A stretch of 64,000 nt of DNA. It comes from Nocardioides caldifontis (GTDB lineage Bacteria > Actinomycetota > Actinomycetes > Propionibacteriales > Nocardioidaceae). Where the stretch lies: assembly GCF_008087345.1 (NCBI RefSeq), contig NZ_ML701737.1, forward strand, positions 310,001 to 374,000, in the 5' to 3' direction. Below are positions 1 through 64,000 of the stretch, piece by piece. Position 1 is the first letter of the stretch; each line of letters opens with the position of its first letter. The notes beneath the pieces were generated by a model. It was not told the DNA's origin. It saw only the letters and a list, made by a program, of their open reading frames with translations, and searched no databases. The position numbers and the translations under genes are program-made.

Positions 1-573
1 GCGGGCGGCGACGTTGGCCGAGAGGGCGCTGACCCCCTTCAGCGCCGCCTGGAACTCCTCGGGGGTGTTCCGGGTCAGGGTCGCGACGGTGTCGAGGGCG
101 GTGGCGAGCTGGTCGGTGTCGATGCGCTCGGACCGCTCGGCGAGCCCCTCGAACACGTCCACCACGTCGTACGGCGAGGCGGTGCGCTCGACCGGGATCG
201 TGGCCCCTTCCTCCATCTGCCCGGAGCCGGACGGGACCAGGGCGAGGTACATCGCCCCGAGGATCGTCTTGACCCTGATCTGGGCCTCGCTCTGCGGGCC
301 GAACTCGGCGTCGCCGTCGACCTGGAACTCGACCCGCACCTGGCCGTCGTGGAGCGAGACGTCGCGGACCTTGCCGACCCGGACGCCGGCGATGCGGACC
401 TCGTCGTTCGCCTTGAGCCCGCCGGCCTCGGAGAACGACGCGTAGTAGGTGTCGCCGCCGCCGATCAGCGGCAGGTCGCCGGCCTTGAAGGCGGCGGCCA
501 TCAGCGCGGCGATCACGGCGATGCTGATCGCCCCGATCACCACCGGGTTGCGGTCGCGGAAGTTGGTGCTCAT
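1..573 (-). CDS. mceC: Mce-family (MlaD) lipid transport protein, third subunit, C-terminus cut by window edge
   Basis: The ATG at 571-573 opens a frame that stays open to the window edge, giving 191 residues. An N-terminal hydrophobic anchor (about residues 11-29) is followed by the MlaD barrel domain (about 35-115, with NDEVRIAGVRVGKV and the TILGAMYLAL strand) and the start of the helical stalk. Known role of the family: Mce subunits assemble into a hollow hexamer that carries lipids across the envelope to the YrbE permease. It lies 49 bp downstream of mceB in the same direction, so it is the next subunit of this operon. Which Mce position it corresponds to in mycobacterial operons is inferred only from order. 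Confidence 0.9.
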   Translation of the reverse strand, partial: MSTNFRDRNPVVIGAISIAVIAALMAAAFKAGDLPLIGGGDTYYASFSEAGGLKANDEVRIAGVRVGKVRDVSLHDGQVRVEFQVDGDAEFGPQSEAQIRVKTILGAMYLALVPSGSGQMEEGATIPVERTASPYDVVDVFEGLAERSERIDTDQLATALDTVATLTRNTPEEFQAALKGVSALSANVAAR

Positions 574-622
574 CGGGGCTCCCGCGGAAGCGCGAGCGGA
601 GCGAGTGGTCTCGTGGGGTGGT

Positions 623-1675
623 TCATCCGATGTTGCACCTGTCCTGGGCTCCGGGGCCGTTGGCCACGGAGTAGAGCGGGCGGTCGATGAGCACCTCGTC
701 GCCGAACCGGACCCGGCCGCCGAACTCGCAGAGGTAGAAGTTGAACCAGGAGCCGTAGATCGCGGTGCGGCCGATCTTCTCGAGCTTGATCGGGAGGACC
801 TTGATCGCGCGGTCGAGCTCGCCACGGTTCCGGTCGAGGTTGCCGGCCACCCTGCGCAGCTCCTTGACGTCCTTGGTGAGCCCCGGGCGGATGCCGGTGA
901 CCAGGTCGGAGGTCTGCACGGCCAGGTCGGAGATCGTGTCGAGCGACCCCAGGATCGCTTCGCGGTCCTGGCTGAGCCCGCCGACGAAGCGGCGCAGCTG
1001 GACGATGAGGTCGGAGAGCTGCTGGTCGCGGTCGCCGATGGTGGTCAGCGTCTGGTTGAGGTTCGCGATCAGGTCGCCGATGAGCCGGTCGCGGGCGGCG
1101 AGCGTGCTGGTGACCGAGGCGGTCCGGTCGAGCAGCCCCTCGAGCGTGCCGCCCTCGCCCTGGAACACCTGGATCAGCTCGTAGGCGAGGTCGTTGACGT
1201 CGGCCGGGGACAGGGCGGCGAACAGCGGCTTGAACCCGTTGAACAGCACGGTGAGGTCGAGCGCGGGGGTGGTCCGCTCCATCGGGATGGTCGCGCCGTC
1301 GCGCAGCACCCCGGGGCCGCCGGGGCCCTGGGTGAGGGCGATGTAGCGCTGGCCGACGAGGTTGCGGTAGCGGATCGTCGCCTCGGTGCTCTCGGTGAGC
1401 CGTGAGCTCTCCTGCACCTCGAACTCGACGAGCGCCTTGGTCCGGTCCACGATCTCGACGCCTTGTACGGTGCCGACCTTGACGCCGGCGATGCGGACGT
1501 CGTCGCCCTTCACCACGCCGGTGGCGTCGGAGAACACCGCCTTGTAGGTGTTCGTGGCGCCGAACGAGATGTTGCCGATCGTGATCGCGAGCAGCGCGGT
1601 CGCGACCGTGGTCACGACGACGAAGATGCCGAGCTTGACGGTCGCGCCCGCGGTCTCCTTGTCGAGGAGCTTCAC
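623..1675 (-). CDS. mceB: Mce-family (MlaD) lipid transport protein, second subunit
   Basis: 350 residues from a GTG at 1673-1675 that overlaps the mceA stop codon as GTGA, which decides the start. An N-terminal membrane helix (about 14-34, VKLGIFVVVTTVATALLAIT) precedes the MlaD domain (about 40-120; DDVRIAGVKVGTV, RYRNLVGQRYIAL) and a long helical region (about 130-300) typical of the tunnel-forming part of Mce proteins. The C-terminus carries two cysteines (YLCEFGG, DRCNIG), common in this subunit class. It is expected to form a heterohexamer with the neighbouring Mce proteins, acting outside the cytoplasmic membrane. Translational coupling to mceA supports equal dosage. Confidence 0.92.
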   Translation of the reverse strand: MKLLDKETAGATVKLGIFVVVTTVATALLAITIGNISFGATNTYKAVFSDATGVVKGDDVRIAGVKVGTVQGVEIVDRTKALVEFEVQESSRLTESTEATIRYRNLVGQRYIALTQGPGGPGVLRDGATIPMERTTPALDLTVLFNGFKPLFAALSPADVNDLAYELIQVFQGEGGTLEGLLDRTASVTSTLAARDRLIGDLIANLNQTLTTIGDRDQQLSDLIVQLRRFVGGLSQDREAILGSLDTISDLAVQTSDLVTGIRPGLTKDVKELRRVAGNLDRNRGELDRAIKVLPIKLEKIGRTAIYGSWFNFYLCEFGGRVRFGDEVLIDRPLYSVANGPGAQDRCNIG

Positions 1676-2967
1676 CGGATCGTCACCCCCTGCCCTCGCG
1701 CGAGCGGCCCCAGCAGCAGGGTCGCGAGGTCGGGCACCTCGGTCGGGGGCACGTCGAGCACGGGGGCCGCGAGCCGGTCGATCACCTGCTGTTCGTCCTC
1801 GGTGCCGACGACGGCGTCCCCGGGGGCCACCCGCTTCCCGACGGGGTACTCCACGCCGTCGTTGATGTCCGGCACGATCGCCCGCGGCGGCAGCCGGTGC
1901 TGGCCGTACTTGCCCTCCATCGCGTCGTACAGCAGCTCGCAGAAGGGGAACGGACCACGGCGGTCGCCGTTCACCGGCCGGTCGTCCGGGTTGTACCCGC
2001 GCGGCTGGTGGGGCAGCGTCTCGACGTAGATGTGCAGCGTCTTGTTGCGGAACGCCTCCGCCTCGCGCGGGATCAGCTCGACCGCGCCGTCGAGGAAGCA
2101 CGGGAACTGCGGGGCGTAGCGCTCGAGCAGCGGGAGGATCTGCTGGCCCTGCTCCGAGAGCCGGATCAGGTTGTCGCCGTTGGCCTCGAGGAACTCCCGT
2201 GCGGTGCCCGAGAAACCGGCCACGTCGTCGAACAGCGCCTGGATCCGGTCCTCCTCGCTCTCGAAGGTGTTCGTCGTCCGCACGGTGTTGCGCAGCAGCC
2301 GGGTGAGCTCGGGGACCACCGACTCGTAGGTCTGCGACACCGAGCCGAGGTCGGTGAGGGTCTCGAGCAGCGCCGGGATCTCGGGGTTGAGCCGGCCGAG
2401 GTAGCTGTCGAGGGTCTCGAGCGTCGTGCCGAGCTGGTCGCCGCGCCCCTCGAGCACGTTCGCGACCGCGGTCAGCGTGTAGTTCAGCTGCTCCGGCTGG
2501 ACGGTGCGCAGCAGCGGGTAGAGATCGTTGAGGACCTCCTCGACCTCGATGGCGACGTCGGTGCGCTGGATGGTGTCGCCGGCCGCGATCGGCTCGGGCG
2601 AGGGGTCCTGCGGCACGTCGAGCGAGACGTACTTCTCGCCGAAGAGCGTCTTGGGCAGGATCTGCGCGGTGACGTTCTTCGGGATCGTGTCGCGGGTCTC
2701 CGGGTAGAGCCCGAGGGTGAGCCGGGCACCGTCGCCGTCGGTCGCGGTCTCCAGCACCTCCCCCACGAGCACGCCGCGGATCTTCACGTCCGCGCGGGCC
2801 GGGAGGGAGAGGCCGATCTTCGAGGACTGGAGCGTGACCTCGTCGTACTCGCTGAACTTCTTGGTGAACACCGCGTAGGTGAACCAGACGAAGAGCAGGC
2901 ACAGCGCCAGGAAGACCACGCCGAGGACGCGGCCGCTGATCGCGGTGAACGGGTTCCGTGCGGCCAT
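1672..2967 (-). CDS. mceA: Mce-family (MlaD) lipid transport protein, first subunit
   Basis: 431 residues from an ATG that begins 2 bp after the yrbEB stop codon. Residues about 14-33 are a membrane anchor (VLGVVFLALCLLFVWFTYAV). The MlaD domain follows (about 40-120; ADVKIRGVLVGEV, PKTLFGEKYVSLDV), then a long alpha-helical stalk to about residue 300 and a C-terminal tail with PREAEAFRNKTLHIYVET. Sequence and position directly after the permease pair identify it as the first Mce subunit. Substrate (fatty acid, sterol or phospholipid) cannot be read from sequence. The longer frame upstream is a shadow of yrbEB. Confidence 0.92.
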   Translation of the reverse strand: MAARNPFTAISGRVLGVVFLALCLLFVWFTYAVFTKKFSEYDEVTLQSSKIGLSLPARADVKIRGVLVGEVLETATDGDGARLTLGLYPETRDTIPKNVTAQILPKTLFGEKYVSLDVPQDPSPEPIAAGDTIQRTDVAIEVEEVLNDLYPLLRTVQPEQLNYTLTAVANVLEGRGDQLGTTLETLDSYLGRLNPEIPALLETLTDLGSVSQTYESVVPELTRLLRNTVRTTNTFESEEDRIQALFDDVAGFSGTAREFLEANGDNLIRLSEQGQQILPLLERYAPQFPCFLDGAVELIPREAEAFRNKTLHIYVETLPHQPRGYNPDDRPVNGDRRGPFPFCELLYDAMEGKYGQHRLPPRAIVPDINDGVEYPVGKRVAPGDAVVGTEDEQQVIDRLAAPVLDVPPTEVPDLATLLLGPLARGQGVTIR

Positions 2968-2969
2968 GG

Positions 2970-3797
2970 CTACCCCGCCAGCCTCACGGTCGTGGTGGTG
3001 CCCCAGATCGCCATCGACAGCAGCAGGTCGATGACGTTGATCGCGACGATCGACGTACGCACGGCGCGGCCGACCGCGACGCCGACGCCGGCGGGGCCGC
3101 CCGAGGCGTTGTAGCCGTGGTAGCAGTGGATCAGCACGACCACGACCGAGAAGACGAGCACCTTGCCGAACGACCACAGCACGTCGCCGGGCGGCAGGAA
3201 CAGCTCGAAGTAGTGGTCGTAGGTGCCGGTGCTCTGCCCGAAGAACTGGGTGACCGTGAGCCGGGTCGCGAAGTACGACGACAGCAGCCCGATGACGTAG
3301 AGCGGGATGACCGCGATCAGCGCCGCGACGATCCGGGTGGTGACCAGGAACGGCAGCGACGGGATCGCCATCACCTCGAGGGCGTCGACCTCCTCGCTGA
3401 TCCGCATCGCCCCGAGCTGGGCGGTGAAGCCGCAGCCGACGGTCGCGGCGAGCGCGATGCCGGCGACCAGCGGCGCGATCTCGCGGGTGTTGAAGTACGC
3501 CGAGACGAACCCCGAGAACGCCGAGGTGCCGATCTGGTTGAGCGCGGCGTACCCCTGGAGCCCGACCTCGGTGCCGGTGAAGAACGCCATCATCGTGATG
3601 ACGCCGACGGTGCCGCCGATGACGGCGAGCGCGCCGGAGCCGAGGGTGACCTCGGCGAGCAGCCGGAGGATCTCCTTCTTGTAGCGGCGGATCGAGCGCG
3701 GGGTCCACGCGACCGCGGTCACGTAGAACTTCAGCTGGCTGCCGAGGTGGTCCAGCTGCTGCACGGGCTTGGCGGCGAGCGCCTTCAGGTCGGCCAC
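2970..3797 (-). CDS. yrbEB: MlaE/YrbE-family ABC permease subunit B of the Mce lipid importer
   Basis: 275 residues with the MlaE permease fold: an amphipathic N-terminus, then five or six membrane helices. The family signature around the cytoplasmic loop is present (GFTAQLGAMRISEEVDALEVM at about 130-150, where ISEEVDAL is the EExDA coupling motif that contacts the ATPase). In Mce systems two different YrbE subunits pair in the inner membrane under the Mce tube. It follows yrbEA by 4 bp and precedes mceA by 2 bp, a tight operon. No defects seen. Confidence 0.93.
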   Translation of the reverse strand: MADLKALAAKPVQQLDHLGSQLKFYVTAVAWTPRSIRRYKKEILRLLAEVTLGSGALAVIGGTVGVITMMAFFTGTEVGLQGYAALNQIGTSAFSGFVSAYFNTREIAPLVAGIALAATVGCGFTAQLGAMRISEEVDALEVMAIPSLPFLVTTRIVAALIAVIPLYVIGLLSSYFATRLTVTQFFGQSTGTYDHYFELFLPPGDVLWSFGKVLVFSVVVVLIHCYHGYNASGGPAGVGVAVGRAVRTSIVAINVIDLLLSMAIWGTTTTVRLAG

Positions 3798-3801
3798 CGC
3801 G

Positions 3802-4587
3802 TCACCCTGTCTTCGGCGGGACGAGCTGGAAGTAGATGGCGCTCATCACGAAGTTCGCGACGAACAGCAGGATGAACGTGATGACGACGGACTCGTTGAC
3901 CGCGTCGCCGACACCCTTCGGGCCGCCGCCCGCGTTCATCCCCTTGTACGACGCCACGATGGCCGCGATGAGCCCGAACACGAGAGCCTTCGCCAGCCCC
4001 TGCCAGACGTCGGGCAGCTGGGCCAGCGCGGTGAAGCTGGCGAGGTAGGAGCCGGGCGTGCCGTCCTGCAGGACGACGTTGAAGACGTAGCCGCCGAGCA
4101 CGCCGACCACGCTGACGAGCCCGTTGAGGAAGACCGCGACGAACATGCAGGCGAGCACGCGGGGCACGACGAGGCGCTGGATCGGGTCGATCCCGAGCAC
4201 CATCATCGCGTCGAGCTCCTCGCGGATCTTCCGGGCGCCGAGGTCCGCGGCGATCGCGGAACCGCCCGCGCCGGCGATCAGCAGCGAGGTCGCGATCGGG
4301 CCGGCCTCCCGGACGACCGCGAGCACCGCCGCCGACCCGGTGAAGGACTGCGCGCCGAACTGCTGGATGAGCCCGCCGACCTGGAGGGCGATGACGGCGC
4401 CGAACGGGATCGCGACGAGGGCGGTCGGGATGATCGTCACCGAGGCGATGAACCAGGACTGCTGGAGGAACTCGCGCCACTGGAAGGGGCGGCGGAAGAG
4501 GCCGCGGCCCACGTCGAGAGCGAAGGCGAAGAGCTTCCCCGCGGTCCCGACCGGCCGCAGCACGCGTGCGGACGTGATCGAGGACAT
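3802..4587 (-). CDS. yrbEA: MlaE/YrbE-family ABC permease subunit A of the Mce lipid importer
   Basis: 261 residues, MlaE family. Membrane helices are visible at about 45-75, 80-105, 145-175, 190-220 and 230-255. The coupling motif LGARKIREELDAMMVLG (about 118-134) is intact. It is the first permease gene after the ATPase gene (6 bp gap) and would pair with YrbEB to form the membrane channel. The ATG at 4585-4587 is the only start that fits the gap to mceG. Function as a lipid importer is from family knowledge. Confidence 0.93.
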   Translation of the reverse strand: MSSITSARVLRPVGTAGKLFAFALDVGRGLFRRPFQWREFLQQSWFIASVTIIPTALVAIPFGAVIALQVGGLIQQFGAQSFTGSAAVLAVVREAGPIATSLLIAGAGGSAIAADLGARKIREELDAMMVLGIDPIQRLVVPRVLACMFVAVFLNGLVSVVGVLGGYVFNVVLQDGTPGSYLASFTALAQLPDVWQGLAKALVFGLIAAIVASYKGMNAGGGPKGVGDAVNESVVITFILLFVANFVMSAIYFQLVPPKTG

Positions 4588-4593
4588 GTCGCG

Positions 4594-5544
4594 CTAGACC
4601 GCCGCCGCCGCTGTCGCGTCCTGGAACGACCCCGGGGGCGGGGTCACGCCGTTCTCCCGGCACCACGCCCCCGGCTCGCGCTGGCTGCGCCGCGGCTTGC
4701 CGTTGGTCGGCTCGATCTGCAGCGGGATCGGCGGCAGCGGGGGCAGCTCCTGGTCCTTCTCCGCCTCGAGCTCGTCGGCGTCCTTCTCCTCCGACATGCC
4801 GATCGGACCGACCCGCTGGGCGTTGAGGAACTGCCGGACGACGGGCTCCTCGGAGGAGAGCAGCATCTCCCGGGGACCGAACATCGCGAGGTGCTTGTGG
4901 TACAGCAGCCCGATGTTGTCCGGGACGGTCCGGGCGGTGTTGATGTCGTGGGTGACGATCAGGAACGTCGCGTCGATCTGCGCGTTGAGGTCGACGATCA
5001 GCTGGTTGAGGAACGCCGTACGCACCGGGTCGAGACCGGAGTCCGGCTCGTCGAACAGCACGATCTCGGGGTCGAGGACCAGCGCGCGGGCCAGCCCGGC
5101 CCGCTTCCGCATCCCGCCGGAGATCTCGCCGGGGAGCTTGTCCTCGGCGCCCACCAGGCCGACGAGGTCCATCTTCTCCATGACGATGTTGTGGACCTCG
5201 GACTCGGACTTCTTCGTGTGCTCGCGCAGCGGGAAGGCGACGTTGTCGTAGAGGGTCATCGAGCCGAACATCGCGCCGTCCTGGAACAGCACCCCGAAGA
5301 GCTTGCGGACCTCGTACAGGTCCTTCTCCGAGCAGTTGGCGATGTCCAGCCCCTCGATCCAGATGTTGCCCTCGTCGGGCTTGATCAGCCCGATGAGCGT
5401 CTTGAGGAAGACCGACTTGCCGGTGCCGGAGGGGCCGAGCATCACGCAGATCTCTCCCGCGGGGATCGTCAGCGTCACGTCACCCCAGATCAGCTGCTTG
5501 CCGAACGACTTGGTGAGGTGCTCCACCTTGATCTCGACACCCAC
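4594..5544 (-). CDS. mceG: ABC transporter ATPase energising the Mce system (MceG/Mkl type)
   Basis: 316 residues from a GTG at 5542-5544 with GGGAGA about 8 bases upstream. Walker A is GPSGTGKS (residues 37-44), the signature is ISGGMRKRAGLARAL, and Walker B is IVLFDEPDSGLDP. The first 240 residues are a standard ATPase. The last 75 form the charged and proline-rich C-terminal extension (PPLPPIPLQIEP) seen in actinobacterial MceG. In mycobacteria one MceG serves several mce operons from a remote site, whereas here it heads the operon and sits 6 bp from yrbEA. Confidence 0.93.
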   Translation of the reverse strand: MGVEIKVEHLTKSFGKQLIWGDVTLTIPAGEICVMLGPSGTGKSVFLKTLIGLIKPDEGNIWIEGLDIANCSEKDLYEVRKLFGVLFQDGAMFGSMTLYDNVAFPLREHTKKSESEVHNIVMEKMDLVGLVGAEDKLPGEISGGMRKRAGLARALVLDPEIVLFDEPDSGLDPVRTAFLNQLIVDLNAQIDATFLIVTHDINTARTVPDNIGLLYHKHLAMFGPREMLLSSEEPVVRQFLNAQRVGPIGMSEEKDADELEAEKDQELPPLPPIPLQIEPTNGKPRRSQREPGAWCRENGVTPPPGSFQDATAAAAV

Positions 5545-5730
5545 GGCCTGTCTCCCTCGCTCAAGCGCGCCTCACGCCTCCCACGTGATGCAGCGCACGG
5601 TTTCTACCCCGCTGCAACCAACGAGTAACCCCGGGCTGCGTTACGACCTCGCGGGACGGATCCCGTGGTCCGGGTCACACCGGGGCGGGGGGTGCGTGGG
5701 ACGAAACCGCAGGTAGGCGGCGTGGAGGGG
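5545..5730 (-). promoter_or_regulatory. Presumed promoter region of the mce operon
   Basis: 186 bp between the mceG start and the rplL terminator, with no gene. It must hold the mce promoter. A weak candidate on the minus strand is TTACTC, 16 bases, then TAGAAA (about 5602-5628), but the match to consensus is poor and no clear operator palindrome was found. Confidence 0.35.
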
Positions 5731-5775
5731 CAAAAGCAGGAGGAGCGGCCGCCCCTCAGGGGCGACCGCTCCTCC
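5731..5775 (-). terminator. Rho-independent terminator after rplL
   Basis: Downstream of rplL on the minus strand, GGAGGAGCGG and CCGCTCCTCC arms (5739-5775) with inner GCCCCT/AGGGGC pairing make a stem of about 17 bp with almost no loop, followed by TGCTTTTGCC (5731-5738). It ends the rplJL transcript before the mce operon. Confidence 0.85.
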
Positions 5776-5830
5776 GCGGTGCTGCAATGCCGCTCACGCG
5801 GCTGTGTGACTGCCGCTCACGCGGCGGGGG

Positions 5831-6226
5831 TCACTTGACCGAGACGCTGGCGCCGGCAGCCTCGAGCTGCTCCTTGGCCTTGTCCGCGGCCTCCTTGTTG
5901 ACCTTCTCGAGCACGGCCTTGGGGGCGGACTCCACCAGCTCCTTGGCCTCCTTGAGGCCGAGGCTGGTGAGGGCGCGCACCTCCTTGATGACGTTGATCT
6001 TCTTGTCACCGGCGGCCTCGAGGACGACGTCGAACTCGTCCTGCTCGGCGGCGGCGTCACCGGCGTCGCCAGCGGCGCCACCGGCGGCCGGCGCGGCGGC
6101 GACGGCCACCGGGGCCGCAGCGGTCACGCCGAAGGTGTCCTCGAACTGCTTCACGAACTCGCTGAGCTCCAGGAGGGTCATCTCCTTGAAAGCGTCGAGC
6201 AGCTCGTCGGTGCTGAGCTTCGCCAT
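5831..6226 (-). CDS. rplL: 50S ribosomal protein L7/L12
   Basis: 131 residues. The N-terminal dimerisation domain (about 1-35, [20 protein letters not shown]) is followed by an Ala/Gly/Pro hinge (about 36-60) and the C-terminal factor-binding domain (about 62-131; [20 protein letters not shown] and the [11 protein letters not shown] segment). It forms the ribosomal stalk that recruits elongation and initiation factor GTPases. Gene order rplJ-rplL with a 63-bp gap is the standard arrangement, and a strong terminator follows. Confidence 0.98.
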
Positions 6227-6289
6227 GGTGGCGTTCCTTCCGTGTGGGTGGTCCCGATGAGGGGACCCGTTCTGGTGGGTGGTTGGTCG

Positions 6290-6952
6290 TCAGGCCTCGG
6301 TGGTGTCCGCGGCCTCGTCGGTCGCCCCCGTGTCGGTGGCGCCCTCCTCGGCTGCGGGCTCCTCCGGAGCCGTCTCCTCCGCGGTGCCCGCGTCCTGGGC
6401 GGCCGGAGCACCGGCACCACCCGCGAGGATCGAGGGGTCCTCCTCGGCCTTCGCCTGCAGCGCACCCGCGAGACGGGCGGCCTGGGCCAGCGGCGCGTTG
6501 AGGAGGTACACGGCCTGGCTCAGCGACGCGAGCATCGCGCCGGCGAGCTTGCCGAGCAGCACCTCGCGGGACTCCAGATCGGCCAGCTTGGCGATCTCGG
6601 AGGCCTCGAGGGGCTTGCCTTCGAAGTAGCCGCCCTTGATGACGAGGGCGGGGTTGGCCTTGGCGAAGTCACGCAGCCCCTTCGCCGCCTCGACCACGTC
6701 GCCGTTGATGAAGGCGATGGCGGTCGGACCGAGGAGGAGGTCGTCGAGACCCTCCACTCCGGCGTCCTTGGCGGCGATCTGGGTCAGGGTGTTCTTCACC
6801 ACGGCGTAGTTGGCGTTCTCGCCGAGAGCACGCCGCAGGTCCTGCAGCTGCTTGACGGTGAGACCGCGGTACTCGGTCAGCACGGCGCCGGTGGACTCCT
6901 GGAACGACTCCACGAGCTCCGAGACGGCGGCTGCCTTGTCTGGCCTCGCCAT
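6290..6952 (-). CDS. rplJ: 50S ribosomal protein L10
   Basis: 220 residues from the ATG at 6950-6952, chosen because GGAGA sits just upstream and [15 protein letters not shown] is the usual start. L10 anchors the L7/L12 dimers on the 23S rRNA. The N-terminal globular domain (about 1-135) and helix for L12 binding (about 140-180) are followed by an acidic Ala/Glu/Thr tail of about 45 residues, longer than the enterobacterial protein but usual in actinomycetes. A structured leader lies upstream; in this family excess L10 (with L7/L12) represses its own operon through such a leader. Confidence 0.97.
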
Positions 6953-6964
6953 GGGTCTCCTTCC

Positions 6965-7165
6965 GATGTGGCTGGGCCCGGAGACCCCCGGGACGAGCGC
7001 CGCTCCGGCTCGGGGCCGGGAACGACGAACGCCCTGCGCGCAGACGGCACAGGGCGTGGGACCCGGGCGGACCCGGGTGCTGCTCGGTGTCACCTGCGCG
7101 GGCCGCCCGCTCCTGCGGGACCTTCGGTGACGACCTGTTTCCAGGCACGCCACGACCGGCGGTCT
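6965..7165 (-). ncRNA. L10-type ribosomal protein leader of rplJ-rplL
   Basis: The untranslated stretch before rplJ contains, in transcript order, CACCGAAGGTCCCGCAGGAG, then GCAGGTGACACCGAGCAG, then a hairpin with arms CGCCCTG/CAGGGCG (7030-7056) followed by TTCGTCGTT. The first two blocks resemble the L10-binding leader known ahead of rplJ in many bacteria. The hairpin with its T-rich tail could be a regulated terminator. The exact limits of the RNA are approximate. A covariance search against the L10 leader family would decide. Confidence 0.6.
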
Positions 7166-7180
7166 TCGGTTACGGATCTC

Positions 7181-7210
7181 ATCGTACGGGGCGGCCGGTC
7201 GACCGGCCAA
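7181..7210 (-). promoter_or_regulatory. Candidate rplJL promoter with an embedded 16-bp palindrome
   Basis: On the minus strand TTGGCC (7205-7210) and TACGAT (7181-7186) are 18 bases apart, a fair sigma-70-type pair, with the L10 leader directly downstream. The perfect palindrome GGCCGGTCGACCGGCC (7193-7208) overlaps the -35 box and spacer. Confidence 0.5.
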
Positions 7211-7275
7211 ATCGGCGGCCGCCGACCGGACCGAATCGGGCGATACTCGCCCAAAGGTCACCCGGTTCTGTGACC

Positions 7276-8280
7276 ATGGGACCCGTGGATCTGCAGCTCC
7301 AATCGCTCACCGACACCCTGGACATGGCCGACCACCGTGTCCGGATGGGGGCCGACAACAGCGCACGCGTCTGGCCGACCGGCTTCGACGTGCTCGACGC
7401 GAACCTCCAGGGCGGCTTCCGCAGCGGCGACCTGATCCTCATCGGCGGCCCCCAGGGGATGGGCAAGACGACCTGGGTCCTCCAGGTCGCCCGCAACATC
7501 GCCCGCCAGGGCCGGCCGGTCCTCTACTTCTGCTACGAGCACGACCAGACGACGATGCTCATCCGGCTCGTCGCCCTCGAGGCCGGGCTGATCGGCGGCA
7601 TCGACGCCCCCAGCATCAACCGGATCCGCGCCACGTTCGAGGCCAACGACGGGCTCGGCCGGAGCCTCTCCCAGAGGCTCTCCGACACCTCCGGCGGCGC
7701 CGAGGCGCTCGAGGTCGTGCGGGAGTACTCCGACCGGCTCACCGTCCACCGCTCCTCCGGCAGCAAGACCACGATCGAGGTCATCAAGGAGACCGTCGAG
7801 GCGGTCACCGAGAAGCACGGGACCGCGCCGTTCGTCTGCATCGACTACCTCCAGAAGATCCCGATGCCGGGAGTCCCGGAGGAGGAGAAGACGACCGAGA
7901 TCGTCACCCAGGTCAAGGACATGGCCCTCGACCACGGCGTACCCACGCTCTGCGTCGTCGCCTCCGACAAGGAGGGGATCCAGAAGGGCAAGCGGATGCG
8001 GGTCAACCACATGCGCGGCTCCTCCGCGCTGGCCTACGAGGCCGACACCGTGCTGATGCTCAACAACAAGTACGACGTCGTCGCCCGCCACCACCTCGTC
8101 TTCGACGCCGGCAACGTCGAGCGGTACAACCACTGGGCGATCCTCTCCATCGAGAAGAACCGCTCCGGGCTCACCGGCGTCGACATGGAGTTCCCGAAGC
8201 GGTTCGAGCAGTCCCGCTTCGAGACCCGCGGCCGCCTGGTGCGCGAAAAGCTCGTCGACGAGCGCGTCTTCGTCGAGTAG
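7276..8280 (+). CDS. DnaB-like RecA-fold ATPase lacking the DnaB N-terminal domain
   Basis: 334 residues from the ATG at 7276 (a GTG at 7270 is an alternative). Walker A is [10 protein letters not shown] (about residues 57-66), Walker B is [10 protein letters not shown] (about 186), and the late motif [19 protein letters not shown] resembles the DnaB arginine-finger region. It corresponds to the C-terminal motor domain of replicative helicase DnaB, with no primase-binding N-terminal domain, no intein and no zinc motif. The real dnaB is normally about 450 residues and sits near rplI, so this is a paralogue. Alternatives are a KaiC/RadA-like ATPase. It is the only plus-strand gene inside the ribosomal block and its cellular role is unknown. 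Confidence 0.75.
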
Positions 8281-8298
8281 CCCGGGCCGGGCCCCCGC

Positions 8299-8324
8299 GG
8301 TTTCCCATGGTGCCCTGGGAAACC
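8299..8324 (+). terminator. Hairpin after the DnaB-like gene
   Basis: A perfect 9-bp stem GGTTTCCCA/TGGGAAACC with an 8-base loop, 18 bp after the stop codon. There is no T-run, so this is a terminator or a transcript-stabilising stem. The segments at 8316-8335 and 8350-8369 are imperfect direct repeats of one another (TGGGAA...TCCCCA, 34 bp apart). Confidence 0.45.
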
Positions 8325-8529
8325 GGTGCTCCCCACAGGTTGCAGTCGATGGGAACCACCAGTTCCCCATGGAGTACGACGCCCGCGCCGACGGCAACCA
8401 CCCCGGACGACAGCCCTCGGACTCAGCCCGGGTCGCGACCCGGCGCGCCAGGAGTCGTTCAGGTGAACGACCTTCGACGTCGTTCGGCCGGTTGCCGGGT
8501 CAAATGTTCGTTCACGTGCACGGACCCCG

Positions 8530-8603
8530 GCCACGACGGGCGGCGGCTCGCCACGTGGGGCGGCTCAACGTCTCCAGGACGCGCCACGAAGGGCGGCTCA
8601 ACA
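8530..8603 (-). repeat. Family A repeat copies, 3 units
   Basis: Read on the minus strand from the end of rplA, the units are GTTGAGCCGCCCTTCGTGGC (ending at 8583), GTTGAGCCGCCCCACGTGGC (ending at 8550) and a degenerate GAGCCGCCGCCCGTCGTGGC. The first two are 33 bp apart. The same core recurs at 25109, 41093 and 59752 in this window. Confidence 0.75.
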
Positions 8604-8617
8604 CCCCCATCGACGAC

Positions 8618-8652
8618 GGAACGCCCCCCGGAGTCTCCTCCGAGGGGCGTCC
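8618..8652 (-). terminator. Hairpin terminator after rplA
   Basis: The arms GGAACGCCCCCCGGAG and CTCCGAGGGGCGTCC pair with only one mismatch and one bulge around a 4-base loop, 26 bp after the rplA stop codon. There is no T-run downstream on the minus strand, as is common for actinomycete terminators. Confidence 0.65.
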
Positions 8653-8677
8653 TGCTGTCGTACGACGGGGTGGCCGG

Positions 8678-9391
8678 TCAGGCCTCGTCGTCGCCGGCGA
8701 CGTTGCGGGTGCGGTTCGGGTCGACCTGGATGCCGGGGCCCATGGTCGTCGAGACCGTCACCTTGCGGATGTAGCGGCCCTTGGAGCTGGCCGGCTTGAG
8801 CCGCAGCACCTCCTCGAGCGCGGCGGCGTAGTTCTCGGCGAGCTGCTGCTCGGAGAAGGACGCCTTGCCGATGATGAAGTGCAGGTTCGCGTGCCGGTCG
8901 ACCCGGAACTCGATCTTGCCGCCCTTGATGTCGGAGACGGCCTTGGCGACGTCCATGGTGACCGTGCCGGTCTTCGGGTTCGGCATCAGGCCTCGGGGGC
9001 CGAGCACCTTGCCGAGCCGGCCGACCTTGCCCATCATGTCGGGCGTCGCGACGACCGCGTCGAAGTCCAGCCAACCGCCCTGGACCTTCTCGATCAGCTC
9101 GTCGCCGCCGACGAAGTCGGCGCCCGCCCCGCGGGCCTCCTCGGCCTTGGCGGCGTTGGCGAAGACCAGGACCCTGGCGGTCTTGCCGGTGCCGTGCGGG
9201 AGGTTGACGGTGCCGCGCACCATCTGGTCGGCCTTGCGGGGGTCGACGCCGAGCCGCATCGCGACGTCGACGGTCTCGTCGAACTTCTTCTTGCTCCCGG
9301 CCTTGGCGAGCTTGATCGCCGCGAGCGGGGAGTAGGTCTCGTCCTTGTCGAAGGACTGGGCTGCTGCCCGGTAGCTCTTGCTGCGCTGCAT
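8678..9391 (-). CDS. rplA: 50S ribosomal protein L1
   Basis: 237 residues from the ATG at 9389-9391. The two-domain L1 fold is evident: domain I at the N- and C-termini ([21 protein letters not shown], and [20 protein letters not shown] near the end) around an inserted domain II (about 70-160, including [17 protein letters not shown], the signature). L1 forms the mobile stalk at the E site and can repress the rplKA operon by binding its mRNA. It is 113 bp downstream of rplK. Confidence 0.98.
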
Positions 9392-9504
9392 GGTTCTGGT
9401 TTCCTCTCCAGTCGTGGTCGTCGGCCGCAGTGCGGGCCTGCCACTGTGTTCAACTACGAAGCGGCCACCGCGTGGTGACCACGGGCGCGCTCGCGCCAGT
9501 TCGA

Positions 9505-9936
9505 TCAGCCGTCGATGGTGACGCCCATCGAGCGCGCGGTGCCCTCGACGACCTTCATGGCGGCGTCCACGTCGTTGGCGTTGAGGTCGGGGAGCTTGGT
9601 CTCCGCGATCTCGCGCACCTGGTCGCGGGTGAGCCGGCCGACCTTGTCCTTGTGCGGGACGCTCGAGCCCTTCGCGAGGCCGGCGGCCTTCTTGATCAGC
9701 TCGGCGGCCGGCGGCGTCTTCGTGACGAAGGTGAAGGTCCGGTCCTCGTAGATGGTGATCTCCACGGGGATGACCTGGCCGCGCTGCTGCTCGGTGGCCG
9801 CGTTGTACGCCTTGCAGAACTCCATGATGTTCACGCCGTGGGGACCGAGCGCGGTACCCACCGGCGGAGCAGGAGTTGCCGCCCCGGCGTTCAGCTGCAC
9901 CTTGACGAGCGCAGCGATCTTCTTCTTCGGAGGCAT
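9505..9936 (-). CDS. rplK: 50S ribosomal protein L11
   Basis: 143 residues. The N-terminal domain ([20 protein letters not shown], the proline-rich linker to [18 protein letters not shown]) and the C-terminal rRNA-binding domain ([35 protein letters not shown]) are complete. L11 organises the GTPase-associated centre with L10-L12 and is required for stringent-factor activation. Standard position, 60 bp after nusG. Confidence 0.98.
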
Positions 9937-9996
9937 TCCTAGGGTCCTTACTGAAACGGGTGGTGCTGGTTGCGGTGAGCCGGCCGGCCCGGAAGG

Positions 9997-10956
9997 TCAG
10001 ACCTTCTGGATCTGGCTGAAGCTCAGCTCGACCGGGGTCTCCCGGCCGAAGATCTCGACGAGCGCCTTGACCCGCTGGGCCTCGGCGTTGATCTCGGTGA
10101 TGGTGGCGTGCAGCGTCGCGAACGGCCCGTCGACGACCATGACGGAGTCCGAGACGTCGAAGTCGGCGACCTCGACCTTCTTCTTCGCGGGCGCGGCGGC
10201 CGCGGCGCCGCCCTCGGCGGCGGTGGTGGCCGCAGCGGCCTCGGCGGAGGCGACGATCGCCGGAGCGAGCATCTTCTCGACCTCCTCCAGGCTCAGCGGC
10301 ACCGGCTGCTGGCTGTGGCCGACGAAGCCGGTGACCGACGGGGTGTGCCGCACCGCGGCCCACGACTCGTCGGTGAGGTCCATCCGGACGAGGACGTAGC
10401 CGGGCAGGACGGTCCGCTTGACCATCTTGCGCTGGCCGTTCTTGATCTCCGCGACCTCCTCGGTCGGGACGATCACCTCGTGGATGTAGTCCTCCATGTT
10501 GAGGGAGACGATCCGGCTCTCGAGGTTCGCCTTCACCCGGTTCTCCATGCCGGAGTAGGTGTGGATCACGAACCAGTCGCCGAACTTGTTGCGCAGCGAC
10601 TCGCGGAACTCCTCCAACGGGTCGGCCGGCGCGGCGTCGACGTCGGACTCCTCGGCGTCCGCCGCCTCGACGGTGCTCTCGTCGTTCAGCGCGGCGACCT
10701 GCTCCTCGGAGACCTCGTCGATCGCCTCGGGGACGCCCGCGGGCGACTCCTCGGGGGCGCTGACCTCGTCGGCCGGGGACTCCGGGTAGCCGGGCAGGTC
10801 GTCGCCGACCACGTCCTCGGCCGGCGTCGGGGTCTCCGGCGCGGGGGTCGCCTCGCCGGCCTCCTCGGCGACCGGGGCGTCGTCGAGGGACGACTCAGCG
10901 GGCGCCTCGACCTCCTCGACAGGAGCCTCGGGCGCTTCGTCGTACGGCTGCGACAC
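9997..10956 (-). CDS. nusG: Transcription termination/antitermination factor NusG
   Basis: 319 residues from a GTG at 10954-10956. Residues 1-115 are an acidic, low-complexity extension rich in Glu, Ala and Pro. The NGN domain follows (about 122-235; [45 protein letters not shown]). An Ala/Lys linker then leads to the KOW domain (about 262-319; [34 protein letters not shown]). NusG binds RNA polymerase and couples it to Rho and the ribosome. The acidic extension is typical of actinomycetes. It is directly downstream of secE. Confidence 0.97.
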
Positions 10957-11007
10957 GGTTGTCAGTCACCTTCACTCTGGGGTTGCGGCCGACCGGCGGG
11001 AGCCGGT

Positions 11008-11217
11008 TCAGCTGAAGATCTCGAACGCGAGCTTGCCGAAGCCCAGGTCGAGCAGCGAGACGATCGTCATGACCACGACGACGAACACCAGGACCACCCA
11101 GAAGTAGGTGATCAGCTGCTGCCGGGTCGGCCACACGACCTTGCGGAGCTCGGCCACGACCTGCCGGTAGAAGGTTGCGGGGCTGGTGCGTCGCTGTGCA
11201 GTCGAGCTCTCCGTCAC
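11008..11217 (-). CDS. secE: Preprotein translocase subunit SecE
   Basis: 69 residues from a GTG at 11215-11217. A short cytoplasmic N-terminus with the conserved RQVVAELRKVVWPTRQQL amphipathic helix precedes one membrane helix (about 41-60, WVVLVFVVVVMTIVSLLDLG). SecE clamps SecY in the Sec translocon. This single-helix form is the usual actinobacterial type. It lies between tRNA-Trp and nusG, as in most actinomycetes. Confidence 0.97.
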   Translation of the reverse strand: MTESSTAQRRTSPATFYRQVVAELRKVVWPTRQQLITYFWVVLVFVVVVMTIVSLLDLGFGKLAFEIFS

Positions 11218-11292
11218 CCGTCCTCCTCCTCACCGTCCGGGGCGTCGTACGCCGGACTCCTTCCCCACGCAGCGGCTCCGCGTGAGGTCCTG

Positions 11293-11365
11293 CAGGGCAC
11301 GAGGGACTTGAACCCCCAACCTTCGGTTTTGGAGACCGATGCTCTGCCAGTTGAGCTAGTGCCCT
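11293..11365 (-). tRNA. trpT: tRNA-Trp (anticodon CCA)
   Basis: The minus strand folds as a full cloverleaf: acceptor AGGGCAC/GTGCCCT, D-arm GCTCAACTGGCAGAGC, anticodon arm TCGGT-CTCCAAA-ACCGA with CCA, T-arm GGGGG-TTCAAGT-CCCTC, discriminator G. The 3' CCA end is not encoded. It sits upstream of secE-nusG, a conserved actinobacterial location. Confidence 0.97.
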
Positions 11366-11520
11366 TCGACGGCTCCCGGTGACCGCACCCACGCGGCAGC
11401 CGGGCTGCGTGCGGGCATGGCGATCAAGGGTGGAAACCACCGACGAGCCAGTCTACGGGCTCGTCCCAGGCAAGTCGAACCGGCGTGCACCCGGGAGAGG
11501 CCAGGTGGAACGATGGGCGC

Positions 11521-12750
11521 ATGACCGCGAGCAGCACGAGCACCCCGTCCGGAGCCACCCGTCCCCGCATCTCGAACCGCATCGGCAGCATCGCCGAGTC
11601 TGCCACCCTCGCGGTCGACGCCAAGGCGAAGGCGCTCAAGGCAGCCGGCCGTCCGGTGATCGGGTTCGGGGCCGGCGAGCCAGACTTCCCCACCCCGTCG
11701 TACATCGTCGAGGCCGCCGTCGCCGCCTGCAGCGACACGGCGAACCACCGCTACACCCCCGCGGGCGGGCTGCCGGCGCTCAAGGAGGCGATCGCCGCCA
11801 AGACGAAGCGCGACACCGGCTACGAGGTCACCCCCGCGCAGGTGCTGGTCACCAACGGCGGCAAGCAGGCGGTGTACGAGGCGTTCGCGACGCTGCTCGA
11901 CCCGGGCGACGAGGTGATCCTCCCTGCGCCGTACTGGACCACCTACCCCGAGTCGATCCGGCTCGCGGGCGGCGTCCCCGTCGAGGTGCTCGCCGACGAG
12001 ACCCAGGACTACCTGGTCACCCTCGAGCAGCTCGAGGCGGCGCGCACCGAGCGCACCAAGGTGCTGCTCTTCTGCTCCCCGTCCAACCCGACCGGCGCGG
12101 TCTACCCGCGCGAGCAGGTCGAGGCGATCGGCCGCTGGGCGGTCGAGCACGACCTGTGGGTGGTCACCGACGAGATCTACGAGCACCTCACGTACGACGG
12201 CGTCGAGGCCGTCTCGATGCCGGTGGCCGTCCCCGAGCTCGCCGACCGCTGCGTGGTCCTCAACGGCGTCGCGAAGACCTACGCGATGACCGGCTGGCGG
12301 GTCGGCTGGCTGATCGGCCCGCAGGACGTCGTGAAGGCCGCCACCAACCTGCAGTCCCACGCGACCTCCAACGTCGCCAACGTCTCGCAGCGCGCCGCGA
12401 TCGCCGCGCTCACCGGCGACCTGTCCGCAGTCGACGAGATGAAGGCGGCCTTCGACCGGCGACGCCGCAAGATCGTCGAGATGCTCAGCGCGATCGACGG
12501 GGTCGTCTGCCCGGACCCGAAGGGCGCGTTCTACGCCTACCCCTCGGTCAAGGGGCTTCTCGGGAAGACGTACGACGGGGTCACGCCGACGACCAGCGCC
12601 GAGCTCGCCGAGCTGATCCTCGACAAGGCGGAGGTGGCCGTGGTGCCGGGCGAGGCCTTCGGGTCCCCCGGCTACATCCGACTCTCCTACGCCCTCGGCG
12701 ACGACGACCTGGTCGAGGGGATCACCCGGCTCCAGAAGCTGTTCGCGTAG
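11521..12750 (+). CDS. aspC: Class I/II PLP-dependent aminotransferase, aspartate aminotransferase type
   Basis: 409 residues from the ATG at 11521. Fold-type I motifs are present: [10 protein letters not shown] near the N-terminus, [32 protein letters not shown], the [12 protein letters not shown]-binding Asp/Tyr, and [14 protein letters not shown], in which Lys252 forms the internal aldimine. The family exchanges the amino groups of aspartate and glutamate, and 1-beta type members like this one also act on prephenate in some bacteria. Divergent from tRNA-Trp/secE. The adjacent deaminase gene follows by 3 bp. Confidence 0.9.
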
Positions 12751-12753
12751 AGC

Positions 12754-13935
12754 GTGGCTCGGGCAGGGGCTGGATCCGCGCGCGGACGGGGGCGGCCGCA
12801 CGGCGGCGCCGGCGCGGGCGTGGATGGGACTGGCCCCCCTGGAGCGACGAAGGAGCGCAACGGGTGGTTGCCCGCGCCGGGGTCGCCGGGAGGCCGCCCC
12901 CGCCCCCGACGCAACCTCCAGACCCTCCCCAAGGCGCACCTGCACCTCCACTTCACGGGGTCGATGCGGCACAGCACGTTGGTGGAGCTGGCGGCGAAGC
13001 ACGACGTGCCGTTGCCGGACGCGCTGGTCGAGGACTGGCCGCCGCACCTGTCTGCGGCCGACGAGAAGGGGTGGTTCCGCTTCCAGCGGCTCTACGACAT
13101 CGCGCGGAGCGTGCTGCGCACCCCTGAGGACGTGCGGCGGCTGGTCATGGAGGCGGCGCTGGACGACGCCGCCGACGGGGGCCGCTGGCTCGAGCTGCAG
13201 GTCGACCCGAGCGGCTACGGGGGGCTGTTCGGCGGGATCACCGCGTTCACCGAGCTGGTGCTGGACGCGGTCGACGAGGCAGCGAGGGCCGCGGGGATCG
13301 GGATGGCGGTCGTCATCGCCGCCAACCGCACCCGCCACCCGCTCGACGCCCGGACGCTGGCCCGGCTCGCAGCGCAGTACGCCGGCCGCGGGGTGGTGGC
13401 CTTCGGACTCTCCAACGACGAGCGCCGGGGCCGGACCGAGGAGTTCGAGCGGGCCTTCGCGATCGCGAGGCGGGCCGGGCTCCGGTCGGTCCCGCACGGC
13501 GGCGAGCTGCTCGGCCCGGAGAGCGTCCGGCGGGTGCTCGACCACCTCGGCGCGGACCGCATCGGCCACGGCGTCCGGTCGGTGGAGGACCCTGCGCTGC
13601 TCGAGGAGGTGGTCCGCCGCGGGATCGCGCTGGAGGTCTGCCCCACCTCGAACGTCTCGCTCGGCGTCTACAGCGACCTGACCTCGGTGCCGGTCCCGAC
13701 GCTCCTCGAGGCCGGCGCGACCGTGGCGCTCGGCGCGGACGACCCGCTGCTGTTCGGTTCGCGGCTGGCCGGGCAGTACGCCACCGTCCGCGCCGCCCAC
13801 GACCTCTCCGACGCCGATCTCGCACGGCTGGCCCGGATGTCGGTCGACGCGTCCTGCGCACCGGACAGCCTCAAGCGGGAGCTGGCGAGGGAGATCGACG
13901 ACTGGCTGGCCGCGCCGGTCACCGACCCGGAGTGA
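12754..13935 (+). CDS. add: Adenosine deaminase family amidohydrolase
   Basis: 393 residues if the GTG at 12754 is used; a GTG at 12820 (371 residues) is equally possible, because the first 50 residues are low-complexity and the conserved part starts at LPKAHLHLHFTGS. Metal- and substrate-binding motifs are present: HLHLHFTGS, PHGGELLGPESV (catalytic Glu after HGG), DRIGHGVR, EVCPTSN, and GADDPLLFGS with the metal Asp. The expected reaction is deamination of adenosine to inosine in purine salvage. Some family members act on other nucleosides or 6-aminodeoxyfutalosine, so substrate is inferred. Its 3' end overlaps the convergent response regulator gene by 17 bp. Confidence 0.82.
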   Translation: MARAGAGSARGRGRPHGGAGAGVDGTGPPGATKERNGWLPAPGSPGGRPRPRRNLQTLPKAHLHLHFTGSMRHSTLVELAAKHDVPLPDALVEDWPPHLSAADEKGWFRFQRLYDIARSVLRTPEDVRRLVMEAALDDAADGGRWLELQVDPSGYGGLFGGITAFTELVLDAVDEAARAAGIGMAVVIAANRTRHPLDARTLARLAAQYAGRGVVAFGLSNDERRGRTEEFERAFAIARRAGLRSVPHGGELLGPESVRRVLDHLGADRIGHGVRSVEDPALLEEVVRRGIALEVCPTSNVSLGVYSDLTSVPVPTLLEAGATVALGADDPLLFGSRLAGQYATVRAAHDLSDADLARLARMSVDASCAPDSLKRELAREIDDWLAAPVTDPE

Positions 13936-14575
13936 CGATCCCGGCCTCGTAGGCGAACACCACCGCCTGCACCCGGTCGCGCACGCCGAGCTTGTCGAGC
14001 ACGGCGGCCACGTGCGTCTTCACGGTGGTCTCCCCGAGGTGCAGCCGGGCGGCGATCTCGGCGTTCGACAGCCCCCGGGCGAGCAGCGGCAGCACCTCCC
14101 GCTCCCGCGGGGTCAGCCGCGCGAGCTGCCTCTCCGCATCGCGGTGCCGGGCGCGCGCCGCGACGAGCTCGCCGACGAGCCGGGTGGTGACGGCGGGGGC
14201 GAGCAACGACTCCCCCGCGGCCACCACGTGGATGGCCCGCACCAGCTCCTCGGGCGGCGCGTCCTTGAGCAGGAACCCGCTCGCGCCGGCCTCGAGCGCG
14301 GAGAAGACGTACTCGTCCCGGTCGTAGGTCGTCAGCACCACCACCCGGGCACCGGTCGACGCGGTCACCTCGCGGGTGGCCGCGATCCCGTCGAGCACCG
14401 GCATCCGGATGTCCATCAGCACGACGTCGGGGCGGGCGGTGCGGCAGAGCTCGACGGCGGCGCGCCCGTCCGCGGCCTCGCCCACCACCTCGACGTCCGG
14501 CTCCGGCTCGAGGAGCCGCACGAACCCGGCGCGGATCAGCTGCTGGTCGTCGGCGACCACGACGCGGACGGTCAC
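13919..14575 (-). CDS. NarL/FixJ-type response regulator
   Basis: 218 residues from a GTG that overlaps the kinase stop codon as GTGA. The receiver domain (1-120) has acidic residues D9-D10, phosphoacceptor D55 in VVLMDIRMP, the T/S switch in VVLTTYDRD and K103-region LLKDAPPEEL. The LuxR-type HTH (about 150-212) carries LTPREREVLPLLARGLSNAE and GETTVKTHVAAVLDKLGVRDR. It is paired with the upstream histidine kinase. Signal and targets are unknown. Confidence 0.92.
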   Translation of the reverse strand: MTVRVVVADDQQLIRAGFVRLLEPEPDVEVVGEAADGRAAVELCRTARPDVVLMDIRMPVLDGIAATREVTASTGARVVVLTTYDRDEYVFSALEAGASGFLLKDAPPEELVRAIHVVAAGESLLAPAVTTRLVGELVAARARHRDAERQLARLTPREREVLPLLARGLSNAEIAARLHLGETTVKTHVAAVLDKLGVRDRVQAVVFAYEAGIVTPGR

Positions 14576-15777
14576 GACCGGGACGGCTCTACGGAGGTCG
14601 GCGAGCCGGCGAGGGGCAGCACGGCGTGCACCCGGAAGCCGCCGTCCGGGAGCGGGCCGCTGTCCAGGCGACCGCCGTACAGCCGGACACGCTCGCGCAT
14701 CCCGACCAGCCCGTGGCCGGCTCCTGCCACTGCTCCTGGCACTGCGGCGGGCGGCCGGGTCGGCGCGCCGTTGGTGACGGCGACCTCGAGCGCGTCGGCG
14801 CGCCGCTCGAGCCGCACCTGGACCGGCGCGCCCGGGGCGTGCTTCACGACGTTGGTCAGGGCCTCCTGCACGATGCGGTACGACGACAGGGCGAGCCCTC
14901 CGACCAGGTCACCGGGCTCCCCGACCACGGAGAGGGTCACCTCGTGCCCGGCGGTGCGCAGCGGGGCGACCAGGGCCTCGATCCCGCCGAGCGTCGGCAG
15001 CGGCTCCAGCGACCCGCCCTCCCCGGACTCGTGGAGCAGCCCGAGGAGCCGGCGGAGCTCCTCCAGCGCCGAGCGGCCGGTCCGCTCGATGGTGTCGAGG
15101 GTGCGGGCGGTCGACGAGGCGGGGTCGTCGAGGAGCCGCCGCTCCACCCCGGCGTGCAGGACCACGACGCTGAGGGAGTGCGCGACGACGTCGTGGAGCT
15201 CGCGGGCGATCCGGGTGCGTTCGGCCGCGGCTGCGGCGGCTGCCTCGCGCTCGGCGGCCGCGGCGCGCTCCCGGGCGGTCGACGCCTCGTGGCGCAGCCC
15301 GTGCAGCAACCTGCCGACCACGAACGCGACGCCCCAGAAGAGCAGCGTCGGCAGGGTCTCGCCGGCCGACCGGCCGACGCTCAGCGAGGCGAGCTCGACC
15401 ACGACGAGCGGGACCGCGACGCCGGCGAGCCCGAGCGGCAGCGCCGCGCGCGGGGCGTGCAGCCCGAGAGCGAAGAAGGCCACGAGCATGACGAGGAACG
15501 GCTCGAACGCGGGCTGCACCGCGAGGTCGCGGTGGAGCAGCAGGAGGTAGCCGGTCACCAGCCACGCCGCGACCAGGGCGGCGAGGGTCGGCCGCGCGAC
15601 CCGGGCCACCAGCACGGCGGACGCCGCCATCAGCACCGCCACGGTCACCCACCGCGGCTCCGGGTAGCCGTCGCCGTCGCCGAGCAGCCCGTTGACGAGG
15701 ACCAGCGCGACGAGGGCCAGGGGCACGGCCCAGGTCGAGACCCGGGCCGCCCCCGCGCCCACCGACCCCCCTCGCAT
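14572..15777 (-). CDS. Membrane sensor histidine kinase (HPK7/NarX-DesK type)
   Basis: 401 residues from the ATG at 15775-15777. About five membrane helices fill residues 15-155, followed by a coiled coil rich in Ala/Glu/Arg (about 165-188). The dimerisation/phosphoacceptor domain has ARELHDVVAHSLSVVV (His195), and the ATPase domain contains SYRIVQEALTNVVKHAP and GHGLVGMRERVRLYGG. This class phosphorylates NarL-type regulators, here the directly downstream gene with a 4-bp overlap. No extracellular sensor domain of size is visible, so sensing is probably within the membrane. Confidence 0.9.
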   Translation of the reverse strand: MRGGSVGAGAARVSTWAVPLALVALVLVNGLLGDGDGYPEPRWVTVAVLMAASAVLVARVARPTLAALVAAWLVTGYLLLLHRDLAVQPAFEPFLVMLVAFFALGLHAPRAALPLGLAGVAVPLVVVELASLSVGRSAGETLPTLLFWGVAFVVGRLLHGLRHEASTARERAAAAEREAAAAAAAERTRIARELHDVVAHSLSVVVLHAGVERRLLDDPASSTARTLDTIERTGRSALEELRRLLGLLHESGEGGSLEPLPTLGGIEALVAPLRTAGHEVTLSVVGEPGDLVGGLALSSYRIVQEALTNVVKHAPGAPVQVRLERRADALEVAVTNGAPTRPPAAVPGAVAGAGHGLVGMRERVRLYGGRLDSGPLPDGGFRVHAVLPLAGSPTSVEPSRS

Positions 15778-15959
15778 GGCGGGACGGTAGCAACGCGCGA
15801 GCGCGCCGTGCTCCTCCTCGCGGCCCCTCCTCCTCGTCCGCGAGGACGAGGTCGACGGGCTCCCGCTCCTCTCGCGGACGACCGGCTCCGCCCGGGCAGC
15901 CGAGGCGGACCGGCCGCGGCGACCAGGACCGTGGGGCGACCGACGACCGGAGGAGAGCC

Positions 15960-16640
15960 ATGACCCTCGACCACGCCCCCACCCCACCCGCGACCGCCGC
16001 ACCCGGGAGCCCGGCTGCGGCCGACCGCCTCGCCGCCCTCGGCGGCACCCTCTTCACCGTCTGCGTCCTGGCCGGCAACGGCCTGACCGAGACCGTCGTC
16101 GGCAGCGACGACTCCCCCGCCGGCACCGCCGCCGACCTCGCCGCGCAAGGCGCGAGCACCGCCGTCCGGGTCGGGCTGGGGCTCGAGCTCGTCGGGCTCC
16201 TCCTGGCCGGCGGGTTCGCCGCGGCGGTGGCGGCCCGTGGCCTCGGCAGGGCCGCGACCCGCACGGCGGCGACGGTCGCCGCAGTGGCCGGGGGCTGCCT
16301 CGTCGCGGTCAAGCTCGCGTCGGCCGCGCCGTACCTCGCCGCCCTCAGCGCCCGCGACACGCTCCCGGACGAGGTCCTGCACGCGCTGGTCGGCACCAAC
16401 GAGGCGGCGTTCGTGGTGACCTGGCTGCCCGCCGCGGTGCTCGTGGGCGCGACGGCGCTGGTGCTGCACGGCACCGGCGTCGGCGGCCGGCTCCTGCGAG
16501 CGACCGGGCTCGTGGTGGCCGGCGCCGGGCTCGCCGCCGCGCTCGTGGGGTCCATCGACCCGTCGTCGGCGTTCCCGGTGCCGTTCCTCCTCGGGCTGGT
16601 GTGGATCGCCGTGGCCGGGGTCAGGCTCGCCCGTCGCTGA
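15960..16640 (+). CDS. Hypothetical integral membrane protein
   Basis: 226 residues with about six hydrophobic segments (roughly 25-45, 68-92, 98-122, 145-168, 175-198, 203-222) rich in Ala, Val and Leu. I do not recognise a specific family. It starts 183 bp from the divergent histidine kinase, so it could be a target of that two-component system, which is inference from position only. GGAGGAGAGCC just upstream of the ATG is a good ribosome-binding site. Confidence 0.7.
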   Translation: MTLDHAPTPPATAAPGSPAAADRLAALGGTLFTVCVLAGNGLTETVVGSDDSPAGTAADLAAQGASTAVRVGLGLELVGLLLAGGFAAAVAARGLGRAATRTAATVAAVAGGCLVAVKLASAAPYLAALSARDTLPDEVLHALVGTNEAAFVVTWLPAAVLVGATALVLHGTGVGGRLLRATGLVVAGAGLAAALVGSIDPSSAFPVPFLLGLVWIAVAGVRLARR

Positions 16641-16694
16641 CCCGCCTGGTGTGGCTGCCACCCGCCGGCGGCGTGGTGCGGCAGACTGCGGCGC

Positions 16695-17174
16695 ATGAGT
16701 ACGCCTCCCGGGGGACCACCTCCGTACGACCCGAACCAGCCCCAGGACCCGAACCAGGGGTACGGCGCCCCGCCGCCCCCGCCGCCCGGCGGTGGCTCCT
16801 ACCCGTCGTACCCGACCGACCCGGGCAGCGGCGGCTACGGGCAGCCGCCCTACGACCAGCCGCAGTACGGCGGCGGCCAGCCCGGTGGCGGCCAGCAGAC
16901 CAACGGCCTCGCCATCGCCTCGCTGGTCACCGGCATCCTCGGCATCCCGCTGGTCTGCTGCTGGGTCGGCGTGCTGCTGTCGATCGCGGCGATCGTCACC
17001 GGCTTCCTCGGCAAGAAGAAGGCCGACGAGTCCGGTGGTCGCATCGGCGGCCGCGGGATGGCGCTCGCCGGCATCATCCTCGGTGTGATCGGCGTCGTGC
17101 TGCTGATCGTGCTGATCATCCTCGTCGCCGCGACCGGCTCGTTCGACTACACGTTCGACACCGACTCGATGTGA
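16695..17174 (+). CDS. DUF4190-type small membrane protein with Pro/Gly/Tyr-rich N-terminus
   Basis: 159 residues. The first 65 are a low-complexity cytoplasmic segment of Pro, Gly, Tyr and Gln (PYDPNQPQDPNQGYG type). Two hydrophobic hairpins follow (about 72-105 and 118-146), with GKKKADESGGRIGGRGMALAG between them, the hallmark of DUF4190 proteins. Function is unknown. Tandem with a second member 58 bp downstream. Confidence 0.75.
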   Translation: MSTPPGGPPPYDPNQPQDPNQGYGAPPPPPPGGGSYPSYPTDPGSGGYGQPPYDQPQYGGGQPGGGQQTNGLAIASLVTGILGIPLVCCWVGVLLSIAAIVTGFLGKKKADESGGRIGGRGMALAGIILGVIGVVLLIVLIILVAATGSFDYTFDTDSM

Positions 17175-17182
17175 CCCCGGGG

Positions 17183-17220
17183 CCGGGGCGGCGACGGGCC
17201 GTGGTGCCCGTCCGCCCCGG
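17183..17220 (+). terminator. GC-rich hairpin between the two DUF4190 genes
   Basis: The arms CCGGGGCGG(c)GACGGGC and GCCCGTC(c)GCCCCGG form a stem of about 14 bp with a short loop, 9 bp after the stop codon. There is no T-run. It could terminate or attenuate transcription between the paralogues. Confidence 0.5.
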
Positions 17221-17232
17221 TACCCTCCCGGC

Positions 17233-17649
17233 ATGAGCACGCCGCCCTCCGGACCGCGCCCGCAGGACCCGAACCAGCCCTACGGCTACGGGGAGCAGCC
17301 GGGCTACGGGCAGCAGCCCGGCTACTACGGCCAGCAGCCTCCCGGCTACCCGCCGCCGGTCTACTACCGCGTCCCCGACCACCCCCAGGCCGCGACCGCG
17401 ATGATCCTGGGAATCCTCGGCATCGTGCTCTGCCAGGTCCTCGGCCCGTTCGCCTGGTCGATGGGGAAGAAGACGATGGCCGAGATCGACGCCAGCGGCG
17501 GCCAGCTCGGCGGCCGCGGCCAGGCGCAGGCCGGCTACGTCTGCGGGATCATCGCCACCGCGCTCCTCGGGATCGCGGTCGCGTTCCTGCTCGTCTACTT
17601 CGTGATCATCGTGGCGATCTTCGGCGGGATGGCGGCCAGCGCGCCCTGA
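17233..17649 (+). CDS. Second DUF4190-type small membrane protein
   Basis: 138 residues. The N-terminal 45 residues repeat GYGQQPGYYGQQPPGYPPP-like motifs. Two membrane segments (about 52-75 and 98-132) flank GKKTMAEIDASGGQLGGRGQAQAG, the same loop as in the upstream gene, so the pair arose by duplication. Role unknown; proteins of this type are often cell-envelope associated. Ends 7 bp from the convergent murB. Confidence 0.72.
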   Translation: MSTPPSGPRPQDPNQPYGYGEQPGYGQQPGYYGQQPPGYPPPVYYRVPDHPQAATAMILGILGIVLCQVLGPFAWSMGKKTMAEIDASGGQLGGRGQAQAGYVCGIIATALLGIAVAFLLVYFVIIVAIFGGMAASAP

Positions 17650-17656
17650 GCCCCGC

Positions 17657-18691
17657 TCAGAAGGAGCAGCCGACCAGCACCGGTTCGGGCACCAGCGTGA
17701 TCCCGAACCGGTCGCGCACGCCGTCCCGGACGCTGGCGGCGAGGGCGAGCAGCTCCTCGGTGGTGCCCCCACCCCGGTTGGTCAGCGCCAACGTGTGCTT
17801 GGTGGAGAGCCGGACCTGCCCGTCGCCGTACCCCTTGGTGAAGCCGGCGCGCTCGATCAGCCACGCTGCACTCGTCTTCACCCGGCCGTCGGGCTGCTCC
17901 CAGGCCGGCGCCCCCTCGGGCAGCGCCTCGCGGGGTACGACGGGGTTGGTGAAGAACGACCCCGCGGACCACGTGTCGTGGTCTTCCGCGTCGAGCACCA
18001 TCCCCTTGCCGGCGCGCAGCCCGAGCACCGCCTTGCGGACCTCCGCGAGCGGGGCGCGCTGTCCCTGCTCGACCCCGAGCGTGCGGGCGAGCTCGGCGTA
18101 CCGCACCGGCGCACCGAGGGTGCCGAACCGCAGCTGGAACGCGACGGACAGCACGACGTAGCGGGACGGGTCCTGCTTGAACCGGCTGGTGCGGTAGCCG
18201 AACCCGCAGTCGGCGTGGAAGAACGTGCGGTGCCGCCCCTCAACGCGGTCCCAGGTGCGGACGCGGGCGATCGTGTCGGCGACCTCCTGGCCGTAGGCGC
18301 CGACGTTCTGGATCGGGGTCGCGCCGACGCTGCCGGGGATCCCGGACAGCGCCTCGACGCCGATCCACCCCTCGTCGACGGCGCGGGCGACGAGGCGGTC
18401 CCACCCCTCCCCCGCGGCGACCTCGACCATCGCGCCGCCGCAGCTGTCGCCCTCGGCCCGCACGCCGGTGGTCGCGATCTCGACGACCAGCCCGTCGAAC
18501 CCGGCGTCGGCGACCACCAGGTTGCTGCCGCCGCCGAGCAGCAGCACCGGGCGGCCCGCGCGGTCGGCCTCGGCGACCGCGGCGACGAGCTGCTCCTCGG
18601 TCTCGGCGCGCACCCACTCCGCGGCAGGGCCGCCGAGCCGGAGGGTGGTGCGGTCGCGGAGGAGCGGGCGGGTCACCGGCTCAGCCGACAC
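17657..18691 (-). CDS. murB: UDP-N-acetylenolpyruvoylglucosamine reductase
   Basis: 344 residues from a GTG at 18689-18691, overlapping hadB by 11 bp. FAD-binding motifs are present (LLGGGSNLVVADAGFDG, SGIPGSVGATPIQNVGAYGQ), with the catalytic serine in FGYRTSRFK and the C-terminal glutamate in TLVPEPVLVG. It reduces the enolpyruvyl group to lactyl in UDP-MurNAc synthesis. The layout is that of a type I MurB. Its position after hadA-hadB is the same as in mycobacteria and other Actinobacteria. Confidence 0.95.
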   Translation of the reverse strand: MSAEPVTRPLLRDRTTLRLGGPAAEWVRAETEEQLVAAVAEADRAGRPVLLLGGGSNLVVADAGFDGLVVEIATTGVRAEGDSCGGAMVEVAAGEGWDRLVARAVDEGWIGVEALSGIPGSVGATPIQNVGAYGQEVADTIARVRTWDRVEGRHRTFFHADCGFGYRTSRFKQDPSRYVVLSVAFQLRFGTLGAPVRYAELARTLGVEQGQRAPLAEVRKAVLGLRAGKGMVLDAEDHDTWSAGSFFTNPVVPREALPEGAPAWEQPDGRVKTSAAWLIERAGFTKGYGDGQVRLSTKHTLALTNRGGGTTEELLALAASVRDGVRDRFGITLVPEPVLVGCSF

Positions 18692-19079
18692 GCAGCACCG
18701 CCTTCGGCACCCCGAGCACCTTCTCGCCCTCGCAGGTGACTTCGAGCGCGACGGTCGCCAGCCCGTCCTCGACGGACTTCACGGTGCCGGCGACCCGCAC
18801 CGTCGTGCCGGTGTCGTCGTCGGGGACGACGACGGGCTTGGTGAACTTGCACCCCAGCTCGACGACCCGGCCCGGGGCGCCGGCCCACTCGTCGAGGGCG
18901 CGGGCGGCGAGTGCCATGGTGAACATGCCGTGCGCGATGACCCCCGGCAGGCCGACCGAGGTGGCAACCCGGTCGGACCAGTGGATCGGGTTGCGGTCAC
19001 CGCTGGCGCCGGCGTACCTCACCAGGTCGGCGCGGGTGACGGCGTACTCCTGCGGCGGCAGCGCCTCGCCCGGCGTCAT
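18681..19079 (-). CDS. hadB: MaoC-type (3R)-hydroxyacyl dehydratase, catalytic subunit (HadB-like)
   Basis: 132 residues, a single hot-dog domain. The MaoC catalytic signature is intact: YAGASGDRNPIHWSDRVA (Asp and His of the hydratase 2 motif) and the LPGVIAHGMFTMAL helix. It would form a heterodimer with the non-catalytic partner encoded just upstream and dehydrate 3-hydroxyacyl-ACP in fatty acid elongation. Its ATG overlaps the hadA stop codon (19077-19081). Confidence 0.88.
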   Translation of the reverse strand: MTPGEALPPQEYAVTRADLVRYAGASGDRNPIHWSDRVATSVGLPGVIAHGMFTMALAARALDEWAGAPGRVVELGCKFTKPVVVPDDDTGTTVRVAGTVKSVEDGLATVALEVTCEGEKVLGVPKAVLRVG

Positions 19080-19489
19080 CAGGACTCCCCCCGGTGGACG
19101 AGGGTCATCGTGGCGGTGACCACGTGGGCACCGGACGCGTCGACGATCTCGGTGCTGGTGCCGATGATGTCGGAGCCGGCGATCTGCCGGAGCGAGTCGA
19201 CGGTGAGCATCGCGGTGAGCACGTCACCGGCGACGACCGGACGGGAGTAGCGGAACCGCTGCTCGCCGTGGACCACCCGGTGCAGCGCGATGCCGACCGT
19301 CGGGTCCTCGAGGAGGGCGTCCATCGCCTTGAAGGCGACGACGATCGGGAACGTCGTGGGGGCCGGGGTGCCCGGCCCGTCGTAGCGGCTCCCGGTGGCG
19401 GCGGCGAACTCCGCGACCCGCTCGTCGGAGACGGCGTAGGGAGCGGGCGCCGGGAAGGTGCGCCCCGCGAGGGCTCCGTCGACAGCCAT
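19079..19489 (-). CDS. hadA: FAS1-like/MaoC N-terminal dehydratase partner subunit (HadA-like)
   Basis: 136 residues, hot-dog fold (VVHGEQRFRYSRPVVAGDV is the conserved strand pair). It lacks the Asp-x4-His catalytic motif of the MaoC signature, as expected for the stabilising subunit of a HadAB-type heterodimer. Operon order hadA-hadB-murB next to rpmG matches other actinomycetes. A terminator separates it from rpmG upstream. Confidence 0.85.
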   Translation of the reverse strand: MAVDGALAGRTFPAPAPYAVSDERVAEFAAATGSRYDGPGTPAPTTFPIVVAFKAMDALLEDPTVGIALHRVVHGEQRFRYSRPVVAGDVLTAMLTVDSLRQIAGSDIIGTSTEIVDASGAHVVTATMTLVHRGES

Positions 19490-19504
19490 GCCCGGGACGC
19501 TAGC

Positions 19505-19544
19505 AAAGCGAAGGAGCGGCGCCCCGGGTCGGGACGCCGCTCCT
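19505..19544 (-). terminator. Rho-independent terminator after rpmG
   Basis: On the minus strand, a perfect 10-bp stem AGGAGCGGCG/CGCCGCTCCT (19512-19544) with a 13-base GC-rich loop is followed by TCGCTTTGC. It lies 17 bp after the rpmG stop codon and 15 bp before hadA. Confidence 0.8.
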
Positions 19545-19561
19545 GCAGTGCTCAGGACCCG

Positions 19562-19732
19562 TCAGCGGGTCTCGCGGTGCGCGGTGTGCGTGCGGCAGCG
19601 CGGGCAGAACTTCTTCATCTCCAAGCGGTCCGGGTCGTTGCGCCGGTTCTTCTTGGTGATGTAGTTGCGCTCCTTGCAGACCGTGCACGCCAAGGTGATC
19701 TTGGGGCGGACGTCACTGCTCTTGCTGGCCAC
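19562..19732 (-). CDS. rpmG: 50S ribosomal protein L33, zinc-ribbon form
   Basis: 56 residues from the GTG at 19730-19732 ([19 protein letters not shown]). Upstream in-frame starts would add an unconserved tail. Four cysteines in two CxxC pairs (CTVC, CPRC) define the zinc-binding (C+) form. The body is [20 protein letters not shown]. It is a small basic protein of the large subunit. Adjacent to two tRNA genes and hadAB, the standard actinobacterial setting. Confidence 0.95.
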
Positions 19733-19839
19733 GGCGTGCCTCTTCTTGTCGTCGATCTCTGCTGCGGCACGGCGAGCCGTGCCCTTTCGGTCTGCCTGTC
19801 CAGTGTGCCGCACACGGCAAGTGCCGGGACGGGCCGGAG

Positions 19840-19916
19840 TGGTAGCGGGGGCGGGAATCGAACCCGCGACACCACGATTATGAGCCGTGTGCTCTAACCG
19901 ACTGAGCTACCCCGCC
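19840..19916 (-). tRNA. metT: tRNA-Met (anticodon CAT), elongator type
   Basis: Cloverleaf on the minus strand: acceptor GGCGGGG/CCCCGCT, D-arm GCTCAGTCGGTTAGAGC, anticodon loop CTCATAA, T-arm with GGTTCGAATCC, discriminator A, and an encoded CCA end (19840-19842). The acceptor is fully paired at position 1 (G-T wobble) and lacks initiator features, so it is read as the elongator. A CAT-anticodon tRNA-Ile cannot be wholly excluded. Confidence 0.92.
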
Positions 19917-19961
19917 GCCGGGACGCGGCCTCCCCCGGCGAACCGGCGGCGACCATCCCAG

Positions 19962-20034
19962 AGCCCCTTTACGGAATCGAACCGTAGACCTACTCCTTAC
20001 CATGGAGTCGCTCTGCCGACTGAGCTAAAGGGGC
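19962..20034 (-). tRNA. thrT: tRNA-Thr (anticodon GGT)
   Basis: Cloverleaf on the minus strand: acceptor GCCCCTT/AAGGGGC, D-arm GCTCAGTCGGCAGAGC, anticodon arm ACTCC-ATGGTAA-GGAGT with GGT, T-arm TACGG-TTCGATT-CCGTA, discriminator T. CCA is not encoded. 45 bp upstream of tRNA-Met. Confidence 0.95.
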
Positions 20035-20109
20035 AAGCGAGGACAGAGCATACACAGCGGGTGGGTGGTCCCTGAAATCGGCTCCGGACGGCTCCTGAAT
20101 GATGGCCCG

Positions 20110-20892
20110 GTGGCCTCCTCGTTCTACCGCAGCCGCCCCGACGGGACCTTCGACGCACTGCCCACGACGGGCTCGCCGTGGGGCCCCGACAGCCAGCACG
20201 GCGGTCCTCCTGCGGCCCTGCTGACGCGGGCGCTCGAGGCGCTTCCCGAGGCGGCCGGGCGGGTGCTCGGCCGGGTGACGTTGGAGCTGCTCGGCCCGGT
20301 CCCGTTGGGACCGCTGTCGGTGTCGGCGCAGGTCGAGCGCGCCGGTCGGTCGGTGGCGCTCGTCTCGGCGACGCTGGTCGACGTCGCGCGCGACCGACCG
20401 GTGGCGCGGGCCACCGGGTGGCTGTTCCCGGAGCTCGAGACCGGCGCCGGGGAGGTGGGGCCGCCGCCCTCCGCCGGCCCCTCGGAGGGTGTGCCGCACG
20501 ACCGTCCGCAGGGGTGGCACGGCGGCTACCTCGACGCCGTCGAGTGGCGCTGGCTCCGGGGTGCCGTCGGCGAACCGGGACCGGCGCTGGTGTGGATGCA
20601 CCCACGCCCGCTGCTGGTCGACGACGAGCCTTGGACGCCGGCGACGCTCGTGATGGCCTGCGTCGACTCGGCCTCCGGAGCCTCGTCGGTCCTCGACCCG
20701 GCGTCGTGGGCCTTCCAGAACACCGAGCTGACCGTGCACCTGCTCCGCCCTCCGGTCGGGGAGTGGCTCTGCCTCGACGCGCGCACCACGCTCGGCCCTG
20801 GATCGGTGGGGCTGGCCACCTCGGACGTGTACGACGAGCAGGGGCTGGTCGCCCGCTCCGCCCAGGCGTTGCTCGTCGCCCGGCGTCGATGA
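20110..20892 (+). CDS. Acyl-CoA thioesterase family protein (double hot-dog)
   Basis: 260 residues from the GTG at 20110 (VASSFYRS; a GTG at 20065 would overlap the region next to tRNA-Thr and is less likely). The tandem hot-dog layout is suggested by WGPDSQHGGPPAALLTRALE in the first half and AFQNTELTVHLLRPPVGEWLC in the second. This resembles TesB-like thioesterases, which hydrolyse acyl-CoA. Specific substrate unknown. It is followed 25 bp later by udgX, perhaps cotranscribed. Confidence 0.75.
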   Translation: MASSFYRSRPDGTFDALPTTGSPWGPDSQHGGPPAALLTRALEALPEAAGRVLGRVTLELLGPVPLGPLSVSAQVERAGRSVALVSATLVDVARDRPVARATGWLFPELETGAGEVGPPPSAGPSEGVPHDRPQGWHGGYLDAVEWRWLRGAVGEPGPALVWMHPRPLLVDDEPWTPATLVMACVDSASGASSVLDPASWAFQNTELTVHLLRPPVGEWLCLDARTTLGPGSVGLATSDVYDEQGLVARSAQALLVARRR

Positions 20893-20917
20893 GGGGCGGT
20901 CCGGGTACCTGACCCCC

Positions 20918-21568
20918 GTGGCCGACACCGTCTCCCGTCCCGGCGCCCAGGAGTGGGTGCCCTCGCGTCCGACCCTCCCCCGCCTCCGCTCGGCGGTCGA
21001 CGACTGCCGCGGCTGCGAGCTGTACGCCGACGCCACGCAGGCCGTCCTCGGCGACGGCCCGGACGACGCGCCGCTGCTGGTCGTCGGCGAGCAGCCCGGG
21101 GACAAGGAGGACCTCGCCGGCGAACCGTTCGTGGGGCCGGCCGGGAAGCTGCTGGACAAGGCGCTCGAGTCCGCCGGGATCGCCCCGGAGTCGGTCTTCC
21201 GCACCAACGCCGTCAAGCACTTCCGGCACGAGGGGACCCGCGGGAAGCAGCGGATCCACAAGACCCCCGGCCGCGCCCACGTGGTGGCCTGCCAGCCGTG
21301 GTTGCTGGCCGAGCTGTCCGTCGTACGGCCGGTCGGGGTGGTGCTGCTCGGTGCGACGGCAGGGCAGGCGGTCTACGGCTCGTCGTTCCGGGTCGGGGCG
21401 TCACGCGGGACGCGGATGGAGTGGCCCTCGTCGCTGGAGATCGCCGCGACGCCGGAGTGGGTGGTGCCGACCGTCCACCCGTCCTCGATCCTCCGGTCGA
21501 GGCAGCGGGACGCCGACCTGGAGGCGTTCGTCGCCGACCTCCGCGTCGCCGCCTCCCTGCTCCCCTGA
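20918..21568 (+). CDS. udgX: UdgX-type uracil-DNA glycosylase
   Basis: 216 residues. Family 4/UdgX motifs: VVGEQPGDKEDLAGEPFVGPAG (about 55-76), NAVKHFRH (97-104), the UdgX insertion loop GKQRIHKTP (109-117), and TVHPSSILR near the C-terminus. Cysteines C30, C33 and C125 plus His101, in the place of the fourth cysteine of ordinary family 4 enzymes, are the likely iron-sulfur ligands. UdgX removes uracil and is known to become covalently fixed to the abasic site through the loop histidine, here H114. The loop reads KQRIH rather than the usual KRRIH. The stop codon lies within the first unit of the family B repeat array. Confidence 0.88.
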   Translation: MADTVSRPGAQEWVPSRPTLPRLRSAVDDCRGCELYADATQAVLGDGPDDAPLLVVGEQPGDKEDLAGEPFVGPAGKLLDKALESAGIAPESVFRTNAVKHFRHEGTRGKQRIHKTPGRAHVVACQPWLLAELSVVRPVGVVLLGATAGQAVYGSSFRVGASRGTRMEWPSSLEIAATPEWVVPTVHPSSILRSRQRDADLEAFVADLRVAASLLP

Positions 21569-21691
21569 CCGCCGACCCGTCGCATCTTCACGCCTCATGA
21601 CCGCCGAGCCGTCGCATCTTCACGCCTCATGACCGCCGACCCGTCGCATCTTCACGCGCCAGGGCCGCCGAGTCGTCGCAACTTCACTCCG
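21566..21691 (+). repeat. Family B repeat array, left copy (4 units, 32-bp period)
   Basis: Units start at 21566, 21598, 21630 and 21662. Each is 32 bp: a variable lead (TGACCG or similar), the core CCGAGCCGTCGCATCTTCAC, then a short tail (GCCTCA). Units 1 and 3 have C for G in GAGCCG, and unit 4 is more degenerate (GAGTCGTCGCAACTTCAC). The first unit starts with the TGA stop codon of udgX. The same repeat occurs inverted at 22476-22593. Confidence 0.92.
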
Positions 21692-21742
21692 CCCGGCGTC
21701 GAGCCGGCGCGTCCTGCCGGCCGGTCCACTAGCGTCCGGCGG

Positions 21743-22474
21743 GTGAACCCACTCGACTCCTGGGGCCGGGGCATCCACACCGCCGGCGACCGCACGTACT
21801 CCTACTTTCGCAAGGGCTCCGGCCCCGCCGTCGTGGTCATCCACGAGCTGCCGGGGATCATCCCGGAGGTCGTGGAGCTCGCCGAGGAGGTCGTCGACCG
21901 CGGCTTCACCGTCGTGCTGCCGCACCTCTTCGGCCAGGCCGGCAGGAAGGCGACGCCGGGGTACGCCGCCGCGACGGTCGCCACGGTGTGCGTGAACCGG
22001 GAGTTCACCGCGTTCGCGCTCGGCCGTACGCCGCCCATCGCGACGTGGCTCCGCTCGCTCGCCGTCGAGCTGCACGAGGAGCTCGGCGGCCCCGGCGTGG
22101 GGGCGGTCGGGATGTGCTTCACCGGCGGGTTCGCCCTCGCGATGCTCGCCGGCGCCCCGGTCGCGGCGCCGGTCGTCGCCCAGCCATCGACGCCGTTCCC
22201 CCTCGGGCCGAAGCGCGCCGCCGACCTGAACCTGAGCCCGGCGGACCTCGACTCCGTCCGCGACAAGGTGGTCGGGGGGTGCCAGGTGCTCGGGTTGCGG
22301 TACGCCGGGGACCCGGCCGTCGGCCAGCGGTTCGACACGCTCCGCCGTGAGCTCGGGGACAACTTCATCGCCGTCGAGTTCCCCGGCCGCAAGCACTCGA
22401 CGTTGACGTTGCACCGTCAGCAGGAGGGGGTCGACCGGGTCCTCGATTTCCTCACCGAGAAATTGCGGGGCTGA
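21743..22474 (+). CDS. Dienelactone hydrolase family protein
   Basis: 243 residues from a GTG at 21743. Alpha/beta-hydrolase with the dienelactone hydrolase signature: VVIHELPGIIPEVVELAE near the N-terminus, the cysteine nucleophile in GMCFTGGFALAM, and the catalytic histidine in GRKHSTLT; the acid is probably in LRYAGDPAVGQRF. Known members cleave dienelactone in chlorocatechol breakdown, but most homologues act on unknown esters. It stands alone between two inverted family B repeat arrays. Confidence 0.85.
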   Translation: MNPLDSWGRGIHTAGDRTYSYFRKGSGPAVVVIHELPGIIPEVVELAEEVVDRGFTVVLPHLFGQAGRKATPGYAAATVATVCVNREFTAFALGRTPPIATWLRSLAVELHEELGGPGVGAVGMCFTGGFALAMLAGAPVAAPVVAQPSTPFPLGPKRAADLNLSPADLDSVRDKVVGGCQVLGLRYAGDPAVGQRFDTLRRELGDNFIAVEFPGRKHSTLTLHRQQEGVDRVLDFLTEKLRG

Positions 22475-22475
22475 C

Positions 22476-22593
22476 AGGAAGACGCGACGGCTGGGCGTCG
22501 GTCCTGCGTGAAGTTGCGACGGCTCGGCCGGGTTTTATGCCTGAAGATGCGACGGCTCGGCCAGGTTCGCCCGTGAAGATGCGACGGCTCGGC
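22476..22593 (-). repeat. Family B repeat array, right copy (4 units, inverted)
   Basis: On the minus strand four cores of CCGAGCCGTCGCATCTTCAC type lie at 22573-22593, 22541-22561, 22508-22528 and 22476-22496, so the period is 32, 33, 32. The last is the most degenerate. The array begins exactly where the truncated flavoprotein gene loses similarity. Its orientation is opposite to the array at 21566-21691. Confidence 0.92.
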
Positions 22594-23246
22594 GTGGGAC
22601 GACCTCCACGAGGCCCCGACGACCCGGCCGTCGTCCACGACAAGCCCGGTGACGCCGGTGTCGTACCGCGGCTCGACCCCGAGCTCGGCGAGCCGGGCGA
22701 GCGCGAGCTCGAGGACGAACCCGCCGCCGCCGGTGTCCCCGACGAACGGCGGCTTGTGACCGCGGGGCGCCGGGCGAGCGAGGTCGCGGAACGGGTGGGC
22801 CTTCTCGCTGCCGGTGTACATCAGCCCCTCGGTCCCGGGCTGCACGACGGCCTTGTCCGCGTAGTACGACCGCTCGAACTCGAACCCGAGCGCCTCGAGC
22901 CACTCGAAGTGCTCCACCGACTCCGCGCAGTAGAGGTGCACCTTCTCGGGCGGGACGTCGGGGCTGACGGCCCGGAGGTACTTCTCCATCTCCTCCGGGG
23001 TGTCCCGTGCCCGGTCACCTGCTGCACCGCCGTACCGCCGCCGAGGTAGAAGTGGCCACCGGCCATCGCGCTCGTGCTGGTCCCCCGGCCGCCGCGGTCG
23101 AGCAGGAGCACCGAGGCACCGGCCCGGGCCGCCTCGAGCGCGGCGCAGGCGCCGCCCATGCCGGCCCCGACGACCAGGACGTCGACCTCGTCGCTCCAAT
23201 CGGTCACGCTGGAGGCGGCGACGGGCGTGGGCATCTCGGTATTCAC
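22594..23246 (-). pseudogene. Truncated and frameshifted FAD-dependent oxidoreductase (fumarate reductase/3-ketosteroid dehydrogenase-like flavoprotein)
   Basis: From the GTG at 23244-23246 the frame reads a dinucleotide-binding motif (VDVLVVGAGMGGACAALEAA) and TSTSAMAGGHFYLGGGTAVQ. A one-base loss in a G run near 23003-23010 then shifts the frame, and DTPEEMEKYLRAVSPDVPPE continues in the next frame through YYADKAVVQPGTEGLMYTG and GGGGFVLELALARLAELGVE. Similarity stops at VVDDGRVVGASW, where the family B repeats begin, so about half of a protein of roughly 480-500 residues is gone. A KstR-like operator lies upstream. The frameshift alone could be a sequencing error, but the missing C-terminal half could not. 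Confidence 0.85.
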
Positions 23247-23257
23247 GGACGCGAGTT

Positions 23258-23271
23258 TAGAACGTGTTCTA
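23258..23271. promoter_or_regulatory. KstR-like operator
   Basis: TAGAACGTGTTCTA is a perfect inverted repeat (TAGAAC/GTTCTA) with a 2-bp centre. It fits the known KstR consensus TnnAACnnGTTnTA of mycobacterial sterol regulons. It lies between the divergent flavoprotein pseudogene (12 bp from its start) and the flavin monooxygenase gene (65 bp). Confidence 0.7.
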
Positions 23272-23336
23272 GTCGTGGAACAGATCGCGGCCGGCGCTTG
23301 TTGGGGACGGTTGAATCGACAACCTAGGAGCACGCC

Positions 23337-24488
23337 ATGCAGTTCGGGATCTTCACGGTCGGCGACGTCACCACCGACCCGACCACCGGCCGCACCCCGA
23401 CGGAGCACGAGCGGATCAAGGCCACCGTCGCCATCGCGAAGAAGGCCGAGGAGGTCGGGCTCGACGTCTTCGCCACCGGTGAGCACCACAACCCGCCGTT
23501 CATCGCCTCCGCACCCACGACCACGCTGGCCTACATCGGCGCGCAGACCGAGCGGATCATCCTCAGCACCGCGACCACGCTGATCACCACCACCGACCCG
23601 GTGCTGATCGCGGAGAACTACGCCAAGCTCCAGCACCTGACCGACGGCCGCGTCGACCTCGTCATGGGGCGCGGCAACACCGGCCCGGTCTACCCCTGGT
23701 TCGGCAAGGACATCCGTCAAGGCATCCCGCTGGCGATCGAGAACTACGCGCTGCTCCGCCGGCTCTGGCGCGAGGACGTCGTCAACTGGGAGGGCAAGTT
23801 CCGCACGCCGCTGCAGGGGTTCACCAGCACCCCGCGGCCGCTCGACGGCGTCCCCCCGTTCGTCTGGCACGGCTCGATCCGCTCCCCCGAGATCGCCGAG
23901 CAGGCGGCGTACTACGGCGACGGCTTCTTCGCCAACCACATCTTCTGGCCCGCCTCGCACACCCAGCGGATGGTGAACCTCTACCGCCGCCGGTTCGAGC
24001 ACTACGGCCACGGCGCGGCCGACCAGGCGATCGTCGGGCTCGGCGGCCAGGCCTTCATGCGCAAGAACAGCCAGGACGCGGTCCGCGAGTTCCGCCCGTA
24101 CTTCGACAACGCGCCCGTCTACGGTCACGGCCCCTCCCTCGAGGACTTCGCCGAGATGACGCCGCTCACCGTGGGATCGCCGCAGCAGGTCATCGAGCGC
24201 ACCCTCGGCTTCCGTGAGTACGTCGGCGACTACCAGCGCCAGCTCTTCCTCATGGACCACGCGGGGCTGCCGTTGAAGACGGTCCTCGAGCAGCTCGACA
24301 TCCTCGGCGAGGAGGTCGTCCCGGTGCTGCGCAAGGAGTTCGCCGCCCTCAAGCCGGCGCACGTCCCGGACGCCCCGACCCACGCGTCGCTGGTCGCGGC
24401 CGCGGCCGGCGGGAAGGACAGCACGGTGTACGCCGAGGCCGACAGCGCCACCGGCTCGCGCGCCGAGGACGCCGGAGCGGTCCGATGA
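23337..24488 (+). CDS. LLM-class flavin-dependent monooxygenase (CE1758-type)
   Basis: 383 residues. Bacterial luciferase-like fold: MQFGIFTVGDV at strand 1, TGEHHNPPFIASAP, LSTATTLITTTDPVLIAE, the LVMGRGNTGPVYPWFG flavin-phosphate segment, and TVGSPQQVIERTLGF near the C-terminus. The neighbouring flavin reductase and the sequence match the CE1758/CE1759 two-component pattern. It would oxidise an organic substrate with FMNH2 and O2. The substrate is unknown, but the KstR-like site upstream hints at steroid or lipid catabolism. GGAGC precedes the ATG. Confidence 0.85.
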   Translation: MQFGIFTVGDVTTDPTTGRTPTEHERIKATVAIAKKAEEVGLDVFATGEHHNPPFIASAPTTTLAYIGAQTERIILSTATTLITTTDPVLIAENYAKLQHLTDGRVDLVMGRGNTGPVYPWFGKDIRQGIPLAIENYALLRRLWREDVVNWEGKFRTPLQGFTSTPRPLDGVPPFVWHGSIRSPEIAEQAAYYGDGFFANHIFWPASHTQRMVNLYRRRFEHYGHGAADQAIVGLGGQAFMRKNSQDAVREFRPYFDNAPVYGHGPSLEDFAEMTPLTVGSPQQVIERTLGFREYVGDYQRQLFLMDHAGLPLKTVLEQLDILGEEVVPVLRKEFAALKPAHVPDAPTHASLVAAAAGGKDSTVYAEADSATGSRAEDAGAVR

Positions 24489-25102
24489 CCTACACCGTCG
24501 CGGTCGTCTCCGCGGGGCTCTCCCAGCCGTCCTCCACCCGACTGCTCGCCGACCGGCTCGCCGAAGCGGTCCGGGCGCAGGTGAAGGAGGCCGGCGGTGA
24601 GGTGCTCGTCGAGGTCGTCGAGCTACGGCCGCTGGCCCACGCGCTCGCCGACAACCTCGTCACCGGCTTCCCGCCGCCCGAGCTCGAGGCGGCCATCGCG
24701 GCGGTCACGTCGGCGGACGCGCTCGTCGCGGTCACGCCGGTGTTCACCGCGTCGTACGCCGGGCTCTTCAAGACGTTCTTCGACGTGCTCGACAAGGACG
24801 CGCTGGCCGGGAAGCCGACCCTCGTCGCCGCGACCGCCGGGACCGCCCGCCACTCGCTGGTGCTCGAGCACGCGCTGCGGCCCCTGTTCTCCTACCTGCG
24901 CGCGGTGGTCGTCCCGACCGCGGTGTTCGCGGCGACGGAGGACTTCGGCGACACCACCTCGGGGCAGCTGCAGGAGCGGATCGACCGGGCGGCCGGCGAG
25001 CTGGCCGCGCTGCTCGCGCCCTCGACGGTCCGGCGCGCGCCCGCACCGGACCCGTTCGAGGAGGTCACGCCGTTCGAGGAGCTGCTCCGCGGCAACGGCT
25101 GA
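24485..25102 (+). CDS. NAD(P)H-dependent FMN reductase (CE1759-type)
   Basis: 205 residues, overlapping the monooxygenase gene by 4 bp (ATGA). Flavodoxin-like fold: VAVVSAGLSQPSSTRLLADR for the FMN phosphate, VAVTPVFTASYAGLFKTFFD, and ATAGTARHSLVLEHALRPLF. It should supply reduced FMN to the upstream monooxygenase. A family A repeat array starts 7 bp after its stop codon. Confidence 0.88.
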   Translation: MTYTVAVVSAGLSQPSSTRLLADRLAEAVRAQVKEAGGEVLVEVVELRPLAHALADNLVTGFPPPELEAAIAAVTSADALVAVTPVFTASYAGLFKTFFDVLDKDALAGKPTLVAATAGTARHSLVLEHALRPLFSYLRAVVVPTAVFAATEDFGDTTSGQLQERIDRAAGELAALLAPSTVRRAPAPDPFEEVTPFEELLRGNG

Positions 25103-25108
25103 CGCCGC

Positions 25109-25225
25109 GCCACGAGGGGCGGTTCAACGCGAAACACCGCGCCACGAGGGGCGGTTCAACGTCAAACACCGCGCCACGAGGGGCGGTTCAACACCCGACC
25201 GCGCGCCACCATGGAGGGCTCAGGA
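25109..25225 (-). repeat. Family A repeat array (4 units, 32-bp period)
   Basis: On the plus strand GCCACGAGGGGCGGTTCAAC starts at 25109, 25141 and 25173. A fourth, degenerate unit (GCCACCATGGAGGGCTCAGG) starts at 25205. The starts are exactly 32 bp apart. Read on the minus strand the array begins at the stop codon of the isomerase-like gene, whose TGA occupies the same place as TGA in the consensus GTTGAGCCGCCCCTCGTGGC. Confidence 0.92.
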
Positions 25226-26038
25226 GGTCAGCCGGCTCGCCAGGAACCGGCGGACCCGTTCCAGGTCGCCGGTCGTGCGGACCCCAGGGTCGTCCGGCGA
25301 GGCGCGCTTCCACAGCACCTTGAGCAGCAGCGCCGCGGGCGCCTCGACGGCGTCGGTGCCGGGCCGGTCCTCGACGAGGACCCGGGGCACCAGCGGCCGC
25401 TCGCCGGTGCGGCTCTCGACGGGAGACGCCTGGGCCGGGAAGTCGCCGCGGGTCGCGGGTTCGACGACCCACGACCGCTTGACGTCGGTGGCCCGCAAGG
25501 AGATCGGTGCGGTGAGGTCGGCGGCGTACCCCCGGCTGTGCATGCGGTGCAGGAAGACGGTCAACGCCTCGTCGATCCCGTCCGCGGCGAGGTGCGGCGG
25601 CAGCCGTTCCGCGGTCCCGGTCGCCATCGCGAGGTCGACTCCGTGCATCACGGTCTCGTGGGTCTGCCGGCGCTGCCAGAAGCCGACCCGGCCGGCACCG
25701 AAGGCGAAGTTCCAGCACGGCTTGTCCGCAGGGATGTCCCGGAGCACGGAGTAGAGGTCCTCGGCACGACCGAGGTACCACTCCGCGACCCGGCGCGCCT
25801 TGTGCGACGACGGACGGTCGTCGAGCCCGTACGCCGCCCGACCGGTCTCGACCACCGTGGCCGCCCACGAGTGGGTGTTGCCGAGGTGGACGACGAGGTC
25901 GAGCACGGTCCAGTCCGGGCACGTGGGGACGGCCTGCCGCATCCCCGCGCGGGCGACGTGGTCGGCGAACCACTCGGCCGCGGCCGCGAACTCGACGACG
26001 AAGTCGAGGCCGGTGCCGGCCCGTGTCGCCGAGTCCAT
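25220..26038 (-). CDS. Maleylpyruvate isomerase family mycothiol-dependent enzyme
   Basis: 272 residues. The N-terminal DinB-like/MDMPI helical bundle has CPDWTVLDLVVHLGNTHSWAA and QTHETVMHGVDLAMATG, whose histidines form the usual metal site. The C-terminal half is an MDMPI_C-like domain. Members use mycothiol as cofactor, consistent with mshA in this window. The exact reaction is unknown because most family members are uncharacterised. Start ATG at 26036-26038. Confidence 0.85.
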   Translation of the reverse strand: MDSATRAGTGLDFVVEFAAAAEWFADHVARAGMRQAVPTCPDWTVLDLVVHLGNTHSWAATVVETGRAAYGLDDRPSSHKARRVAEWYLGRAEDLYSVLRDIPADKPCWNFAFGAGRVGFWQRRQTHETVMHGVDLAMATGTAERLPPHLAADGIDEALTVFLHRMHSRGYAADLTAPISLRATDVKRSWVVEPATRGDFPAQASPVESRTGERPLVPRVLVEDRPGTDAVEAPAALLLKVLWKRASPDDPGVRTTGDLERVRRFLASRLTS

Positions 26039-26124
26039 GGGCCCATCGTGGCACGTCCGACCGGCACGGCGGGGCGCACGAAGGGGCTATGCGTGGGAGC
26101 GGACCGTCCGAGCGGCTCCGCAGC

Positions 26125-26772
26125 TCACGGCGTCGGTGCCTGACCGGTGACGAGGTAGACCACCCGCCGGCCGAGGGACACCGCGTGGTCGGCGATCCGC
26201 TCGTAGTAGCGACCGAGCAGCGCCACGTCGATCGCCGGCTCCACCCCGAAGGCCCAGTCGTCACCGAGCATCATCCGGAAGGAGCGGCGGCGCAGCTCGT
26301 CCATCTCCTCGTCGTCGGCCTCGAGCCGTTCGGCGGCCTCGACGTCGCGCTGCGCGATGACGTCGCCGGCCGCCCCCACCATGTGCACGGCGACGTGCGC
26401 CATCCGCTCGATGGTCGGCCGCATCGGCTCGGGCACCGCGATCTCGGGGTTGCGCAGCTGGGCCACCTTGGCGACGTGGACCGAGAGGTCGCCCATCCGC
26501 TCGAGGTCGGCGACCATGCGCACGGCTGCGATCAGCATCCGGAGGTCACCTGCCACCGGCTGTTGCAGAGCCATCAGCTCGAACACCTGGTCCTCGACCC
26601 GTTCACGGAGCGCGTCGATCGCCGCATCACCGCGGACCACCTGGTCGGCGACGTGCGGGTCGGCGGTCAGCAGGGAGTGCGTGGCCCGGACCACGGACTG
26701 CTGGACCTGCTTGGTCATCGACACCAGCTCGTCCACGATCAGGTCGAGCTGGTCGAAGTAGGCGCTGCGCAT
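26125..26772 (-). CDS. phoU: Phosphate transport system regulator PhoU
   Basis: 215 residues from the ATG at 26770-26772. Two three-helix PhoU repeats are seen, each with a metal-binding E/DxxxD-type motif (VADLERMGDLSVHVAKVA at about 103-120 and YYERIADHAVSLGRRVVY near the end). PhoU links the PstSCAB transporter to the SenX3/PhoR kinase. It is divergent from senX3 across a 132-bp region with a PHO-type box, the arrangement known in mycobacteria and other actinomycetes. Confidence 0.95.
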   Translation of the reverse strand: MRSAYFDQLDLIVDELVSMTKQVQQSVVRATHSLLTADPHVADQVVRGDAAIDALRERVEDQVFELMALQQPVAGDLRMLIAAVRMVADLERMGDLSVHVAKVAQLRNPEIAVPEPMRPTIERMAHVAVHMVGAAGDVIAQRDVEAAERLEADDEEMDELRRRSFRMMLGDDWAFGVEPAIDVALLGRYYERIADHAVSLGRRVVYLVTGQAPTP

Positions 26773-26800
26773 GGGCCCACGGTGGCCGCCGCGGTCGGCC

Positions 26801-26833
26801 CCCCCGGCAACCCGAGATGAACCCCAGGTGAAC
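26801..26833 (-). promoter_or_regulatory. PHO-type box (RegX3/PhoP direct repeats)
   Basis: On the minus strand two adjacent 11-mers GTTCACCTGGG (26823-26833) and GTTCATCTCGG (26812-26822) are followed by a weaker GTTGCCGGGGG (26801-26811). This is the 11-bp direct-repeat architecture known for actinomycete PhoP/RegX3 sites. It lies between phoU and senX3-regX3, so autoregulation is likely. Confidence 0.75.
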
Positions 26834-26904
26834 AGAGGGCGTAGTCCGGGTACGGAGCCGCTGGACGGGCAGGATGCAGGGTCGGGTCGGCCTACGATCG
26901 AGCC

Positions 26905-28050
26905 ATGGAACCCACGACGCAGGGCGTGCTGCTCACGCTCCTCGGCGTCGTCATCGGTGCGGTCACCGCCCTCGCCTGGCGGGTCAGCGAGCGGCAGCTC
27001 CGCGGCCCGGTCCCGCCCCCCGAGGTCGACACGGCCGTCGTGCCGGCCGGGGTCGCCACGGTCCTCGGCGCCCTGCGCTCGAGCGCGCTGGTGGTCGACG
27101 AGAACGACGTCGTCCTGCAGGCGTCCGCGCCGGCGTACTCCCTCGGGCTGGTGCGCGAGAGCGAGCTGCAGGTCGAGGAGCTGCGCGACCTGGTCCGGCA
27201 GGTACGCCGCGACGGGGAGACCCGGCAGACGGAGCTGGAGGTCCCCCGCGGGCTCGGCAAGGGACCGGCCGCCGTGCAGGCACGGGTCGCCGCGCTGAGC
27301 AGCCGGCTGGTGCTGGTGCTCGCCGAGGACCGGACCCGGGAGCGCCGGGTCGAGGCGATCCGGCGCGACTTCGTCGCCAACGTCTCCCACGAGCTGAAGA
27401 CCCCGGTCGGGGCGCTCACCCTCCTCGCCGAGGCGGTCGGGGAGGCGGCCGACGACCCGGAGGCGGTGCAGCGGTTCGCCGGCCGCATGCACACCGAGGC
27501 GGCCCGGCTCAACCGGTTGGTCCAGCAGATCATCGAGCTCTCGAGGCTCCAGGACGACGACGCCCTGGACCAGGCGCGCCCCGTGGAGGTCGACCGGGTC
27601 GTGGCGCGTGCGATCGACGCGATCTCGATCGAGGCGATGTCGAAGGGCGTCTCGATCGTCTTCCAGGGCCGCCACGGGCTCGAGGTGCTCGGCAACGCCG
27701 ACCAGGTGGCGCTCGCGCTCGGCAACCTGATCTCCAACGCGGTCGCCTACTCGCCGGAGAACAGCAAGGTGGTGGTCGCCGCGATGCCCGGCGAAGGCTC
27801 CGTCGACCTCACCGTGTCCGACGAGGGCATCGGCATCCCCGCCGGCGAGCTCGACCGGATCTTCGAGCGGTTCTACCGGGTCGACCCTGCGCGCCACCGC
27901 TCCACCGGCGGCACCGGGCTCGGCCTCTCCATCGTCAAGCACGTCGCTGCCTCCCACGGCGGCGAGGTGAAGGTGTGGTCGGAGGAGGGCCGGGGCTCCA
28001 CGTTCACGCTGCGGCTCCCCCGACGTGCCCCCAAGAAGGAGTTCCCGTGA
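26905..28050 (+). CDS. senX3: Phosphate-sensing histidine kinase SenX3 (PhoR)
   Basis: 381 residues. One N-terminal membrane helix (about 7-25) is followed by a PAS-like region (about 45-140), the dimerisation domain with DFVANVSHELKTPVGAL (His162), and the ATPase domain (N box GNLISNAVAYSPE, G boxes DEGIGIP and GTGLGLSIVKHV). It responds to phosphate state through PhoU and the Pst transporter. It is coupled to regX3 by a GTGA overlap. Confidence 0.95.
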   Translation: MEPTTQGVLLTLLGVVIGAVTALAWRVSERQLRGPVPPPEVDTAVVPAGVATVLGALRSSALVVDENDVVLQASAPAYSLGLVRESELQVEELRDLVRQVRRDGETRQTELEVPRGLGKGPAAVQARVAALSSRLVLVLAEDRTRERRVEAIRRDFVANVSHELKTPVGALTLLAEAVGEAADDPEAVQRFAGRMHTEAARLNRLVQQIIELSRLQDDDALDQARPVEVDRVVARAIDAISIEAMSKGVSIVFQGRHGLEVLGNADQVALALGNLISNAVAYSPENSKVVVAAMPGEGSVDLTVSDEGIGIPAGELDRIFERFYRVDPARHRSTGGTGLGLSIVKHVAASHGGEVKVWSEEGRGSTFTLRLPRRAPKKEFP

Positions 28051-28724
28051 CCCGAGTGCTCGTCGTCGAGGACGAGGAGAGCTACAGCGACGCGTTGTCC
28101 TACATGCTCCGCAAGGAGGGGTTCCAGGTCGCCGTCGCCGCCACCGGCACCACGGCCCTGGAGGAGTTCGACCGCAACGGCGCCGACATCGTGCTGCTCG
28201 ACCTGATGCTCCCCGAGCTCTCGGGAACCGAGGTGTGCCGCCGGATCCGGCAGAGCTCGAACGTGCCGGTGATCATGGTGACCGCCAAGGACGACGAGGT
28301 CGACAAGGTCGTCGGGCTCGAGCTGGGCGCGGACGACTACGTCACCAAGCCCTACTCGCCGCGCGAGCTGGTCGCCCGGATCCGCGCGGTGCTGCGCCGC
28401 GGCGCGGAGCCCGAGCCGGCCGCCCCGACGCTCCAGGCAGGGCCGGTGCGGATGGACGTCGAGCGCCACGTGGTCTCCGTGCGCGGTGAGGAGGTGCCGA
28501 TGCCGCTGAAGGAGTTCGAGCTCCTCGAGCTGCTGCTCCGCAACGCCGGGCGGGTCCTGACCCGCGGCCAGCTGATCGACCGGGTGTGGGGCGCGGACTA
28601 CGTCGGGGACACCAAGACCCTCGACGTCCACGTCAAGCGGCTGCGCGCCAAGATCGAGGATGACCCGGGCCACCCGGTGCACCTGCTCACGGTGCGGGGG
28701 CTGGGCTACAAGCTCGAGGCGTAG
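28047..28724 (+). CDS. regX3: Phosphate-response regulator RegX3 (PhoP)
   Basis: 225 residues from a GTG at 28047. The receiver has acidic pair E8-D9, phosphoacceptor D52 (VLLDLMLPELSG), T in MVTAKDDE and K in VTKPYSPREL. The OmpR-type winged helix (about 130-225) has LKEFELLELLLRNAGRVLTR and TKTLDVHVKRLRAKIE. It activates phosphate-starvation genes by binding PHO boxes like the one upstream of senX3. Ends 1 bp from the convergent cation transporter gene. Confidence 0.96.
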   Translation: MTRVLVVEDEESYSDALSYMLRKEGFQVAVAATGTTALEEFDRNGADIVLLDLMLPELSGTEVCRRIRQSSNVPVIMVTAKDDEVDKVVGLELGADDYVTKPYSPRELVARIRAVLRRGAEPEPAAPTLQAGPVRMDVERHVVSVRGEEVPMPLKEFELLELLLRNAGRVLTRGQLIDRVWGADYVGDTKTLDVHVKRLRAKIEDDPGHPVHLLTVRGLGYKLEA

Positions 28725-28725
28725 C

Positions 28726-29304
28726 TCAGAAGGCGCCGAGCCCCTCGAGCACGAGGAGCACGCCGAAGATCGCGAAGGCGGCCGCGGCGCCGTACTTGAT
28801 CGCCTTCTCGGGGAGCTGCCGGCCGAGCACCGCGCCGACGCCGATCGCGAGCGCGTCCGCGAGGACCATGCCGAGGGTGCTGCCGACCCAGGTGCCGAAC
28901 CACCCCTCCTGGGTGGCCAGCGTGACGGTGGCGAGCATCGTCTTGTCGCCCAGCTCGGCGAGGAAGAACGCCGTGCCGACGGCGAGCAGCGCCATGCCGC
29001 GCGACCGCCGAGCCTTCTCCGCCTCCTCCTCGGTCAGCTCGTCGCCCCGGAGCGTCCATGCCGCGAAGCCGAGGAACGCGAGCCCGGCGAGGATCGAGAT
29101 GACGTCCTGGTTCTCGGTGAACGCCTCACCGATCGCGACCCCGAGCCCGACGGAGACCAGGTGGACGATCGCGGTGGCGACCGTGATGCCGATCAGCACG
29201 TCGCGGGCGCGGTAGCGGGCCGCGAACGTCATCGCCATCAGCTGCGACTTGTCACCGAGCTCGGCGACGAAGATCACCGCGGTGCTGAGGAGGAAGGCGT
29301 ACAT
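28726..29304 (-). CDS. TMEM165/GDT1 family cation transporter
   Basis: 192 residues, about six membrane helices in two halves, each with the family motif E-x-GDK-S/T: VAELGDKSQLMAM (about 14-26) and FLAELGDKTMLATV (about 113-126). The charged loop between halves (GDELTEEEAEKARRSRG) is typical. Known members exchange Mn2+ or Ca2+ for protons and protect against manganese excess. The ion handled here is inferred from the family. Start ATG at 29302-29304. Confidence 0.88.
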   Translation of the reverse strand: MYAFLLSTAVIFVAELGDKSQLMAMTFAARYRARDVLIGITVATAIVHLVSVGLGVAIGEAFTENQDVISILAGLAFLGFAAWTLRGDELTEEEAEKARRSRGMALLAVGTAFFLAELGDKTMLATVTLATQEGWFGTWVGSTLGMVLADALAIGVGAVLGRQLPEKAIKYGAAAAFAIFGVLLVLEGLGAF

Positions 29305-29337
29305 GACCGAGCCACGCTACGTGCGGTGGCGAGCCCC

Positions 29338-29859
29338 TCAGTCCGCGGTCGGCTCAGGATGTGACGAACCCGACTCGAGCCAGCCGCGGAACGCCTCGAG
29401 GTTGCGGGTCGACTCACCGCGCGAGAGCCGCCACTCCCACTCCTTCCGGATCGAGGAGGCGAAGCCGAGCTCGAGGATCGTGTTGAACGACTCGTCGGCG
29501 TAGGTGAGCACCGCGCCCAGCAGCCGGTCGACCTCCTCGGGGGTGACGCTGGAGAGGGGCAACCGGCCGTCGAGGTAGATGTCGCCGAGGTGGTCGACGG
29601 CGAAGGCGACCCCGAAGAGCCGGAGGTTCCGCTCGAGCATCCAGCGGTAGACCCGCTCGTGGTTCTCGTCGGGGTGGCGGGCGACGAAGGCGTGCACCGC
29701 GAACGAGTGCTCGCCGACGTCGAGCCGGCACGGCGTCTGCAGCTTGCGCTCCCCCGGCAGGGTCACCGAGAAGAGACCGTCGCCGATCTCCTCCCACTCC
29801 AGCTCGCTGTCGGCGAGGACCGACCGGACCGTCTCGATCGCCCGCGCGCGGTCACCCAT
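29338..29859 (-). CDS. YbjN domain-containing protein
   Basis: 173 residues, one YbjN domain ([58 protein letters not shown]). The fold resembles type III secretion chaperones, but the function is unknown. It overlaps the 3' end of mshA by 8 bp, a linkage common in actinomycetes, so a link to mycothiol metabolism is often supposed but not shown. Confidence 0.85.
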
Positions 29860-31213
29860 ACAGCTCCCCGACCATCGGCTGGCGCGCGGCGACCGCGGCC
29901 CGCCGGTAGACGTCGAGGGTCAGCTCCGCGGTGCGCTCCCAGCCGAACTCCTGCGCGTGGCGGGCGGCGGCGCGACCGAGCCGTTCCCGGTACGCCGGCG
30001 CGGAGGCGACGCGTTCGATCGCGCGGGCGTAGTCGGCCGGGTCGTGGCCGTCGACGAGGAGCCCGGTGACGCCGTCCCGGACGACCGTCGTCAGCCCGCC
30101 GACCGCGGCCGCGACGACGGGGGTGCCGACCGCGGACGCCTCCATCGCCACCAGCCCGAAGGACTCGTTGTACGACGGGACGCAGACGAGCGTGGCCGCG
30201 GCGTACCAGTCGACGAGCTCCTCGCGGGCGACCGGCGGCACGAACCGGACCACGTCGGAGATCCCGAGCGAAGCGGCGAGCGCGGAGAGCGAGTCGGGGT
30301 GGTCGAGCCCGGAGCCCGACGGCCCGCCGACCACCGGCACGACCAGCCGCTCGCGCAGGGAGGGGTCGCGCTCGAGGAGGAGCGCGGCGGCGCGGACCAG
30401 TACGTCGGGGGCCTTGAGCGGCTGGAGCCGGCCGACGAAGAGCGGCACGACCGCGTCGGGCGGGAGCCCGAGCCGCGCGCGTGCCGCCTGTTGGTGGCAG
30501 GGGCGGAACAGCTCGAGGTCGACCCCCGGGGGGACCACCTCGACCCGGCTCGGCCACGCGTCGTACAGGTTGATCAGCTGCTTGGCCTCGACGTCGGTGT
30601 TGGCGACGAGCATGTCGGCGGCCTCGACGACCTGCTCCTCGCCGAGGACCCGCGGCTGCGGCTCGGGGGTGTCCCCCTCGGCGAGCATCGCGTTCTTGAC
30701 CTTCGCCATGGTGTGCATGGTGTGGGCCAGCGGAACCGACCAGCGGTCGCGGAGCAGCGCCCCGACCTGGCCGGAGAGCCAGTAGTGGGAGTGGACGAGG
30801 TCGAACCAGCCCTGCTCGTGACCGGCCTCGGTGCGCAGCAGGTGGCGGGCGAAGACGCACAGCTGGGCGGGGAGCTCGTCCTTGGGCAACCCCTCGTAGG
30901 GGCCGGCGAGCACGTGGTGCACCCGCACCCCGGGCGCGGCCTCGACGATCGGCGGCAGCGCGCTGCTGGTGGCGCGGGTGTAGATCTCGACCTCGAGGTT
31001 GCGGGCCGCGAGCCGCTTCGACAGCTCGAGGACGTAGACGTTCATGCCCCCGGCGTCACCGGTGCCCGGCTGGTCCAGCGGGGAGGTGTGGAGGCTGATC
31101 ATCGCCACCCGGCGCAGCGGCCCCCCGAGCGAGCCGGGGGTGGGCGGGACCTCCTCCCGGCGCCTGACGCGGGGGCGCGTCGACCGTGCCAGCGGGGGCA
31201 GGGCATTCGTCAC
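29852..31213 (-). CDS. mshA: D-inositol-3-phosphate glycosyltransferase, first step of mycothiol synthesis
   Basis: 453 residues from the GTG at 31211-31213, chosen because GGAGG lies 8 bases upstream (an ATG further upstream would add an unconserved tail). GT-B fold, GT4 family: [20 protein letters not shown] with the donor loop, [45 protein letters not shown], and the EX7E region [19 protein letters not shown]. It joins GlcNAc from UDP-GlcNAc to inositol-3-phosphate. Its presence says the organism makes mycothiol, agreeing with the two MDMPI-family genes nearby. Confidence 0.95.
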
Positions 31214-31297
31214 GTGGGGCACCTCCGGGGTCTCAACCACGGAGGATGATGTCGTATTTCCTCGACGGGTCATCAGGCACCCGTGGCCGGGGACCTC

Positions 31298-31320
31298 ATA
31301 CCCCGTGAGCGGGGTGGTAT
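31298..31320. other. Hairpin upstream of mshA / downstream of the desaturase-like gene
   Basis: The arms ACCCCG (31300-31305) and CGGGGT (31310-31315), extended by ATA/TAT with a small bulge. The desaturase-like gene stops at 31333, but it is transcribed toward mshA, so this stem lies between the two genes and may terminate or attenuate. No T-run. Confidence 0.35.
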
Positions 31321-31332
31321 CCCGTGGGCGGG

Positions 31333-31992
31333 TCAGCCCAGACCGTGCAGGTTCTTCGCGGTCGGCGAGGTCGGCACGGTCGCCGGGTCGGGGTCGGTGC
31401 CGAGGAGCCGGTCGGCGGTGTGCGCGGTGGTCACCGTGAGCCAGTAGTTCTCGTTCTTGAAGTGGTGCAGCCGGTGGTGGCGCCAGACGGCGCGGTACGC
31501 GCGGGACCGGGGCTTGTAGTCGGTGTGCACGAGGTAGTGGGTCCACTCGTAGACCAGCCCCACGGTTGCGACCGTCATCGAGAAGGTCAGCCCCAGGCCG
31601 GCTGTCGGGAAGAGCAGCGGCGGCACCGCGAGCACCACCGCGACGACGACCAGCAGCGTCTGCCAGGGGATGAAGACCAGCGGGACGTCGCGCGGGTCCT
31701 GGTGGTGCTCGCGGTGCTTGCGGGCGAGCTGGGTGTCGAGGGTCACCGCCCCGACCTGGCGCGGCCGCCAGTGCAGGACGAAGACGTGCACGAGCCACTC
31801 GACCAGCGGGAACAGCGCCAGGAAGACGGCCGGGGCGAGCAGGTCGCGCACCCCCAGGTCGCCGACGACCAGCCGGGCGGTCGTGGCGGCGACGAGCGCG
31901 GACGCGACGATCCACGGCGACGGGTGGCGGACGAACTCGGCAGCGGCCTCGCCGAGCGTCGGGGTCCGGCGGCGGGAGTCGACGGTCGTCAC
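31333..31992 (-). CDS. Fatty acid hydroxylase/sterol desaturase family protein
   Basis: 219 residues from a GTG overlapping the GntR gene stop as GTGA. Membrane helices lie at about 28-65 and 100-150. The di-iron histidine clusters are present: [36 protein letters not shown] and [15 protein letters not shown]. Family enzymes hydroxylate or desaturate lipids in the membrane with O2. Substrate unknown. Coupled translation suggests the GntR regulator controls it. Confidence 0.85.
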
Positions 31993-32708
31993 TTTGCCTC
32001 CAGTGCGTCGAGGGCGGCGTCCAGCGCGGTGGTGGCGGGGCCGAGCAGCGCCTCGGCGCGGGCCCGGGCGAGCGGCCCGTCGTGCGCCTCGACGGCGTCC
32101 ACCAGTCCGGCGTACGCGCGGACCTGGTCGACCTCCTCGGCCATCAACCCGGCGAGCGCGTCGATCGCCGGCTCGTAGGCGCCCCGGAGGCTGTTGAACA
32201 TCAGCCGGAAGGCGATCGAGTCGGCGGAGTCGACCACCAGCTCCCAGAAGTCGAGCGCGAGGTGCTGCCGGCGGACCGGGTCGTCGTCCTCCTCGAGCGC
32301 CGCGACCACCTCGCGGAGCCGCGGCGGGACGTCGGCACCGGCCCGCTCGGCGGCCAGCTCGGCGACGATCGGACCGACCCGGAGCCGGGCCTCTAGCAGG
32401 CTGCGGGCGACCGCGACGTCGAGCCGGCCGCCGCGGACGAGCAGCCGGGCGAGCAGCTCGAGGCCGCCCGTGCGCCGGAAGTCGCGGACCGTCGTCGCGT
32501 CGCCCTGGCGGACCTCGACGAGCCCGGCGTGGGAGAGCCGCTGGAGCGCTTCCCGCACTGCCGGACGGGAGACGCCGAGGACCTCGGCGAGCCGCCGCTC
32601 GCTGGGGAGGGTGGCGCCGGGCGCCAGGTCACCGGCGACGAGCTCGCCGAGGAGCTGTTCGTAGACGTCGTCCGGGACGCTCCGGCGTCGGACGGGTTGC
32701 AGGGCCAC
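31989..32708 (-). CDS. FadR-subfamily GntR transcriptional regulator
   Basis: 239 residues. The winged HTH (about 8-75; [39 protein letters not shown]) and the helical FCD effector domain (about 100-230) are complete; the FCD metal-site residues are partly visible ([10 protein letters not shown]). It probably binds a small acid or lipid-derived ligand. It sits upstream of, and overlaps, the desaturase-like gene, and a candidate operator lies 39 bp upstream. Confidence 0.88.
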
Positions 32709-32746
32709 GAGCGCGAGCCTGCCGTGCCGTCCGGCTGATGGTCAAG

Positions 32747-32757
32747 TGGTCTGGCCA
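32747..32757. promoter_or_regulatory. Candidate GntR/FadR-family operator
   Basis: TGGTCTGGCCA is an imperfect palindrome close to the TGGTnnnACCA-like sites used by FadR-subfamily regulators. It lies between the divergent GntR regulator (start 32708) and the racemase gene. Confidence 0.4.
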
Positions 32758-32937
32758 GTGCTCTTCTGGGCGATGGGTGCGCACGTCGTGACCGCCATGG
32801 AGGCGTGGACCAGCGCCGCCGAACCGATGTCGGCGTCGACCTCGAGCCCGGCCGCCCCGAGCTGGGTGTGGAGCGGAAGGGCCGTCGATCTCGACGTCGT
32901 GTACCCGTCGGTAGCCACCGCATGGCACACTCGCGGC

Positions 32938-33627
32938 GTGCTGACCATCGGACTCGTCGGAGGCATGAGCTGGGAGAGCTCGGCCGAGTACTACCGCCTC
33001 CTCAACGAGGGTGCCCAACGCCGGCTCGGCGGGCTGTCCTCCGCCAAGATCGTGCTCAGCTCGGTGGAGTTCGGAGAGCTCACCCACCTGCAGCGCAAGG
33101 AGAAGTGGGACGACGTCGCCGAGATCCTGGCGACGGCGGCGGACGGGGTCGAAGCCGCGGGCGCGAGCGTCCTGCTCCTCTGCACGACCGCGTTCCACAT
33201 GGTGGCCGACCAGGTCGCCGCCGCGGTCGACATCCCGATGCTCCACCTCGGTGACGTGGTCGCGGAGGCGGTGAAGGCGCAGGACCTCGAGTCGGTCGCG
33301 TTCCTGGGCACGGCGTTCTCGATGGGCCGGCCGTTCTTCACCGACCGCATCGCCTCCCACGGGCTGCAGGTGCTCGTCCCCGACGAGCGGCACCACGCGA
33401 CGTTCGACCGGATCATCTACGAGGAGCTCGTGCACGGGAAGGTGCTCGACACCTCCCGACGCGCGGTGGTCGAGGTGATCAACGAGCTGTGGGACGAGGG
33501 CGCCGAGGGTGTGGTGCTCGGGTGCACCGAGCTCGAGATGCTGATCAAGCAGGCCGACTCCGACCTTCCGGTCTTCCCGGTCACCACGTTGCACGTCGAG
33601 GCCGCGCTCGACCGCACGCTCCCCTGA
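32938..33627 (+). CDS. Aspartate/glutamate racemase family protein
   Basis: 229 residues from the GTG at 32938. The two catalytic cysteines of the family are present in LLLCTTAFHMVADQV and VVLGCTELEMLIKQ, and the N-terminal substrate motif is GLVGGMSWESSAEYYRLLN. It should interconvert L- and D-aspartate or a similar acid by the two-base cysteine mechanism. Substrate is inferred. Divergent from the GntR regulator by 229 bp. Confidence 0.87.
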   Translation: MLTIGLVGGMSWESSAEYYRLLNEGAQRRLGGLSSAKIVLSSVEFGELTHLQRKEKWDDVAEILATAADGVEAAGASVLLLCTTAFHMVADQVAAAVDIPMLHLGDVVAEAVKAQDLESVAFLGTAFSMGRPFFTDRIASHGLQVLVPDERHHATFDRIIYEELVHGKVLDTSRRAVVEVINELWDEGAEGVVLGCTELEMLIKQADSDLPVFPVTTLHVEAALDRTLP

Positions 33628-33673
33628 CCCGGCCTGACCCGGCCTGACCCGGCCTGACCCGGCCTGACCTGGC
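33624..33673 (+). repeat. 10-bp tandem repeat at a convergent gene junction
   Basis: CTGACCCGGC is repeated four times (33624-33663), then CTGACCTGGC (33664-33673) and a decayed CTGTC. The first unit contains the TGA stop codon of the racemase gene (33625-33627). The array ends 6 bp before the convergent sirtuin gene stop. Confidence 0.92.
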
Positions 33674-33678
33674 CTGTC

Positions 33679-34443
33679 TCAACCCAGCAGGGCGTCCACC
33701 ACGGGGCCGAGCACCTCGCCGGCGCGACCTCTCACGACCAGGTCGGCGACGCCGTCGAACGGGGTGGGCTCGTCGTTGACGATCACCAGGCGGGCGCCGG
33801 CGTCGATGGCGTCCATCGGCAGCGCGGCCGCCGGGTAGACCTGCAGCGAGCTCCCGACGACGACCAGCACGTCAGCCCGGCGGACCAGGTCCGAGGCGGC
33901 GTCCACCACGCCGGGGAACAGCTGCTGGCCGAAGGAGACCGTCGAGGACTTCACCAGCCCCTCGCACCGGGGGCAGTGCGGGTCGGCCTCCCCGGCGTCC
34001 AGCCGCTCGAACGCCCAGGTGTGCGGGGCGTCCCAGCCGCAACCGGCGGGGGTGCCGTACTCCGGCCGGTGGCCGATGCACATCACCCGGCGGGCGGTGC
34101 CGTGGAGCTCGACGACCGTCCGCGACCCGGCGTCCTGGTGCAGCCCGTCGATGTTCTGCGTGACCACGCCCAGGCAGCGGCCGGCGTCCTCGAGCCGCGC
34201 GAACGCGAGGTGGGCCCGGTTCGGCGCCCACGGCTCGGCGAAGAACTCGGTCCGCATCTCCCAGCTCAGCGCCCGCACCTCGGGGTCGGTGACGTAGCGG
34301 TCGAACTCGAAGTTCCGCGGGTCGTAGCGCGTCCACACCCCGCCCGGTGAGCGGAAGTCCGGGATCCCCGACTCCGTCGACACCCCGGCGCCGGTGAACC
34401 CGACGACCGCACGCGCGTCCCTCAGCAGCTCGACCAACTCCAT
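33679..34443 (-). CDS. NAD-dependent protein deacylase (sirtuin)
   Basis: 254 residues, complete Sir2 core. NAD-binding GAGVSTESGIPDFRSPGG (about 18-35), TQNIDGLHQDAG, the catalytic histidine in VELHGTARRV, a zinc site from VMCIG and CPRCEG (with a Cys in PAGCGW), and VVGSSLQVYPAA for NAD ribose. It removes acyl groups from lysines using NAD. Acyl specificity is not certain: the Tyr/Arg pair that marks desuccinylases is not clearly present. Confidence 0.93.
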   Translation of the reverse strand: MELVELLRDARAVVGFTGAGVSTESGIPDFRSPGGVWTRYDPRNFEFDRYVTDPEVRALSWEMRTEFFAEPWAPNRAHLAFARLEDAGRCLGVVTQNIDGLHQDAGSRTVVELHGTARRVMCIGHRPEYGTPAGCGWDAPHTWAFERLDAGEADPHCPRCEGLVKSSTVSFGQQLFPGVVDAASDLVRRADVLVVVGSSLQVYPAAALPMDAIDAGARLVIVNDEPTPFDGVADLVVRGRAGEVLGPVVDALLG

Positions 34444-34480
34444 GCCGGCCAGCGTAGGTCGCCGCCTGGAGGGGACGGAC

Positions 34481-34550
34481 GGACGTGCGGCTCTCCGCCA
34501 CCACCGGCTGAAGAGCCCGCCTCCGGCGCGAGCTGCACGTCCGAGCGGCC
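34481..34550. repeat. Family C repeat pair, left of the DUF559 gene
   Basis: An inverted pair: GGACGTGCGGCTC at 34481-34493 and GAGCTGCACGTCCGAGCGGC from 34530. The ACGTGC and GCACGT cores start 52 bp apart. An equivalent pair, with the same 52-bp spacing, lies at the other end of the DUF559 gene. Confidence 0.75.
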
Positions 34551-34592
34551 CTGTGGAGAGCCGTTCGACGAATCGGCCGGTACGCGACAGCC

Positions 34593-35234
34593 GTGATCGT
34601 GCCCCGGAACCGCAAGGTCGCGCCCGAGCGGCGTCGAGGAGTCGACGTCCGGTGGCGCGACCTCGCTCCCGACGAGCGGCACGGCGACGTGACCTCCCAC
34701 TACCGGACGGTGCTCGACTGCGCCCGGGACCTTCCGCTCCCCGATGCGCTCGCGGTCGCCGACTCCGCCCTGCGCCACCGCGACATCGACCAGGAGCGGC
34801 TCGTCGAGCTGGCCCTCACGGTCCCCACGACTGGCCGGACGGAGGCACTCCGCGTCGCGACCGAAGCCAGCCGGCTGGCGGCGAACCCGTTCGAGTCGGC
34901 GGTGCGGGGCATCAGCCTCGAGGTGCCGGGGCTCCGGTTGCGGCCCCAGGTCTGGATCGAGGAGCGTGGGTTCCGCGGCCGCCCCGACCTCGTCGACCGC
35001 CGGCGCCGGCTGGTGGTCGAGGCCGACTCGTTCCAGTTCCACGGCACGCGCCGGGCGCTCCGACGCGACTGCGAGCGGTACAACGCCCTCGTCGTGCGCG
35101 GGTGGACCGTCCTGCGGTTCGCCTGGGAGCACGTCATGTTCGAGCGCGACTACGTCCGGGACTGCCTCATCGCTGTCACGGCAGGGCCCGACCGACGTGC
35201 AGATCTGCCGCCGACGCTGCTCTGGACCGCCTGA
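34593..35234 (+). CDS. DUF559 (Vsr-like nuclease fold) protein, apparently shortened at the N-terminus
   Basis: 213 residues from a GTG at 34593. The C-terminal half is a DUF559 domain: ANPFESAVRGISLEVPGLRL (Glu), RGRPDLVDRRRRLVVEADSF (the Asp of PDL and the E-x-D pair of a PD-(D/E)xK/Vsr-like active site), RDCERYNALVVRGWTVLRFAW. Many actinobacterial relatives are about 300 residues with an AbiEi-like winged-helix N-terminus, which is absent here, so the gene may be 5'-truncated. Function is unproven for the family; a DNA-cleaving role is inference. It lies between two copies of the family C repeat. Confidence 0.7.
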   Translation: MIVPRNRKVAPERRRGVDVRWRDLAPDERHGDVTSHYRTVLDCARDLPLPDALAVADSALRHRDIDQERLVELALTVPTTGRTEALRVATEASRLAANPFESAVRGISLEVPGLRLRPQVWIEERGFRGRPDLVDRRRRLVVEADSFQFHGTRRALRRDCERYNALVVRGWTVLRFAWEHVMFERDYVRDCLIAVTAGPDRRADLPPTLLWTA

Positions 35235-35262
35235 TCCGGCGGAGCTGCACGTCCGAGTGGCC
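35190..35262. repeat. Family C repeat pair, right of the DUF559 gene
   Basis: GACCGACGTGCAGATCTGCC (from 35190, inside the end of the DUF559 gene) and, inverted, GAGCTGCACGTCCGAGTGGC from 35242. The 21-bp right-hand element differs from its left counterpart (34530-34550) by one base. It starts 7 bp after the DUF559 stop codon and ends 4 bp before the stop of the convergent MFS gene. Confidence 0.75.
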
Positions 35263-35266
35263 GTTG

Positions 35267-36532
35267 TCAGTCGAGGTCACCCAGCAGGACGTCCTCGGCC
35301 TCCTCGACGCTGTGCTGCGCGGGGCCGCCGTGCAGGGCCCGGTCGATGGTCCGTGCGCCCGTGGCGACGACCACCACGCCGACGGCGACGGCTGCGGCAC
35401 CGAACCAGAACGGTGCGTGCAGGTCGACGTGCTCGGCGAGCTTGAGCGCGACGTAGGGGCCGACGGCGCCGCCGGTGAACCTCACGAAGGAGTACGCCGC
35501 GGAGGCGACCGGCCTCTCCACGGGCGCGGACCCCATGACCGCCTCGGTGACGAGCGTGTTGGTGACGCCGAGGAAGGCACCGGCGACGACGATGCCGGCC
35601 GCGATCGCGACCTCGTGGTCGGCGAAGACCGCCATCTGCGCGAGGTCGAGGGCGAAGAGGGCCAGCACCGCCGTCAGCGACGGCATCGTTCCGAACCGCC
35701 GCTGCAGCACCGGCGCGAGCGCCACGGAGGTGACGGCGAGCAGCACGCCCCAGCCGAAGAACGTCCAGCCGATCGCCATGATGTCGAAGCTCGGCAGGGC
35801 GAACGGGCCGGCGGCCATCAGCGTGAAGAACCCGAGGTTGTAGAAGATCGCGACCAGCGCGAGCAGCAGCAGCGCCTTGTGGCGCAGCGCCCGGAACGGG
35901 TCGGCGAGCGACGTGCGCCGACCGACCGGTGGGGTCGTCGGCAGGAAGAACGCGGTGGCGACCAGGGCGAGCGTCATCAGCACCGAGACACCGAAGAACG
36001 GCGCGCGCCACGACTGCTCCCCGAGCAGCCCGCCGAGCAGCGGCCCCGAGGCGATGCCGAGCCCGAGCGCGGCCTCGAAGAGGATGATCGCCTGCGCCAC
36101 CGAGCCGGACGACGCGCTGACGATGGTGGCGAGGGCGGTCGCGACGAACAGCGCGTTGCCGAGCCCCCAGCCGGCCCGGAACCCGATGACCGCGCCGACG
36201 CTGTCGGAGGCACCGGCGAGGCCGGCGAACACGATGATCAGCACGAGCCCCGAGAGCAGCGTCCGCTTGGGGCCGATGCGGCTGGACACCACGCCGGTGA
36301 CGAGCATCGCGACGCCCATCACCGCCATGTAGCTGGTGAACAGCAGCGACACCTGGCTCGGCGTCGCCTCGAGCTTCGCGGCGATCTCCTTGAGGATCGG
36401 GTCCACGAGCCCGATGCCCATGAACGCGATGACGCACGCGAAGGCCACGGCCCAGACGGCGCGCGGCTGGCGGAGGATGGAGCCGCCCTGGGCGGGCGCC
36501 TCGGTGGGTGCGGTGGTGACGGGGCTGGTCAC
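35267..36532 (-). CDS. MFS transporter (drug efflux type)
   Basis: 421 residues from the GTG at 36530-36532, overlapping the MarR stop as GTGA. Twelve membrane helices with the MFS loop motif between helices 2 and 3 (SSRIGPKRTLL), and motif C-like GLGIASGPLLGGLLG in helix 5, which marks drug/H+ antiporters. Substrate unknown; coupling to a MarR regulator suggests inducible export of a toxic or signalling compound. Confidence 0.88.
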   Translation of the reverse strand: MTSPVTTAPTEAPAQGGSILRQPRAVWAVAFACVIAFMGIGLVDPILKEIAAKLEATPSQVSLLFTSYMAVMGVAMLVTGVVSSRIGPKRTLLSGLVLIIVFAGLAGASDSVGAVIGFRAGWGLGNALFVATALATIVSASSGSVAQAIILFEAALGLGIASGPLLGGLLGEQSWRAPFFGVSVLMTLALVATAFFLPTTPPVGRRTSLADPFRALRHKALLLLALVAIFYNLGFFTLMAAGPFALPSFDIMAIGWTFFGWGVLLAVTSVALAPVLQRRFGTMPSLTAVLALFALDLAQMAVFADHEVAIAAGIVVAGAFLGVTNTLVTEAVMGSAPVERPVASAAYSFVRFTGGAVGPYVALKLAEHVDLHAPFWFGAAAVAVGVVVVATGARTIDRALHGGPAQHSVEEAEDVLLGDLD

Positions 36533-36975
36533 GGGGTCCCTTCGTCGTCGTCGGTCTCGAGCAGGTCGCGCAGCACCGCCACGGCGGTGAGGACCTCGTC
36601 GGTGGTGTGGTCGGTGCGCTCCCGGACGCGTGCCGCGATCGCTTCGCCGTTCGCCCGGCGGGCGCGCCGGAGCTCGGCGCTCCCCTCGTCGGTCAGCGCG
36701 ACGACGCTCCCCCGCCGGTCGGTGGGGTGCGGCTCCTTGGCCAGCCATCCCCGCTCGACGAGGCCGCCGACGGCGGCCGACATGGTCGGCTGCGAGCAGC
36801 GGTCGAGGTGGGCGAGCTGGGTGATGCCGAGCGGTCCGTGCTGGTCGAGCAGCGCGAGGACGCGCAGCCCGGCGGACATCTCGTGGCGGCGACGGATCGC
36901 CCGGGTGAGCCGGGAGGCGTACATCACCAGGTCGCTGCAGGCGTCGACGAGTGCGGGTTCGGTGGCCACGAGCAC
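36529..36975 (-). CDS. MarR-family transcriptional regulator (of the MFS pump)
   Basis: 148 residues from the GTG at 36973-36975. The winged HTH includes ITQLAHLDRCSQPTMSAAVGGLVERGW and the wing KEPHPTDRRGSVVALTDEG. It is cotranscribed with the MFS gene and divergent from typA. An inverted repeat at 36982-37000 next to the start is the likely operator. A TATGTA box ends 7 bases before the GTG, so the message may be leaderless. Confidence 0.9.
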   Translation of the reverse strand: MLVATEPALVDACSDLVMYASRLTRAIRRRHEMSAGLRVLALLDQHGPLGITQLAHLDRCSQPTMSAAVGGLVERGWLAKEPHPTDRRGSVVALTDEGSAELRRARRANGEAIAARVRERTDHTTDEVLTAVAVLRDLLETDDDEGTP

Positions 36976-36981
36976 CCAGGT

Positions 36982-37000
36982 TACATAGTGTTCCTATGCA
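36982..37000. promoter_or_regulatory. Inverted repeat, candidate MarR operator and promoter
   Basis: TACATAG (36982-36988) and CTATGCA (36994-37000) form an inverted repeat around TGTTC. On the minus strand TATGTA (36982-36987) is a -10-like box, so binding here would block the MarR-MFS promoter. Confidence 0.5.
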
Positions 37001-37107
37001 GTCGTAGCCGCTGCGCTGTGACCTCGCCCACCCGCGCGTGGCCGGCGGGGGCTCCGCGGGCCCCTAGACTTGGCCAGTTCCCTCCCCCACGTCGAAGTGA
37101 CTCCCGC

Positions 37108-39003
37108 ATGCCTCAGCAGACCCGGCACGACCTCCGCAACGTCGCCATCGTGGCGCACGTCGACCACGGCAAGACCACGCTCGTCGACGCGATGCTCCAC
37201 CAGGCCGGGTCGTTCACGGCCCACCAGCACGTCGACGAGCGGGCGATGGACTCCGGCGAGCTCGAGCGGGAGAAGGGGATCACGATCCTCGCCAAGAACA
37301 CCGCGGTCCGGTACGCCGGCCCGGCGCTGAAGGAGCTCGACGAGCCCGTCGAGGCGATGACCATCAACATCATCGACACCCCGGGCCACGCGGACTTCGG
37401 CGGCGAGGTGGAGCGCGGCCTGAGCATGGTCGACGGCATCGTGCTGCTCGTCGACGCCAGCGAGGGGCCGCTCCCGCAGACCCGGTTCGTGCTCCGCAAG
37501 GCGCTCAACGCCGACCTGCCCGTGGTGCTGGTGGTCAACAAGGTCGACCGCAGCGACGCCCGGATCACCGAGGTCGTCGACGAGACGTACGAGCTGTTCA
37601 TGGACCTGCTCGACGACAGCCACTCCCAGGACGCCCTGGACTTCCCCGTCGTCTACGCCAGCGCGAAGGCCGGTCGGGCGAGCACGGAGATGCCGGAGAA
37701 CGGCGGGCTCCCGGACTCCCCCGACCTCGAGCCGCTGTTCCGGACGATCATCGAGACGATCCCGGCCCCGACGTACGACGACGAGGCCCCGCTGCAGGCG
37801 CACGTCACCAACCTCGACTCGAGCCCGTTCCTCGGCCGGCTCGCGCTGGTGCGCGTGAAGCAGGGGACCCTCCGCAAGGGCCAGCAGGTGGCGTGGCTCA
37901 AGCGCGACGGCAGCCAGCAGAACGTCAAGGTCACCGAGCTCCTCGTCACCGAGGCGCTCGAGCGGAAGCCAGGCGAGCAGGCCGGCCCGGGCGACATCGT
38001 CGCGATCGCCGGCATCCCGGAGATCATGATCGGCGAGACGCTCGCCGACCCCGAGGACCCCAAGCCGCTGCCGCTGATCACCGTCGACGAGCCCGCGATC
38101 TCGATGACGATCGGCACCAACACCAGCCCCCTCGCGGGCCGGGTCAAGGGCGCCAAGGTCACCGCGCGGCTGGTCAAGGACCGGCTCGACAAGGAGCTCA
38201 TCGGCAACGTCAGCATCAAGGTGCTGCCGACCGAGCGCCCCGACGCGTGGGAGGTCCAGGGCCGTGGTGAGCTCGCGCTCGCGATTCTTGTCGAGCAGAT
38301 GAGAAGAGAGGGCTACGAGCTCACCGTCGGCAAGCCGCAGGTCGTCACCAAGGAGATCAACGGCAAGCTCCACGAGCCGATGGAGCGGCTGACGATCGAC
38401 GCGCCGGAGGAGTACCTCGGCGCGATCACCCAGCTCCTCGCGGTCCGCAAGGGGCGCATGGAGCAGATGACCAACCACGGCACCGGCTGGGTGCGGATGG
38501 AGTTCATCGTCCCGGCACGCGGCCTGATCGGCTTCCGCACCGAGTTCCTCACCGACACCCGCGGCACCGGCATCGCGCACCACGTGTTCGAGGGCTACGA
38601 GCCGTGGGCCGGCGAGATCCGCTCGCGCGCCACCGGGTCGCTGGTCGCGGACCGCGCGGGTGCCGCGACGGCGTACGCGATGACGAACCTGCAGGAGCGC
38701 GGCGTCATGTTCGTCGAGCCGACCACCGAGGTCTACGAGGGGATGATCGTCGGCGAGAACTCGCGCGCCGACGACATGGACGTCAACATCACCAAGGAGA
38801 AGCAGCAGACCAACATCCGCTCCTCCACCTCCGACAACTTCGAGAAGCTCATCCCGCCGCGCAAGCTGTCGCTGGAGCAGTGCCTGGAGTTCTGCCGCGA
38901 GGACGAGTGCGTCGAGGTGACGCCGGAGACGGTGCGGATCCGCAAGGTCGTGCTCGACCAGAACCAGCGCGCGAAGGCGGCGTCCCGGGCCCGCAAGGGC
39001 TGA
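37108..39003 (+). CDS. typA: Ribosome-associated translational GTPase TypA/BipA
   Basis: 631 residues from the ATG at 37108. The G-domain has AHVDHGKTT (16-24), the TypA effector-type REKGITILAKNTAV, DTPGHADF, NKVD and a SAK-like ASAKAG. EF-G-like domains II, III and V and the TypA-specific C-terminal domain (KLIPPRKLSLEQCLEF) follow. It binds ribosomes under stress and is involved in assembly and adaptation. Its stop codon abuts that of the convergent isomerase-like gene with no gap. Confidence 0.96.
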   Translation: MPQQTRHDLRNVAIVAHVDHGKTTLVDAMLHQAGSFTAHQHVDERAMDSGELEREKGITILAKNTAVRYAGPALKELDEPVEAMTINIIDTPGHADFGGEVERGLSMVDGIVLLVDASEGPLPQTRFVLRKALNADLPVVLVVNKVDRSDARITEVVDETYELFMDLLDDSHSQDALDFPVVYASAKAGRASTEMPENGGLPDSPDLEPLFRTIIETIPAPTYDDEAPLQAHVTNLDSSPFLGRLALVRVKQGTLRKGQQVAWLKRDGSQQNVKVTELLVTEALERKPGEQAGPGDIVAIAGIPEIMIGETLADPEDPKPLPLITVDEPAISMTIGTNTSPLAGRVKGAKVTARLVKDRLDKELIGNVSIKVLPTERPDAWEVQGRGELALAILVEQMRREGYELTVGKPQVVTKEINGKLHEPMERLTIDAPEEYLGAITQLLAVRKGRMEQMTNHGTGWVRMEFIVPARGLIGFRTEFLTDTRGTGIAHHVFEGYEPWAGEIRSRATGSLVADRAGAATAYAMTNLQERGVMFVEPTTEVYEGMIVGENSRADDMDVNITKEKQQTNIRSSTSDNFEKLIPPRKLSLEQCLEFCREDECVEVTPETVRIRKVVLDQNQRAKAASRARKG

Positions 39004-39633
39004 TCATCCCCGCAGCGCAGCCACTCCGGGGCCCTGGAGCTCCGGGAGGACGGACGCCCGTCCGGTGAGGGCCATGGCGAGCGCCTCGAGCGTGCCGGCG
39101 ACCTCCGGCCCCTCCCCGTGCCGCCAGTCGGCGTCGGTGGCGCGCAGGGTGATGCCGTCCGTCCGTCGCGGGTCGACCAGCGCCGGCGCGGCGCGGCCCG
39201 AGGTGAGGTGACCCAGGAGCTCCCGCCAGTCGTCCCGGGGCACGTCCGCCGCCAGCCCCAGCGGACGTGCGAGGTCGCGGAGGTGGATGCAGGAGTCCGC
39301 GAAGGGCCCCATCGGCCCGACCCGCGGCGGGTCCACCCGGTCGTCGGCGTGCCGGCGAAGGAGCGCGACGAGCTCGGCGGGTTCACGCTCCGCCAGCCGG
39401 CGGGCCAGGTGGTCGACGGTGGCCGCGGTGTCCCCGCGGAACCGGAGCGAGGTCACGAAGAAGCGGCCGAAGCCGACGAACGCCGGTTGCAGAAGGTGCC
39501 CTGCGAGGTGCCGGACCGTCCACCCCTCGCACAGCGTCGGCGCCGCCCATTGCTCCGGCCCCAGCCCCTCGAGCACGTCGGCGAGCAGCCGCCGGTTGCG
39601 CGCAGTGCGCGTGAAGACCTCTTCCCTCTCCAT
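39004..39633 (-). CDS. Maleylpyruvate isomerase family mycothiol-dependent enzyme (short form)
   Basis: 209 residues, DinB/MDMPI helical bundle: PTLCEGWTVRHLAGHLLQPA and FADSCIHLRDLARPLG supply the metal-binding histidines. It lacks most of the C-terminal domain seen in the paralogue at 25220-26038. Thiol-dependent chemistry is assumed from the family and from mshA; substrate unknown. It follows a MarR gene by 9 bp and is probably controlled by it. Confidence 0.82.
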   Translation of the reverse strand: MEREEVFTRTARNRRLLADVLEGLGPEQWAAPTLCEGWTVRHLAGHLLQPAFVGFGRFFVTSLRFRGDTAATVDHLARRLAEREPAELVALLRRHADDRVDPPRVGPMGPFADSCIHLRDLARPLGLAADVPRDDWRELLGHLTSGRAAPALVDPRRTDGITLRATDADWRHGEGPEVAGTLEALAMALTGRASVLPELQGPGVAALRG

Positions 39634-39642
39634 CGCCCCTCC

Positions 39643-40083
39643 TCACCTGGCCCGGTCCCGGACGTCCCGCTCCAGCGCGGCCAGCACCCGGGCGGCCGTC
39701 GCGAGGTCTCGCACACCGATCTCCGGCGCGAGCGTCGCCAGCTCGTCGAGCTCCTGGTCGTGCAGCCGCGCGAAGGCCCCATGACCAGCCGGTGTGAGGT
39801 CGATCAGGACCGAGCGCCGGTGGGCCGGGTTCTCCACCACCCTGACGTGGCCGAGCTCCCGGAGGCCGTCGACGAGCCGTTGCACGTTCTGCCGGGCGAG
39901 CGAGAGCAGCCCGGCGAGCTGGGGCACGGTCGACGCACCCCGCGCGGCCAGCAGCTCGACGACCGCACGGGAGCCGACCGTCCAGCCGAGCGGAGCGACC
40001 CGGCTCTCGACCACGCGGGTCGACTCGAGCACGAGCGGGCGCACGTGCCGGAGCACCTCGTAGACCGCTTCACCTCGCGACAT
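39643..40083 (-). CDS. MarR-family transcriptional regulator
   Basis: 146 residues from the ATG at 40081-40083. HTH: STVPQLAGLLSLARQNVQRLVDGL, wing VVENPAHRRSVLIDLTPAG. It is upstream of, and likely cotranscribed with, the isomerase-like gene. The palindrome TGACACCAATGATGTCA overlaps its start codon and is the probable autoregulatory site. Confidence 0.88.
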   Translation of the reverse strand: MSRGEAVYEVLRHVRPLVLESTRVVESRVAPLGWTVGSRAVVELLAARGASTVPQLAGLLSLARQNVQRLVDGLRELGHVRVVENPAHRRSVLIDLTPAGHGAFARLHDQELDELATLAPEIGVRDLATAARVLAALERDVRDRAR

Positions 40084-40099
40084 GACACCAATGATGTCA
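40083..40099. promoter_or_regulatory. Candidate MarR operator over the start codon
   Basis: TGACACCA-A-TGATGTCA: 8-bp arms with one mismatch around one central base. It covers the bases just upstream of the MarR ATG, a common site for autorepression. Confidence 0.5.
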
Positions 40100-40109
40100 T
40101 ACTGGTCGC

Positions 40110-41012
40110 TCAGCCGTAACGGGCCGCGGTGTCCACCAGGACGTCGTGCAGGGCCAGCTCGGCGGCGCCGCGAACCCGGCCGGCCCGGTGCGCGGCGAGG
40201 ACCCGCCGCGGCGGAGCCGTGTCGCCGAGCGAGACCACCCGCACGTCGGGGTGCTGGTTGACGGTGGCGGTGCGCGGCGCGAGCGCGATGCCGAGCCCGA
40301 CGCTGACCATCGCCTGCGCCTCCTGGTAGTCGTTGGCGTGGAAGGCGATCTTCGGCGTGAAGCCGGCTGCGAGCGCGCTGCGCCGCAGCACCTCGACGAC
40401 GGGGTGGCCGCCGGCCCGGATGATCCACTGCTCGTCGGCGAGGTCGGCCATCTTGACCGTACGGCGCCGCGCGAGCCGGTGCGTGGCACCCACGAGGAGC
40501 ACCGTGGGGTCGGTGAAGAGCTCGGTGAGCACGAGCTCATCGTTGTCGACGCGCTGCCACTCGTAGTCCCAGAGCAGCGACATCGCGACCCGCCCCTCCT
40601 CGAGCATCTGCACGAGCCGGTCCTCCCGGCCGCTCTCGATGGACAGCTCGATGGCCGGGTAGAGCTCGCGGTAGCGGCGTACGGCCAGGGGCAGGAACGA
40701 GCTGCCGACGGTCGGGAACGTCCCGAGCGTGACGCTGCCGCGTCGCACGTCCGCGATGTCGGCGAGGTCGGCCTCGGCCGCCGCCAGCTGGCGGACGATC
40801 TTGCGGGCGTGGCGGGCGAGGACCAGCCCGGCCTCGGTCGGCTGCATCCCGCGGGCCTGGCGGTCGAGCAGCGGCTGTCCCGCCTCGCGCTCGAGCCGGA
40901 GCAGCTGCTGCGAGATCGCCGACGGCGTGTACCCGAGTGCGGCGGCCGCACCGGTGACCGACCCCTCCTCGACGATCGCCAGCAGCACCCGCAGTCGTTT
41001 CACGTCCAGCAC
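40110..41012 (-). CDS. LysR-family transcriptional regulator
   Basis: 300 residues from the GTG at 41010-41012. N-terminal HTH (LRVLLAIVEEGSVTGAAAALGYTPSAISQQLLRLE) and two-part effector domain (GTFPTVGSSFLPLAVRRYRE, VGLGIALAPRTAT). Divergent from prpF and the tricarboxylate transporter by 213 bp, so it probably senses the transported acid or a metabolite and controls that operon. CTACA-containing motifs in between are possible sites. Confidence 0.9.
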   Translation of the reverse strand: MLDVKRLRVLLAIVEEGSVTGAAAALGYTPSAISQQLLRLEREAGQPLLDRQARGMQPTEAGLVLARHARKIVRQLAAAEADLADIADVRRGSVTLGTFPTVGSSFLPLAVRRYRELYPAIELSIESGREDRLVQMLEEGRVAMSLLWDYEWQRVDNDELVLTELFTDPTVLLVGATHRLARRRTVKMADLADEQWIIRAGGHPVVEVLRRSALAAGFTPKIAFHANDYQEAQAMVSVGLGIALAPRTATVNQHPDVRVVSLGDTAPPRRVLAAHRAGRVRGAAELALHDVLVDTAARYG

Positions 41013-41036
41013 CCGGCCAGTCTGCCTGAAGGGTTG

Positions 41037-41170
41037 CTACAAGGCCATGTAGGTGCATCCAGCGCTGCTGGACGTGGTTGAACGCTCGTCCCGCCACGAG
41101 GGGCGGCTCGACGAGTTAAGGATCGCTACACGTACATGTGCAGATTCGCGATTGTGCTACAACGCACATC
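41037..41170. promoter_or_regulatory. Candidate LysR-binding motifs in the LysR/prpF intergenic region
   Basis: Three CTACA elements, each with six bases before a partner: CTACA-AGGCCA-TGTAG (41037-41052), CTACA-CGTACA-TGTGC (41126-41141) and CTACA-ACGCAC-ATC (41157). The first is a perfect inverted repeat and the others are decayed. Spacing fits a LysR recognition-plus-activation arrangement. Confidence 0.4.
41093..41113. repeat. Single family A repeat copy
   Basis: GCCACGAGGGGCGGCTCGAC starts at 41093, inside the LysR/prpF promoter region. It is preceded by GTTGAACGCTCGTCCC, which may be the remnant of an inverted second copy. Unlike other A copies it is not next to a stop codon. Confidence 0.75.
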
Positions 41171-41225
41171 GGTCGCACGCTGATCGGGTCCCCGGACGGA
41201 CCGGGGCACCCGACAGGAGGCCGAA

Positions 41226-42329
41226 GTGCGCGAGATCGCCGCGACCTGGATGCGCGGAGGGACCAGCAAGTGCTGGGTCTTCCGCCGCGACGACCTGCGA
41301 GTCGACGACCTCTCGGTCGACGAGGTCCTCCTCCGCGTGTACGGCAGCCCGGACCACCGCCAGGTCGACGGCGTCGGGGGCGGCACCTCGACCACCAGCA
41401 AGGCCGTGATCCTCGCGCCGTCCGCCGACGAGGGCGTCGACGTCGAGTACACCTTCGCGCAGGTCGGCATCGAGGAGGCCAAGGTCGACTGGGGGAGCAA
41501 CTGCGGCAACTGCTCCGCGGTCGTCGCCTCCTTCGCGATCCGCGAGGGGTGGGTGCCGGTCCAGACCGACGAGACCGCCGTCCGGGTCCTCAACACCAAC
41601 ACGAAGCAGCTGATCCTGCAGCGGGTCCCCACCCCCGGCGGACGCCTGGACGAGTCGCCGACCGACACGATCCCGGGCGTCCCGTTCCCCGGAGCGCCGG
41701 TCCGCATGGGGTTCGTCGACCCCGCCGGCCGCAGCACCGGCATGCTCTTCCCGACGGGCCGGCCCCGCGACGTCCTCTCGACCGAGGTCGGCGGGGTGAC
41801 GGTGACGCTCGTCGACGCAGGGGCGCCGGTCGTGGCGGTCGCCGCCGGCGAGGTCGGTGTCCGGGGCGACGAGGACACCGCGGCGCTCGACGTGGTGCCA
41901 GGGCTGCTCGCCCACCTGGACGGCGTACGGCGCGAGGCCGGCGTGCTCATGGGGCTGGCCGGCACCCCTGCCGCCGTCGAGCGCGCCGTCCCGAAGCTGG
42001 CCGTCGTCTCCGCACCCGGGCCGGGCGTCGAGGCCGACCTCGTGGTCCGGATGCTCTCGATGGGCCGCTTCCACCCCGCCGTCCCGGTGACCGGCTCGGT
42101 GGCGCTCACGCTCGCCGCCGGCGTCCCCGGCACCGTCGTCCACGACCTGGTCCCGCAGCCGGCCCCGACCGGCGGGCTCCGCCTCGGGACCCCGGCGGGC
42201 AGCGTCACGACGTTCGTCGAGGAGCACGAGGGGGTGCCGGTGGTCGGCGTGCTCCGCACCTACCGGCGGCTGGCCCACGGCTCCGTGCTCCTACCCGACC
42301 CGCCCCTGCTCCCGTCCGCCTCGGCCTGA
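41226..42329 (+). CDS. prpF: PrpF-family isomerase (2-methylaconitate or oxalomesaconate type)
   Basis: 367 residues, diaminopimelate-epimerase-like double domain. Motifs: ATWMRGGTSKCWVFRRDDL at the start, GVGGGTSTTSKAVIL, DWGSNCGNCSAVVASFA (catalytic Cys region) and RMLSMGRFHPAVPVTGS near the end. Family members isomerise 2-methylaconitate or tautomerise 4-oxalomesaconate. The adjoining tricarboxylate transporter suggests that this one works on an imported aconitate-like acid, which is inference. Good GGAGG upstream. Confidence 0.88.
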   Translation: MREIAATWMRGGTSKCWVFRRDDLRVDDLSVDEVLLRVYGSPDHRQVDGVGGGTSTTSKAVILAPSADEGVDVEYTFAQVGIEEAKVDWGSNCGNCSAVVASFAIREGWVPVQTDETAVRVLNTNTKQLILQRVPTPGGRLDESPTDTIPGVPFPGAPVRMGFVDPAGRSTGMLFPTGRPRDVLSTEVGGVTVTLVDAGAPVVAVAAGEVGVRGDEDTAALDVVPGLLAHLDGVRREAGVLMGLAGTPAAVERAVPKLAVVSAPGPGVEADLVVRMLSMGRFHPAVPVTGSVALTLAAGVPGTVVHDLVPQPAPTGGLRLGTPAGSVTTFVEEHEGVPVVGVLRTYRRLAHGSVLLPDPPLLPSASA

Positions 42330-42350
42330 CCGCACCAGATCGCTCTTCCC

Positions 42351-42368
42351 AGCCTCGCGTGCGAGGCT
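42351..42368 (+). other. Hairpin between prpF and tctC
   Basis: Perfect 7-bp stem AGCCTCG/CGAGGCT with a CGTG loop, 21 bp after prpF. It may adjust transcript ratio between the isomerase and the binding protein. Confidence 0.4.
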
Positions 42369-42388
42369 CGTCCACTGGAGGTTCCTGC

Positions 42389-43585
42389 ATGACCCAGCAC
42401 GTCGACGACGAGGTCCTGGTGACGACACCCGACCCGTCGACCGACCCGACGCCGGTCGACGAGCGCTCCGCCCCGACCCCCCGCACGGCGGGGTCGATCG
42501 TCGCGGGGTTCGCCGCGCTCGCGGTCGGGGTCTCGGTCGTCGGGGGCGACCTGCTCAACCCCGCGGCATCCACGACCGACGGCGACTACGCCGGTGAGAC
42601 CGTCGAGATGATGATCCCGCTCGCCGAGGGCGGCGGCACCGACACCTGGGCCCGCTTCGTCGCCGCCGAGCTCACCGAGAAGGTCCCCGGCTCCCCCGGG
42701 CTGGCGCCGGTGAACGACGACGGCGGCGAGGGGATCCTCGGCACCAACAACTTCATGACGTCCGCGCGCTCCGACGGCACCGAGGTGCTGGTCAGCACCG
42801 CCTCGACGGTGGTGCCCTACCTGCTCGACATGCCCGCCGTCCGCTACGACTTCAACGAGCTCCGGCCGATCCTGGCCAACGGCACCGGCGCGGTCGTCTA
42901 CGCACGGACCGGCGCCGGGGTGAAGGGCGTCAAGGACCTCGTCGACCGCGACGAGCCGCTGGTCTTCGGCGGCATCGCGGCGACCAGCCTCGACCTGACC
43001 ACGATGCTCGCCTTCGACCTGCTCGACGCGGACGTGACCTCCACGTTCGGCTTCGAGGGACGTGGTCCGGTGAACCTCGCGCTCCAGCGCGGCGAGGTCG
43101 ACATCGACTACCAGACCACCTCGTCCTACGGCCCGGCCGTGGAGCCGCTGGTCAAGGACGGCACCGCCGTCCCGCTGTTCTCGCTCGGCCAGGTCGACGA
43201 GGACGGCGAGATCGTCCGCGACCCGAACTTCCCCAGGCTGCCGACGGTCGTCGAGGTCTACGAACAGGTGTACGGCGAGCAGCCCGACGCCGAGGCGCTG
43301 GAGACCTACCGGGCGATCCTCGCGCTCACGTACACGTACCAGAAGGCGCTCTGGGTCCCCGAGGACACGCCTGACGAGGCCGTCGAGCTGCTCCGCTCGA
43401 CCGCCGAGGAGATGGGCCAGGACCCCGCGTTCCAGAAGTCGGCCGAGGAGGTGCTCGGCGGCTACCCGCTCGACGCCTCCCCCGACCTCGCCGAGCGGAT
43501 CGGCGACGCCTACCGGGTGGACGACGACGTCCGGGAGGACGTCCTCGAGCTGCTCGAGACCGACTACGACATCACGATCGACTGA
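42389..43585 (+). CDS. tctC: Tripartite tricarboxylate transporter substrate-binding protein (TctC)
   Basis: 398 residues from the ATG at 42389 (GGAGG upstream). A 35-residue charged N-terminus precedes one hydrophobic segment (about 33-53, SIVAGFAALAVGVSVVGG) and the TctC domain (about 65-395; VEMMIPLAEGGGTDTWARFV, TASTVVPYLLDM, VFGGIAATSLDLTTM, FEGRGPVNLALQRGEVDIDY). No lipobox cysteine is visible, so it is probably held by an uncleaved anchor or exported by a non-lipoprotein signal. It delivers the acid to the TctAB channel encoded next. Confidence 0.88.
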   Translation: MTQHVDDEVLVTTPDPSTDPTPVDERSAPTPRTAGSIVAGFAALAVGVSVVGGDLLNPAASTTDGDYAGETVEMMIPLAEGGGTDTWARFVAAELTEKVPGSPGLAPVNDDGGEGILGTNNFMTSARSDGTEVLVSTASTVVPYLLDMPAVRYDFNELRPILANGTGAVVYARTGAGVKGVKDLVDRDEPLVFGGIAATSLDLTTMLAFDLLDADVTSTFGFEGRGPVNLALQRGEVDIDYQTTSSYGPAVEPLVKDGTAVPLFSLGQVDEDGEIVRDPNFPRLPTVVEVYEQVYGEQPDAEALETYRAILALTYTYQKALWVPEDTPDEAVELLRSTAEEMGQDPAFQKSAEEVLGGYPLDASPDLAERIGDAYRVDDDVREDVLELLETDYDITID

Positions 43586-43595
43586 GGCCACGACG

Positions 43596-45665
43596 ATGAC
43601 TGACGCAGCCTTCTCCGCCCTGGCCTCGCTGGCCGACCCGTCCCTGCTGATCATGCTGGTCGTCGGCGTCCTCGCCGGTCTCGTCATCGGGCTGATCCCC
43701 GGGCTCGGCGGCACCGGTGCCGTCGCGATCCTGCTCCCCGTCACCTTCGGCATGGACCCCGAGCCCGCGCTCGCCATGCTCATCGGCGCCCTCGCGGTCG
43801 TGCACACCTCGGACACCGTGGCCGCGGTCCTGCTCGGCGCACCGGGTTCGGCCTCGGCGAGCGTGACGATGCTCGACGGCTACTCGATGGCCCGGCGCGG
43901 GCAGGCGAAACGCGCCCTGTCGCTCGCCTTCCTCTCCTCGATGGCCGGCGGGCTCATCGGCGCGGTCGGCCTGACGCTCGCGATCCCGCTGGCCCGCCCG
44001 CTGGTGCTGTCGTTCGGCAGCCCGGAGCTGTTCATGCTGACGATCCTCGGCGTCTCCCTCGCGGCGGTGCTGTCGCGCGGCAACGTGGTGAAGGGGCTGA
44101 CCGCCGGGTTCCTCGGGCTGCTGCTCGGCCTGGTCGGCAGCTCGCCCACGACCGCCGAGGAGCGGTTCTCCTTCGGCTCGCTCTTCCTCAGCGACGGCGT
44201 CTCCCTGGTCGCCGTGGCGCTGGGTGTCTTCGGCCTCGCGGAGATCGCCAGCCGCGTCGGCCAGCGCAAGGTGACCGAGGAGCCGGTGACCCTCACCGGC
44301 GGCTGGGCCTCGGGCATCCGTGAATGGCTGACCCACTGGACGCAGGTCGTCCGTGGCGCCCTGATCGGCATCTGGGCCGGCGTGCTCCCCGGCGTCGGCG
44401 CGACCGCCGGCACCTGGCTCGCCTACGGCCAGGCCGTCGCCACCGCGAAGGACAAGCGCAAGTTCGGCAAGGGAGACCCGCGCGGCATCGTCGGCCCGGA
44501 GAGCGCCAACAACTCCGTCGAGGCCGGCGACCTGATCCCGACCTTCCTGTTCGGCATCCCGGGCGGCGTGCCGTCCGCGATGCTCCTCGGGATGCTGCTG
44601 ACCTACGGCATCCAGCCGGGACCGTCGATCGTCAGCGAGCACCTGGACCTGATGTACCTGATCATCTGGGCGTTCGCCATCGCGTCGGTCGCGGGTGCGT
44701 TCCTCTGCTTCCTCGCCACCGGGTCGCTGGCCCGGCTGACCAAGGTGCCGTTCGCGGTGCTCGGCCCCGGACTGCTGGTCGTGATGCTGCTCGGCGCGTT
44801 CCAGGAGGGTGGCCAGCTCGGCGACCTCTGGGTGATGGTCGCCCTCGGCGTCGTGGGCTTCTTCCTCAAGGCGACCGGCATGCCGCGCGCGCCGTTCCTC
44901 ATCGGGTTCGTCCTCGCGATCCCGATGGAGCGCTACTACTACCTGACCACCAACCTGTACGACGGCGCCGGCTGGATGACCCGTCCGGGCGTGCTCGCCT
45001 TCGCCGCGGTCCTGGTGCTCCCCGTCCTCTGGTCGCTGCTCCGGAAGGCGCGCACCGCGACCGGGCGGGCCGACGACGGCCACCGCGACGAGCACCCCGT
45101 CGAGGAGCGTGCCGAGGTGGACCTCGAGGGCTCGATGGCCGGCACCCCGTGGTCGCTCGGCGTCGCCGCGGTCGCCGCGGCCGTGTTCGCCGGCGCGCTC
45201 TGGATGAGCGGCTCGTTCTCGGAGGAGGCGGCGCTGATGCCGCGGCTGGTCGCCGTGGGCGGCCTCGTGACCGCGGGCCTCCTGCTCTGGCAGGAGCTCC
45301 GTCCCCGGTTCCAGCCCCAGGCCGACCCCGAGCCCACGGTGCACGACGAGGCGCCCTCGGGCGGGTCGACGCTGGTCGCGACCCGGGTCGAGCAGCGGAC
45401 GGTGGCCCAGGAGGCCCGTGCGGCGGTCCGCAACCGCGACCTCGCGATCGGCGCGCGCACCTTCGCCGCGATGGCCACCTTCCTGGTGCTGGTCATGGTC
45501 GGCGGCTACCTGGCGGCGACGCTGGTGTTCACCCCCGTGTTCCTGCTCTACGTCGCCCGCACCCGGCCCCGGACCGCGGTCGTACACACGCTCGTGCTCG
45601 GACTGGTGCTGCTGTCGCTGCCGTCGCTGCTGCCGGTCGAGCTGCCGCTGGGCGCGCTCCAGTGA
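43596..45665 (+). CDS. tctA: Tripartite tricarboxylate transporter permease, TctA fused to TctB
   Basis: 689 residues. Residues 1-485 are a full TctA with its paired GLIPGLGGTGAVAILLPVTF and VLPGVGATAGTWLAYGQA motifs, GIVGPESANNSVEAGDLIPT and FLFGIPGGVPSAMLLG. A hydrophilic linker (about 488-520) joins a TctB-like region of four membrane helices (about 525-685). TctA (about 500 residues) and TctB (about 150) are normally separate proteins, and here no separate tctB is present in the operon. The fusion fixes the 1:1 ratio of the two membrane subunits. Confidence 0.87.
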   Translation: MTDAAFSALASLADPSLLIMLVVGVLAGLVIGLIPGLGGTGAVAILLPVTFGMDPEPALAMLIGALAVVHTSDTVAAVLLGAPGSASASVTMLDGYSMARRGQAKRALSLAFLSSMAGGLIGAVGLTLAIPLARPLVLSFGSPELFMLTILGVSLAAVLSRGNVVKGLTAGFLGLLLGLVGSSPTTAEERFSFGSLFLSDGVSLVAVALGVFGLAEIASRVGQRKVTEEPVTLTGGWASGIREWLTHWTQVVRGALIGIWAGVLPGVGATAGTWLAYGQAVATAKDKRKFGKGDPRGIVGPESANNSVEAGDLIPTFLFGIPGGVPSAMLLGMLLTYGIQPGPSIVSEHLDLMYLIIWAFAIASVAGAFLCFLATGSLARLTKVPFAVLGPGLLVVMLLGAFQEGGQLGDLWVMVALGVVGFFLKATGMPRAPFLIGFVLAIPMERYYYLTTNLYDGAGWMTRPGVLAFAAVLVLPVLWSLLRKARTATGRADDGHRDEHPVEERAEVDLEGSMAGTPWSLGVAAVAAAVFAGALWMSGSFSEEAALMPRLVAVGGLVTAGLLLWQELRPRFQPQADPEPTVHDEAPSGGSTLVATRVEQRTVAQEARAAVRNRDLAIGARTFAAMATFLVLVMVGGYLAATLVFTPVFLLYVARTRPRTAVVHTLVLGLVLLSLPSLLPVELPLGALQ

Positions 45666-45693
45666 GCCCGCTGACCACCACGGGAGGAACCCG

Positions 45694-46077
45694 ATGACCG
45701 TCGTCGTCGCCTACGCCGACACCCCGCCCGGACAGCGGGCCGTCGCCACCGCCGCCACCGGCGAGTGGGCCCGCGCGGACGAGCGGGTGGTGCTCGTCCC
45801 CGCGGTCCGCGGAGAGCAGTGCCCCGACGTCGCCGAGGTCGAGCGGCGCTGGCCGGCCCTCGCCGGCCGGGTGGAGGTCGTCCGCGGCGATGTCGGCGAC
45901 CCGGGCGACGCGGTCGTCCAGGTCGCCCAGCGCCACGACGCCCGGATGGTGGTGCTCGGGCTCCGCCACCGCTCGGCCGTGGGCAAGCTGGTGTTCGGCA
46001 GCACCGCCCAGCGGATCCTGCTCGGCGCGACCTGTCCGGTGCTGACGGTCAAGCCCGACGGGGCTCCTGGGGCCTGA
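45694..46077 (+). CDS. Universal stress protein family protein
   Basis: 127 residues, a single Usp domain. The ATP-binding signature G-2x-G-9x-G-S/T is close to present (VLGLRHRSAVGKLVFGSTAQRILLG), and it starts VVVAYADTPPGQRAVATAA. It is 28 bp after the transporter gene, an association seen in other tricarboxylate transporter operons. It may modulate the transporter by nucleotide binding, but this is inferred. Confidence 0.85.
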   Translation: MTVVVAYADTPPGQRAVATAATGEWARADERVVLVPAVRGEQCPDVAEVERRWPALAGRVEVVRGDVGDPGDAVVQVAQRHDARMVVLGLRHRSAVGKLVFGSTAQRILLGATCPVLTVKPDGAPGA

Positions 46078-46094
46078 GGCCGGCGAGGGCCTCA
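46075..46094. terminator. Short hairpin at the convergent usp / secreted protein junction
   Basis: TGAGGCC (46075-46081, holding the usp stop codon) and GGCCTCA (46088-46094, covering the stop of the convergent gene) form a 7-bp stem with a 6-base loop. It could stop transcription from both sides. Confidence 0.45.
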
Positions 46095-46862
46095 GCGGCG
46101 GACGACCTTGGCCGCCGGGGTCGAGAAGGTCCAGCCAGCGGTGCCGTCCTTCCACCCCAGCACCGAGACCCAGACGTACTTGCCGACGACCTTCCGCGGG
46201 ATCTTGACCGAGAGGACCGGCTTCGCCTTGGGCTTGGCCTCGAGCAGCGCGGCCTTGCCGTAGACGTTCGCGGACCAGTCGTCGGGGGTGAACTTCTTCC
46301 GCTTGCTCACCCACACCTGCGTCGAGACGCGCGTGCCGGGCTCCCACGTGCCCTTGAAGCGGAACGTCGCCCGCTTCCCCGCGCGGTAGGTCCACTGCCC
46401 CTTCACCTTGGTGCTGGAGGTGACGAACTTCCGCGGGTGCCGCACGTAGCGGAACGTCCAGTCGACGGGGGCGCTGGTCGCGGTCACGCCGCCGGCACCG
46501 ACCTCCTGGACGGTCACCGGGTAGCTCCGGCCGTTCTCGAGGGAGTAGACGTCGAACGTGGCCCGGAACCGACCCCCGCCCAGGGCCTGGACGTGACCGG
46601 ACCCGTCCTTCTTGCCGAGGCGCACGCGGTAGTCGTCGGCCGCGCTCGGCGTGGAGTCGGTGAAGGTCACGACTCCCGTGCTGTAGAGCGGGATGTACGG
46701 CGTGAGGCCGCCGGACTCGTTGGCGGTGGTGACCTTCTGGACCTGCGGCGCGTCGCCCGGCTCCTGGGTGTGGGCCGGCGTGGTGAGGCCGCCGACGGCG
46801 ATGGACAGCAGGACCGGTGCGGCGACAGCGCCGGCGCGGACGCGCATGAGGGTGGACGGCAC
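46092..46862 (-). CDS. Secreted protein of unknown function
   Basis: 256 residues from the GTG at 46860-46862 (GAGGAG 7 bases upstream; an ATG at 46845-46847 is an alternative). A signal peptide with Arg-rich start, hydrophobic core (AGAVAAPVLLSIAVGGLTTP) and AHTQEP cleavage region is clear. The mature part is beta-rich and basic (FRYVRHPRKFV, KVKGQWTYRAGKRATF, KIPRKVVGKYVWVSVLGW), suggesting Ig-like strands with affinity for cell wall or nucleic acid. I do not recognise a family. Confidence 0.75.
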   Translation of the reverse strand: MPSTLMRVRAGAVAAPVLLSIAVGGLTTPAHTQEPGDAPQVQKVTTANESGGLTPYIPLYSTGVVTFTDSTPSAADDYRVRLGKKDGSGHVQALGGGRFRATFDVYSLENGRSYPVTVQEVGAGGVTATSAPVDWTFRYVRHPRKFVTSSTKVKGQWTYRAGKRATFRFKGTWEPGTRVSTQVWVSKRKKFTPDDWSANVYGKAALLEAKPKAKPVLSVKIPRKVVGKYVWVSVLGWKDGTAGWTFSTPAAKVVRR

Positions 46863-47107
46863 GTGGGGCTCCTCGAGATTGGAGAGGGGGCAGGTGACGA
46901 GCGCCGGCGACCCCCCTGTCGTCGCCGGCACGCCACCACGATCGGCCCGGCTCGGCGGCTCCACAGGGGAAGATCACCTCCCGGACGAGTCCGGACATCC
47001 CTGTTCACGCCCGGACGAGCCGTCCGCGGACGTACAGTCGGAGCGCCCCGCCGGAGGCGGCGGGTGCGGTCTGACCGGCTCGGGGCCGGCGTTACGGGAG
47101 GACGACG

Positions 47108-48112
47108 GTGGTGGACGGGCAGGGTCCGGCGACGGTGCAGAACGGCCGTTGGGACCCCCTGGTCGACAGGCTGCAGGCGCTCCGTCTCGCCGCCGGGGAG
47201 CCGTCGTACGCCTCGATCGCGCAGCTCGTCACCGAGCGCCGCACGGCCGCGGGCGTGCCGGACCACGCGGCCCGGATCGCACGCTCCACGATCTACGACT
47301 GCTTCCGTCCGGGACGCGTCCGGGTCAACGTGGTGCTCGTGCGCGAGATCGCCGAGGTTCTCGGCGCGGCGGACGGCGACGTGGACGCCTGGGTCGCCCG
47401 CTGCCGACAGCCGGCGCCCGCCCTGGCGGCGCCGCCGGACCCGGCGCCGGACGATCCCGGACGCGGCCCGGCCGAGGCGGCACCGTCGTTGCCCCGTCCC
47501 GGCGTGCTGGCTCTCCTCCTCGTCGCCGCGGTGCTGGTCAACTTCGCGGGCAACGCCTTCCACGAGGCGCTGCGGCTGCCCGTCTTCCTCGACATGGTCG
47601 GGACGGCGGCCGCCGCGATCGTCCTCGGGCCGTGGTGGGGCGCGCTGGTCGGCGTGCTGACCAACGTGGCGGGGGTCGCGACGAGCGGCCCTGCCAGCCT
47701 CCCGTTCACACTGGTCAACGTCGTGGGCGCGCTCGCCTGGGGGTACGGCGTGCGGCGGCTCGGGCTCGGCCGCACGTTGCCGCGGTTCTTCTCGTTGGGG
47801 CTTCTCGTGGCGGTGGCCTGCAGCGCGGTCGCCGTCCCCCTCCTGCTGCTGCTGTTCGACGGCTCGACCGGCCACTCCCAGGACACCATCGGCGCGACGC
47901 TGGCGCAGCTCACCGGGTCGTCGGCGCTGGGCACCGCGGTGTCGAACCTCGTCGTGTCGCTCGGCGACAAGATCATCAGCAGCTTCGTCGCCCTCGTGGT
48001 CGTCGCGGCCCTCCCCGCCTCCTGGGGCGCCTGGCGCCACCTCCCCCTGCTCGGCACGGCCGGGGCCGCTCGCGGCCACGGCGGTCTCGCCGAGCACCCC
48101 TCGAGCGGCTGA
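47108..48112 (+). CDS. Fusion of an N-terminal HTH domain to a membrane domain resembling an ECF transporter S component
   Basis: 334 residues from the GTG at 47108. Residues about 10-100 look like an actinobacterial XRE-type HTH (LQALRLAAGEPSYASIAQLV, RSTIYDCFRPGRVRVNVVLV, IAEVLGAADGDVDAWVAR). A Pro/Ala linker (100-132) leads to five or six membrane helices (about 135-315). FLDMVGTAAAAIVLGPWWGALVGVLTNV is like the substrate-capture loop region of ECF S components. A membrane transport domain joined to DNA-binding is unusual. The ECF assignment is moderate, and no EcfA/EcfT genes lie nearby. Confidence 0.6.
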   Translation: MVDGQGPATVQNGRWDPLVDRLQALRLAAGEPSYASIAQLVTERRTAAGVPDHAARIARSTIYDCFRPGRVRVNVVLVREIAEVLGAADGDVDAWVARCRQPAPALAAPPDPAPDDPGRGPAEAAPSLPRPGVLALLLVAAVLVNFAGNAFHEALRLPVFLDMVGTAAAAIVLGPWWGALVGVLTNVAGVATSGPASLPFTLVNVVGALAWGYGVRRLGLGRTLPRFFSLGLLVAVACSAVAVPLLLLLFDGSTGHSQDTIGATLAQLTGSSALGTAVSNLVVSLGDKIISSFVALVVVAALPASWGAWRHLPLLGTAGAARGHGGLAEHPSSG

Positions 48113-48180
48113 CCGTCCGCCGTCCGGCGCCGGTAGGGTCCCAGCCGCGGGCCGGTCGTCGGCCTCGCGGAGAGGAGACG

Positions 48181-48678
48181 ATGGCCCAGCCCGACCCCAT
48201 CGAGGAGGCGCGCCGCCAGTGGGTGGCGCACGGTTGGGGCGCGGCGGCGGACGGGATGGCGATGGTCACCTCGCTGACCCGGGTCCAGCAGCTGGTCACC
48301 GAGCGGATCGACGCGGTGCTGCGCCCGCTCGACCTGACCTTCGCGCGCTACGAGGTGCTCCGGCTGCTGGCCTTCACCCGCGCCGGGAGCATGCCGATGA
48401 CCCGGCTCGGCTCGCTCCTCCAGGTGCACCCCACCTCGGTGTCGAGCGCGGTGGCGCGGCTCGAGGCGCAGGGGTTGGTCGAGCGGCAGCGCGACGCCGA
48501 CGACCGCCGGGTGGTCCGGGCAACCCTGACCGCACGGGGCCGCGAGGTCGTCGAGGCCGCCACGGACGGGCTCAACCGGGAGGTCTTCGAGGCACCGGGG
48601 CTCGACGCCGACGACGTGGCGACGCTCACCGGGCTGCTCCGCGACTACCGCCGGCGGGCGGGAGACCTGCCGGACTAG
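48181..48678 (+). CDS. MarR-family transcriptional regulator next to icmF
   Basis: 165 residues from the ATG at 48181. HTH: MTRLGSLLQVHPTSVSSAVARLEAQGL, wing VERQRDADDRRVVRATLTARG. It is the gene directly before icmF, and the 18-bp palindrome between them (48686-48703) is the obvious operator. It probably senses an acyl-CoA or branched acid and represses icmF. Confidence 0.9.
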   Translation: MAQPDPIEEARRQWVAHGWGAAADGMAMVTSLTRVQQLVTERIDAVLRPLDLTFARYEVLRLLAFTRAGSMPMTRLGSLLQVHPTSVSSAVARLEAQGLVERQRDADDRRVVRATLTARGREVVEAATDGLNREVFEAPGLDADDVATLTGLLRDYRRRAGDLPD

Positions 48679-48685
48679 GCAGATT

Positions 48686-48703
48686 TACTAGGACGTCCTA
48701 GTA
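48686..48703. promoter_or_regulatory. Perfect 18-bp palindrome, operator over the icmF promoter
   Basis: TACTAGGACGTCCTAGTA reads identically on both strands. Its right end overlaps TAGTAT (48699-48704), a -10-like box 7 bp before the icmF GTG, so a bound repressor would block the promoter. The lack of a Shine-Dalgarno and the spacing suggest a leaderless icmF transcript. Confidence 0.75.
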
Positions 48704-48710
48704 TTCGGGG

Positions 48711-51700
48711 GTGACCACGAACAGCACCCCCACGCACCCCGTCCGCGTCGTCACCGCGTCGAGCCTCTTCGACGGCCACGACGCCTCGATCAACATCATG
48801 CGGCGGATCCTGCAGTCCCAGGGCGCGGAGGTGATCCACCTCGGCCACAACCGCTCGGTCCAGGAGGTCGTCGACGCGGCGGTCGAGGAGGACGTGCAGG
48901 CGGTCGCGGTGTCGTCCTACCAGGGCGGTCACGTGGAGTACTTCGAGTACCTCGTCGAGCTGCTCGCCGAGCGCGGCGCCGGCCACGTCAAGGTGTACGG
49001 CGGGGGCGGCGGCGTGATCGTCCCCGAGGAGATCGCCCGGCTGCGCGGGTCGGGGGTGACGATCTTCTCCCCCGAGGACGGCCAGCGGCTCGGGCTCGTC
49101 GGGATGATCGGCACGATCGTCGAGGCGTGCGACCTCGACCTCTGGGACGTCGCCCCGGCCACCCCCGAGGCGGTGCTCGCCGGTGACCGCTCCGCCGTCG
49201 CCCGCGCGATCACCGGCGCCGAGAGCGGCCGGATCCCCGCCGGCACCCTCGCCGCGCTGCGCGAGGCCGCGCAGGGGCGCGAGGTGCCGGTCCTCGGCAT
49301 CACCGGCACCGGCGGGTCCGGCAAGTCCTCGCTGACCGACGAGCTGGTCCGCCGGCTCCGGGTGGACCAGGAGGACAAGCTCCGGGTCGCCGTCGTCGCG
49401 GTCGACCCCACCCGCCGGCGTGGAGGCGGCGCGCTCCTCGGCGACCGGATCCGGATGAACGCCGTCGACGGCGACCGCGTCTTCTTCCGCTCGCTCGCCA
49501 CCCGCGGCAGCCACGAGCTCCCCGAGTGCCTCGACGACGTCATCGCGATCCTCAAGGGCGCCGGCTTCGACCTCGTCATCGTCGAGACCCCCGGCATCGG
49601 GCAGGGCGACGCCGCGATCGTGCCCCACGTCGACCTGGCGATGTACGTCATGACGCCGGAGTTCGGCGCCGCCTCCCAGCTCGAGAAGATCGACATGCTC
49701 GACTTCGCCGACGTCGTCGCGATCAACAAGTTCGAGCGACGCGGCGCCGCCGACGCGATGCGCGACGTCGGCCGCCAGCTGGTCCGCAACCGCGGTGCGT
49801 TCGGCAAGAAGCCCGAGGAGATGCCGGTCTTCGGCACCTCGGCGGCCACCTTCAACGACGACGGCGTCACCGCGCTCTACCAGCACCTGCGCGGGCTGCT
49901 CGCCGAGCACGGGCTCCCGGTGTCGACCGGCACCCTCCCGCACGTCGACGTCCGGCACTCGACGGTCACCCAGACGATCGTGCCGCCGTCGCGGGTCCGC
50001 TACCTCTCCGAGGTCGCCGAGACGGTGCGCGGCTACCACGCCGAGACCGAGCGGCTCGCCGAGGCGGCCGCGCGGCTGCAGCGGCTCGAGCTGGTGCTCG
50101 GGGAGGTGTCGCAGGTGGTCGAGCCTGTCGAGACCACGGCCGGAGAGGTGGTTTCGACAAGCTCAACCACCCTGGAGCGGCTGGTGGAGGAGGCGCGGGA
50201 GGCGCTGCCCGCGGAGGCACGCAACCAGCTCGAGCGCTGGCCCACGGTCGTCGAGTCCTACTCCGGCGACGAGCAGGTCGTGAAGGTCCGCGACAAGGAG
50301 ATCCACACCCGGCTGACCCGGGAGTCGCTGTCGGGCAACAAGATCCCGCGCGTGGCGCTCCCCCGCTACCGCGACCACGGCGAGCTGCTCCGGTTCCTGC
50401 GCCGCGAGAACCTCCCCGGCTACTTCCCCTTCACCGCCGGCGTCTTCCCGTTCAAGCGCGACAACGAGGACCCGGCGCGGATGTTCGCCGGCGAGGGCGA
50501 CCCGTTCCGCACCAACCGTCGGTTCAAGATGCTCTCGGAGGGCCAGCCTGCGACCCGGCTGTCCACCGCGTTCGACTCGGTCACGCTCTACGGCCGCGAC
50601 CCCGACCTGCGCCCCGACATCTACGGCAAGGTCGGCACCTCCGGTGTCTCCGTCGCGACCCTCGACGACATGAAGGCGCTGTACGACGGGTTTGATCTTG
50701 TCGCGCCCACCACAAGTGTCTCGATGACGATCAACGGGCCCGCTCCGACGATCCTCGCCTTCTTCCTCAACACCGCGATCGACCAGCAGGTCGAGAAGTT
50801 CGAGGCGGAGCATGGCCGTGCGCCGTCCGCGGAGGAGCGGGAGGAGCTCGCGGCGTACGCCCTCTCGACCGTGCGCGGCACGGTCCAGGCCGACATCCTC
50901 AAGGAGGACCAGGGGCAGAACACCTGCCTGTTCTCCACGGAGTTCTCGCTGCGGATGATGGCCGACATCCAGGAGTGGTTCATCCAGCGCAAGGTGCGGA
51001 ACTTCTACTCGGTGTCGATCTCCGGCTACCACATCGCCGAGGCCGGGGCGAACCCGATCAGCCAGCTGGCGTTCACGCTCGCCAACGGGTTCACCTACGT
51101 CGAGGCGTACCTCGCCCGCGGCATGGACATCGACGACTTCGCGCCGAACCTGTCGTTCTTCTTCTCCAACGGGATGGACCCGGAGTACTCCGTGCTCGGC
51201 CGCGTCGCCCGCCGCATCTGGGCGGTCGCCATGAAGGAGAAGTACGGCGCCAACGAGCGGTCCCAGAAGCTGAAGTACCACGTGCAGACGTCCGGCCGGT
51301 CCCTGCACGCGCAGGAGATGGACTTCAACGACATCCGCACCACGCTGCAGGCGCTGATCGCGATCTACGACAACGCCAACAGCCTGCACACCAACGCGTT
51401 CGACGAGGCGGTGACGACGCCCACGGAGGAGTCGGTCCGCCGGGCGCTGGCGATCCAGCTGATCATCAACCGCGAGTGGGGGCTCGCGATGAACGAGAAC
51501 CCCCTGCAGGGGTCGTTCATCATCGACGAGCTCACCGACCTCGTGGAGGAGGCGGTCCTCCGCGAGTTCGACAACATCAACGAGCGCGGCGGTGTCCTCG
51601 GCGCGATGGAGACCGGCTACCAGCGTGGCCGGATCCAAGACGAGTCGATGCTCTACGAGCACCGCAAGCACGACGGGTCGCTGCCGATCATCGGCGTCAA

Positions 51701-51974
51701 CACGTTCCTCCCGCCGGAGGGCCGCGAGGAGCCGCCGACCGTCGAGCTCGCCCGGGCGACCGAGCAGGAGAAGCAGTCGCAGCTCGAGCGGGTGCAGGCC
51801 TTCCAGGCGGCGCACCGCGAGGAGGCGGAGGTCGCCCTGCAGCGGCTCAAGGACGCGGCGATGGCGGGCGAGAACGTCTTCGCGGTGCTCATGGACGCGG
51901 CCCGGGTCTGCTCGCTGCAGCAGGTGACCGAGGCGTTCTTCGAGGTCGGCGGGGCCTACCGGCGCAACGTGTAG
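48711..51974 (+). CDS. icmF: Fused isobutyryl-CoA mutase IcmF (B12 domain, G-protein chaperone and mutase in one chain)
   Basis: 1087 residues from the GTG at 48711. The B12-binding domain (about 10-140) has SLFDGHDASINIM, where His23 is the cobalt ligand. The MeaI-type G domain (about 190-430) has GTGGSGKSS at about 197. A linker at about 440-490 is followed by the mutase TIM barrel (about 510-1050; YGKVGTSGVSVATLDDMKAL, SVSISGYHIAEAGANPISQL). It interconverts isobutyryl-CoA and butyryl-CoA (also isovaleryl/pivalyl-CoA in some members) using adenosylcobalamin. The linker holds an in-frame inverted repeat (50114-50171) that encodes VVEPVETTAGEVVSTSSTT. Regulated by the upstream MarR protein. 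Confidence 0.95.
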   Translation: MTTNSTPTHPVRVVTASSLFDGHDASINIMRRILQSQGAEVIHLGHNRSVQEVVDAAVEEDVQAVAVSSYQGGHVEYFEYLVELLAERGAGHVKVYGGGGGVIVPEEIARLRGSGVTIFSPEDGQRLGLVGMIGTIVEACDLDLWDVAPATPEAVLAGDRSAVARAITGAESGRIPAGTLAALREAAQGREVPVLGITGTGGSGKSSLTDELVRRLRVDQEDKLRVAVVAVDPTRRRGGGALLGDRIRMNAVDGDRVFFRSLATRGSHELPECLDDVIAILKGAGFDLVIVETPGIGQGDAAIVPHVDLAMYVMTPEFGAASQLEKIDMLDFADVVAINKFERRGAADAMRDVGRQLVRNRGAFGKKPEEMPVFGTSAATFNDDGVTALYQHLRGLLAEHGLPVSTGTLPHVDVRHSTVTQTIVPPSRVRYLSEVAETVRGYHAETERLAEAAARLQRLELVLGEVSQVVEPVETTAGEVVSTSSTTLERLVEEAREALPAEARNQLERWPTVVESYSGDEQVVKVRDKEIHTRLTRESLSGNKIPRVALPRYRDHGELLRFLRRENLPGYFPFTAGVFPFKRDNEDPARMFAGEGDPFRTNRRFKMLSEGQPATRLSTAFDSVTLYGRDPDLRPDIYGKVGTSGVSVATLDDMKALYDGFDLVAPTTSVSMTINGPAPTILAFFLNTAIDQQVEKFEAEHGRAPSAEEREELAAYALSTVRGTVQADILKEDQGQNTCLFSTEFSLRMMADIQEWFIQRKVRNFYSVSISGYHIAEAGANPISQLAFTLANGFTYVEAYLARGMDIDDFAPNLSFFFSNGMDPEYSVLGRVARRIWAVAMKEKYGANERSQKLKYHVQTSGRSLHAQEMDFNDIRTTLQALIAIYDNANSLHTNAFDEAVTTPTEESVRRALAIQLIINREWGLAMNENPLQGSFIIDELTDLVEEAVLREFDNINERGGVLGAMETGYQRGRIQDESMLYEHRKHDGSLPIIGVNTFLPPEGREEPPTVELARATEQEKQSQLERVQAFQAAHREEAEVALQRLKDAAMAGENVFAVLMDAARVCSLQQVTEAFFEVGGAYRRNV
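50114..50171. repeat. Inverted repeat of the GGTTGAGC/GTCGAAACC type inserted in the icmF linker
   Basis: Two 24-bp arms (50114-50137, containing GGTCGAGCCTGTCGAGACCA; 50148-50171, containing GGTTTCGACAAGCTCAACCA) match in about 20 of 24 positions when folded, with a 10-bp loop. It resembles a dispersed actinobacterial palindromic repeat normally found between genes. It keeps the reading frame. Confidence 0.85.
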
Positions 51975-52576
51975 GACGCGCGGGCGAGCTCGACCAGCTC
52001 CTCCTCCGGCCACGCGCCGCGCACGCCGGGGCACCGCGCGAGGTAGCCGCCGACCCGTTCGGCGGGCCACCCGTGCGTCTCCCGGAGGCCCGCGCAGATC
52101 CAGCGGAGGTAGGCCGCGCTCGGCGGCTGCGGCTCCAGCGGGTGGCCGGCGGCGATCGTGACCGCCGGCCGGCCGTCGAGGTCCGGGAGCCGGAGCACGG
52201 TGTCGTAGCCGCCCTCGCGGACCTTGGCCGCCCCGCCCTCCGCGACCAGGTGCAGGCCGAAGTCGGTCCCGAGCGGGTGCCGTGTCTCCTGGACGACCAC
52301 GTCGTTGGCCTGCTCGGCCGTCAGGAGGTACGCGCGGCCCGCGACCGTGCCATTCCCCGACCGGTCGTAGAACGCCATCCCGCCGGACCACACCGTCGAC
52401 CGGCCTGCGAAGTGCAGCGTGCCTGGAAGCTCGACCGCCACGTCGTCCCGCGGCGCGGCGGTGTCCCGGCAGCCGGTGTAGGTGCGGGCCCCTCCCTCGG
52501 GACGTCCTCCGCCCAGGTAGCAGTCGAACCGTGCCTTCGCGAGGTTCGAGCCGTAGGCGACGTACCAGATCTCCAC
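51956..52576 (-). CDS. Gamma-glutamylcyclotransferase-fold protein
   Basis: 206 residues from the GTG at 52574-52576. The N-terminal VAYGSNLAKARFDCYLGGG contains the YGSN phosphate/substrate loop of the GGCT (BtrG/AIG2) fold, with likely acid residues downstream (AYLLTAEQANDVVVQE). Some databases label such proteins histone deacetylase, which the sequence does not support. It is 4 bp downstream of the Hsp70-like gene, so it is part of its operon, and overlaps icmF tail to tail by 19 bp. Reaction unknown. Confidence 0.7.
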   Translation of the reverse strand: MEIWYVAYGSNLAKARFDCYLGGGRPEGGARTYTGCRDTAAPRDDVAVELPGTLHFAGRSTVWSGGMAFYDRSGNGTVAGRAYLLTAEQANDVVVQETRHPLGTDFGLHLVAEGGAAKVREGGYDTVLRLPDLDGRPAVTIAAGHPLEPQPPSAAYLRWICAGLRETHGWPAERVGGYLARCPGVRGAWPEEELVELARASYTLRR

Positions 52577-52580
52577 GCGC

Positions 52581-54932
52581 TCAGCGGCTCGCCCAGGCCG
52601 CCGGCCCGCTGACCTCGCCGATCGCGTCGCTGAACGGCTCGGGCTGCGCCCCGGGAGCCAGCTCGAGCACCATCAGCTGCCCCGTCTCGGCGTCCTCGTC
52701 GGCGGCGAGCTCGAACACCACGCGGCTCCCGTCCGGCGACCAGGAGGGGTCCCGCGCGACGCCGCTGTCGGGGGTGACGAGGAGGCAGGTCGGCACCTGG
52801 GTGACCGGGTCGGGCTCGGGCTCGGTGGGGCAGCCGAGGCTCTCCGCGGTGCCGTCGTCGGCCACCATCCGGAGGGTGCCGTCGCTGCGGTAGAGGATCC
52901 GCCCGTCGACGGGCGACCCCACGGTGTCCTCCGCCTGGCCGGAGGTCAGCGCGACCTCCTCGCCGGGGTCCGCCGGCGTCGGGTCGCGGAAGACGTGCAC
53001 GCCGGGTGCCTCGTGGTTGGGCCCGAAGGTGACTGCCAGCGCGCCGGTGCCGGTGAAGCTCGGGTTGCCGAGCTCGACCTGGTCGAGCCCGGTCATCGGC
53101 GTGAGGCCGGTGATCACCCCGTCCTCGCCGGCCGTCCCCTGGAACACCTGGCGTTCCGGTCCCTCGCCGAGCCGGCAGAGCACGAGGACCCGCCCTTCGG
53201 TGCCGGGGTCCCACGCGGGGCGGTTCACGCAGGAGGCGCCGGGCGGGTCCTCAGGGACGGCGGGCACCACCTCGCCGCTGGCGAGCTCGAGCACCTCCAT
53301 CCGCCATGCGTCGCGCGAGTCGCCGGAGCGGAAGTACACCAGCCGGCGGTCGGGCGAGAGCGACGGGAGGTCGGGCGCGACGCCCGCCTCCGTGAGCGGG
53401 TCGCGGGTCCCGTCGCCCACGGCGTAGAGGCGGACACCGTCGCCGAGGTCGAGGGGCACGACGAGCGTCGACTCCGGCAGGGCCTCCACCGTCTCCTCGG
53501 TGCCGCCGCCCTCGGTGGTCCCGCCACCGGACTCCTCCGTGTCGCGCAGCGCCCACCACAGGGCGGCCACCACGACGACCACGGCGAGCGCCCCGGCGCC
53601 GGCCACCCACGGCAGCCGGCCGCGGAGCCACGGCGGGCCCCCACCGCCGCCCGGTGCGGGCGGTGGCGGGTGGGCAACCGGTGGCGGCGTGCTCGGGGCC
53701 GTCCTGGGCAGCTCGGCGGTCGCGCTCTCCGAGACGGCTCGGGCCGGAGCGGCGACGGGAGCGGTGGGTGCCACGGGTGCGGCGGCCGCGGTGGCGGTCC
53801 GGCCGGCGTCGCGGGTCGGCCAGCTGGTCGTGGGTGCGGGCGCCGCGGAGGGTGCCGGCGCAGGAGCGGCGCCTGCCGTCGCCTGGTACTGCACCGCGCC
53901 GAGCGCGATGTCGTGCTTGGGGTGGGTGTCCATCGCGGTCCGGACGCCGAGCTCGCTCTGGAGGAGCTGGCTGACCAGCGGGATCCGTGAGCTGCCGCCG
54001 ACCAGCACCGCCGCGGCCAGCTGGTCGCCGGTGGTCCCCGACGAACGCAGCGCCCGTTGCGTCGCTGCGAGCGTCTCCCGCAGCGCCGGCGAGATCAGCT
54101 CCTCGAGCTCGGTCCTCGTGAGCCGCACCGACGTCGTCACCCCCGGCAGCGCCACCGGCACCACCGCGTCGACGTCGTTCGACAGCGCCTCCTTGGCCTC
54201 CACGCAGTCGCGGCGCAGCCGGGTCAGCCCGGCGGTGACCTCCGGCTCCTCCGGGTCGAGCCCCGCCACCCGGTCTCCGAGCAGCCCGAGCACGTGACGG
54301 AAGACCGCCTCGTCGAAGTCGATGCCTCCGAGGTGCTCGACCCCGTCCGGGGTCCCGACGATCCCGAACCCCACCTCGCGCCGCTCGAGCACGCAGACGT
54401 CGAAGGTGCCGCCGCCGAGGTCGTAGACGACCACCCGCGCGCCCGGCTCCAGCGGCGCCCGGGACGCGTACTGCGTCGCCGCGGCCTCGGGCTCCGTGCA
54501 CGTGACCACCGCCGGAAGGTCCGCCAACGTGCCGACCTGCGCGAACAGCTCCTGCTTGAAGCCGCCCCAGTTCGCCGGCCGCGTCAGCACGACCTCCCCG
54601 GGACCACCACCCTGCCGTTCCGACGCCGTCGCGACGACCCACCGCAGCAACGTCGCCGTCAGCGCCTGCGGGGAGAACGGCTGTCCGCCGACCAGCACCG
54701 GCACGGTGTCGCCCAACCGGCGCTTGAACTCACGGACGACACGTCCGGGCTCCGTCGCACTCCGTCGCTCGGCGGCCTCGCCGCACAGCCACGTGCCGTC
54801 CTCGGCCAGGAACAGCACCGACGGCACCTGCAGGGCCCGGTTCCCCAGCCCCACCATGCGGGGCCCGCTGCCGTCGTCGGTGGCGGCCGCGGTGAAGGTG
54901 GTCCCCAGGTCGATACCCAGCCGGTACCCCAT
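52581..54932 (-). CDS. Hsp70-like ATPase fused through a membrane helix to an extracytoplasmic TolB-like beta-propeller
   Basis: 783 residues from the ATG at 54930-54932. Residues 1-350 are an Hsp70/actin-type ATPase with phosphate loops (GIDLGTTFTAAATDD, VVVYDLGGGTFDVCV) and the adenosine motif AAVLVGGSSRIPLV. No substrate-binding domain follows. Instead, an Ala/Pro linker (355-435), one membrane helix (about 440-462) and a C-terminal domain with TolB/WD-like repeats (LSPDRRLVYFRSGD, PAWDPGTEGRVLVLC, PSWSPDGSRVVFEL) follow. The ATPase would be cytoplasmic and the propeller outside. Function unknown. Divergent from the hydrolase gene at 55014 across 81 bp. Confidence 0.85.
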   Translation of the reverse strand: MGYRLGIDLGTTFTAAATDDGSGPRMVGLGNRALQVPSVLFLAEDGTWLCGEAAERRSATEPGRVVREFKRRLGDTVPVLVGGQPFSPQALTATLLRWVVATASERQGGGPGEVVLTRPANWGGFKQELFAQVGTLADLPAVVTCTEPEAAATQYASRAPLEPGARVVVYDLGGGTFDVCVLERREVGFGIVGTPDGVEHLGGIDFDEAVFRHVLGLLGDRVAGLDPEEPEVTAGLTRLRRDCVEAKEALSNDVDAVVPVALPGVTTSVRLTRTELEELISPALRETLAATQRALRSSGTTGDQLAAAVLVGGSSRIPLVSQLLQSELGVRTAMDTHPKHDIALGAVQYQATAGAAPAPAPSAAPAPTTSWPTRDAGRTATAAAAPVAPTAPVAAPARAVSESATAELPRTAPSTPPPVAHPPPPAPGGGGGPPWLRGRLPWVAGAGALAVVVVVAALWWALRDTEESGGGTTEGGGTEETVEALPESTLVVPLDLGDGVRLYAVGDGTRDPLTEAGVAPDLPSLSPDRRLVYFRSGDSRDAWRMEVLELASGEVVPAVPEDPPGASCVNRPAWDPGTEGRVLVLCRLGEGPERQVFQGTAGEDGVITGLTPMTGLDQVELGNPSFTGTGALAVTFGPNHEAPGVHVFRDPTPADPGEEVALTSGQAEDTVGSPVDGRILYRSDGTLRMVADDGTAESLGCPTEPEPDPVTQVPTCLLVTPDSGVARDPSWSPDGSRVVFELAADEDAETGQLMVLELAPGAQPEPFSDAIGEVSGPAAWASR

Positions 54933-55013
54933 GACTCGCGACCCTACCGCCGCTCCCGGGGCAGTCCTAGACTCCGGGGAACCGGCCACAGCGCCGGACC
55001 TCGGGGTGGTCAG
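54933..55013. promoter_or_regulatory. Short divergent promoter region
   Basis: 81 bp shared by the Hsp70-like gene and the NlpC/P60 gene. No clear palindrome or strong -35/-10 pair was seen, but both start codons face away from it, so the two promoters must overlap here. Confidence 0.4.
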
Positions 55014-56909
55014 ATGAAGCTCGACATCCAGCAGATCTACGAGGCGGCGAGGGCCGCCGGGTTCACCCCCGACCAGGCGACGACCTGGACCGCGATCGCG
55101 CTCGCCGAGTCCGGGGGCGAGACGGGGGCGCTGAACGACGTCGGCGAGCACTCGGTCGGGCTGTGGCAGATCAACGTCGCCTCGGATGTCCGCTCCAACA
55201 CGTGGGGCGACCTCACCGACCCCTACGTGAACGCGCGTGCGGCGTACGAGATCTCCCACCAGGGCACGGACATGCGGCCCTGGACCACGACGCACGACTC
55301 CAACGAGGGCACCGCGCACGACTACCGCACCTACCTCGCGCAGGTCTCCGCCGTCACGGGGTACACCGGCGACCCGCGGGGCGTCGACGGGTACGGCGCC
55401 CCGCTCCCCCCGCCGCTACCCCCGTCGGGGCCGACGGACGACACGGCGACGGTGCCGGCGTACGACCAGATCGACACCGGCATGGACCCGGCCGGCCAGC
55501 TCGACAGCGACTCCGACGGGCTCACCGACAGCTTCGAGCGGATGGCCGGCAGCAGCCCCGACGTCGCCGACACCGACCAGGACGGGCTCTCCGACGCGCG
55601 GGAGGCGGTGGTGACGGGCACCGACGCCCTGCTCGCCGACACCGACGGCGACCTGCTCACCGACTCGACCGAGGAGACGCTGGGCACCAGCGGGACGACC
55701 TGGGACACCGACTCCGACGGCGCCTCGGACGGCATCGAGGTCAAGCACCGCAGCAACCCGCTGCTCGCCGAGAACGGCACCGTGCCGCAGCAGGACACGG
55801 TGGCGCCGCCGGTGCAGACGACGTCGACGATGCAGACCGCGATGGCGGGCTCGACGATGCCGGGTTCGACGATGCCGGGCTCCACGATGGTGCAGAGCGG
55901 CACCCTGCCGACCGGCACCGCATCCACCCTCGCCGACCAGTTCGTCGCGCTCGCCCAGGCACAGAAGGGCGACAGCTACGTCTTCGGGACGGAGGCGGAC
56001 CTCGACGACGCCGACCCGGACTCCTTCGACTGCTCGGAGCTGACGCAGTGGGCGGCCGAACAGGTGGGCGTGACGATCCCCGACGGCGCGATGTACCAGT
56101 ACCTCGAGCTCAAGGACCAGGGACAGCTGATGTCCGTCGACGAGGCGCTGCGGACCAAGGGCGCGCTGCTCTTCTACTTCTCCGAGGAGCCGACACCTGG
56201 TGGCAGCAGGCCGGGCACCGCGCACGTCGCGATCAGCCTGGGTGACGGCCGGACGATCGAGGCACGCGGCACGTCGTACGGCGTGAACGAGTTCCCGGCC
56301 GAGGGCAGGTTCAACTACGCCGGCGTGATCCCGGAGATGGCCGGCTCGCCGGTCGGCGACCTCGCCCCGACCGCGTTCGACGCGACCGCCACGACGACGG
56401 GCCCGGACGCCGACCAGGACGGGCTTTCCGACGTGTTCGAGCAGATGGTCGGGCTCGACCCCATGTCGGCGGACAGCGACGGCGACGGCATCGACGACGC
56501 GACCGAGCAGCTCGGCGGCGGCACGACCACGACGACGGTCGCCGCGCCACCGATGAGCGAGCAGGAGGTCGCCGCAGCCCTTGCCCAGCAAGGGCTCGAC
56601 GCCAAGGGCGACGAGGACGACGACGGGCTGAGCAACCGCTACGAGGTCGCGCACCGGCTCGACCCGACGCTCGCCGACACCGACTCCGACGGGCTGAGCG
56701 ACAGCACCGAGGACATGCTCGGCACCAGCGGGACCTCGGTCGACACCGACGCCGACGGGCTCACCGACTTCCTCGAGCAGGAGCTCGGCACCGACCCGCT
56801 GACCCGGGGCACGCCCCTCGACCGTTGGGGTCTCGGCGCGGACGAGGACCTGGCCGAACCGCCCGGTCAAGAGCCCGTCGAGACCATGGACGCCGACGGC
56901 GACCTCTAG
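55014..56909 (+). CDS. Multi-domain cell-wall hydrolase: lysozyme-like + NlpC/P60 with thrombospondin type 3 calcium repeats
   Basis: 631 residues, no signal peptide. Residues 1-110 are lysozyme/transglycosylase-like (AIALAESGGE with Glu32; HSVGLWQINV). Four TSP3 repeats of D-x-D-x-DG type lie at about 163-240 (DSDSDGLTD, DTDQDGLSD, DTDGDLLTD, DTDSDGASD). An NlpC/P60 peptidase domain follows (about 300-440; DSFDCSELTQW with Cys340, GTAHVAISLG with His404), then five more TSP3 repeats (about 463-585). A GSTMP tandem lies at 279-291. It should cut both glycan and peptide parts of peptidoglycan, with calcium rigidifying the stalks. Lack of an export signal and position beside a contractile injection system suggest it is a tail lysin or payload, which is inference. 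Confidence 0.85.
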   Translation: MKLDIQQIYEAARAAGFTPDQATTWTAIALAESGGETGALNDVGEHSVGLWQINVASDVRSNTWGDLTDPYVNARAAYEISHQGTDMRPWTTTHDSNEGTAHDYRTYLAQVSAVTGYTGDPRGVDGYGAPLPPPLPPSGPTDDTATVPAYDQIDTGMDPAGQLDSDSDGLTDSFERMAGSSPDVADTDQDGLSDAREAVVTGTDALLADTDGDLLTDSTEETLGTSGTTWDTDSDGASDGIEVKHRSNPLLAENGTVPQQDTVAPPVQTTSTMQTAMAGSTMPGSTMPGSTMVQSGTLPTGTASTLADQFVALAQAQKGDSYVFGTEADLDDADPDSFDCSELTQWAAEQVGVTIPDGAMYQYLELKDQGQLMSVDEALRTKGALLFYFSEEPTPGGSRPGTAHVAISLGDGRTIEARGTSYGVNEFPAEGRFNYAGVIPEMAGSPVGDLAPTAFDATATTTGPDADQDGLSDVFEQMVGLDPMSADSDGDGIDDATEQLGGGTTTTTVAAPPMSEQEVAAALAQQGLDAKGDEDDDGLSNRYEVAHRLDPTLADTDSDGLSDSTEDMLGTSGTSVDTDADGLTDFLEQELGTDPLTRGTPLDRWGLGADEDLAEPPGQEPVETMDADGDL

Positions 56910-56948
56910 TAGACCCGGGAACAGACCGACCAGCGCGGGAAGGCGGAG

Positions 56949-59756
56949 ATGCCCGCGGTCCAGGACCACAGCCACCACCCGGACGCCACCGGGCTGGAGC
57001 GGCGACGGCTCCTGGAGCCGCTGCTCGACCCGGACGGGCCCGGCGCGATCGTGGTGATGGCCCCTCCGGGGTCGGGGAAGACCACCCTGCTGGCCAGCGC
57101 CGCGGCTGCCGCGGAGGCCGACGGGCAGGCGACGGCGTGGTGCCCGGTGGAGGTCGAGGACCGGGTCGCGGCCACCTTCCTGACCCGGCTCGCCGGCGGG
57201 CTCGCCCGTGCCTGCGGGGCTCCGCTCGGCAGCCCTGCGGGGGTGCCGGAGCTGCTCGACGCGGTGGCCGGCACGCGCAGGCCGGTCACCGTGTACGTCG
57301 ACGACGCCCACGAGCTCGAGGGATCCCCGGCGCAGGAGCACCTCGAGGCGCTCGTGCGGCGCCGCGCAGCAGGGGTGCGGGTCGTGGTCGGCACCCGCCG
57401 GCCGCTCCGGCTCAACACTCCCCGGATGGTCGTCTCCGGCGAGCTGCTCGAGCTCGACGGCGAGGCGCTGCGGTTCCGCTCGTGGGAGGTCGAGGAGCTC
57501 TTCCGCATGGTGTACGGCGAGCCGCTGTCCCCGGAAGGAGCGGCAGCCCTGACCCGGCGTACCGGAGGGTGGGCCGCCGGGCTCAAGCTCTTCCACCTCG
57601 CGACCGCCGGGAAGTCCCCCCTCGAGCGGGAGCGCGCGGTCGCGGAGCTCGGGGGCCGGTCGCGGCTGCTGCGCAGCTACCTCACCCGGACCGTCCTCGA
57701 CGAGCTCGACCCGGGGCTGCGCGGCTTCCTGCTCACCACCAGCACCCTCGGGACGCTCACCGCCCCGCTCTGCGACGCGCTGCTGGAGAGGGACGGCTCC
57801 GCTGCCGTCCTCGCAGAGTTGTCCACACGACAATTTTTCATCGTCGCTGCTGAGGACGGCTCGACGTTCCACTACCACCAGGTGATGCAGACGCTCCTCG
57901 AAGGGCTCCTCGTGGAAGAGGTCGGCATCGACGCGGCCCACCGGGTCTACGCCCGCAGCGGGGCGGTGCTCGAGGCAGCCGGTCTGGCGTCCGAGGCGGT
58001 GCGCGCCTACGCGCTGGCGGAGGACAACGCGTCGGTGGCCCGGCTGCTCCAGCAGTCCGGGGCGGCGCTCGCGGCCGACCACATCGAGGCGCTCCCGTGG
58101 CCGACGGACGACCCGTGGCTGGCGCTGGCACGCGCGCGACGGTTGCACCGCCGAGGTGCGCTCTCGGAGTCGATGGCGGCCTTCCGCGCCGCCGAACGGC
58201 TCCTCGACGACGCCGACTTCCGCCGCCGGTGCCAGGAGGAGCGGGCGGAGGTGGCGCTCTGGGCAGACCCGGGTGCCGTCGTCGGCGGGGCCGCTCACCG
58301 GGGCGGGCGGTTCTCGCTCGGCGAAGCGCTGCGCCGGACGACGAGGCGGGTCGACCACGAGGAGCAGCCGCGGCTCCCGCGGCTCGCACGCGCGGTCGCG
58401 GCGGCGTTGGCCGGCGACCTCCCCGGGGCCCGCGCGGAGCTCTCCGCCGCGCGGGGGCTGTCGGACACCGAGCGGCTGGTGGCCGCCCTTCTGGCCTCGC
58501 TCCTGGACGCGTCGGACACCGCCGGGGCCTCCGACCCGTCCGGGGCGGAGCCGCGGCTGCTGGCGCGGCTCGAGGAGATCGTGCTGACCGCCGACGTCCA
58601 GGACCAGCCGTGGCTGGCCCGGCTGGCGCGCGGCGTCCAGGCGACCGCGCTCGCCGCCACCACCGACCAGCCGTGGCGGGTCCAGTCGTGCGCAGCGGTC
58701 GTCGAGGAGTGCGAGGACGCCGGCGACCGCTGGGGCGCGCTGCTCCTCGCGGGCGGGCTCGGGTGGGCCCTGGCGTGCCGCGGCGACGAGGGCGGGGCGC
58801 AGCGCTGGCTGGACGGTGCGGCCGAGACGGCGACCTCGCTCGGCGCCCCGGTGCTGGGCGCGTGGGCCGCGCTCCTCGGCGCGGCGGTCACGCGGGGCGG
58901 CCCGGACGCCGGGGCGCGCCAGGCCAGGGCGCGCCGGCTCGCACGGGGCTGCGGGGTGGCCGGCGCCGAAGCGCTCGTCGAACGGCTCGTGACCCGCCCT
59001 GAGCCGACACCCCCGCCCGCGACAGCCGCCACCCTCACCACGATCCGGTGCCTGGGTGCGTTCGAGATCGAGGTCGAGGGCGCCGTCGTGCCCGTCGACG
59101 CGCTGCGCCCGCTCCCCCGTTCGCTGCTGATGGTGCTCGCGCTCCGGCACGGACACGACGTGCACCGCGAGGACCTCATCGAGGCGCTCTGGCCGCAGAG
59201 CACCGTGGAGGAGGCGTCCCACCGGCTGCACGCGGCCGCCTCGAGCGTGCGCCGCTGCCTCGCCGACGCGGGAGCCGCGGACGCCGTGCTGCGCCGGGGC
59301 AACGGCTACCGGCTCGAGCTGCCCGGCGCCGAGCTCGACGTCACCGCCTTCGAGGACGCCGCCCGCGCGACGCAACGCCACCTCGCCGACCACGAGCCCG
59401 AGGCCGCGCTCGCCGTCGGGCTGGCGGCTCTGGAGCTCTACCGCGGCGACCTGGTGCCGGAGGCAGGTCCCCAGGAGTGGGTCGTCGAGGAGCGGGCCCG
59501 GCTCCGGCTCGCCGCCGCCACCACGGCCTGCACCGCCGGCCGGGTGGCCCTCGGGCTCGGCCGGCTCGAGCAGGCGCTGGACATCGCCCACCGCTCCACC
59601 GTGCTCGACCCGCTGCGCGACTCGGCCTGGGCACTGCTCGGCGAGGTGCAGACCATGATGGGCGACGTGACGGCCGCGGCGGCCACCAGGTCCCGGCACG
59701 CCCGGGTGCAGGCCGAGACGTCCGCCGTACCTCGTGGTGGGCCCGCCCGTCGTTGA
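56949..59756 (+). CDS. Large STAND ATPase regulator with SARP-type DNA-binding and BTAD domain
   Basis: 935 residues. The N-terminal MalT-like ATPase module has Walker A APPGSGKTTLL (38-48) and Walker B VTVYVDDAHEL. Winged-helix and TPR-like helical repeats fill about 270-690. From about 697 there is an OmpR-like DNA-binding domain (IRCLGAFEIEVEGAVVPVDA, RHGHDVHREDLIEALWPQ) and a bacterial transcriptional activator domain to about 925. It lies 39 bp after the hydrolase gene, probably cotranscribed, and converges on the baseplate genes, so it is a strong candidate regulator of the injection system. The stop codon is inside the first unit of a family A repeat array. Confidence 0.85.
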   Translation: MPAVQDHSHHPDATGLERRRLLEPLLDPDGPGAIVVMAPPGSGKTTLLASAAAAAEADGQATAWCPVEVEDRVAATFLTRLAGGLARACGAPLGSPAGVPELLDAVAGTRRPVTVYVDDAHELEGSPAQEHLEALVRRRAAGVRVVVGTRRPLRLNTPRMVVSGELLELDGEALRFRSWEVEELFRMVYGEPLSPEGAAALTRRTGGWAAGLKLFHLATAGKSPLERERAVAELGGRSRLLRSYLTRTVLDELDPGLRGFLLTTSTLGTLTAPLCDALLERDGSAAVLAELSTRQFFIVAAEDGSTFHYHQVMQTLLEGLLVEEVGIDAAHRVYARSGAVLEAAGLASEAVRAYALAEDNASVARLLQQSGAALAADHIEALPWPTDDPWLALARARRLHRRGALSESMAAFRAAERLLDDADFRRRCQEERAEVALWADPGAVVGGAAHRGGRFSLGEALRRTTRRVDHEEQPRLPRLARAVAAALAGDLPGARAELSAARGLSDTERLVAALLASLLDASDTAGASDPSGAEPRLLARLEEIVLTADVQDQPWLARLARGVQATALAATTDQPWRVQSCAAVVEECEDAGDRWGALLLAGGLGWALACRGDEGGAQRWLDGAAETATSLGAPVLGAWAALLGAAVTRGGPDAGARQARARRLARGCGVAGAEALVERLVTRPEPTPPPATAATLTTIRCLGAFEIEVEGAVVPVDALRPLPRSLLMVLALRHGHDVHREDLIEALWPQSTVEEASHRLHAAASSVRRCLADAGAADAVLRRGNGYRLELPGAELDVTAFEDAARATQRHLADHEPEAALAVGLAALELYRGDLVPEAGPQEWVVEERARLRLAAATTACTAGRVALGLGRLEQALDIAHRSTVLDPLRDSAWALLGEVQTMMGDVTAAAATRSRHARVQAETSAVPRGGPARR

Positions 59757-59867
59757 GCCGCCCTTCGTGGCGCGTGTCTTGGCGTTGAGCCGCCCCTCGT
59801 GGCGCGTGTCTTGGCGTTGAGCCGCCCCTCGTGGTTGACACGGTGTCACCACGAGGGGCGGCTCGAC
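59752..59867 (+). repeat. Family A repeat array ending in an inverted copy (large hairpin, likely bidirectional terminator)
   Basis: GTTGAGCCGCCCCTCGTGGC-type units start at 59752, 59784 and 59816 (32-bp period). The TGA in the first is the stop codon of the regulator gene. An inverted unit (CCACGAGGGGCGGCTCGAC, 59849-59867) follows, pairing with the third in 18 of 19 positions. The loop is itself the palindrome TGACACGGTGTCA (59836-59848). It lies between the regulator and the convergent tail gene. Confidence 0.92.
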
Positions 59868-59875
59868 GCGGAATG

Positions 59876-60418
59876 TCAGGGTTCGGGGAGGACCTCCACC
59901 CGGTGGACGACGTGGGCCGGCTTGAGGGAGGTCACCAGCGCCTCCAGCCGCCGCTCGTCCACCGTCGCACCGGCCGGGACGAACACCTGCACGACCAGCG
60001 CCTCCTGCGGCACCCCGGGTCGCGGCGCGTCCGGGTCGAGGGACCAGGAGGCACCACCGGTCTCGCGCACCTCGGTGCGGTAGCCGAAGACCGCCTCGAC
60101 GGCGAGCTCGACGCCGCGCCGGGTGCCTTGCCAGCCGTGCAGCCGGCTGGCGGCGTGCAGCACCTCCCGCTGGCGTACGGCGGACAGGTGGGCGTCGACC
60201 GGCATGCCGATCCAGTACGCCAACCACGGCAGGAGGTCGTCCGGGGTGGTCGCCACGTCGAGGTACGAGGGCATGTTGTCCAGGGTGCTGACCACCGGCG
60301 CGAGCACCTCGTCGAGCGCCCCGACGAACCGCTCCGTGAACGAGTCGCCCTGGTAGAGCCCCGGAAGGGTCGGCAGCAACGGGTGCGGCGTCGGCAGCCC
60401 CGGCAGCTCGCGGCGCAT
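59876..60418 (-). CDS. Contractile injection system tail protein (gpI/Afp12-like, TIGR02242 type)
   Basis: 180 residues from the ATG at 60416-60418, which overlaps the previous stop codon by one base. Motifs of the phage tail protein I/TIGR02242 family are present: LPGLYQGDSFTERFVGALDE, DLLPWLAYWIGMPVDAHLS and SRLHGWQGTRRGVELAVEAV. In phage and extracellular injection systems it is a baseplate wedge component. It is the last gene of the operon visible here. Confidence 0.88.
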   Translation of the reverse strand: MRRELPGLPTPHPLLPTLPGLYQGDSFTERFVGALDEVLAPVVSTLDNMPSYLDVATTPDDLLPWLAYWIGMPVDAHLSAVRQREVLHAASRLHGWQGTRRGVELAVEAVFGYRTEVRETGGASWSLDPDAPRPGVPQEALVVQVFVPAGATVDERRLEALVTSLKPAHVVHRVEVLPEP

Positions 60419-62364
60419 CACCGCACCCTGACCTGGTGCTCGTAGGAGAAGACCAGCCCGTTCTCCGGCAGGTCGAGCCGCTGCACCGGCTGCTCGCGTC
60501 GCCCGCTCACCGCGTCCGCGGGGAAGAGCGTCACCGAGATCTCCTGCGCCATGTCGACACCGGAGATCCGGGCCAGCGCGGCGTGCACCTCGTGGGACTG
60601 CACCGACCGGCCGAAGGGCCACCCGGTCCCGTCGGGGCCACCGGTGAGTGGGTCCAGGAGCCCGTACAGCGCCCGCAGCACGTCGTCGCGCACGAGGTCG
60701 GCGTCGTAACGCTCGCGCGACCGCACGTCCACGACGACGGTCAGCCCGACGTACACCGGTGGGGCGACCAGCAGCCGGGTGCCGACGAGCCGCCGCTCGT
60801 CGAGCGCCTCGCTGATCCGCTGCAACATCCCCTCGTCGGGGGTCAGGTCCGCCCGCCGGACGCGGCCGACGTCGTCGGTGACGACGTGCGGCACGACGAG
60901 GACCAGCACCCCCTCGCCGCCGTCGCCCTGGCGGCTCGGCGCGCAGTGCACGCGGGCTACCTCGGGCGCGACGTCGTGGGTCAGCTGGATGAAGTCGTCG
61001 GCGGTGACCGCGCGGCCGCGCGAGCGCAGCAGCATCGGGCCGCGGACCTTCGCCTCCTCGAGCGTCTCCGCGTCTGCACCACCCACCGCCGGTGCGCGGT
61101 TCTCGACCCGCGCGACGTAGGGGACGCTCGTCTTCAGCACCCGCACCTGGCCGGCGGTGACGTTGCCGCGGCGCCCGCCCCCGCTGCGGTACGACGACAC
61201 GGTGAGCGTCGCCTTCCGCGGCGGGACGGCCCCGAAGTGCTGGAGGGCCCCGTCCGCGCGGCGTACCGCGGGACCGAGCTGCACCTCCCCCGCGAACGCG
61301 TCGACTCGGTAGTGCAGGTCCTCCGGGCCGCTCTCGGCGAAGTGCGGCACCTCCTGCCACACCTGGACGTCGTCGCCGTCACGGACCTCGAGCGTGCCGG
61401 CGCGGTCGGCGGCGAGCACCGGACGGCGTTGCAGCGCGAACCGCTGGCCCGGGGTGCCGTCGGAGCGGCCGATCGTCTCCTCGTGGACGACCTCGGCGTG
61501 GATCATCGGCGCCGTCCCGCCGATCGTGAACGCAGTGATCCCCTGGATCCGCGGGGACGCGCTGTAGGTCGGCTGCCCCGGCAGCGCGTCGACGAGGCGG
61601 CAGCGCAGCCAGCCCGCGCGCTCGCGGGCGATGATCGAGGTCTGGTGCTCGTCGGGCACGTGGAGCACCACGTCGCCGTCCTTGTTGAACCCGCCGGTGT
61701 CGTCGTGGTCGAGCTCGCACGGGGTCCACCCGGCACCGGTCCACGCCTCCCACACCAGCGGCGGGCGGCGCGGGTCGACGCCGACCCCGGAGACCGTGCA
61801 GTCGAGCCGCAGCGTGACCGCGCAGGAGGGCACGGCGTTCGACAGCCCGACCAGCAGCGCGTCCCCCACGACCGGGGTGGCGGAGAAGGCCGGGAACCCC
61901 TGCTGTCCGAGCAGCGCAGGGGTGTGGTCGACCGGGTCGTCGCCGACCGGTGCCGAGCCGGCGCGCGCGAAGCTGCACGGCACGATCTCGAGGTCCCGCG
62001 TGGTCGTGAACACCACCGGGTCGTGGATGTCGGTGCGCGGGGTGGACACCTGCGTCTCGGCGCGGACCAGCACCGGCGCGGGCTGGGGTGCGGAGAGCCA
62101 GAACGTGACCCGGCCGCGGGCAGGGGACGGCGGCCTCAGCTCGACACCGATCATCTCGAGGAACTTGACGTAGTTGAGGTCCGGCACCCGGTTGAGCCGG
62201 TAGACCAGCTGGTCGACCATCTGCGCGAACGCCTCGATCAGCGTGACGCCCGGGTCGCTGACGTTGTGGTCGGTCCACTCGGGACAACGGTTCTGCACCA
62301 GCCGCTTGGCCTCGTCCACGAGCCCCTGGAACGTGCGGTCGTCGAGGTTCGGTGCCGGCAGCAT
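60418..62364 (-). CDS. Putative baseplate assembly protein (gpJ/Afp11-like, TIGR02243 type)
   Basis: 648 residues. The N-terminus NLDDRTFQGLVDEAKRLV and DPGVTLIEAFAQMVDQLVYR are hallmarks of actinobacterial and Afp-type baseplate J-like proteins. The middle forms a beta-rich insertion (about 90-400), and the C-terminal half is J-like (RSRGRAVTADDFIQLTHDVA, RLLVAPPVYVGLTVVVDVRS). It builds the wedge that ties the sheath to the spike. Overlaps the downstream tail gene by 1 bp, and is 1 bp from the gp25 gene. Confidence 0.9.
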   Translation of the reverse strand: MLPAPNLDDRTFQGLVDEAKRLVQNRCPEWTDHNVSDPGVTLIEAFAQMVDQLVYRLNRVPDLNYVKFLEMIGVELRPPSPARGRVTFWLSAPQPAPVLVRAETQVSTPRTDIHDPVVFTTTRDLEIVPCSFARAGSAPVGDDPVDHTPALLGQQGFPAFSATPVVGDALLVGLSNAVPSCAVTLRLDCTVSGVGVDPRRPPLVWEAWTGAGWTPCELDHDDTGGFNKDGDVVLHVPDEHQTSIIARERAGWLRCRLVDALPGQPTYSASPRIQGITAFTIGGTAPMIHAEVVHEETIGRSDGTPGQRFALQRRPVLAADRAGTLEVRDGDDVQVWQEVPHFAESGPEDLHYRVDAFAGEVQLGPAVRRADGALQHFGAVPPRKATLTVSSYRSGGGRRGNVTAGQVRVLKTSVPYVARVENRAPAVGGADAETLEEAKVRGPMLLRSRGRAVTADDFIQLTHDVAPEVARVHCAPSRQGDGGEGVLVLVVPHVVTDDVGRVRRADLTPDEGMLQRISEALDERRLVGTRLLVAPPVYVGLTVVVDVRSRERYDADLVRDDVLRALYGLLDPLTGGPDGTGWPFGRSVQSHEVHAALARISGVDMAQEISVTLFPADAVSGRREQPVQRLDLPENGLVFSYEHQVRVR

Positions 62365-62365
62365 G

Positions 62366-62815
62366 TCAGCGTCCTGTTCCGACGAGGGCGGGAGCCGCCT
62401 CCGCGTCCGGGACGGTCAGCTCGTGGTCCGGGATCGTGTAGAAGGGGAAGACGAGGTTGCGTGGGTCGTTGGAGTCGGCGATGACGTAGCTGACGTCGAC
62501 GTACAGCTTCCCGGACTCGATGGCGTCGAACGCGACCCCGACGTCCTGCACGGTGATGCGGGGCTCCCAGCGTTCGAGCGCCTCGCGGACGTCGTACGCG
62601 ATCTGCCCGGCGGTGGCGCCGTTCGCGGGGCCGAAGACGTGGTCGTGGATCCGGCAGCCGAACTCCGGCCGCATCGGGCGCTCGCCCCGGGCGGTGCCCA
62701 GGATGAGCCGGATCGCCTGCTCGATCTCCCGCTCGCGCACCACGAGGGCCACACCGCCGGTGGCGTCCGTGCCCACGGGGAAGGCCCAGCCGGCGCCGAC
62801 GAACTCGGGGTTCAT
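62366..62815 (-). CDS. GPW/gp25 family baseplate protein (Afp9-like)
   Basis: 149 residues. The gp25 core is seen: FVGAGWAFPVGTDATGGVAL, REREIEQAIRLILGTARGERPMRPEFGC (the conserved E-I-x-LGT-GERxMxPxFG core) and FDAIESGKLYVDVSYVI. In T4 and related particles this protein nucleates sheath polymerisation at the baseplate. 2 bp downstream of the PAAR gene. Confidence 0.92.
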   Translation of the reverse strand: MNPEFVGAGWAFPVGTDATGGVALVVREREIEQAIRLILGTARGERPMRPEFGCRIHDHVFGPANGATAGQIAYDVREALERWEPRITVQDVGVAFDAIESGKLYVDVSYVIADSNDPRNLVFPFYTIPDHELTVPDAEAAPALVGTGR

Positions 62816-62817
62816 GG

Positions 62818-63099
62818 TCACCCTCCGATCTGGACGTTCATCGCGCCGGCGACGATCGGCGCGCCGCACGCGGCCATGTCACCCATGCGCGCGGCGGGCA
62901 TCCCGCCGATCAGCACGGTGGTGGAGCAAGGCGGGATGATCGTCGACGGCGGGTGCACGGTCGGCGGCGGGAACGAGCAGACGTGCGGTGTACCGGCGGT
63001 CGCGGCCGGCATCCCGCCGATGAGCACGGTCGGTACGCCGGGCGGGCTGATGACACCGGGGTGGCCGGTCGGGTCGCCGACACGGGCTGCTGCAGGCAT
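62818..63099 (-). CDS. PAAR-domain spike tip protein
   Basis: 93 residues from the ATG at 63097-63099 with GAGGAGG 7 bases upstream. MPAAARVGDPTGHPGVISPP is the PAAR start, and two VLIGGMPAA repeats complete the cone-like fold. It forms the sharp tip on the VgrG-like trimer. Located just after the spike gene, with the same order as in other extracellular contractile injection systems. Confidence 0.92.
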   Translation of the reverse strand: MPAAARVGDPTGHPGVISPPGVPTVLIGGMPAATAGTPHVCSFPPPTVHPPSTIIPPCSTTVLIGGMPAARMGDMAACGAPIVAGAMNVQIGG

Positions 63100-63115
63100 C
63101 GTGGCCTCCTCGCTC

Positions 63116-64000
63116 CTAGTTGATCTTGACCAGCCCGGCGGACAGCGAGGCCACCGCGCCACCCTTGAGGTCCAGCTGTGAGCCGGTCTGCACCTTGACC
63201 GGGCCTCCCCCGCCGTCCACGGTCACGCCCTGCGTGGCCTTGAGCGAGATCTGGCCGCCCTTGAGGTCGAGCTTCGAGCTGCCGGCGTCGACGGTCACTC
63301 CTTTTGTTCCTTCGACAAGAACCGTGCCGTCGGAGTGCAGAGTGACCTTGGTGCCGGTCGCGTCCAGCTCGAGGCTGACCGTTCCACCCTTGCTCGTGAC
63401 GGTCACCCCCTCGGTCTTGCCGTCCTGGTCGTGCAGGTCGAGCCGGTGGCCGTTGCGGGAGACGAACGAGCGCCGGTTGACCGCGCCGGAGCCGCTGTCC
63501 ACCAACGTGGTCCCGGCCGTGTCCGGTCCGTCGACGCCGTTCCAGAGCCCACCCAGGACGTACGGGCGGCGCACGTCACCCTGCTCGAAGACGACGAGGA
63601 CCTCGTCGCCCACCTCCGGGAGGACCACGGCTCCGCGGTCCTTGCCGGCGCCGGCCTGCACCGTGCGGGCCCAGCCGCTGACGAAGTCGTCGGAGAGCCA
63701 CGGGAACGACAGCCTGACCCGGCCCAGCTGGTCGGGGTCCGCGACGTCGGTGACCACGCCGACGACGACCCCGGGTGGCGCCGTCGGGAGCGGCCCGCCT
63801 CCCTGGGTGAGCCCGAGCATGCTGCGGTCGTGGACCCCGGAGACGGCGAAGGAGGTGGTGTAGCCGGTGGCCGGGTCGAGCCGGTGGCGGGAGGTGGTGA
63901 CGGTGTACTTCCCGTCGAACGGCGCCCCAAGCCCGTCGAGGGTCACCGGCGTCCCGGCCCGCACCTTGGGGTTGCCGCGCGTGACCGCCTCGATCTCGGC
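63116..64000 (-). CDS. VgrG/gp5-like spike protein (Afp8-like), N-terminus outside window
   Basis: 295 residues to the stop at 63116; the frame stays open to the right window edge. The gp5 OB-fold is visible (VGVVTDVADPDQLGRVRLSF, PEVGDEVLVVFEQGDVRRPY, VLGGLWNG), followed by a C-terminal beta-prism of repeating strands (KVTLHSDGTVLVEGTKGVTV, SKLDLKGGQISLKATQGVTV). It trimerises into the spike that carries the PAAR tip. No extended effector domain is seen at the C-terminus. Sheath, tube and AAA ATPase genes are expected beyond the edge. Confidence 0.92.
   Translation of the reverse strand, partial: AEIEAVTRGNPKVRAGTPVTLDGLGAPFDGKYTVTTSRHRLDPATGYTTSFAVSGVHDRSMLGLTQGGGPLPTAPPGVVVGVVTDVADPDQLGRVRLSFPWLSDDFVSGWARTVQAGAGKDRGAVVLPEVGDEVLVVFEQGDVRRPYVLGGLWNGVDGPDTAGTTLVDSGSGAVNRRSFVSRNGHRLDLHDQDGKTEGVTVTSKGGTVSLELDATGTKVTLHSDGTVLVEGTKGVTVDAGSSKLDLKGGQISLKATQGVTVDGGGGPVKVQTGSQLDLKGGAVASLSAGLVKIN

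Follow-up and report, generated by a model that had tools for sequence, protein, structure and literature searches.

Two families of short intergenic repeats in Nocardioides caldifontis, here called A and B, are probably the dispersed, non-autonomous pieces of a larger element in which one gene lies between a tandem array and the inverse of that array, and whose product, the cognate nuclease, would bind the repeat units and spread them. The pairing of a repeat family with the nuclease gene that it brackets suggests that this is a mobile or domesticated element of a kind not recognised before.

The repeats came to notice in a stretch of 64,000 nucleotides (“the window”), the relevant features of which are collected in Table 1. 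Copies of core A with at most three mismatches number 10 in the window, against 0.02 expected. A search of the window and of three array-bearing stretches with the covariance models of Rfam 15 matched only tRNAs, and none at the arrays.

Table 1. Repeat units in the window and the genes that adjoin them (positions counted from the first letter of the window).
Feature	Position	Strand	Remarks
Hairpin-type dispersed repeat, about 62 bp	8303-8364	+	CCCATGGTGCCCTGGGAAACCGG..
Family A array, 2 units 33 bp apart	8550-8602	-	beyond the rplA (L1) terminator
Family B array, 4 units, period 32	21571-21687	+	GCCGAGCCGTCGCATCTTCAC type; starts at the stop of gene 20918-21568
Family B array, 4 units	22476-22593	-	inverted relative to the 21571 array
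Convergent neighbour of the 25109 array	24485-25102	+	NADPH-dependent FMN reductase homologue
Family A array, 3 intact units	25109-25128, 25141-25160, 25173-25192	-	GTTGAACCGCCCCTCGTGGC; period exactly 32
Degenerate fourth A unit	25205-25224	-	32 bp beyond the third unit
Host gene whose 3' end meets the A array	25220-26038	-	mycothiol maleylpyruvate isomerase homologue (MDMPI_N, MDMPI_C)
Single A unit between divergent genes	41093-41112	-	
Family A array, 3 units, period 32	59752-59835	+	first unit begins GTTGA
Inverted A unit	59848-59867	-	completes an inward pair, [>>>][<], with the 59752 array

The first-pass annotation had described units lying exactly 32 bp apart at 25109-25225, and this is what we see, with three intact units and a degenerate fourth; as a genome-wide rule the period does not hold, spacing elsewhere being 32 or 33 bp. 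Its placing of a TGA stop codon in the first unit is correct for the isomerase-like gene, the TGA at 25222-25220, inside the degenerate unit, being the stop of the MDMPI gene, and the like pattern that it saw at 59752 is also real, the TGA at 59754-59756 in the first GTTGA unit serving as the stop of gene 56949-59756. This cannot be generalized, however, as among about 70 array runs the TGA of GTTGA is the host stop in only about six; a stop codon does not define the element and is a by-product of location in mostly convergent 3' gaps. Three-frame stop codons were also rejected as the purpose of the 32-bp period, given that most cores of other species contain no TGA and that a period of 33 is as common in A.

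Statistics of array context were drawn from 1.63 Mb, about a third of the 4.81 Mb assembly, using gene calls made in this analysis, and cover the array runs just mentioned. In family A the units are spaced at 31 (six cases), 32 (23 cases) or 33 bp (34 cases), in family B at 32 (29 cases) or 33 bp (five cases); overall the spacing is 32 or 33 bp, with a few instances at 29-31 and 34. The core is about 0.90 identical between loci, whereas the spacers, 11-13 bp long and common to the units within an array, have an identity of 0.82 (A) and 0.65 (B) inside one array and of 0.50 (A) and 0.37 (B) between runs. The proposal that the whole 32-bp unit is repeated therefore stands insofar as there is a real dispersed element, but not for the spacer, which varies between loci. 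Spacers alike within arrays and cores alike between loci point to local tandem duplication together with strong conservation of the core. Variable unit numbers and shared spacers are also what ordinary minisatellites arising from slippage would show; slippage alone cannot give hundreds of dispersed cores, a 20:1 inward pairing, species-private cores or one cognate gene per family, and we attach practically no probability to it.

Paired arrays face inward, [>>>]..[<<<], in 20 cases and outward in one, and single arrays also occur. No target-site duplication was seen by eye in the 20 inward pairs, the ends of the element are not sharply defined, and no empty site within the species came to light. 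The cores of A, B and the other families are asymmetric and without a GTAG head, some having a short inner palindrome, GCCGAGTCGGC. CRISPR arrays and integron attC sites were set aside on anatomy alone, the spacers being only 11-13 bp and common within arrays; GTTGAGC would fit the attC motif GTTRRRY, but the other families lack it. Three inward A pairs of N. caldifontis (G000 C5:296018, C5:394215 and C1:242895) enclose a common centre of about 145 bp whose ends are inverted, GGAGCCGCCGCTGG..CCAGCGGCGGCTCC. Distinct GTTGAG-headed repeats of the GTTGAGCTTGTCGAAACC type occur beside A arrays or away from them (G000:C1:46530 and C5:85792) and may represent a further family.

A search allowing up to three mismatches found 315 copies of core A in the 4.8 Mb genome and five of the reversed pattern used as a control, so that the repeat is not confined to one window. 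Family B (sense core GCCGAGCCGTCGCATCTTCAC) has 136 copies genome-wide, with the same architecture and period as family A, and nearly all arrays of period 31-34 reported by TRF in 840 kb belong to A or B. Comparison across the Nocardioidaceae gave 0-1 copies of core A in each of 341 related genomes of the family, four congeners included: family A is private to N. caldifontis, while arrays with other cores exist in some species. The exact tandem pattern of core A has no match in GTDB, from which the window's own genome may be absent. Congener G001 contains no arrays of this kind in 400 kb, its rplA 3' gap holds a terminator only, and the array at 8550-8602 is absent from the orthologous site; in congener G003 the same gap carries four units of a different core at period 32, two direct and two inverted. 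A generic array pattern built from core B and this G003 core detected arrays in 16 of 342 family genomes and, across the whole of GTDB, 67 loci, 66 of them in Nocardioidaceae.

Position relative to genes is far from random, favouring 3' ends and convergent gaps. Arrays mostly start within about 30 bp of a stop codon, chiefly in convergent gaps, 23 of 122 of which are occupied as against 19 of 758 other gaps (Fisher p 1e-10). Such strong enrichment, a core that remains constrained while the spacers drift, and the presence of arrays in the rplA gap of G003 where relatives have an ordinary terminator hairpin would all suit arrays that serve the host, with the AbiEi-nuclease or another factor binding at 3' ends and copies kept for their function as a transcription barrier or topological insulator, a role proposed for gyrase-bound BIME-2. 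We think this unlikely: the absence of A from the 341 relatives and of such arrays from 400 kb of G001 argues against any general need, an ordinary terminator still precedes the array at rplA in N. caldifontis, and the location needs no more explanation than avoidance of coding and promoter regions. A role in RNA, the units forming mRNA hairpins that act as terminators or exonuclease barriers, is very improbable. In 33 of 37 convergent-gap runs the nearer gene reads the units in sense, and core A could form a short CGCC/GGYG stem; the bias of 33:4, however, is due to the inward layout and is weak for single arrays in codirectional gaps (9 sense, 5 antisense), of 116 units 28 have an A-C that breaks the other candidate stem as against 4 with A-T, the cores of other species share no evident stem, and the same arrays flank a gene on both sides. 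The hairpin within the unit was rejected, as covariation fails.

The cognate gene was sought by asking what inward arrays enclose. In several other species the enclosed proteins belong to one family, which predicted that genes of this family would be bracketed by A and by B in the present genome. The proteins are about 310-335 aa long and combine an AbiEi-type winged helix with a Vsr-like PD-(D/E)XK nuclease (Pfam AbiEi_4 and REase_MTES_1575; for the assignment of the latter to the Vsr-like fold see PMC3710099). Searches with DUF559 and with profiles identified exactly two strong members of this clade in N. caldifontis, one (C7:31358-32278) between four A> and three A< units at period 33, the other (C6:187670-188605) between three B> and four B< units at period 32; the genome also has three weaker paralogues, which neither A nor B brackets. 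Of 1274 ordinary genes, only three are enclosed within 250 bp by inward arrays of a single family, namely a dienelactone hydrolase gene in the window, a UDG homologue and one short call. The dienelactone hydrolase gene (window 21743-22474) and the UDG-superfamily gene (G000:C5:88505-89018) both sit between inward B arrays in a cargo-like manner, which may reflect two adjacent insertions. The window also contains a DUF559/MTES_1575 gene (34593-35234) in which no AbiEi domain was detected and which has no A or B arrays nearby.

PF13338, the AbiEi-type winged helix, was found in all four proteins scanned, two of which reach the Pfam cut-off; PF18741 was likewise found in all four, below the cut-off, and PF04480 exceeds its cut-off in the A protein. 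The residues expected for catalysis, E205, D237, E248, D250 and H255, are invariant in 20 of 20 clade members. The AlphaFold model is of poor quality in the nuclease domain (mean pLDDT 59), its best Foldseek match being a weak one to AbiEi (6y8q), and a search of solved structures by sequence returned no match. Y1_Tnp (PF01797) was found neither in the genome (G000, 99.65% complete) nor in the cognate proteins, which rules out a RAYT system. An origin from phages or plasmids was also rejected: viral contigs contain no match to the arrays, phages none to the protein, and the protein searches produced one weak match in a plasmid collection and one short match in a viral contig.

Since AbiEi is a type IV antitoxin and an autorepressor that binds 23-bp repeats (PMC3985639), and MTES_1575 nucleases occur in conflict proteins (PMC3710099), the gene might instead belong to a conflict module, a restriction-like or toxin-antitoxin nuclease for which the arrays are an operator or self marks and the dispersed copies are passive. 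Operators would be expected upstream only, yet the arrays sit on both sides of the gene, and hundreds of copies are found at the 3' ends of unrelated genes. Each bracket holds one gene only, with no AbiEii nucleotidyltransferase or other partner toxin gene inside. We regard a conflict module as distinctly unlikely, and favour the reading of the arrays and the bracketed gene as parts of a single element.

Whether brackets are general was addressed with 20 clade members from 13 genomes, scored for flanking by a tandem repeat and, on the opposite side, by the inverse of that repeat, with 250 ordinary genes as a control. Of the clade members, 17 scored above the 98th percentile of the ordinary genes, and 12 reached the maximal bracket score, which none of the 250 did; brackets were weak in three (L313, L320 and L331). 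The best bracket periods fall at 21-22 or 31-33, apart from one tie at 30/32, and correspond to two or three helical turns. Most homologues in 12 further Nocardioidaceae genomes have brackets made of arrays with other cores; the cores differ among clade members, though most begin G(C/T)(C/T)GAG, and the first half of the unit is conserved and the second half variable. Element and dispersed repeats share one core in N. gansuensis (11 of 13 loci), in MAG34 (29 of 30 loci, one being the element itself) and, judged by eye, in N. szechwanensis.

Close clade members are present in 145 of 217 sampled family genomes. The sister genes L304 and L320 both lie between the genes for L,D-transpeptidase (Ldt) and qcrB, and the sister genes L305 and L311 both lie between RelA and a DUF349 gene, and in each pair the cores are different. 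Sister genes at syntenic sites with different cores indicate that the gene is inherited in place while its bracketing repeat changes, and spreads in some species. The convergent gap between qcrB and the L,D-transpeptidase gene is occupied by clade members of two different subclades in several species (L303, L320, L321 and L330); the clade genes L323 and L329 are on the qcrB side of this gap.

How such an element could work is suggested by AbiEi itself, a monomer of which binds an asymmetric 23-bp box, the boxes being arranged in inverted sets with short spacers (PMC3985639; Rv2827c of M. tuberculosis, PMC7319586). In the authors' proposal, about 11 bp of the box are read by the winged helix and the remainder by the C-terminal domain (PMC3985639). 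The proteins described here have a winged helix of the same family, and their units, similar in length to that box, are conserved in the first half and variable in the second, and can thus be read as one-protomer boxes; each 20-23 bp unit would most likely bind one protomer of the cognate protein, and spacing by two or three whole helical turns would align the bound molecules on one face of the DNA. The nuclease may then cut or nick at or near the arrays, and repair or re-insertion would copy them to new places and alter the number of units, the copies persisting between convergent genes, where they probably do little harm. The gene usually exists in one to four copies at fixed sites, so that the full element does not look freely mobile; descent would keep it in place, and meanwhile its repeats would spread and their core change, as with RAYT genes and REPs. 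Unlike these proteins, AbiEi of the type IV toxin-antitoxin system has no nuclease domain, acts with AbiEii and has its boxes in its own promoter, whereas the boxes here form dispersed arrays and flank the gene on both sides.

The textbook example of dispersed repeats in bacteria is the REP sequence, whose associated enzyme is the RAYT transposase. In REP/BIME systems, and in REPINs with their RAYT, the cognate gene is bracketed by inverted copies of the repeat, is usually single-copy and is vertically inherited (PMC2817692; PMC8049555). The A and B families resemble REP/RAYT (TnpA-REP) in having more than 100 short extragenic copies, in inverted pairs and mosaics, and a gene bracketed by its own repeat, as well as in a gene that is inherited in place, a repeat that spreads, and the joint divergence of the two. 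They differ in the enzyme, which is not a Y1/HUH transposase but joins an AbiEi-type winged helix to a Vsr-like nuclease, and in the units, which are asymmetric boxes of 20-23 bp in direct tandem at two or three helical turns and not GTAG-headed palindromes. The A/B system would function like RAYT/REP but is not a member of it. Among actinobacteria, MIRUs are intergenic repeats, partly tandem and in some cases located at stop codons; they have longer units, oriented in operons at stop/start overlaps, whereas A and B arrays are mainly in convergent gaps, have 32-33 bp units and come with a cognate gene. EDxHD and Vsr-like homing endonucleases, relatives of the nuclease fold, spread their own gene; here there is no intron, intein or allelic homing site, and it is the putative binding arrays that have spread to many unrelated sites. 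The first-pass annotation knew of no named element of this form, and we have found none that the array fits, nor any description of this AbiEi-nuclease/repeat system in the open-access literature.

The gene-repeat principle may extend beyond this clade. The hairpin repeat of about 62 bp in the window recurs at five or six sites in 1.63 Mb, mostly in convergent gaps, and a weaker AbiEi-type paralogue of N. caldifontis (L306, G000:C4:78904-79620) is bracketed by inverted copies of it. A paralogue in the congener G001 (L326, G001:C1:334078-334965) is bracketed by inverted hairpins of the GTTTCACTAGGTACCTAGTGAC type, the core of which also recurs in 400 kb of that genome. On balance, if by a modest margin, we favour the broader view of a large class of self-spreading gene-repeat systems, convergent with RAYT/REP, whose enzymes are the solo AbiEi-winged-helix/Vsr-like nucleases; each paralogue would read its own repeat, be it tandem arrays at whole helical turns or hairpins, and copy it to other sites in the genome.

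These solo nucleases are abundant and unexplained in these actinobacteria. If the broader view is true, N. caldifontis carries at least three such systems together: A, B and the L306 hairpin family. An unrelated protein family here has the REP-like signature of one bracketing repeat family per gene, inherited in place, with a repeat that spreads and diverges. This would assign a role to a gene family that is common in actinobacteria and carries no annotation beyond AbiEi antitoxin or DUF559, would explain the private intergenic repeats in these genomes, and would offer natural pairs of proteins and asymmetric 20-23 bp DNA sites for studying how specificity changes in sequence-specific DNA-binding nucleases.

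Follow-up and report, generated by a model that had tools for sequence, protein, structure and literature searches.

A predicted lysozyme and NlpC/P60 protein with TSP3 repeats that recurs at actinobacterial eCIS loci and is likely of phage tail-lysin descent

Contractile injection systems are widespread in actinobacteria, and how they pass the thick Gram-positive wall, whether from the outside or from the inside, is a standing question. The 64,000-nucleotide stretch of the Nocardioides caldifontis genome analysed here (the window; NZ_ML701737.1, positions 310,001 to 374,000) contains, beside the genes of such a system (eCIS), an open reading frame combining two peptidoglycan-directed domains with calcium-type repeats. 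We call it LYS, for eCIS-associated two-domain lysin. The initial annotation offered three roles for its product, i.e., a tail lysin, a lysis factor that releases particles, or a loaded toxin. As LYS tracks particular eCIS lineages it is a concrete gene for the wall-passage question, and it may be the means by which eCIS penetrate a thick wall or escape through it. Its parts are as follows:

55014..56909, plus strand: LYS, 631 aa, pI about 4.05
55041..55289, plus strand: SLT_3 lysozyme-like domain (aa 10-92), candidate catalytic E32 at 55107-55109
55503..55769, plus strand: TSP3 block 1, four calcium-type repeats (aa 164-252)
55932..56333, plus strand: predicted NlpC/P60 endopeptidase (aa 307-440), candidate triad C340 (56031), H404 (56223) and E416 (56259)
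56406..56807, plus strand: TSP3 block 2, five calcium-type repeats (aa 465-598)

The initial description of a lysozyme, an NlpC/P60 domain and nine TSP3 repeats in one protein without a signal peptide was confirmed by Pfam, motif counting and hydropathy. The Pfam matches all exceed the curated cut-offs: SLT_3 (PF18896) at aa 10-92 (E=2.9e-27; 95.4 bits against a cut-off of 27), NLPC_P60 (PF00877) at aa 320-425 (E=1.7e-08; 34.8 bits against 23) and TSP3_bac (PF18884; E=1.7e-12). The nine DxDxD...D repeats, starting at aa 164, 186, 209 and 231 and at aa 465, 487, 533, 555 and 577, are mostly spaced by 22-23 aa and fall into groups of four and five. The frame begins with ATG; inspection together with hydropathy revealed no signal peptide, and the hydropathy scan detected no hydrophobic segment along the whole protein. 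An in-frame extension upstream overlaps a divergent HSP70-like gene and is not leader-like. By inspection, the other 13 eCIS-linked members also have no leader ahead of the lysozyme domain and begin right at SLT_3. The hallmark of secreted autolysins, an N-terminal signal peptide, is thus absent from LYS and its relatives alike, and in being by prediction a cytosolic lysin LYS resembles the phage-type endolysins.

Membership of the SLT_3 family is supported by the profile score, by a lysozyme fold and by a conserved acidic residue, E32, which is invariant in 19/19 aligned SLT_3 rows. A model of the lysozyme domain alone (aa 1-130, built with 19 sequences) had a mean pLDDT of 91.5 and matched C-type lysozymes with Z 11.4 and 2.8 A rmsd over 106 residues. 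By inference from this model E32 terminates a helix equivalent to the catalytic-Glu helix of hen lysozyme; a PDB sequence search with the SLT_3 domain gave no matches. Membership of NlpC/P60 is likewise supported by the profile match and a Cys-His-third-residue triad, C340/H404/E416, invariant in 13/13 NlpC-type eCIS-linked members. The AlphaFold model of full-length LYS (mean pLDDT 61) gives no trustworthy domain arrangement. Foldseek searches with it found the NlpC/P60 structures SagA, RipB, RipA and the diffocin hub-hydrolase (chain 8v3w_H), and the RipA matches include C383, H432 and E444 mutant structures. Because the folds match known enzymes and the catalytic residues are invariant, both domains are probably active, and LYS would share with tail-associated lysins the possession of two peptidoglycan-cutting domains.

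Is the position of LYS beside an eCIS meaningful? The domain search across actinobacterial eCIS loci that had been proposed for this purpose was run on 293 genomes of the order and 394 of the class, with the TIGR02243 baseplate J protein as eCIS marker and a threshold of 1e-20 for the LYS query. All 14 members carrying SLT_3, a peptidase and TSP3 repeats (that of the window included) were found in eCIS-bearing genomes and within eCIS loci, 13 of them at 1.5-18.3 kb from baseplate J. In the order survey the eight LYS-positive genomes (again including the window's) all belong to the 34 eCIS-positive ones of 293 (hypergeometric p about 1.5e-8, kinship ignored), with LYS 1.5-4.1 kb from TIGR02243 in every case. 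The class survey gave seven (window's included) among 63 eCIS-positive genomes of 394 (p about 2e-6, kinship ignored); six of these are further members beyond the order set, five of them at 16.6-18.3 kb from the marker. The LYS gene of genome G547, in a split assembly, lies on a contig other than the marker's, where its neighbours are genes for the eCIS ATPase, sheath and tube. In family f21, of which 35 genomes were searched, the five LYS-positive genomes are all among the eight with an eCIS. One match in the class survey (G596) is to the NlpC domain only and lies in a contractile prophage, and other SLT_3 proteins, in G140, G153, G159 and G188 as well as a second one in G205, did not match the LYS query at 1e-20. 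Most surveyed eCIS-positive genomes have no LYS relative at the threshold used.

Placing LYS on a baseplate-J tree of 52 eCIS, 14 of them LYS-positive, requires three changes, and 0/500 shuffles were as low, on a quick tree in which G454 forms a long branch. In the first group, i.e., that of the order survey, LYS marks one end of the locus (G205 having the regulator in swapped order), and in f21 and G454 it occupies the opposite end. In the Kribbella genome G229, two eCIS belonging to different lineages are present (contigs C76 and C81), only one of which has LYS beside it. Owing to these three observations the link between LYS and eCIS exceeds an inherited neighbourhood, the independent events being few. 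A functional link to the eCIS is therefore strongly supported: the architecture recurred only with eCIS, no member has a recognisable signal peptide, and homologues lying mostly away from eCIS with secretion signals, the outcome named beforehand as speaking against the link, did not turn up. These results bear directly on the view that LYS is an ordinary autolysin located beside an eCIS by chance. NlpC/P60 and lysozyme domains are indeed frequent in actinobacterial wall remodelling enzymes, but the 14/14 linkage, the three changes on the eCIS tree and relatives without signal peptide make such a coincidence highly improbable.

The neighbourhood of LYS in the window is as follows:

52581..54932, minus strand: HSP70-like protein, one predicted TM segment, weak PD40/WD40-like match; divergent from LYS
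56949..59756, plus strand: AAA/BTAD (SARP/MalT-like) regulator, 39 bp downstream of LYS and in the same direction
59876..60418, minus strand: eCIS tail protein I (Tail_P2_I)
60418..62364, minus strand: eCIS baseplate J-like protein (TIGR02243; E=3.1e-153)
62366..62815, minus strand: eCIS gp25-like baseplate wedge
63116..64000, minus strand: VgrG-related hub/spike, running on to 64888 beyond the window

The regulator, which is probably co-transcribed with LYS, is convergent with the TailI, baseplate J, gp25 and VgrG genes. It is a recurrent gene of eCIS loci whether or not they contain LYS, and because it adjoins the last eCIS gene also in loci lacking LYS, the initial designation as an eCIS regulator was correct. 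A link of LYS to the regulator itself was considered and rejected: in f21 and G454 LYS is remote from the regulator, at the opposite end of the cluster, and the link is therefore to the eCIS. Beyond the window the eCIS extends to about 89.7 kb (window coordinates) with tubes, sheath, AAA ATPase, Pvc16_N and eCIS_core proteins, and this outer part also encodes a dynamin-like pair and a response-regulator-like protein. No lysin domain was found in the scanned 282-residue part of the VgrG-related hub/spike. The HSP70-like gene is present in nine of the 14 LYS-positive loci, i.e., all eight of the first group and G454, and was not seen in f21 or in the LYS-negative loci examined, an absence that is provisional as loci were fetched in part. 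Its product is a candidate eCIS accessory protein and may be a co-evolving partner.

The domain order SLT-TSP3-NlpC-TSP3, pointed out at the start as unusual, holds for eight members including that of the window. Five members, all from f21, lack TSP3 block 1 and have the plan SLT-NlpC-TSP3, and in G454 an unrelated M23 peptidase replaces NlpC/P60 while SLT_3 and TSP3 are kept (SLT-M23-TSP3); a second M23 variant was not found among five genomes searched in the order of G454. As G454 exchanges one peptidase for another, the pairing of a glycan cutter with a peptide cutter appears to be the conserved trait. Judged by sequence, all members share a predicted glycan cutter, a predicted peptide cutter and TSP3 repeats, and all are leaderless; such a composition suits a tool for opening the wall better than a binding protein.

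Where might such a tool come from? A search for close full-length relatives of LYS in phages and viral contigs was negative, and only single-domain or hub- or tape-measure-type matches were obtained. Among the nearest phage relatives of the lysozyme domain is gp119 of Rhodococcus phage E3, annotated as a baseplate protein, which like LYS has SLT_3 followed by NlpC/P60 in one protein and whose lysozyme region shares 38% identity with the LYS lysozyme across 145 alignment columns. Its gene lies between the tape measure and gpW/J/I. In contrast to LYS, gp119 is a phage virion gene product of 806 aa in which no TSP3 was found and in which about 220 N-terminal residues, hub-like by gene position, precede the lysozyme. 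The SLT_3-type entry lysozymes of Rhodococcus phages Toil and P19 are 39-40% identical to LYS (aa 3-95 for Toil and 3-116 for P19), and Toil is the top viral structural match; in both, however, the match covers the lysozyme alone, with no NlpC or TSP3 match. In viral contigs SLT_3 occurs within tape-measure-like proteins. In a contractile prophage, a protein in hub position (L130:9075-10409) ends in an NlpC/P60 domain that shares 50% identity with the LYS domain. The records of a Brevibacterium phage relative of the NlpC domain disagree, one naming it lysin A and another tape measure. The PHROG matches of LYS comprise four families of tail proteins, of which one is described as "with lysin activity", and a fifth family of unknown function. 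Because the phage relatives are mostly virion entry lysins, baseplate or tail proteins, descent of LYS from phage tail or entry lysins is likely on sequence grounds. SLT_3-like lysozyme matches were also found under genes annotated "glycosyltransferase" in phages Forthebois, WheeHeim and RickRoss, probably a misannotation.

There is precedent for such a pair of enzymes in a contractile machine. The hub-hydrolase CD1368 of diffocin joins a lytic transglycosylase to NlpC/P60 in a contractile tail that crosses a Gram-positive wall (PMC10996793). It resembles LYS in combining a glycan cutter with an NlpC/P60 endopeptidase, and differs in that it is fused to a gp27-like hub, that its glycan cutter has been likened to MltA and not to SLT_3, and that no TSP3 is described. 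Delivery by the machine is favoured, given that LYS has phage kin, that it is strictly linked to eCIS and that diffocin sets a precedent. We give a probability of roughly one half to the reading that LYS arose from a phage tail lysin, stands free of the hub as a lysin of the eCIS and gets to peptidoglycan via the injection machine. Observed for this reading are the domains, the conserved catalytic residues, the lack of a leader, the repeated eCIS linkage and the relatedness of the modules to virion lysins of phages. That the enzymes are active, that LYS associates with the particle, that calcium acts as a switch, and whether the wall cut belongs to the target or to the producer are inferred. 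LYS would be made and kept in the cytosol, lacking a signal peptide, with TSP3 repeats that are poorly structured at low calcium. Its enzymatic part, a predicted lysozyme-type enzyme and a predicted D,L-endopeptidase, has the build of an actinophage-tail entry-lysin cassette, but is not fused to the hub and is joined to acidic TSP3 arrays. It would get to peptidoglycan only by the injection machine, either borne on the particle or ejected when the eCIS fires. At the wall the TSP3 arrays would take up calcium and stiffen to arms, a switch suggested by TSP3 chemistry, and the two enzymes would cut the wall locally.

The position of the gene outside the baseplate operon and the missing hub domain argue against LYS being a fixed structural part of the tail. 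LYS starts at the lysozyme domain, is not fused to a hub or tape measure, and contains no hub, baseplate or known cargo-loading domain recognised by Pfam. It would act like a tail lysin, yet by sequence it lacks both the fusion and the tail-operon position typical of that class, as well as the eCIS_core domain of typical cargo. Of the three roles first proposed, tail or entry-lysin ancestry is favoured by the phage kin, whereas the missing hub domain and the missing eCIS_core/DUF4157 domain speak against a tail lysin and a loaded toxin in the strict sense; sequence by itself does not separate the three.

The LYS-positive loci also encode CisA-like membrane proteins, and the machine may therefore fire from inside, in which case an entry drill is not obviously needed. 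CisA is needed for firing in Streptomyces (PMC12237407), where the CIS is linked to regulated cell death (PMC10066040, PMC10020575, PMC12237407), and conventional eCIS are released by lysis of the producer (PMC12237407). It is possible that LYS instead builds up in the cytosol like an endolysin and cuts the producer's own wall after membrane failure, either freeing the particles or completing an eCIS-linked death, with no need for contact with the particle. The CisA-like proteins, implying firing from inside as in Streptomyces, the lysis-dependent release of conventional eCIS, the two catalytic domains without signal peptide and the position of the gene apart from the structural operon and next to a regulator would all fit. 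On the other hand, a simple hydropathy scan recognised no holin-like gene near LYS and Pfam no cell-wall-binding domain, parts for which an unrecognised gene or the TSP3 repeats could serve; the lysozyme's kin in phages are entry lysins of the virion or proteins of the tape-measure type, and most eCIS-positive relatives do without such a gene. We regard a lysis factor as possible and as the foremost alternative to machine delivery, coming close to it but somewhat less probable.

In the locus of the window, a TM protein at the far end (L069:14419-15099; window coordinates 84418-85098), whose C-terminal part is discoidin/F5-8C-like by eye and without a Pfam match, is a candidate CisA analogue. 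CisA-like Zn-ribbon/TM/discoidin proteins come after TailI in many LYS-negative loci. The idea that LYS replaces the CisA membrane anchor was rejected, as LYS-positive loci also encode CisA-like candidates elsewhere. Within the cluster another protein (L069:1000-2415; window coordinates 70999-72414) combines a zinc-ribbon, an Ig-like part, a TM segment and PASTA, the last of which may bind peptidoglycan.

It is also possible to view LYS as cargo that kills Gram-positive competitors after delivery into their wall space. Peptidoglycan hydrolysis is among the predicted activities of eCIS-associated toxins, an example being EAT10 of Pseudoalteromonas luteoviolacea (PMC8213781), which like LYS is an eCIS-associated predicted peptidoglycan hydrolase; it is, however, gammaproteobacterial. 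Small folded domains on thin TSP3 stretches could, moreover, fit the tube lumen. This is nevertheless unlikely. By sequence LYS does not belong to the DUF4157/eCIS_core type of cargo: Pfam finds no PF13699 domain in LYS and places it in a separate protein of the locus, there is no N-terminal leader before the enzyme, and no immunity gene is obvious. The locus furthermore holds more typical candidate cargo, namely a helix-rich protein of 1273 aa that lies directly upstream of the sheath and has two predicted TM segments (L069:2590-6411) and, near it, the eCIS_core (PF13699) protein (L069:8872-9642), which resemble the Sle1/Sle2 effector pair of Streptomyces lividans (PMC13277306). Like LYS, the Streptomyces CIS effectors (Sle1/Sle2, Tme, Sco4256-4258) and CisA are accessory proteins with genes inside or close to the cluster, some of them of phage-tail origin, and no lysozyme/NlpC/TSP3 protein is described among them in the literature searched.

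Returning to the eCIS-delivered lysin, it is tempting to speculate that the TSP3 repeats also arm it, i.e., that they keep the enzymes unfolded and harmless in the low-calcium cytosol, and that the protein takes on its folded, tethered and active form only after firing of the eCIS has brought it across the membrane to the calcium-rich side. The HSP70-like neighbour would then perhaps watch over the unfolded protein. We consider this elaboration rather doubtful; if true, LYS would be a holin-free way through a thick wall. More generally, an eCIS-delivered LYS would mean that eCIS can entrust a function of the phage tail-lysin type to an accessory protein that is separate and exchangeable. No description of an eCIS lysin of this build was found in the literature searched, a partial collection with few subscription journals and preprints.

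Two further open frames may be recorded. Between the tube genes, at window coordinates 66086-68227 on the minus strand, lies an open frame of about 714 aa that is proline/arginine-rich and repetitive, with a codon-position composition atypical of coding sequence. Elsewhere in the same genome a second TSP3-repeat protein (G000:C3:95880-97757) is located within long open frames of about 730-1100 codons.
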